Source: Neocallimastix lanati (nom. inval.) (lineage: Eukaryota; Neocallimastigomycota; Neocallimastigomycetes; Neocallimastigales; Neocallimastigaceae). Taken from it: a DNA stretch of 37,638 bases. Positions 1-37,638 of the stretch are shown one piece after another (position 1 is the first letter of the stretch; each line of letters starts with the position of its first letter). The notes beneath the pieces are model-generated. The model was not told the DNA's origin. It saw only the letters and a list, made by a program, of their open reading frames with translations, and ran no database searches. The stretch is taken from positions 1 through 37,638 of the forward strand of contig JACVTC010000367.1 of the NCBI GenBank assembly GCA_016946835.1. The letters are read 5' to 3'. Both the position numbers and the translations under genes were made by a program.

Positions 1-80
1 CACAAATATTTTTAATTTAACAATGTTTTTTTTTTTTTTTTTTGAAAATTAAAAAAAATTTGTTTTTTTTTTTGATTTCC

Positions 81-81
81 A

Positions 82-132
<51 letters not shown>
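81..132. repeat. (AAAT)n tetranucleotide microsatellite
   Basis: About 13 uninterrupted copies of the 4-base unit AAAT. Simple-sequence repeat of the type abundant in this AT-rich genome. Confidence 0.9.
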
Positions 133-136
<4 letters not shown>

Positions 137-708
137 ATTAGATTTCTTTTATAGAAAATTTTTATTTTCTTTTGGGTTTTAATTTTTAGTTTAGTTTTAG
201 TTTTATTATTATTATTAATAATATTATATTATTATTTATTATTATATTAAATAAATAATTAATTAATATCAATTCTTGGTTCTTCATTCTATTATTAAAA
301 TTGAATAATATATTTTCTATATATATTATATAATAAAAAGTGATTCTTTTTTCATGATTAAGCCATTATAATCATCAACTAAATATAATTAGATAAATCA
401 AAACTTAGGTTAGCCTCAGCAACTGTAGCTATTTCAACTTTTGTTAATTAAAATGTAATGAAATTAATCTTATTTAAAAAAAAAAATTTAATATAATATT
501 ATTATTTTGCAAGTAAATAAATAAAGTAAATAAATAATATAAATATAAAGTTGAAATATGTATATAAAGATCTTCCTTTATAATAATCATAAATATTACT
601 ATTTATAAAAATATTTTATTTAATACTTTATTTCATATAAAAGTTATAATAAAAGTTATAATTGACTTCAACTCAATTGGATAACCTAAAAATTAAGAGT
701 TTTTCTCA

Positions 709-754
709 TTTCATAATTGAATGGGAATGACGCATTCCCATTCAAATTATGAAA
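709..754. repeat. near-perfect inverted repeat (hairpin), 21-bp stem
   Basis: The left arm (709-729) and right arm (733-754) are reverse complements over 21 pairs, with a 3-nt loop (ACG, 730-732) and a single-base bulge (an extra A in the right arm). The loop-proximal part of the stem is GC-containing (GAATGGGAATG against CATTCCCATTC), so this is not a trivial AT palindrome. It lies in gene-free DNA 7 kb upstream of the first gene. It could be a miniature foldback element, a small-RNA precursor or the core of a transposon end. No function can be assigned from sequence alone. Confidence 0.8.
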
Positions 755-1938
755 ACTTTTTTTAATTATTAAATTAATATAAATAAATTTGAATAAAAAA
801 AAATTAAAAAACAAAAAAAAATTAAAAAACCCATTTTTTATGTTTAAAAAAAAAAATTAATGTAATAGTATATATGTATACAAATATTAGTATTAAATAT
901 CTAAAATGATTTAATTTTTAATTAAATATATTGAAAAGATAACATAAATAACATATATACTATATTATATTATTTAAATATATTAAAATATAATAATTTA
1001 TTTATAAATTATTTATTAATAAAATAAATAAATAAATAAATAAACAAAAAAATTTTTTTATTAATACTAATTTATATTATATTATATTATATTATATTGT
1101 ATTATATAAATTAATATATTAATTTAATTACATTAAGAATTTAACTATATATTAAAAAAAATTAAAAATTAAAAATTTAAAGAATATAATTAATAAAAGC
1201 TAATTTTTTTTTTATAAATATACATAATTGAAATATTATGTAAAATAAAAGAATGGATTACATAATCATAATAATAATTGTATGGATGATAATTATTAAA
1301 CAAGTTAGTATTATTTTAATGATGGGTATATTATTTACTAACAATATATAATGTATTACTTAAAAAGGGAGAGAAAAAAAACTTGTTTGATTTAAAAATT
1401 ATAATTATAATAATTAATAATAAATGAATTGGATAAAAATAAAAAAGAGAAATGAAAATAAATAAATAAATAATAGTAATTGCTTAAAAAAGTATTTAAT
1501 TCTCTGGTGCCATTGTAGTTTGATCGGCTTAATATAAATAAGGCTTTTTTTATTTTTATTTTATTTTTTATTATATATATATATATATATATTTAATTTT
1601 TATTTTTTTTTTATTTTTTTTATTATTAATTTAATTAATTAAATATTTAATTAAAGATATCTTTTTTAAGACAATATAAATTTAATTTGTTCATTTGAAT
1701 AAAACAACAATAATATATTAAAAGTATTAAATGTTATCATTTTTTTTTTATTTGTACTTTGAGAAAAAAAAATTTTTTTATTAAAACTAGGCTCTTTTTT
1801 TACTGTTTAGCATTTAATACAAAGAAAAAGGCAATAACTATATTATTTCAATCTTTATTTTATTTATATTATTTTGTTCTGTTTTATTCCATTTTATTTA
1901 TATTATTTTATTTTAAAATTATGATTTATTTTTAAATT

Positions 1939-1975
<37 letters not shown>

Positions 1976-2310
1976 AGTAATTTTAGTACTATTATTAGTT
2001 ATTTATTTTTTATTACTTTTTTTATTTTGTGAAATGTTATTTATTCTATTCTATTTTTTTCATTGTTAATTACTACACAAAAAATACATGAATCATCTAT
2101 ATAATAAATAAAACATAATCCCACTATTATATAATTATTGTTATTGTACTTTAATATCTTAATAATAGAGTTATATAGTATCAAATCGTATGGATAATAA
2201 ATAACTAGGATAATTTCATATTTAAGAAGAATATAAATAATTTTTATTAAGATGATTGTTTATTAAGATATGAAATTAAAATATTAAAATTATATTATAA
2301 TATCTTAATA

Positions 2311-2409
2311 CAAATATAAATATAAATGTAAATATAAATGTAAATATAAATATAAATATAAATATTAAATGTAAATATAAATGTAAATATAAATATAAAT
2401 ATAAATATA
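2311..2409. repeat. hexanucleotide tract (AAATAT / AAATGT)n
   Basis: About 16 units of a 6-base repeat alternating AAATAT and AAATGT, with one irregularity near 2363. A degenerate microsatellite with no coding content. Confidence 0.8.
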
Positions 2410-5400
2410 ATTATTATTATACTATAATTATAAATTATAAAATATAATTATGAATAATCATGATTATAGTATTGTTATTATTTAAAAATCTACCTTGCAA
2501 CATTTCAACTAACCATATTAAAAATCATCCTATTGAATATTTTTTTTTATTTACAACATCAACCAAGTACAAGTTCAAATTAAATAAAATTTTTGGTTAC
2601 ACAAATTGTGTTGTATTCAATATGTTTTATACTGAAATAAAATTTTATATATTATATAAAGTTTTTTTTTTTTTTTTTTGATTATACAAATTTATTAATA
2701 AAACTTTAAATGATAAAAATGCTTCGAAATTAAAAATATATATTATATTTCTGCCACAAAAATTGGAAAACTTTTTTTTTTTTTTTTAATAATTGAAAAC
2801 TTTTCTATTATATTGTTTTATTTATTTTCCTATCTATTATCTATTATTATTTTATTATCTTTTTAGTTATCATATATATAAATCGAGTTGATAAAAACTT
2901 TAAATAATATGTATTTTTACGTTATATACATTAATTGATATTTTTTATTACAATATTTATATTATATATATATTACATTAATATAGAGAGTTTGGGGGAA
3001 AATATAATAAAAATTATATAATATAATAATTTGTTATAAAAAAAAAAATTTTTTTTTACAATTATTTTGTGTTTGTGCTTAGTATTTAATTTATTTTATA
3101 TTAAATTTAATTTAATATAAATAATGATTCATTGGGATGCACAATTGATCAACAATTCTTCATCTTTTATATATTAATAAATTCTAAAGTAATAAACCTA
3201 TCATATTAATTAATATAATAATCAATATATAAATATATAAATAAATAGATAATGGTTTAGGTTTATTTTTATTATTTAGTATAATTAATTATTGATAGTA
3301 TAATTATAACAATAACTCAAAAAAAAAAAAATGAATAGAGAATATATATTTAATTATATGAATATATATATAATTAATATATAATTAATAATAAGTTAAA
3401 TATATAGTATTCATTACTCAAATGTATAGGAATATAATTTTATTAAATAAATATTAAATTTAAAAAAAAAATAAATATTAAACTGTCATTTTTATGAATG
3501 GCAAATAATAAAGAATAGTTTAATTTTATATCGGAAAATATTTATTAGAGGCTAATAAAAAGATTTTAACCGTTCATTGGTTATAATAAATATATATATT
3601 TATTTCATTATTATTATTTCATTTTATTATCTAAACAATATAATAATAACCACTCAATATATTTTAATATATATAGTTAAAAAAATGAATACATTATTTT
3701 TTTTTTTTTTTAATTCTATTGAATCTGGTATAAACATTTTCGATTCCATAAACAATACTTATAAAATGATGTTCCATTTTATTTTTTTTATCTATACGTA
3801 TCAATGTATGCATGTATATGTATATGCATATGTCTATACATGTATATATATATATATATTTTTTTTTTGTTTGTTTGTTTTTAATGCATGTCAATAAGAT
3901 GTTGGTGGATGATACAAAGTGATATATTTTTAATTGATTTTACTCTTATTTTTTTTTTTTCTTCACACATTTGCATTAAACACATTTTTAACCTTATTTT
4001 ATTTTATTTTTTACCTTTTTCATATTCTAATTAATCTTAATCTAACTATAATAGAAAAAATTCATATATAAAATGTCTCAAAAAAAATTAAAAAATATAT
4101 ATATATTTTTTTTACAATGCATCTTAAACCTTATTAAATAATATATTAGATATAAATAATAGTAACTTTAATTCGGCTAAAAAGATTCAAAGTTGATATT
4201 ATTTATTTATTGTTGTTACATAACTGTAAAAAAAAAAAGTATTTATGTATATTTAAAAAGTCTAATAAATAAATTTTTAATGTGTTTATTTTATTTCTGT
4301 ATGAATATGTAGTAAATTTCTTGTAATGAAAATAATAGAAATATAACCTTTTTCCTTAGTGAAGTTATTCATTCATTTTTTATGAAAAAAAAAAAAAAAC
4401 TATTCTAATAAAAAAAAAAAAATTAAAATAATTTAATAACCATAAAAATATATTAAAAATAGTTATTGATAAAATAATTGTTATCATAAATATACATTAA
4501 ATAAATATAATAAACAAATGTAAATTATTAAATTTAATTATTATAATTATATTTATTATACTTTTTATTATAATTGTATATGAATAATATAATAAATATT
4601 AATATAATAATTAATATAATAATAATTAATATTATATTTTAAAATTCATAAAATAAAAATTAATACCAACAATAAAAAATAAATTAAAAGATAAAAAAAA
4701 AAAAATTTAAATTAATATTAAACTTTAACCTATAAATTTTATATATAAATAAAAAGTTTTTATAATTAAATATTGTGGAACATGTAATTAAGAATATGAA
4801 ATTAAATTTATTAATTTAAATAATTTTATTATTATATATATAATATTGTGTAAATATTTTATTTTATCTATATAAAATATATTAAAATAAAATAAAATAA
4901 AAATAATAAAATAAAATAAAATTTTTAAAAAAAAAAAATTTAAAACAAAAAAATTATAATTATCAATAAAATGTTTTTATTAATAGTTATTAATCTTCCT
5001 TTTTATTTAATTAAAGTTGACCTACTATTTAACTTTATAATTAATAATTATATAACATAATACTAAATAACTCTAAAAATTCATAGTAACTAGTAATAGC
5101 ATAATAACCAACAAAGTAAACTATAATAAATAATAGTTGGAATGTTAATAATAATACTTACTGTTATAATTTCTACTAATGATCCAATTTGTTATTATCA
5201 ATTCTTTTAAATATTCTTTTTGGTTGTTAAAACTTTTATTTTAATTATAGTACTATACACATATTTATAAAAGTTACTGTAACTCTTATAACAGATACAT
5301 TATAAAGATTATATATTTTATACATTTAAAAAGAAAAAATATATATAATGATATGAAGAATTGCTTTTTATCCGAGTAATTTAATTAATTAAATAAAATA

Positions 5401-5706
5401 TGTGGTAAAAATGAGAAAGCCACTTTATTTATAATCATTGAAGATAAATAAAAGAAAATAACCTTAGAAAAAATGACTTGTGATAGAAAGATTAATAATT
5501 CCATCGTTTTATCAATAAAAAAAATAAAAAATAAAAATAATAAAAATAATAAATAAATAAAAATAAAAATAAAAATAAAGTGTATATAAAATAAATTAAT
5601 TATTCATAAATAAATATAAATATATATTTTTATTTTATTTTTATATATTTCATTCCTTCTCTTTTTAATTATTTACTATTTAATTTTTTTTTTTTTTTAA
5701 TCTTGA

Positions 5707-5742
<36 letters not shown>

Positions 5743-7766
5743 TTAAACTAATATATATTATTAATTTGGTTGATTGCTTTATATATACATACATACATAC
5801 ATATATATATATATATAAAATAGCCGCATTATTATTATCACTGTTATCATCACTCTTTTAGTAGTTTTTTAATATTAGTTTAAGAGAAATAAAATAAAAT
5901 AAATAACAAATATTTTTGAATGTAAGTTATCACAAAAATGTATTTATTTATTTATTGTATACATTATTAAATACTATAACAAAATAATGAAGGCAAATCA
6001 AATAAAAAAAAAAGTAATAAATAAATTATATATTTACAATATATTGTTTGTATAATTGATTTATATATAATTAAATTAATTCAGCATTTTATCCTTTTTA
6101 TTTTTTATTATATTATTTAGCATTATAATATATTTTATAATAAATTTATATTAAGGCTTTAACACCTATAAATATTTTTTATTTGTTGTAATACTGGTTC
6201 AATATTATTTGTTAATTACTGCTTATTTATTATCAAATTTATAAAAATATAGTATATTGTACATACATTTTTTTTATTATTGTTATTATTAGAAAAATAA
6301 GATAAAAACACAATTTCTTGATTATTATTATTATTAATGTAAATACAATTTTTTGTTATTATTATTATTATAATAAATTTCATTATATGATTATTACTAA
6401 TTTCATTATTATTACTATAATTTTTTCTTTTTATTTATTATATTAAATTTTTTTTATATTTATTTTTATATATTGATATTTATATGTATAGATATACAGA
6501 TATAGTTCCAATATGTTAATGTTTTAATACTCTATACTAACTTATATTTATTAAAATATATGATTCCGATATATTATAAAATTAAATTTTATGTATTGTT
6601 TTTATATTGACATATTTATATTAAAAGTATTTTTAAAAATATTATTTAATAAGGTTTATATTAAATAATAGAAAATTATATATATATAAGGATATAATTT
6701 TTTTTTTCTTTTTTTTCTTTTCTTTTTTTTTAAACAAATAAAAAATATTTAAAAAGAAAATAAATAAATAAAATAATAGATAAATAAATTATTAATTAAA
6801 AGTGAATAAATGAAAACAATTCAAATAAAATTTAAATAAATAATAAATAAAATTCAATATAAAATAAAATTATTTATAAGTAGATAAAGTAAAATAAATA
6901 AATAAATAAAATAGTTTTTTTTTTTATTTAATTATTTAAAAAATAAATAAATAAATAAATAATATAAAAAATAAATTTTTTTATTGTTTTTTGTATCATT
7001 ATTTATTTATTATAATTCTTATTAATTCGTAAAAAAAAATTTTTTTTTTTAATTCGACATACCGTTTTTAATAAATAAAAAAAATTTTTTTTTATATATA
7101 AAATAAAAATATATCCTTAAAAAAAAAATTTTTTTTTTAAACATTTTTTTTTTATTTTAAATAATAAGTTATAAAAATAGTGAATAGAATGCTTTAATAA
7201 ATAATAAATAACAACCTAACAATATAAAATAAAAAAAAAAAAAATAAAATAAAAATAACTAAGCTATAGAAAGTAAAATAATAATAATAATAATAAAATA
7301 ATTATGTATAATAAAATCAAATAGAAAAAATAAAATTTTAGAATATAAAATTAAATAGTTTAATAATAATAATAAATTCAATACATAGAACGTAATAAGC
7401 TAAACATTAAAATAAATAATAAACCTTTAATAAATTATTATTATTAAAACTTTTTTTCGTTATCTTTCATAGACACTAAATCATAATAAAAAAAACAATT
7501 ATAAACTTAACTCTAAAATTATTTTAAATAAAAGATAATAATATAAAATAAATTTTTCAAATTAAAACAAAAGTTTTTTAAATTAAATAAATAGTTATTA
7601 AGAAATATAATCACTATCACTATTATATATAAATATATTAATATTATATATTTATTTATTAAAATAAAATTTATATATATAAAATAAATTTTAAGAAATT
7701 ATTGTAATATATATTTTATATATATATATTATAAATTTATCAAAACTAAAAAAATAATAAAATACT

Positions 7767-10700
7767 ATGAGTTACATACCACAAAATCAAATGGTAAAAC
7801 CAAAGCAAAAATCATCTAACAATCTTTCTTCCTATATCAATACATATATTTCTTCTTATATTGATAACTATATAAATAATGATGAAGTGATGGAAGAAAG
7901 AAAACACCATGAAAAGAATCGTTTCAACTATTTTGGTACTCTGGATGATTATTCACCTCCACCATCTCCACCACTACAACCACCACAAAATATAGTAAAA
8001 ATAAAGGAAATGCAAAGTAACAATATAAAAGGTAAAAATATATATATAAATAATAATAAATATATTTCATAGTAAAAAAAAAAAGGCAATAAAATATTTT
8101 ATATAGAAAAATATATATGTATATATATTTATATTTAAATATAATTACAAATAATATAATATATTATAATGTTAAATGAAACTTTAGCAATAAAATAAAC
8201 TTTTTTTTTTTATTCTTTTTTTATAAAAAAATATATTAACTTTTGTTTTTCATTTTCTATGTAAATATTATTTTATTTTTTTTTATATTTTTTTTTTATA
8301 TTTTTTTCTACTATATCTACTACTATTATTACTATTACTATTATTATTTAATAGTTATTAATAAACCATCTTCTCCAATTCAAAAAGAAGAAAAATATCG
8401 TTTTAGAAGTAGTTATTATGCTAAAATTAATAATAATACTACTAATCTTGCAAAAAAAATTACAGATGAAAGTAGAACTTTAACTCCAACGTTAGCTGAA
8501 GAAGATAATTATTCAGTTGCAAATACTTGTAGAAATTCAGAAAAAACTTTATATTGTACACCAAATTTACCGGATGGTGAAAGAGATATGGCAAGTCTTG
8601 AAGATGTGGAATATTATTTGGAAAATCATCATGAAGAAATAAGGTATGATGATCCAAAATATCAAAATCAACGTTTTGGCTATAATAATCGTGATAAGGA
8701 TTCGGATTTATCCTACAAACATAATAATATAGATGTTGAAGAAGATGATTATGAATATACCAATGATTATCGTGATGATTACTATTCTTCCCATGAAACA
8801 GATAATGGATATTCTTATACAGGAAAAGCAAAAAATTTATCTAAAAATAATTTGTATAATGATTACCGAAGTGGTCAACAAGATGTTCCAAATAAAAATA
8901 TACTTTATCGCGACCGTAGAATAAGTAAAAGATCTAATGGAAAACAAACTCAAAAGATTAACAGAAATGATTCTAAAGATAATTTTAAAGATGATAATGA
9001 TAATAATAATAATAATAATATAAATAATAATAATACTAAAAACGATAATAGAGATAATAGTAATACTAAAAGTGACAATAGAGATAATAATAATACTAAA
9101 AGTGACAATAGAGATAATAATAATACTAGAATTGATAATAGAGACAGTAACAATAATGATACTAGAAATTCTTATAGAGAATACTATAAAGATAATAGCA
9201 ATAGAGATATTTACAGAGATGATTACAGAGATGATTATAGAGATAACTATAGAGATGACTATAGAGATAATTATAAAGATGATTATAGAGATGGTTATAG
9301 AGATGATTATAGAAATGATTATAGAAATGATTATAGAGACGACTATAGAGATGATTATAGAGATGATTATAAAGACGATTATAAAGATAGTTATAAAGAT
9401 GATTACAGAAGTGAGTATAGAGATAATTACAGAGATGACTATAGATATGATTACAAAGATAATTATAGGGATGACTATCACGACGACTATAAGGAAGATT
9501 TCAGAGGAAGAAAACCATACAGAGATAGTTTCAGAGAGAATTATAGAGAGAATAGTAGAAATGGATATAGTCATTCTGTTTCCGGTAGTACAAATACTTT
9601 AGAACGTGTTTCAAGCTATAGAGATAATCATAGAAATAGTCAGTTCTCCCTTGAGAGTACTAGTACCATTACTCGTATTCCAAGAAATGCTTCTTTAACT
9701 AATCGACTCAGAAGTAATTCACCCGCTAGATCAATTACAAGTTGTATATCAAATTCTACATTATCATCGAATTTACCAAGGTCAAGTAGTTTAAGATCAA
9801 GACCGATGGTTATAGTTGATGAAACTCCAAAGCAAGAGGAAAATCATGAAGTTTCTAAAAAAGGAGGTATATTTAAATTCTTTAGAAAATTAACTGGTTC
9901 CTCTTCTTCCTCTTCTTCTTCCGATAAAAATTCTAAACAAAATAAATCGAATAAAGCTAACATTACATCTCCAACTCAACAACCGGCATCTACTTCAAAC
10001 ATTATCATTAGTCCAAGTTTAAGTCAAGTTTCTTCCATCCGTTCCAATAGTATAAGACTTTCCTCTCCAATTCAACAACCACAAATTCCGCATCAAGGTC
10101 CTAATCGTACTCAGAACCCTGTACCGGCTCAACCTATTATGCCTCAAGGTTCCATTCGTATTGCTCAAAGTGCAGTACCGACAAATAGACATCATAGTCC
10201 TGTTCCCAGTTCTGTTCGTATTTCTCAAAATCCTATACAATCTCCAGTTGCTCATGCTCAAAGTCCCGTAAGAATCCCTCAAAGTCCAATGTCATCTCCT
10301 GCTAACATTACTCAAAATTCTGTAAGAGTTCCACAAAGTCCAATGCAATCCCCTGCTAACATTACTCAAAATTCTATAAGAATTCCACAAAATCCGATGC
10401 AACCACCTCCTGTTACTCGTTCTCAAAGTCCCGCTAGACTTTCACAAAGTCCAATGCAATCACCTCCTGTTACTCGTTCTCAAAGTCCCGTTAGACTTTC
10501 ACAAAGTCCAATGCAATCACCTCCTGTTAATCGTTCTCAAAGTCCCGTTAGACTTTCACAAAATCCAATGCAACAACCTCCTATTACTCGTTCTCAAAGT
10601 CCCGTTAGACTTTCACAAAATCCAATGCAACAACCTCCTATTACTCGTTCTCAAAGTCCCGTTAGACTTTCACAAAATCCAATGCAACAACCTCCTGCTA

Positions 10701-13003
10701 CTCGTTCTCAAAGCCTCGTTAGGCTTTCACAAAATCTAATGCAACAACCTCCTGTTAATGGTGTGATCCAACAAAATTCTGTAAGAATTCCACAAAGTCC
10801 AGTACAATCAATACAATCTCCTGTTCGTGCTCAAAGTCCTATCAGAGGTAAAAGCGTTATAAATCAAACAAACAATAGCAACGGCAGCAACAGTAACATC
10901 AATAATAACATCAACATTAACATCAACAACAATAATAATATTAATAGCAATAGCAATAGCAATAGTAATACAAAATCATCTTTTGTTTCTTCTTCACCTA
11001 TGACTTCTCGACAATATATAAGAGATAGTACTGTACCAAAGGCAACTGGTCTTGCGAGATCAAATAGTTATTCTACTCCAAAAAATACTTCTCAATATAC
11101 CGTTGAACCACATTATCCTACGGTAGATAGACGTAAGAATGATGATTCTATTTTATCTATGGATAAGAAAATTGATTACTTCAATCTTTACAAAACAATT
11201 AATGTAGAGGAGGAGAAAAAGAGATTAAAAAATTTAGAATTGGAAGCTGCCGCTACTATGGACACGGATAAATCAAAAAATAAAAATTTGGTGGAAAGAA
11301 AGAACAGTAATAATAGTAGCGATAATGATGATAATTTAAGAAAAACCAGAAGTATCAATGATAGAAATAAAACCTCTACCAATAATACTTTTGATGATAA
11401 AATATCAGGTTCTACTGAACATGCTTTATCTTCTTCCACTAAAAAGAATAATGGTGAAGCTAATAATACCAATGAAGAGGTCGTACATAGAAGTAGTTCC
11501 AAAGCAAGTAAAGCTAGTAAAACTAGTAAATCTAGTAAATCCATTAAATCCAGTAAATCAAATAAATCGATAAAGTCCAATAAAACTACAACCTCTAGTA
11601 AAACTACTACTTCAACTTCCATTAAAAATGCTTCTCCAATTCTATGTGGATCATCCACGATTAATGCCTCTCCAATACTTATTTCTATTGATCCAAATAC
11701 GGTGACAACTGTTAATACTATCCAAGGAAAACAAATTATTGCTTCTCCCTCTATCAAAAGTGTTAAAATTAATAGTCCATTGGTTTCCTCATCACCAACA
11801 ATTCTTTTAGCTCCAGTAATTGCTGCAACTACTACAACTACTACTACAACTACTACTACTCCTAAATCAACTAATGAAAAATCATCCTCATCACATTATT
11901 CTCCAATTCCAGTTCTTATTCCGATTCAAGCTACTACTACTACTACTACAACTATTGATGAAACTTCTATAAATCCTAAAACTTCAACAAAAGCTACTCA
12001 TTCTGACAATTTAATTAACTTTGATCCAATTGAATCACCTAAATCTACTTCTACTCATCGTCGCAGGTATTTTTCTTTCTCTAAATGTACTCACGATAAG
12101 AAGAAGAGTCATGATAACAATAAGAAAGGTAAAGTGAATCCAAATATTAGTCTTTCTAGTGCTAATCTCAAGGAAAATACAAGTAATGTTGGCGTATCTT
12201 ACCTTAGATCTAGTAAGTCAAAACCATCTTCTCCAAAGGATAATATTTTACCACAAACATCAAGTATTATTATGGATCAATTTAGTGATGATTCAGATAG
12301 TTCTGGTGGGGAGGATCACAAGGATTACAAGGTTTTCAATTGGAATTATGATGATAGCTCTGAGAGTTCATTAAATATTAATTTAATAGATCGTGTTGAT
12401 AAAGATATGGACAAAGAAAAGTATGTTCGTCGTAGTCGTAGTCAAAATCGTAATTATCGTAGTCGTAATCGTCGTAGTAGAAGTCTAAGTCGTGGACGTG
12501 GACGTGATCGTGATGGTAATCGTAATAATCGTAACTATGATGATGAATTTAAACGTAGAAGTCAAAGTCAAGGTTACAATGATGATAATGATGATGATGA
12601 TAATAATAATATTAATATTACTCGTAGTAAGAGTAGAGCTTCAAGTAGTATAAGTCGTGGACGTAGTCTTGGAAATCATGATGATAAAGATCATAGAAGT
12701 TATTCATATCAATATCAATACAATGGTTCCAATACCACAGAACAACAAACTGAAAGTATTTACACTGAAGAAACAACTCCAAATAAAATGACGGATACAT
12801 CTGCCATCATAAATTCATATAGAGGTTCCTATGTTCATCGTCATCATAAGAATCTTCCAAAGGACACTAATGAAAGTAGTAGTGGATACTATGATTCTCA
12901 AGAACGTTCAGATAAACTCAGTAGAAATAGTATTGAAATTGAAAATTATTCCTATTCACATTATGAAGATATAAATTCTGTTATTGATAGATATAAAAAA
13001 TAA
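7767..13003 (+). CDS. giant low-complexity protein, two exons (7767-8031, 8355-13003), 1637 aa
   Basis: Unrecognised protein. Exon 1 (88 codons plus one base) begins at the ATG at 7767 and ends at a GT donor at 8032. Splicing to 8355 restores the frame (G|TT = Val) and joins two hydrophilic, coding-like segments. Without splicing, exon 1 stops at 8070-8072, and an ATG at 8243 would give an implausible run of Phe/Tyr/Ile that is really the intron's pyrimidine tract. Spliced protein: Pro-rich patch near residues 64-80; acidic Tyr/Asp region; 10-residue DNRDNNNTKS-like repeats (about 315-355); an array of Tyr-Arg-Asp-Asp units (about 372-490); a basic amphipathic motif GIFKFFRKLTG before poly-Ser (about 590-611); 19-residue PMQ.PP.TRSQSPVRLSQ repeats (about 769-891); Ser-Lys repeats (about 1137-1167); Thr tracts; and two Arg-Ser-rich stretches near the C terminus (about 1446-1474, 1511-1530). 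No signal peptide, membrane segment or enzyme domain is visible. The RS dipeptides suggest phosphorylation or RNA-granule behaviour, which is inference. The gene is followed by poly-A-rich DNA. Confidence 0.85.
8032..8354 (+). other. intron of the giant low-complexity gene (phase 1, 323 bp)
   Basis: Donor GTAAAAAT at 8032; acceptor TTTAATAG ending at 8354 after a pyrimidine-rich tract (8261-8348). It is A/T-only in character and contains in-frame stops, while both flanks are hydrophilic coding sequence. Joining keeps one frame through to the stop at 13001-13003. Confidence 0.8.
9202..9565 (+). repeat. 12-bp coding repeat array: Tyr-(Arg/Lys)-Asp-(Asp/Asn) units
   Basis: About 25-30 units of a degenerate 12-base repeat (GATGATTATAGA-like) encoding YRDD, YRDN, YKDD and variants inside the giant gene. 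Changes between units keep charge and the Tyr spacing: Arg/Lys alternate and Asp/Asn alternate. Because the unit is a multiple of three, long spurious frames also appear on the opposite strand and in another frame. Confidence 0.9.
10395..10765 (+). repeat. 57-bp coding tandem repeat (19-residue Pro/Gln/Ser unit)
   Basis: Six clear copies plus a diverged seventh of a 57-base unit encoding NPMQQPPITRSQSPVRLSQ and close variants. It is preceded from about 10220 by 18-residue relatives (for example SPMQSPANITQNSIRIPQ). The central copies are nearly identical at DNA level, suggesting recent unequal exchange or slippage. Each unit has an SP step next to Arg, a plausible proline-directed phosphorylation site. 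Confidence 0.9.
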
Positions 13004-13492
13004 AAATAAGAAAAAAAAAAAAAAAAAAAAAAAAAAAGGAAAAGGAAAAAGTACAAAATATACTAAAAAAAAAAAAAAAAGAAATAGTCTAATAATTAAA
13101 ACCTATTAGATAAAAAATAAAATAAAATAAAACAAAAATATATATATATATATATATAAATTTTTATTTTATTAATTTTTTATTCTCTCATTCTATATTA
13201 TTTTTTAACTTTATTTTTTATTAATGTAAATTAGTGGGGAAAACAAGAGAGAAAAAAGAAAAAAAAAAAAATATAAATTTTTTTTTAAATAATTAAATAT
13301 ATATATATATAAATACCTATTTTTTTTTATTATTTTTTTTAATCATCTATAAAAATATAAAAATATATATATTTATATATTTATTATTTGTTATCTTTGT
13401 AATGTATAGAAATGATATTATAATATTTAGAAATTTTTTTTTAATTTATTGCAAAAGACGTTAATCTAATAAGTAAAAATAAAAAAAAAATT

Positions 13493-13529
<37 letters not shown>

Positions 13530-13551
13530 TCAATATAAAATCTTTTATTTA

Positions 13552-13588
<37 letters not shown>

Positions 13589-13639
13589 TTCTTTTTTATT
13601 ATTTTTTTCATCGTTTTGATTTATTTAATATATTATCAA

Positions 13640-13682
<43 letters not shown>

Positions 13683-13745
13683 AAGACATAATTTATGTTT
13701 GAAAATTTCTTTTCAATCTTTTCAATCATTTCAATTCTAATTTTT

Positions 13746-13779
<34 letters not shown>

Positions 13780-14100
13780 TTTTATTTAGTTTAGTTATAA
13801 AATTTTTTTAATTTTAAATTATAAAATCTTCAATCATAGTATTACAGAATAATAGATATATATTAATGTTTTAATTAAAAAAAAGGTAGAATTTAAAAAT
13901 AAAATACAAATAAAATAAAATAAAATTAAATAAAATTAAAATAAAAACTAATTATATGTTGAACATTTTATTGAACTATAACATATATACAAAATTTTTA
14001 CTTAATATGAAAAAATAAAATAAATAAATAAATAAATGAATAAATAAAGAATTGAAAAAAAAAAAAAAAAAAAACTATGGATAATATAAAAAATTATTTT
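13004..14100. other. AT-rich spacer with homopolymers
   Basis: No gene seen. Contains the 3' flank of the giant gene (A-rich, 13017-13080), (AT)n at about 13507-13530, (TTA)n at about 13555-13588, a T13-A28 block (13640-13680) and a poly-T tract (about 13747-13777). Confidence 0.7.
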
Positions 14101-15299
14101 AATTTATAGTCATTTAGGAAGAGAAGGATATTTCCTTCACATTATAATTTGTTATTCCGGACAGTATAACGTTCAAATTAACCAGGAGCGTCAACACTGA
14201 AAATGGTAGTAAGACAGGCAAACCTAGGCCAAAGGCCTCTCTTCTCTCTGAAGAAGGAGAAGACCATAATTTTTTTTTATTTTTTTCAGATTGTCAATTC
14301 AAACCTTGTTTCTATAAATAAGAATTCCCTTTTTTTTTTTTATAAAAAAAAAAAAAAGAAGAAATTCTTAAAATCTTGAAGGTGAGGTTGGTTGCCTATA
14401 GATTTTTTTTTTATTATTATTATTATTTTCTGTTTTTTTTTATTAATTTTGAGTTTTTTAAAATATATATATTTTTATCTTTTTCATATATTTTTTATAT
14501 TGAAAAAAAAAAAAAAAATTTTTTTTTTTTTTAGTAATATTTTCATTTCTTCACTAATAATTATATGATTTAGTATACCAATAGAAAACTATGAAAAAAT
14601 TAAAATTCAATTTTTATAAAAAAAAAGATTTTTTTCTTTTCAATTAAAACTATTCATTAATAATTCGAATTTTTTTTTTTTTCTTTTTTTTCATTAGGTT
14701 TCAAATCCAAAATAAATACAATGTATATATATAATATCTCGAAAGAAAAGACTATAGTGAAGACTTTATTTTTATTTTTATTTTATTTTTTTTTTTTTAC
14801 TTTTATTTTTTTTAATAATTCTTTTTTTTTAATCAATAAGGTATAGTTTTTATTTGGAAATGTCCTAACTATACAGAGAGATCGGAGACGTTTTAATCCT
14901 GAAAATAAAAAAAAAATTTAAATTTGTTTTAATTTTCATTCATGACCTTTAATTATGAACTGAAAGTAGAGACTACGAGGGTTCTTAAATAATAAAAAAA
15001 TATTCAAATCAAAACAAAATTATTCATGGAATTGTTAAAAAAAAAACATTATATTACTTAACTCTTTAATAATAAATGAATTATTTGAAAGTTATTTTTT
15101 TTTTATTTTATTTTATTTTTTTTTTGATTAAAAAACAATTATCTGTTAAAAGAATAAATTGAAAAATTACTCTAAGGATTCGTATATTAAGTAGTACAAA
15201 ATATAATAGAACCATGTATTATCCTTAACTAACTATTCTGGTCCTCTGATCGTCTTCTGTATAGTAATCCCTTTTCAAATACTTAATTTTTTAATCTTT
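14101..15299 (+). mobile_element. possible 5' part of the decayed LINE, with GC pockets
   Basis: Short GC-richer blocks (14110-14275, 14380-14400, 14860-14900, 14950-14990, 15170-15270) are separated by poly-A/poly-T runs, the same texture as the recognisable LINE that follows. An ATG at 14203 opens about 23 codons of plausible coding sequence (MVVRQANLGQRPLFSLKK...) before it runs into a T tract. Nothing here can be matched to a domain. Assignment to the LINE rests on proximity and texture only. Confidence 0.35.
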
Positions 15300-15707
15300 G
15301 TATTAACTGAAATAGTAATGGTTGGAACTCTGAAATACGATGACGGACTTAACTCTTTTTTAAATTCAATTTTTAATCCTATTTGTATTTGTCTTCATGA
15401 AGCCAGTAATTGTTCATTCCCGAATTCTTTCTCTAATTCCAATACTTTTTTTTTTTTTTTTAATTATTATAGTACAGTACTGAGAGATATGCAGGCATGA
15501 AAATCCCTTGGTAGATGTGGCATTTATATTGGTATCCACAATTCCTGCCAATTCAATAGTATTAAATTAATCGTATAGAAATATACTCTTAGGTAATATA
15601 TTTTCCTTTTTTTTGGGTGTTAGAAGTTCCTTAAGAAACATTTACATTCCCATGCAAAAAAAAAAAAAATAAAAAAAAAAAAGGCATAAAGACTCTAAGA
15701 AATAAAG

Positions 15708-15745
<38 letters not shown>

Positions 15746-16105
15746 GATTTTTTTTGCTTAATGGTTCAAGAATCATCCTAATAACCCTTCCTGCTATTGT
15801 TGGTGATTTCAACAGGACTAAATAGTAATTTATTTTAAAAAGATCTTATTCTTAGAATTTCTCCTCAAAGGTTTTTTTTTTTTTTTTACAGATACGATTG
15901 GTCACCAGTATACTTGGTCTAATATGATAATGGAAAAAAAAAATTCTTGAATTGACTTTATAGTTGGTTGTTAAGGATAAAAAATTAAGAGATTAATCTT
16001 AATATTGCTTCTGTTCTGTAGGCAACTCTTTTAAATGATATCTCTTCTGATCATTTATCACTAAATTCTTTTAATTCATTAGGAAACATTTACATTCCCC
16101 AACAA

Positions 16106-16137
<32 letters not shown>

Positions 16138-16355
16138 ATTTTCTGATGGTTTTACTACCTCCGCCTCATGGTAAAAAAAATTAAATGATCTAGTTGAATT
16201 TGTAGGAATAAACATGATGCAATTTTTTCGCATTAAATATATTCAAATGTTTACTAGATGAATTTTGAAGGTAATGGTAAAAAAAAAAAAAAAAAAAATC
16301 ATGTTGAACCCTACAGCCAATGGAGAGAGAAGTGATGACATTCAAGCAAGAGTTC

Positions 16356-16389
<34 letters not shown>

Positions 16390-16687
16390 ACAGGATTCAG
16401 GTATTCCATTGCCCTACTTTACATTTAAGAAATTATCTCATGACGCATGAAAAACATTTCAATTATAAAAAAGAATTAAAAAAAAAGTTTTAAACTTAGA
16501 AACGATTTATCGAATCTTCAAGCATTCCATGATCTCTCCAAAAAATACAGAGTGGTTGGTTTAAACTAAAAGAAAATCTCTAAAAAATCTCTAAATTTTT
16601 TTTCACTTCCTTCTCAATCACTTGTGTACATTAAAAAATAAAATAGGTAATGTTCTAATATCTCAAGAAAATCAACGCAACTCAACC

Positions 16688-16742
<55 letters not shown>

Positions 16743-17050
16743 GAACACCATGAAGAACTTACGTCTGATATAATCGACCACCGTCTTAAAAAAATATGCC
16801 AATCATTCTTTTTCTCCTCAGGAATTATGGAACATTAATTAACCAATTTCAATGTCAAAAATTTACTCTACTATTCTTTCAATTAAAAATAAAGAAAAAA
16901 AAAAAAAAAAGCACCTGGACCTAATGGTATACCAATAGAATTTTTTTTAAAGCATTTTTCAATTCTGAGAAGTATAAATAATATTTCTTTAATTCTGTTT
17001 ATTATTCTTTAGATAAATTATAAGAAACCTTGTTATAAAATTAAAAAAAA
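15300..17050 (+). mobile_element. decayed L1-like LINE: APE endonuclease and start of reverse transcriptase
   Basis: Non-LTR retrotransposon relic. Translating successive frames gives, in the canonical order of an AP-type endonuclease: the N-terminal segment (15318-15500, ending LNSFLNSIFNPICICLHEAS, with Glu where QET is expected), CGIYIGIHNSCQFNSI (about 15518), RNIYIP (about 15635), AIVGDFN (15793-15813), HQYTWSN (15903-15923), IDFIVG (15951-15968) and SSDHLSL (16043-16063). After about 0.8 kb comes PISMSKIYSTILSIKNK (16843-16893), then, beyond a poly-A run, APGPNGIPIEFF (from 16911), the N-terminal motif of LINE reverse transcriptases. The downstream palm motif (F/Y-x-DD) is not seen, so the element is 3'-truncated or too diverged. 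Many frameshifts coincide with poly-A or poly-T runs, and the element cannot be functional. Its exact ends and any target-site duplication are not visible. Confidence 0.8.
16690..16739. repeat. poly-T run of 50 bases inside the LINE relic
   Basis: The longest homopolymer noticed in the window. It interrupts LINE-derived sequence (flanks at 16640-16689 and 16740-16860 are GC-richer). A run of this length is prone to sequencing and assembly error. Confidence 0.85.
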
Positions 17051-17439
17051 AAATTGATTAAAATATATATATATATATTAACTAATAAAAAAAAAAAAAC
17101 ACTTCAAAAGGTAGTCTATATTAAAGAAAAATTAAATATTAATATTTAATTTTTAAAATCTTTTTTTTTTTTTTTTTTTTCTTTCTTAAAAAAAAAAAAT
17201 AAAACTTTAAAAAATATTAATATATTAATATATATCTGTTAACTGTTATAACTATTTAAAAAAGAAAATGGTAAAAAATTTCTTTTTTTATATAAATTAG
17301 AAATTCATAATTATTAACCAAAAAAAAATAAAAAAAAAAAAATATTTGAAAATTTTAATAATAATATTTATATTTTCAAATTAGGTTATTAATAAAGGAT
17401 CATTCAAAATAATTAGAAAAAAAAATAATATTTATATCA

Positions 17440-18420
17440 TACAATCTATGAAGAAATATAAATTACATTACAATTACGACAACAAAATTATTTTTTCGGA
17501 TTTAAATTTCATTAATTTCAAAAACTTTATATGAACATGTACAAACATGTTAGAATTGTTTTAAAAACATTATTAAAAAAAAATAATAATCTATACGTTA
17601 AAACCAAAAAAAAAAAAAAAAGTATGAATTCTACAAGTAAAAAAATTGAATTTTTAGGGCATATTATTTCTTGAAAAGGAATAGCTACTGATCCAAATAA
17701 ATGTGTTAAAAAAATATACAACAATTTTAAGGCTTATGTAATTACTATCGTCGTTTTTGTTAAACACTTTTCATTTATTGCTATATCATTACATAATCTA
17801 ATAAAGTAGAATGAAAATTTTATCTTGAAAAAAAAAGTTATGAGGAAGCTTTTTAAGGAATTAAAACAAAAGATTTACTAAGTCTCCAATCTTGTTAACA
17901 TCCGGATACTCAAAAGCCATTTAATGTGGAAGGTGACACAAGTAACTTCGTAATTGGTGCAATTTTATCACAAAAAAAAAAAAAAAAAAGATGATGAAGG
18001 AAGACAAAACTTCATCCGGTTGCATATTATTCCGGAAACTTTAAAATAAAGCAGAACTTAATTATTCAATAACTGAAAAAAAAATTATTTACTATAAAAA
18101 GTGCATTTTTCTAGTTGAAATCACTTATTTCTTGGAGCGAAGTATTCGAAACAGTTATTTTCAAATTTCAATTTATATCATTATTTCAAATTCAATTAAA
18201 AAAAGAATTAGTTTTAAAATATTCACTTATACTACCTGATTACTTTTATTTAGTTAAAAAAAAAAAAAATTATTTATTTTAAATTTTAAATTATATTAAT
18301 TTGGTTATTGACAATGGCCTGGATTTCAATTTTCCTTTGGGGGAGCTATGTCACAAATATTAGTGGATTTAAAATGGAAATTCACTAATAGATCAATTGA
18401 AATTAAATTTCGTTTTTTTT
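17440..18420 (+). mobile_element. decayed Ty3/gypsy pol: RT, RNase H and integrase fragment
   Basis: Reading across frames gives a gypsy pol polyprotein in order: NYDNKIIFS (17472-17498), corresponding to the RT motif YLDDIIIFS with one catalytic Asp changed to Asn; HVRIVLKTLL (from 17546); IEFLGHIIS then KGIATDPNK (17645-17700, with an in-frame stop between them); HPDTQKPFNVEGDTSNFVIG (from 17899) followed by AILSQ, equivalent to the RNase H TDAS...GAVLSQ block; then DDEGR; LGAKYSKQLFSN (from 18131); and, after a gap, IDNGLDFNF...GELCHKY (18307-18360), resembling the integrase core around its second catalytic Asp. Stops and poly-A insertions disrupt it throughout. It follows the LINE with less than 400 bp of unassigned AT-rich DNA. 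LTRs were not found. Confidence 0.75.
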
Positions 18421-21400
18421 GATAATTTTACTTTAAATTCAATTTTTATTATTAAAATAAATACTAGGAATATATTAAATAATTAGAAACAAATGGGTTT
18501 GAACTAATTTATTAATGTTAATGTTAATTTAATTTAACCTTTATGAAAATGATAAAAAACAATTCGAAGTAAAATAGCAATAGCTCGAAAAATAATGGAA
18601 ATATCACATTGTAATTCCAGCCGAAAATATATATATATATATATATTCATTAGAAAGCTACAATCAAGAACTGTAATACATATTAATTTCAATTCAATTG
18701 GACCATTTGAACCCAAGATATTGAACTTTAAATTTTTTTTTAAATATATAAAAAAAATAATTTAAATATTTAAATGGAACTTAAATATGATTTTATCTAT
18801 ATAAAATCTTTAACTTGGAATCTTATATTACTAATTTTTATAAGCAAAAATTAATAATTAAATTATACAGAATTAGTAATTGATAATAATCTATATTATT
18901 TTAAATGATTTTAATCGTTTAAATAAATTATTATAATATTTATTAGTAATTGGTTAATTAAATAATTTCCAAAAGATTCTAATGAATTCTTTATAATTCT
19001 AAAGATTTCCAAAGAGACTTTAAATTAGTCTTTTAATATCTTAAAATATTTTATTATTAAATTATTTATTATTAAATTGTTTTATTAATAATTGTAATAG
19101 TTATTTTATTAAAAGATTCTTATCAATATTATTTTATTATTATATTTTATATAGTTCATATATACATGTATGAATATATTAAGATTAAATGTACTATTTA
19201 ATTATATTGTTAATTCTTATTTTTAGATTAGTATAAATTGAAATTCCATTCATTTAAAATCTTCGAAGAAATATTAACATTAACTTAACTTGATTAATTA
19301 TAAGATTAATAATACTTAATATTATTCTTATTAAATTTTACTTTTAAAACATTATATAAAAGATTCTAATAAAGCATAATTTTAACTATTGAATTTCATA
19401 ATTAAATTATAAAACTTTGAGTGTAATAAAATATTTTTATTATTTAATTAATTGTTATAATTAATTAAAAATTATATTATATAGTAATTAAGGCAGATAT
19501 TATTTTATTGAATATTTAAATATTATAAAAATTGAAGATATGTGGAAAAAAAAAAAAAAAAAAAAAAAAACTCTTTGTAAACTGTCAAATCCCTTTTGTT
19601 TAAACAGATTATAAATATCAAAAAATTTCCCTACTTATCTTATTTTATAAATAAATATATATAAAACTTGTTTTATAAATAAATTTATTTTGTTAATTAT
19701 AATAATAGTCAATATGTCGATTTAATTATGAAAATTTACATGTATTTATATTTTTTCATGATTATATTTAAATATATTATTTATATTGAATTAATAAATT
19801 ATAATTATTATAACTTATTTATAAACTAAAATATTTAATAATTTTATTAAATATTATTTAACTAAAACTCAACAAAAAAAAAAATAATTATATTAACTTT
19901 CTATTTAATTTGATTATTTATCAAATTGAATATGTTCAATTATTATTTATTTATTAACTTAATATTAACAATACTATTAATAATATATTTCCTAAATAAT
20001 AACTATTTGAATTCATTTTTTAACTATTTAAAACTACTCCGAAATTAATTTTAAAGTATTTTAAACTAAGCTAGACTAAGCTAAATTAAATTAAATAATT
20101 GAGTTAAATAGAAATAACTAAATTAAAACCTATATAAAATTATTAAATTTATTTTTCAAAATTATTTTAAATTTTTCTTTTATGAGCAATTTACATAAAT
20201 TTGTGATATTTTTTTTATATAATATACATTTACATAAATTTTTTGTATTTACATTAATTATTAATTAATTAATTATTAAATATTTTATAAAATTTTTACT
20301 CATTAAAAGGTTTCCATCATATAAATACTATAAATAAACCATAATATTATAAGAAATATTAAAGATAGATCTAATATTAATGATTTAATACTATTAAATA
20401 AATAGTTTTTTTTTTGAGGGGGGAATTACTAATTTAAAAATATATTTAAGAAAATTATTGACTCTATTTAAATCAGATTAAATAATCACTATAATGTAAA
20501 GATTATTTTATAAAAAATTAAAATTAAAAATAAAATTTAAAATAGAAATAATTAATAGTTTAATAATATGAAGTTAATAGTATAAAATTGAATAATATAT
20601 ACAATTCATACATTCACTTGTAAATCAAATAATGCTCCTTGAAATAATTAGGTTTGAGAGGGAATGATAATGATAAAATATGTAAATTATACATGTACAT
20701 AAGTAATACGAATTATATTATATTAATGTATTAATTGTCTAAATCACAATAATACTTAGATATATCATGTAAAACTAAAACTATTGTATTATAAAATATA
20801 TAAATAAAGTTGACATAATTATAAACTATTATTATTATTATTATCATAGAAAAATATTAATAAGTAATATATATATATATATTTTTTAGATTTTATATAA
20901 TTAATTTTAAAAAATTTGGTATTTTTTCCTTTTTTGTAAAATATTATAAAACTTTTTTCTTATTCTATTAAAAAAAATTTAATCACTGAAAAAAAAAAAT
21001 CTATTATAATTTAAAAGTAATGTTTTTCTTCAATTTTTTATTAATATAATATTAATGATATTAATTCAAAGAATAAAGAAATAATAATATATAAAATATA
21101 AATAATAATTAAATATAATCAAACTTTTTAATAAATATTAAAAAAAAGTTTTAAAATGTTTTATATTTAACTATAATTATTATCATTGAACAATAAAAGA
21201 TATATATATATATTTCGTATTATTTTTACTTTTTTTTTTTTTTTTATTATTTTGTTTTTTATTGTTTTATTTATTATTAATTTATTATATATATTCTTTT
21301 AATATATATCTTTTCAATTTTAATTTATATATTGATATATTTATATATTTATTTATTTTTTTTTTTCTTTATATCTTTTGAAATAAAAATTTATTTTTAA

Positions 21401-21507
21401 TATATTTTTATTTTAATTTATTATATATTTACATTAAAAAAATTTTTTTTTAACTTTTTATTTTTTTCCTTTCCTTTTTTTTTTTTAATTATTATTTTTT
21501 TACTATA

Positions 21508-21567
21508 TTTTTCTTTTCTTTTCTTTTCTTTTCCTTTCCTTTCTTCTTCTTCTTTTTTTTTTTTTTT
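21508..21567 (+). repeat. 60-nt uninterrupted polypyrimidine tract
   Basis: Only T and C for 60 bases, built from TTTTC, TTTCC and TTC units ending in poly-T. The TTTTC part is mirror-symmetric and could form intramolecular triplex DNA in principle. No gene nearby. Confidence 0.85.
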
Positions 21568-21874
21568 AAAAGGTCTTTTATTTTGTTAATATTATATATA
21601 CAATAAATTTTCTTTCTATTACTGATACTTAGTTATAGAATTAGTCCAATCATCTTTTTGTAAAATTTAAAAAAAAAAAAAAACTTTGTATTTATTTTCT
21701 TAAACTTTTTTTTTTTCAATTTAAAAAAAAAAAAAAAAGCCATCATTATTAGTTGATTACACAATACCTTTTCAAAATTTCTTTAAATTTTATAATTTAA
21801 ATAATTAAAAATTATATATACATATATATATATATATATTTTTTTTATTTAATTTTAATAAAAATCAAATAATT

Positions 21875-22002
21875 AATCAAATAAATAACTTTTTTTCTCA
21901 TTTCCGTTTTATGTATAAATCAAATAAATAACTTTTTTTCTCATTTCCATTTAATGTATAAATCAAATAACTTTTTTTTTCTCATTTCCGTTTTATGTAT
22001 AA
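21875..22002. repeat. 43-bp tandem repeat, three copies
   Basis: Units start at 21875, 21918 and 21961 with a strict 43-base period. Each runs AATCAAATAA...CTTTTTTT, then CTCATTTCC, then ATGTATA. Copies 1 and 3 share the CCGTTTTATG version and copy 2 has CCATTTAATG. The third copy is slightly shorter. Confidence 0.85.
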
Positions 22003-22252
22003 TTATATGAAATTCATTTAACTATTTACTCATTCTAAAAATGTCATTAAAATCAATAGATATGTTAAAAAATAAAAAAAAAATATATATATTAAATTTT
22101 TAATTATTTAAAATTTTAACTTTATATTTCTGCAATGCATATAATAAAACTGTATTCAAAGAATAAAAAGAATATATATATATTATTTAATATTTTCATA
22201 ATTTATAAAATATTTTTCATTAAAAAAAATGTTTTTGAAGTTAATCCGTCAA

Positions 22253-22291
<39 letters not shown>

Positions 22292-23707
22292 AATTAATAT
22301 ATTTTTGAAATTACTCTAACCTTATATTTTATTATAAATTAAGAATTTTCCAATTTAATATTCAAATCAATTTGTTACCCAATAGAAAAACAATTTTTAA
22401 ATATATAATTAAATAAAAAATAAAAAAAAATAATTTAAATAACCACTTTTTTTTTTATTGACTATTTTTATTTATTACTATATAAACTTTATTTGACATA
22501 TAAATAGAGTTTTTAATTAATATTTTGATTTGGTTTGGTAATATAATGTTATTTTATCATTAAATATTATTAATAAATTTTATTTTATTTTTATTCTTAT
22601 TTAACTTTTTTTTATATTTTATCATAACTTTTATTATTAATGTTTTTCTATAATATTATTTATATTATATATGCTTTTTCAATTATATTAAAAATAATTT
22701 ATTATAATATCAACAACTTATTTTATAGTTTTTATAATTTCTATAAAAAGATTTATTTTTATTCTATAGATTAAAATATAAATATATTATTAATGTTAAA
22801 AAAATATATATATTTTACTAATATTTAAAAATTTATTAATAATTATAGTAAATTTATTTATTTATATTTACTGTTGGTCTCTTTATTACTATAATAGTTC
22901 TATTATTTTATTAATAATAATCATAGAAATTTATTATAATTAAAATTTACTTCTAAATTTATATAATATTTATAATATTTATATGGATATATTGTTTTTT
23001 ATAATATATTTTAATATTAAAAATATTAAACATAACAAACTATTTTATTTTTTATTGAAAGTTTATGGTGGTACAGTTTAATTTCTATTTTTTTTTTTAT
23101 TTTAATATAATGATGGTATTTGATAAGAAGTCACATGGTTTTATATATATATAAGTATATTTGGTCATTAAAAAAAATTTTTTTTATATAAATATTTTTA
23201 TTATTGTTGTTTTTTTTTTCTCCTATTATAAATTAATATATTATAATTAGTAAGTTTAAAATATAAATAAAAAATATACAAATCTTTTATAAAAGTCAAA
23301 AAAAAAAAAAAAAAAAAAAAAAGATTAAAATTAAGTATAATAGATAAAATTTAGAAATTTTATATTCAAATATACCACTATTATTTACAATGAAATATTA
23401 ATAAAGAAAAAACCATTTTAAATAACATCTCTATAATTTATATTAATCAATCAATAAACTTTAATTTAGTTAATAAATTATTTATTTATTTATTTTTTTT
23501 TTTTAAAAAAAAAATCGCATATCAATCTATAATATCATATTATTTAATTTTACAATTTTTTATTTACATTTTTATAAAAATCTATTTATTTAAATAATTT
23601 ATTTATTTTTCAATCAGAAGTATTACAAAAAGTTAAAACTTAAAATAATATATATAAAGTAAGAATCATATAATCAAAAATTTCTATTATAATAATAAAA
23701 AATCAAA

Positions 23708-24454
23708 ATGACAAATCGTAATCAATTTGTAGATGAATCTAATATTGCTGATCCAGATCAAATATTATTATCTATATTCAAAACTACTGCTACTACTGTA
23801 ACTCAATTATATAAGGAATCGCTTAATCAAAGTACAAAATCATATAAAAATGGATACAAACAATGCTTATTAGACCTAATACAATTTGCCTCTTTACAAC
23901 GACATAAAAGAGATGATATTCAAAGAAATATAGTGGCGTTAACTTTTGATGAATTAACGGAGTTTTATAATACAAAACAAAGTCAAGTAAATTCAATAGA
24001 TGAAGGTTCTCAAGGTTTAAGTCATTCTTTATCAATGCCTAATGAAGAAACAAATAATAATACAAATGATAATGTATTGAATAATAATAATATAAATAAT
24101 GTTCATGAAACAAATTCACATGTAGAATTGGATAATGAAATAACAACAGAAAAGAATAATAACAATTTTAATAATATAGAAAATGAAAATATTGAAAAAC
24201 AAAATTTAACAGAAATAAAAACCAGTCTTGGTTTATCAAAAGGATTTACTTTTCGTTTTAATGATCAAATATCTTCTAATTTTAATAATATAAATTTTAT
24301 TAATAATCAAGAAAGTTTAAAAAGAAGATTAGGAGGTGTTTCAAATACAATAAACTTTTTTGGAAAAACCTTCAATTTTGATAATATAAATAATAATGAA
24401 GAGCCACCATGTAAAAGAAATAGATGGAGAAGAGATGATCGAATGACTGAATAA
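23708..24454 (+). CDS. HAPSTR1 / C16orf72-like protein (DUF4588 family), 248 aa
   Basis: Single-exon gene with ATG at 23708 (context AAAATG) and TAA at 24452-24454. Residues about 20-92 resemble the conserved core of human HAPSTR1 (C16orf72): FKTTATTVTQLYKES corresponds to FQNAATAVTNLYKES, followed by a GYKQCLLDLIQF helix equivalent to the human GIQIGYQRRNKDVLAW segment, and LTFDELTEFYNTK aligning with IRREDLISFLCGK. The extreme C terminus, PPCKRNRWRR (233-242), parallels the human ending THKRNRMI, a likely nuclear-localisation or partner-binding tail. Between lies an Asn-rich, acidic linker (about 110-165) and a short FTFRFNDQ / RRLGGVSNTINFFGKTFNF region. In animals HAPSTR1 is a nuclear stress-response regulator that oligomerises and binds the ubiquitin ligase HUWE1. 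The same role here is inference. The assignment rests on recalled family sequence, not a search. Confidence 0.72.
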   Translation: MTNRNQFVDESNIADPDQILLSIFKTTATTVTQLYKESLNQSTKSYKNGYKQCLLDLIQFASLQRHKRDDIQRNIVALTFDELTEFYNTKQSQVNSIDEGSQGLSHSLSMPNEETNNNTNDNVLNNNNINNVHETNSHVELDNEITTEKNNNNFNNIENENIEKQNLTEIKTSLGLSKGFTFRFNDQISSNFNNINFINNQESLKRRLGGVSNTINFFGKTFNFDNINNNEEPPCKRNRWRRDDRMTE

Positions 24455-24492
24455 ATCTTGCTTAAATAGTTTTTATTTATAACTATCATTAC

Positions 24493-24525
<33 letters not shown>

Positions 24526-24852
24526 TTATTTCTTTTTGTATTGTGTAATTTAATCATATATAATGTTTTGTAAAACAATTTTTTTTTTTTTCACAAGATT
24601 TTAAATTTCATTATAAATACAATAAATATAAATTTAATAAATTTTATTTAAAATATTGAAATATTGAAAATAAATAATATATATATAAGCGAAATAAAAA
24701 TTAATAATATTAATAATAAAATAAAAGAAAAATATTTATAATATAAAAATAAAAAGAATAAAATAAAAATAAAATGAATAAAAAGAACAAAAAAAAAAAA
24801 AAAAAATGAATAAATTAAATTAAAAAATGAAAAAATATACCACAATATGTAG

Positions 24853-24887
<35 letters not shown>

Positions 24888-25480
24888 TTTTTTGTTTTTT
24901 TTTTGTTTTATTTATTTGTTTGTTTGCTTGTTTGTTTGTTTGTTTTTTATTGTTATTTTTTCAATTTGTTGCTAAATAATAAAATATTCAAAATTAATAG
25001 AATTAGAAGGGAAAATAATGAAATAAAAAAAAAAATAAAAATTATAAGAGATTATAAAATATATATTAATGAGAAGTTACATGAAATGATCATTAATGCT
25101 ATTATTGAATTTTGATGCTATTTTGTTAGATGATAGTAATATATAAACAGATAATAATAAATTTTTTTTTTTTTTATATTTCATAATAAATATATTATTT
25201 ATGCCTATGTCTATGTATTATTATTATTATTATTATTATTATTTTTTTTTTTTTTAAATATATTATATATGCCTATGCCTATGTCTATGTATTATTTTTT
25301 CTTTTTTTATTTCATGATAAATATATTATTTATGCTTATATCTTTTTTTTTTTTTTTTTTTTTTATTTTTATTTTTTTTTGCTTATTTGTAATTAAAAAA
25401 ATTTATAAAATTTTGAAGTCTTGTGGTTACATTTATAAATTAATTTTTAAATGATTAAAAAATTTTTTTTTTCTACTTCT
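24455..25480. other. AT-rich spacer with microsatellites
   Basis: No gene seen. Contains poly-T (about 24496-24523, 24852-24880), a (TTTG)n tract (about 24915-24945), A-rich sequence on the strand shown, and the degenerate repeat annotated next. The open frames at 24903-25115 and 25269-25454 are simple-sequence translations. Confidence 0.65.
25183..25345. repeat. degenerate tandem repeat, unit about 65 bp, three copies
   Basis: A segment of the form (TTTCAT-ATAA)ATATATTATTTATGC-CTATGTCTATGTATTATT occurs around 25183-25225, 25257-25295 and 25310-25345, separated by T-rich or (TTA)n filler. The third copy has GCTTATATC in place of GCCTATGTC. Confidence 0.65.
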
Positions 25481-25732
25481 ATGGTTTGTACCACCTTTAT
25501 TTTCAGCTTTCTTCCTTCAAGGCGTGGAAATAATAAGATAGTCACAACACTTCCATATGCTTTTTGCATAGGCTGTAATTGTCTCTGCTGGACTGCCTTA
25601 CTGAGTGTTCAGCATTAACGCTCTGACATGTATATTGCTCCTGAGAATTTTCTAGTATGCCATGCCTTTTCTCGGAGTACTTTTCCAGTTCCTAACTTCC
25701 CTTTGAAGCAAGGCCAGTATAACTTAACCTAA
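25481..25732 (+). other. GC-rich island with near-open 84-codon frame, unknown
   Basis: An abrupt 250-bp block of about 40-45% GC (by eye) within surroundings of more than 85% AT. One + frame starts with ATG at 25481, gives 45 codons (MVCTTFIFSFLPSRRGNNKI..., including the Cys-rich CIGCNCLCW), meets TAA at 25616-25618, then continues open for 37 more codons (...NFLVCHAFSRSTFPVPNF...) to TAA at 25730-25732. The block's edges nearly coincide with the frame's edges. I recognise no domain. It may be a coding relic (transposon or transferred gene), a non-coding repeat such as an LTR fragment, or a structured RNA. It is not called as a gene. Confidence 0.4.
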
Positions 25733-26499
25733 ATGAAATATGTACTAGCATCATATAAATGACTAAAGTATATTTAATATTTACTTCATAAACCCAATTG
25801 GTCATTCTTATTAATAATAATTAATGGCTAATATGGGTAATGAATTTTTAATGAAAATTATATAAAATCAAAAAGATATATAACAATAAAATAATTATTA
25901 TCTTTAATTATATCGTATATAAATATATACTCTACCTTTATTATGGTTTATCATATGAAGATAAATCATCACAAAATATCAAAATAAAATATTTTATGAT
26001 ATTAAAATGAAATTATATAGAAGAAACTCAAAGATTTTAATTGAAATTATAATTTTTTTTATTAAATATAAGCAAAGACAAATTTAAATTTCTTTTGATA
26101 AACAAATTTTTTAATGGAAAAATTCATAAAAAACTCACAAATTACTTCAAAAATCCAAATCCAATAATTTAGGTATAACTAAAATTCAGAAAAAATTCAA
26201 ATTTAACCAATATTAAATATATCATCCATAGCTCTCACGATATATCTTATATGCTAAATAGCCCCAGTACTATTAGGAGAAATATATAATTAAGCGGTTA
26301 CGATGCGTATTACTGCAATATAAATATACTATATATATAATTTTTTCTGTCCTAAATCTTAATAACTATTATGGTAATAACCAAAAAATAATATCTAAAA
26401 AATAATAAATCTCAACGATAACAAAATAAACAAAGCATCATATGAAAATAAAACAAAAAAGGAAAGTAAAAATATGAATGTATGAATTGTGTGATATTG
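25733..26499. other. spacer, possibly upstream copia-derived sequence
   Basis: No gene seen. GC is slightly higher than elsewhere at 26230-26310 (GCTCTCACGATATATC, AGCCCCAGTACTATTAGG, GCGGTTACGATGCG), which may be an LTR or other part of the copia relic that follows, but no frame or repeat supports this directly. Confidence 0.45.
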
Positions 26500-27240
26500 A
26501 CTACTCAAGATGATCATTTGTAACGATGGGCCAACACTGATCAATTACTATATCATCTAATAGGGGATCTTTCATATATATTCAAATTGAAAGATTTAGA
26601 GAAAATTGAACAAAGGATAGACTTAAACAAAGTAATTCATACTAAAACTTTAAATTATTCACTTTATTATATATTTTGGGATTCAAATTTCGTTGATAAC
26701 AATTTTACAAGAAAATCAACTTCGGAATATATATTTACTATAGAAAGAAGTCCTATATCATGGAGATCGACAATTCAAAAAAAGTGTAATATATTCAGCA
26801 ACAAAAACCATATAAGTAAGTATAAAAAGTTATATATTCTGCTTTTGTTGTTGAATATGTTCAAAAAACGAAACAAAACAAAACAGAAGGAATTGACAAT
26901 ATACCAAACAAAAAGATTGATAATAATAAAAATTATATAAATTTACAGTAGACACAAGAAAATAAGTAATATATATATTTTGAAGAAAAGAATTAAGAGA
27001 TAATAAATAAAATTACCATATAATGTATTAAATAAGTTGATAATAATAAAAACCATGGATTTACTGTAGACACAAAAAAATAAGAAATATATATATTTTG
27101 AAGAAAAGAATTAAGAAATAATAAATAAAATTACCACATAATAAGTTGATGGAAAATCCATTAACAAAAATGCGTATCCAGAAAATTAACTATTTTCCTA
27201 GCTTTACTAAGGTGATGTATAAAATTTGAAGGAACAAAGG
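26500..27240 (+). mobile_element. decayed Ty1/copia pol 3' end (RNase H region)
   Basis: An open stretch (26587-26940) includes DSNFVDNNFTRKSTSEYIF followed by TIERSPISWRSTIQKKC, the copia RNase H signature normally written YSDADWAG-D..TRKSTSGYIF...PISW.SKKQ. Upstream, HL-RWANTDQLLYHLIGDLS (about 26510-26570) fits the H-W-A-L-R-YLKG block. Downstream, TRK-VIYIF-RKELRDNK (about 26950-27005) fits TKHIDIRYHFIRE, and MENPLTKMRIQKINYF (about 27149-27196) fits the C-terminal ADPLTK motif. Stops and frameshifts make it non-functional. The TKHI-like segment is duplicated (see the 120-bp repeat). Confidence 0.75.
26915..27145. repeat. 120-bp tandem duplication within the copia relic
   Basis: Two copies start at about 26915 and 27035 (TTGATAATAATAAAAA...), 120 bases apart and over 90% alike: both contain AGACACAA(G/A)AAAATAAG, ATATATATATTTTGAAGAA, AAGAATTAAGA and AAATAAAATTACCA. 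The second copy is about 11 bases shorter near its end, and a further unit begins with AGTTGATGG at about 27144. Confidence 0.85.
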
Positions 27241-27519
27241 TAATCGAGAACATTTTAATTAATTGATTTTATATAAGTTATCATGTTATTATTTATGACT
27301 TTTTTTCCAAATTTTATTAGTTACATATTATTTAATTAAATAATAAATGATAATAAAAGAAAAAAGAAATTACATGAATATTAATAAAAAAAAATAAAAA
27401 AAAAAAGCAATGAAAGTATTAAACTTAAAACTTTAAAAGTATTTTCAGGTAATAAAAATAAAAGGATAATAGATGAATTAAAGAATTTTTTTTTATTTTC
27501 ATTTTTTTTAGAATGGGAT
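27241..27519. other. AT-rich spacer between copia relic and GC island
   Basis: Nothing recognised. A-rich, with no open frame or repeat of note. Confidence 0.5.
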
Positions 27520-27900
27520 TAATGAGAAAATGAGAAGGGAGGATAACCCTAGGGCCTCCGGTCTCTCCCTTAAACGTATCAGACTCTTATCTTTGCCATA
27601 CCGCTTCAGAGTCGGCGTAGACCTCTCTCAAGGTAAGGCGAATATGAAAGGCATTTTCTATATGCCGGTTTATACGCCGGGCTTCGTTTTAGTGATCTCT
27701 TGAACCATCATTGAGGGAGGAATTACTACACTAAACCTTTCTTAGATCAAGTGTCTCTCTTCACTAGCAATTATATAGTCTAGTATTAGGAATACTTACT
27801 ATGGTGAGAGAATCCCAACTTCATTTATAGGGAAAAACATCCTTAGGAGGATGAATATCGTCCAATACAAATTCAGGAGGTAATCACGGGATCTATCCAG
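27520..27900. other. 380-bp GC-rich island with 57-codon ORF, unknown
   Basis: A sharply bounded block of about 43-48% GC (by eye) flanked by near-pure A/T. On the + strand an ATG at 27530 opens a 57-aa basic frame, MRREDNPRASGLSLKRIRLL..., with TGA at 27701-27703. After this stop the same frame continues with further stops, so the island is not one gene. Its beginning (ACCCTAGGGCCTCCGGTCTCTC) vaguely resembles the GC pocket upstream of the LINE (ACCTAGGCCAAAGGCCTCTC at 14222). It may be a transposable-element untranslated region or LTR, or a structured RNA. No tRNA, snRNA or rRNA signature was recognised. Confidence 0.4.
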
Positions 27901-28050
27901 TTTATCTTCAATGATATTAAAATAAGAATTAATTTATTTTAATAAAATTTACCCTAAATTTAAAATTTTATTATTTAAGTAAAATTATTTTTAAATAAAA
28001 ATGAATATATTTAGATAATATGCTTATTTAAATATATTCGCAAAAAAAAA

Positions 28051-28083
<33 letters not shown>

Positions 28084-28449
28084 AAATAAAATAAAATCAA
28101 TAAAATCCTTTTATTAATTAACTTTAAAAATTATAATACATAAATATATTATTGATTTATAGTTTTGTTTTATCATATTTTATTAAATAAGAATCTCAAA
28201 ATATTCATATTTAAAAAATATATATATAAGCTAAAAATAAATAAAATTTATAGACCATAATAGATGGATGGAACAATTAGAGAGAGTTATATTTATAAAG
28301 TAAATAATTAATTAAATGATTTAAAATATATATTTATGAACTATTTATTCATTATTTTCTAATTTTTTTTTTTTTTTTTTTTTTATTTTTTATTTAGAGT
28401 TATTGTACTTTTTTCTTTTTCTTTACATTGACAATAATAATAATAAGAA
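27901..28449. promoter_or_regulatory. upstream region of the lysin gene
   Basis: AT-rich, with a poly-A tract (about 28040-28080), AGTTATATTTATAAA (28286-28300; a TATA-like box 150 bp before the ATG), a poly-T tract (about 28364-28383) and a pyrimidine-rich segment (TTTTTTCTTTTTCTTTACATTG) ending about 20 bases before ATG. This is where the promoter should lie. No specific factor site is identified. Confidence 0.4.
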
Positions 28450-29526
28450 ATGAATTATTATCCAAAATATTTATATCAAGGAACTATTAATTTATTATTC
28501 CTATTCATTTCTTTTGTTTCTTCTTACACTCTTTTAAAGCAGGGAAGTTCTGGAACAAATGTTAAAAATATTCAATTACGATTATTAGAGTTAGGTTATT
28601 CCTGTGGTCCAGAAGGAGCCAGTGGAAACTATGATCGAGGTACTACCTTTGCGGTATATGCCTTCCAACAAGTAAATAATATAGGAAAAACTGGAATAGC
28701 TGATAAAAATACTCAAACACTTCTTTTTAATAAATATGCCAAAAAAAATAATGTAAATGGTGAGGAAACTTTGGCTGTTTTCAAAGCTAATATAACTACT
28801 TTATCTCAAGGAGATATAGGTAGTCTGGTAGAACGAACTCAAGTTCGTTTATCACTTTTAGGTTATGATTGTGGAAAAATAGATGGTTATTTTGGAAATA
28901 AAACGGTAACTTGTGTTCAAGCTTTCCAACAAAAAAATAAGCTCCCCGTTCTTAAATCTCTTGATGAAACTACCTATAAAAAACTATTTTATCGTCAAGC
29001 CATTCCTAACTTCCCAGAAAATTTACCATTACCTAATGAAGATATTATTCATTTTGTTAATATTGCGTTAGGTGAATATAGTTATAAACCTCTCTACCCA
29101 AAGGGTAATAATTTTTCTAAATTCGGAGCTTGGTACGGTACAAATCCTGCACCTTGGTGTTGTATTTTCGTATCCTGGGTAGCTAATGAAAACCAAAGTG
29201 TTAGCAAACATTTACTTCTTGAAGAGGCATCTGTTGACGCCGTCAAAGAATCTTACATTAAAGCAGGCCGTTTCGTTCCAAAGGGTGATTATCGTCCAGA
29301 ATATGGTGATTTAATTTTCTTTAAATATTTATTAGGTCATATTGGTATTGTTGTTGGAACCGATGATAAATATGTCTATACTATTGAAGGAAATTCACAT
29401 AATCAAGCTAGAACAGTTAAGCGTATGGTATCCTATCGTAATTTTCCTTTAAACTATCCCAGTATTATGGGTTATGGTCGTAACTATAGTGGTCATCCAG
29501 GTTATGCTATGCCTCTTAAAAATTAA
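28450..29526 (+). CDS. secreted peptidoglycan hydrolase: two PG_binding_1 domains plus CHAP-type Cys-His peptidase, 358 aa
   Basis: Intronless gene with ATG at 28450 and TAA at 29524-29526. The N terminus has a hydrophobic stretch (residues about 12-25, INLLFLFISFVSS), read as a secretion signal. Two peptidoglycan-binding repeats follow: about 30-95 (VKNIQLRLLELGYSCG...TFAVYAFQQ..) and about 118-180 (RTQVRLSLLGYDCGKIDGYFG...CVQAFQQ). Residues about 197-325 form a CHAP/NlpC-P60-like amidase-endopeptidase: APWCCIFVSW holds the probable nucleophile Cys237 (with Cys238 adjacent), GHIGIVVG gives His297, and the third polar residue is in IEGNS (Glu313 or Asn315). Such proteins cleave peptide bonds or the amide link of bacterial cell walls. 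The fungal wall has no peptidoglycan, so an extracellular antibacterial or bacterial-digestion role is inferred. The architecture is typical of Firmicutes lysins and suggests horizontal transfer, followed by codon adaptation to AT-rich host usage. The C-terminal 15 residues are unassigned. Confidence 0.88.
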   Translation: MNYYPKYLYQGTINLLFLFISFVSSYTLLKQGSSGTNVKNIQLRLLELGYSCGPEGASGNYDRGTTFAVYAFQQVNNIGKTGIADKNTQTLLFNKYAKKNNVNGEETLAVFKANITTLSQGDIGSLVERTQVRLSLLGYDCGKIDGYFGNKTVTCVQAFQQKNKLPVLKSLDETTYKKLFYRQAIPNFPENLPLPNEDIIHFVNIALGEYSYKPLYPKGNNFSKFGAWYGTNPAPWCCIFVSWVANENQSVSKHLLLEEASVDAVKESYIKAGRFVPKGDYRPEYGDLIFFKYLLGHIGIVVGTDDKYVYTIEGNSHNQARTVKRMVSYRNFPLNYPSIMGYGRNYSGHPGYAMPLKN

Positions 29527-30416
29527 AATAAAAATAAAAATTAAGCAATAATTATTATTAAAAGATCATTATAAAATATATTAAATATAATATTAATAAT
29601 ATGAGAAAAAAAATTAATTATCATCTTATTTAATTATGTAAATATTATTCTATTTATTTGAAAATAAATGTTAATTTTTTTTTTTTTTTTGTTATTTATA
29701 ATATCATAATAGAAATATATGTAATTTAATTTAACAAATTTAAAAAAATAATAAAAAAATTTTTTTTTTCGTACAAAATTTATTAAATTTTATTGTAGTT
29801 TCTACAAATACATTACAATTACATAATGAAATGTATCTGAAGAAAATTTTTAAATATATGTACGTTAATAAAAATACAATGATTTATAATTCAATTATTA
29901 AAAAATAATTAAAAAAAAAAAAAAATTATTAAAAGCAATTTTTTTTTATTTCTTTTGGATTGATCATAATTATGTTAATCGTTTAAAATAGATAGTTCAT
30001 AAATATACAATACAATTAAATATTAAAAAAAAAAATATATGAATAAATAATTTATAAATATCATAAATATATAATATAATTAATATTAAAAAAAATTATA
30101 TGTAAAATAAATAATTTATAAATATCATAAATATATAACATAATTAAATATTAAAAAAAATATATATATGTAAAATATAAATATATAAAAAAATATACCA
30201 AAAATAGATAGTTATAAATATATAATTTAATATTAATATAAAATATTTATCTAAATTATTTTATTATATTGAATCTGTACTTTATTCTAACATTTACTTT
30301 TAGTTTATAACATTTAATTAAATATTAAAGTAGAATATTAAAAATAAAATAATATTAATATAGTAATAATTAAAAAAAATTGAAAATTTTATTTTTTTAA
30401 TTAAGAGAGGGGTTTT
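29527..30416. other. AT-rich spacer downstream of the lysin gene
   Basis: No gene seen. Contains repeated AAATATATAA-TATAATTAA-TATTAAAAAAAA blocks (about 30000-30190, roughly 65-bp period, three degenerate copies) and homopolymers. Confidence 0.6.
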
Positions 30417-31270
30417 ATAATGTTGATACCAACGAAAAAAACCTTAATGATAATAATTTTTAATTGAACGGGTGGTTTATTCAGAGAACACTCATATTAT
30501 TGTTAGTAATCCTGAAATATTGGAAAATAAAAAAATTAAAAAGTACTATTATTAATTTTCTTAATAACAAAATAAATAATCCAAATATTTCTAGTAAATT
30601 AAAAATAAAAATAAAAATTGGACCAGAAATATTAAACATAGATGAGGTAATATTATTCAAGAATGGTCTATATGTTGATGACATGGTTATTATAGGTATT
30701 AATGATAATATTCAAAATACAATTAGAAAAATTAAGAAATTATACACTATTTCTAAAGTAGAAGAAATTGATAGTATATTAAGTATAAAAATCATAAAAA
30801 CAAACCAGTGTGAATATACTATGAACTAATCCAAATATTTATTAACTAAATTAAAAGAATATAATATTGCGTAAGAAAAAAGCAATTATTCAGATATAAC
30901 AAACTATGATAAGAATAAACCTGAAATAGATCCTAATAAGTACAGATCAGCTATATAGGGTCTTTAATCCACTTAGCAAGATGTACAAGACCAATATATC
31001 AGTGAAACAATAAGCTAATTATCCATGAAAAGAAATAATCCAACTATCAAAGACTTGGAAAATGGTATTAAATGTTCTAAAGCAATTAAATAAAGCAAAA
31101 ATTTTATTTCTTAAAATTTGATAATAAAGAGGACATTGTTGCATATTCAGAGACAAGTTTTGGACTAAAGTATGATGAGAATAATTCAACATCAACCCCT
31201 GGATATATAATATATATAGGATGTGCTACCGTTTGTTGGAAATCAAAAAAAAATATTAATACTAAAACAA
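30417..31270 (+). mobile_element. decayed Ty1/copia pol: RT with YVDD, then RNase H
   Basis: The open stretch 30464-30829 contains VILFKNGLYVDDMVIIGIND, with the reverse-transcriptase catalytic motif YVDD intact at 30671-30682, followed by IDSILSIKI and, after ATGAACTAA, the N-Q/-SKYLLTKLKEYN segment typical of copia RT. Further on, across stops and frameshifts: PEIDPNKYRSAI (about 30920-30955; the PYRSAIG block), NNPTIKDLENGIKC (about 31034-31076) and YSETSFGLKYDENNSTSTPGY (about 31143-31205) then IGCATVCWKSKKN, equivalent to SDADWAGD...STSGY...ISWKSKKQ. It is a dead fragment with stops at several points. It is more complete than the copia relic at 26500-27240 but diverged from it, so the two are separate insertions or families. 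Confidence 0.78.
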
Positions 31271-35857
<4,587 letters not shown>

Positions 35858-36633
35858 AGTCAAAAATACAATAATTCGAAATTATAAATCATTGTATTAT
35901 TATATAATATTCTATAAATATTATCTATATAAACATTAAAACAGAACAATAAAACAAAACAAAAAAAATTATATTTATATAAATATATATATGTATAAAA
36001 ATAATAGTAATAATAGCAATTCACTTCATAGTAAAATAAGAATTTTATAATTAAATTTAAATTATTATAAAATGATATAATAAAAAAAAAAAAAAAAATG
36101 CAATTAAAATTAAATAAAAATAAATAATAAATCATAAAAAATAATAATAATAATTTGAGTGAATATTTATATTTGATATCTTCTTAATTGTTTATATTTA
36201 TAAAATATTTTATATAGTATATATCAAACAAATGTCAAAAAACGTTTATATATATATATATATATATTTGTAGAAAATAGTTATATATATATATAATTAT
36301 GATGAATATAATTCCAAAAGTCTCTAATGAAATAGATAAAAAATAAACAATAAAGTATTTATTTCTAACATTTATTAATTTATTATATATTATTCAATAA
36401 TCAATATAATTTTTTTTTTTTTTTTATTAATATTAAATTAAAACTGATACGAGATCCAAAATTTATTATATTTATTTTATTTATTACTTTATCTAATTCG
36501 AATATTTGATTATTTGAGTTTTATAAGACATATAAATTATTATTAATAATTTAATATTCTATAAATAATTTTAATTAATAACAAAAAAAAAAAAAAATAG
36601 GAAAAAAAAAAAAGGAAAAACCTTTGCAGTTTC

Positions 36634-36673
<40 letters not shown>

Positions 36674-37348
36674 CTTTTTTTTTCATATAAAACATTTAAG
36701 AAACATTCTATACAAATATCAAAAATTATTTAAAGTTTTAAATACTAATATTATATATATAAATTTAATATATATATATAGTTGTTATATTATATATTAC
36801 TATTTTTTCTTTTTTTTCTTAAAGAAAGCATTTGATTTTTATATTATTTCATTAATTATTATTTTCTATTTTAAATAATTTAAAAAGTTTAATTTTTTTA
36901 AATTAAATTTATATATATTTTTTTTAATTTTTCATTTTTTTTTTTTTTTTGACTATTTAAATTAATTATATTTTAATTAACTGTATAAAAATTTTTAATT
37001 ACTTGATTCTTCTTAAATAAATGATTATTGCATATTTAATTAAATATATTAATTTTTAATATCTAAATTTTTAATATAATATTATATTTTTTAATTTATA
37101 AAATAAAAAAATAAAAAACAAAATAAAAAAAAAAAACAAAATAAAAGATATTAAAGTATAAACAATTTATTCCATAATTATATTAATTTTTTATTATTAT
37201 TTTGTTAATACTTTTTTATTGTTCATTCCATTTATATAAATATATATACATATATATTTATATAAAGAAAGAAGAACATAAATAATATAGAAAAGAAAAC
37301 TTTTATAAAAAAAAATTAATTTAGTATAATAACTTATGAAAATACTTT

Positions 37349-37380
<32 letters not shown>

Positions 37381-37638
37381 GAAAAAGATAAAAATAATAA
37401 TAATTAATAATATCATTGAATATTATTACAAATAATAAATAAAATAAATATTCCATAATTAAAAAAAATAATAACATAATTATATATATATATATATATA
37501 TATATACAAATAATTAAAAATAAATATAAAAATAAAAAATTAAAAAAAAAAAAAAAAAATAAAAAAAAAAAAAAAAAAATTTAAATATTATAATAAACAA
37601 TTCATATATTTCTATATTATATATAACAATACAATTAA
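35858..37638. other. AT-rich spacer downstream of thioredoxin reductase
   Basis: No gene seen. Homopolymers (poly-T about 36639-36673, poly-A about 37353-37380), (AT)n (about 36249-36267, 37482-37505) and A-rich sequence to the end of the window. Open frames at 35860-36135 (minus) and 36624-36878 are translations of simple sequence. Confidence 0.65.

Follow-up and report, generated by a model that had tools for sequence, protein, structure and literature searches.

The anaerobic gut fungus Neocallimastix lanati carries a gene for a bacterial-type lysin, a protein of 358 aa with two peptidoglycan-binding (PGB) domains followed by a CHAP domain, and this gene looks to have been acquired horizontally, yet to be old and adapted. 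Judged from its sequence, the product is likely to be a secreted peptidoglycan hydrolase that acts on neighbouring bacteria, whether the fungus thereby feeds on them, kills them or does both. The DNA analysed here (the window) is the entire 37.6-kb contig C298 (1-37638).

The gene is a single uninterrupted frame of 358 codons without introns on the forward strand at 28450..29526, and ORF detection and translation confirmed the extent and intronless state that a first-pass annotation of the window had given it. A frame of this length is far above chance: when the window was shuffled 60 times under a first-order Markov model, ATG frames reached 114 aa at most. Pfam recovered both PGB domains claimed by that annotation (PG_binding_1, E 7e-25, in two stretches), as well as the CHAP domain (PF05257, E 1.5e-8, 35.5 bits against a cut-off of 26). 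The signal peptide that it also proposed stands as a leader recognised by eye, with hydrophobic residues 14-24 followed by VSS-Y, and the protein is probably secreted. The features of the gene are as follows:

28450..29526, forward strand: PGB-PGB-CHAP lysin gene, 358 aa, 0 introns (ORF and Pfam; identical copy at G000:C50:207850-208923).
28450..28524, forward strand: putative signal peptide, residues 1-25 (by eye from the translation).
28549..28725, forward strand: first PG_binding_1 domain, residues 34-92 (Pfam).
28819..28986, forward strand: second PG_binding_1 domain, residues 124-179, with Cys141 and Cys155 (Pfam and sequence).
29143..29394, forward strand: CHAP domain, Pfam core residues 232-315, structural domain approximately 196-348 (Pfam; fold model).
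29158..29160, forward strand: Cys237, presumed catalytic nucleophile (invariant in 11/11, 8/8 and 24/24 sequences).
29338..29340, forward strand: His297, presumed catalytic (invariant in 11/11, 8/8 and 24/24 sequences).
29386..29394, forward strand: Glu313-Gly314-Asn315, of which Glu and Asn are the presumed third and fourth active-site residues (invariant in 11/11 and 24/24 sequences).

The two PG_binding_1 domains form a putative wall-binding module. In the CHAP domain we take C237, H297, E313 and N315 to be the catalytic residues, as in CHAP endolysins; of the last motif, Glu313 varies in the 8-row alignment and Gly314 and Asn315 do not. The predicted structure has the NlpC/P60-CHAP fold in our final model, which was built on a 24-row alignment and replaced an earlier model (8 rows, pLDDT 65). 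When this final model was compared by Foldseek with CHAP or NlpC/P60 chains, the matches all had E > 0.01.

We propose the following mechanism. An ancestor of the anaerobic gut fungi would have taken the gene from Bacillota (Lachnospiraceae or relatives) or from a prophage of theirs. The protein would be exported via the secretory pathway with cleavage of its leader, and the two PGB domains would hold it on bacterial wall material, where CHAP may cut the peptide part of peptidoglycan through Cys237-His297-Glu313/Asn315, as an amidase or an endopeptidase. Nearby Gram-positive-type bacteria would be lysed or weakened, and the benefit to the fungus would lie in killing competitors, in feeding on them, or in both. 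Domain anatomy makes use against rumen bacteria plausible. Alternatively, the enzyme could be mainly nutritional, digesting dead bacterial walls as food rather than competing, which we regard as unlikely. Anaerobic gut fungi have a lifestyle of secreted polymer degradation with which such a role would agree, and the presence of several wall-hydrolase types in the genome also speaks for it.

These other wall enzymes are diverse. Contig C522 (L197:3498-5474, ~331.5-333.5 kb) holds an intronless 658-aa frame with GH24 phage-type lysozyme, chitin-binding and NlpC/P60 domains, and C710 (L200:2084-4006, ~328.6-330.5 kb) encodes a protein of 640 aa with GH73 glucosaminidase, chitin-binding and NlpC/P60 domains. 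The GH24-type protein P0233 (658 aa) matches the C710 protein at 52% with 100% coverage, and from C522 to C710 the N-terminal catalytic module looks to have been swapped on a common scaffold. By eye, cysteine-rich stretches are present in L197, L198 and L200, and the C522 frame also shows a leader and a hydrophobic end. On C38, NlpC/P60 occurs twice, the second copy in a frame without an ATG. On C588 (~194.6-198.3 kb), a four-PGB frame (L022:4361-5305, reverse strand) and a phage-tail-lysozyme frame (PF18013; L022:7477-8085, forward strand) are divergent, lie ~2.2 kb apart and have no obvious leader. In P0159, both domain types, PGB and PF18013, occur together with CHAP in one chain.

Relatives of the lysin were taken among the 120 listed of 225 proteins that a protein search found at E 1e-3 or better; the protein's own cluster comprises 5 sequences and 33 contigs. 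Apart from that cluster, the matches listed with 46% identity over most of its length are P0002 of Anaeromyces robustus (92% coverage) and P0003 (JGI; 95% coverage). A three-sequence profile of these two and the lysin scored 7,993 candidates and found 859 proteins, of which 120 were listed, and added P0121 (45% over 93%) and P0133 of Piromyces sp. E2 (32% over 96%). All four have the same PGB-PGB-CHAP layout, P0003 and P0121 being called fungal from their tree position; P0133 has two PGB-like stretches, one of which reaches the PG_binding_1 threshold. A hydrophobic leader is visible by eye in all five fungal-type proteins, and in P0002, P0121 and P0133 it is directly followed by EKR, a Kex2-like site. 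Thirty phage records gave a match, and none of the 25 listed covered 80% of the query.

The first-pass annotation had proposed horizontal acquisition, and the protein search and CHAP phylogeny that it called for support the proposal. The tree input was 80 kept of 341 bacterial or archaeal relatives, 80 of at least 555 viral-contig relatives, and 230 proteins; the 340 CHAP domains were clustered to 152, of which 87 entered the tree (the 5 fungal-type domains, the 70 nearest to them and 12 picked at random), and the root was placed at the midpoint for drawing only. In this 87-row tree the five fungal-type rows form one clade (100/97; 100% of 200 bootstrap trees) among proteins of Bacillota. Its sister, and thus its nearest non-fungal neighbour, is L031 (95/82), a PGB-CHAP protein from a Lachnospiraceae bin. 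The next group outward (92/85) has Clostridia and Paenibacillus among its rows, and the remaining rows include Bacillota, two labelled Mycoplasmatota, and viral contigs. P0133 sits on a long branch. The L031 protein resembles the fungal lysin in having PGB and then CHAP, in the same order, and by eye the two share a similar C-terminal GYGKN..GY segment and the same active-site residues. A phage-type holin (PF05105, E 1e-21) lies ~1.3 kb from the L031 PGB-CHAP gene on the opposite strand, so a prophage source is possible. Near that gene, L031:1-414 and 432-1010 (reverse strand) hold the holin and a sigma-factor-like frame, the latter read by eye and without a Pfam match.

A single transfer into anaerobic fungi is favoured by these data, although it is not proven, because AU tests reject neither of two alternatives: a topology that pairs the query lysin (P0001) with only L031 costs 29.0 log units (p-AU 0.126), and one that pairs P0133 with P0063 costs 27.3 log units (p-AU 0.174). 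The tests thereby leave room for similar bacterial genes having entered different anaerobic fungi on several occasions, which would be compatible with the hydrolase function, and the accessible part of PMC11291939 reports cases in this phylum where homologous genes were transferred independently. Separate transfers nevertheless seem improbable to us given the single, fully recurrent clade and given the PGB-PGB-CHAP order and second cysteine (see below) that its members have in common. The shared occurrence in related gut fungi points to a gene gained from gut bacteria long ago. The acquisition looks neither recent nor private, judging by the five-protein clade and by a GC3 of 17% in the lysin ORF (0.168; overall GC 0.323), close to the 15% (0.154) in a 1586-aa ORF of the window. 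The first-pass annotation had also read the lack of introns as a sign of transfer. It is consistent with transfer and is weak evidence for it, because genes transferred into Neocallimastigomycota usually carry few or no introns, as far as the accessible text of PMC11291939 goes.

It could further be supposed that the acquisition is old and that the product no longer acts on bacteria, being instead a CHAP amidase or peptidase for a fungal, plant or small-molecule substrate, comparable to glutathionylspermidine or trypanothione amidases. The CHAP and NlpC/P60 folds do include non-wall amidases, and Gsp amidase and trypanothione synthetase are among the Foldseek matches of our model. However, two PGB domains have been kept in Neocallimastix, Anaeromyces, P0003 and P0121, with two PGB-like stretches in P0133, the leader looks secretory, and the CHAP part matches PHROGs families that carry the annotation endolysin. 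We hold a non-wall substrate to be very unlikely and retain the reading of a hydrolase of bacterial peptidoglycan.

Searches of the fungus's own genome covered an assembly of 199,045,447 bases in 762 contigs. A second copy of the gene, with 100% protein identity, is present at C50:207850-208923 on a contig of 462,500 bases, and the alignment of window positions 24007-33902 with C50 spans 9,907 columns and has 12 gaps but no mismatch (99.8%). Window segments 31500-33400 and 8300-13000 are likewise present in C50. Because of this match over 9.9 kb, we interpret C298 as a redundant or haplotype contig; we considered and rejected two paralogous genes on C298 and C50, the 9.9 kb compared being free of mismatches. 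Bacterial or phage contamination of the assembly, which a bacterial-type protein and a gene without introns might bring to mind and which the first-pass annotation had rightly thought unlikely, is excluded for practical purposes because the identical locus recurs within the 462-kb contig, with the first exon of a thioredoxin-reductase-like gene on the same 9.9-kb C50 stretch as the lysin gene, a GC3 of 0.17 between flanks of 11% GC (500 bases either side), and full-length homologues at 46-48% identity, one of them named Anaeromyces.

Apart from the C50 copy, none of nine own-genome matches of the 358-aa protein in the protein search reaches the CHAP part, so there is no expanded family. We relied on the protein search for this point since a search of the genome with the Pfam CHAP model is uninformative on copy number: it gave 0 candidates, missing even the known gene, with 4 of 14 control genomes positive. 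The Pfam holin model matched none of 8 window frames tested, and thus no phage lysis cassette is seen there.

The adjoining gene had been described as a thioredoxin reductase gene with seven introns, and our reading agrees:

33450..35860, forward strand: thioredoxin-reductase-like gene, ~8 exons, 3' end approximate (Pfam on two blocks; frames by eye).

A three-frame reading of 33400-36300 by eye shows eight exon-like coding blocks, and hence approximately seven introns. Pfam places block 34961-35293 well above the cut-off for Pyr_redox (58.2 bits) and block 33450-33848 slightly below that for Pyr_redox_2 (25.0 bits against 26.1).

The most unusual result is, by the tree of PGB domains, that the second PGB domain (PGB2) of the lysin groups with PGB domains of three fungal proteins without a recognised catalytic domain. 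In the genome, PG_binding_1 occurs at six places (11 stretches), namely the lysin, its C50 copy, C401, C468, C577 and C588. In the tree (80 domains, 63 columns, bootstrap unsettled), the PGB2 domains of the five fungal-type lysins and the C401, C468 and C577 domains form one clade (99/91), and the first PGB domains form a separate one (98/99). The smallest set containing all 13 fungal lysin and surface-type PGB domains takes in 51 of the 80 rows at a support of 12/38; since PGB1 and PGB2 are thus not one fungal group, neither a duplication within the fungi nor a transfer with both repeats is shown. The PGB domain of L031 falls in no supported set with the fungal ones in this tree.

Many of the fungal domains are also set apart by a second cysteine. 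The fetched proteins contain 420 PGB domains, and we scored those in which both cysteine positions could be read by one pattern. Of the 11 fungal lysin or surface-type domains scored, 10 have both cysteines, whereas the pair is seen in none of 338 other PGB domains, most of which come from bacterial or unnamed proteins, and in none of the four that the C588 protein contains. The sole scored fungal exception, which lacks the second cysteine, is PGB1 of the window lysin; two P0133 domains are unreadable by the pattern, and by eye the pair is present in both. We infer a disulphide between the paired cysteines, which may be a sign of adaptation to the eukaryotic secretory pathway.

The three proteins that share the PGB2-type domain (L023:4527-5459 on C468, L024:4647-5588 on C577 and L021:4686-5495 on C401) each have a leader by eye, one PGB2-like domain and a cysteine-containing C-terminal part with no assigned fold, and no catalytic domain was recognised in them. 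Those of C468 and C577 have, by eye, a hydrophobic segment at the end and are 95% identical in the PGB domain; dN is 0.027 and dS 0.190 over 310 codons, which suggests constraint. As a speculation to which we attach a low probability, the captured PGB may have been converted to a disulphide-stabilised wall-recognition domain fit for passage through the eukaryotic secretory pathway and re-used on these surface- or secreted-type proteins. With the lysin, and working alongside the GH24, GH73 and NlpC/P60 proteins, these would make up a fungal system for capturing and attacking rumen bacteria.

For the C468 and C577 proteins, a Lactococcin_972 match of the C-terminal part falls below the cut-off (15.1 bits against 22) and is no more than a lead. 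A tie with the lactococcin-972-like bacteriocins described in the accessible part of PMC8106346 was likewise considered and not demonstrated. The C468 and C577 loci are absent from the four own-genome places found with this model (G000:C566, C323, C24 and C747), which are themselves borderline (21.8-27 bits, cut-off 22).

Proteins of this kind are already known, since GH73+NlpC/P60 and GH25+M15 hydrolases are in print for Neocallimastix: the text available from a 2020 study describes bacterial-type wall hydrolases of N. californiae with cysteine-rich repeats as transferred genes (PMC7379824). Like the window lysin, these have a presumed bacterial origin, belong to the same genus and carry bacterial-wall domains (PMC7379824), and the C710 protein shares the GH73+NlpC/P60 pair with one of them, a likeness of domain pair rather than of alignment. 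In contrast, the lysin has no chitin-binding module, belongs to another catalytic family and lacks cysteine-rich repeats beside its catalytic domain, with 5 Cys in its whole 358 aa. Further afield, eukaryotes are known to have gained wall hydrolases from bacteria by transfer. Peptidoglycan degradation has been demonstrated for the Trichomonas hydrolases among these (accessible part of PMC6299479), which are NlpC/P60 and not CHAP enzymes, whereas the window lysin is known from sequence. A CHAP family acquired by the oomycete Saprolegnia (PMC3681718) and a GH25 lysozyme acquired by Dikarya and others (PMC4241558), both as described in the portions available, are likewise acquired bacterial-type wall enzymes; they are likened here by description, belong to other lineages and, for GH25, have another chemistry. 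Compared with PG_binding_1-CHAP hydrolases of bacteria and phages (endolysins, autolysins), the fungal lysin adds a secretory-type leader, a second PGB domain and, in most fungal PGB domains, the second cysteine, and it resides in a eukaryotic genome with no holin in the neighbouring frames tested. No CHAP lysin or PGB-CHAP protein of anaerobic fungi was found in the accessible literature searched. What the lysin adds to the known wall hydrolases of anaerobic fungi is CHAP with PGB.

For anaerobic fungi, which share their habitat with a larger number of bacteria, a lysin-type protein retained across several genera would serve as a direct and testable protein weapon, and it would be a source of enzymes tuned to rumen bacteria. 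It also extends the set of bacterial wall enzymes known from fungi by a CHAP case with signs of secretory-pathway adaptation. Where antagonism of anaerobic fungi to bacteria is discussed in the accessible parts of PMC8406330 and PMC8106346, it is via natural products and putative bacteriocins.

Two further features flank the lysin gene:

30464..30826, forward strand: weak copia-type reverse transcriptase relic (RVT_2, E 0.0046, 17 bits against a cut-off of 31.6, sub-threshold).
27505..27930, no strand assigned: dispersed ~400-bp repeat upstream of the lysin gene (genome search).

Copia relics had been claimed on either side of the gene; the downstream one survives as this sub-threshold match, whereas frames 26524-26937 and 31090-31299 have no Pfam match. 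An Rfam scan of the window gave 0 matches at the gathering score. The window's 1586-aa frame (8243-13003, forward strand), without a Pfam match, is of low complexity with long DDYRD-type repeats. Besides its C50 copy, the ~400-bp repeat occurs at at least 38 places beyond the window (40 of 558 candidates scored); it is 73-81% identical at these other places and has a GC content above that of its surroundings.
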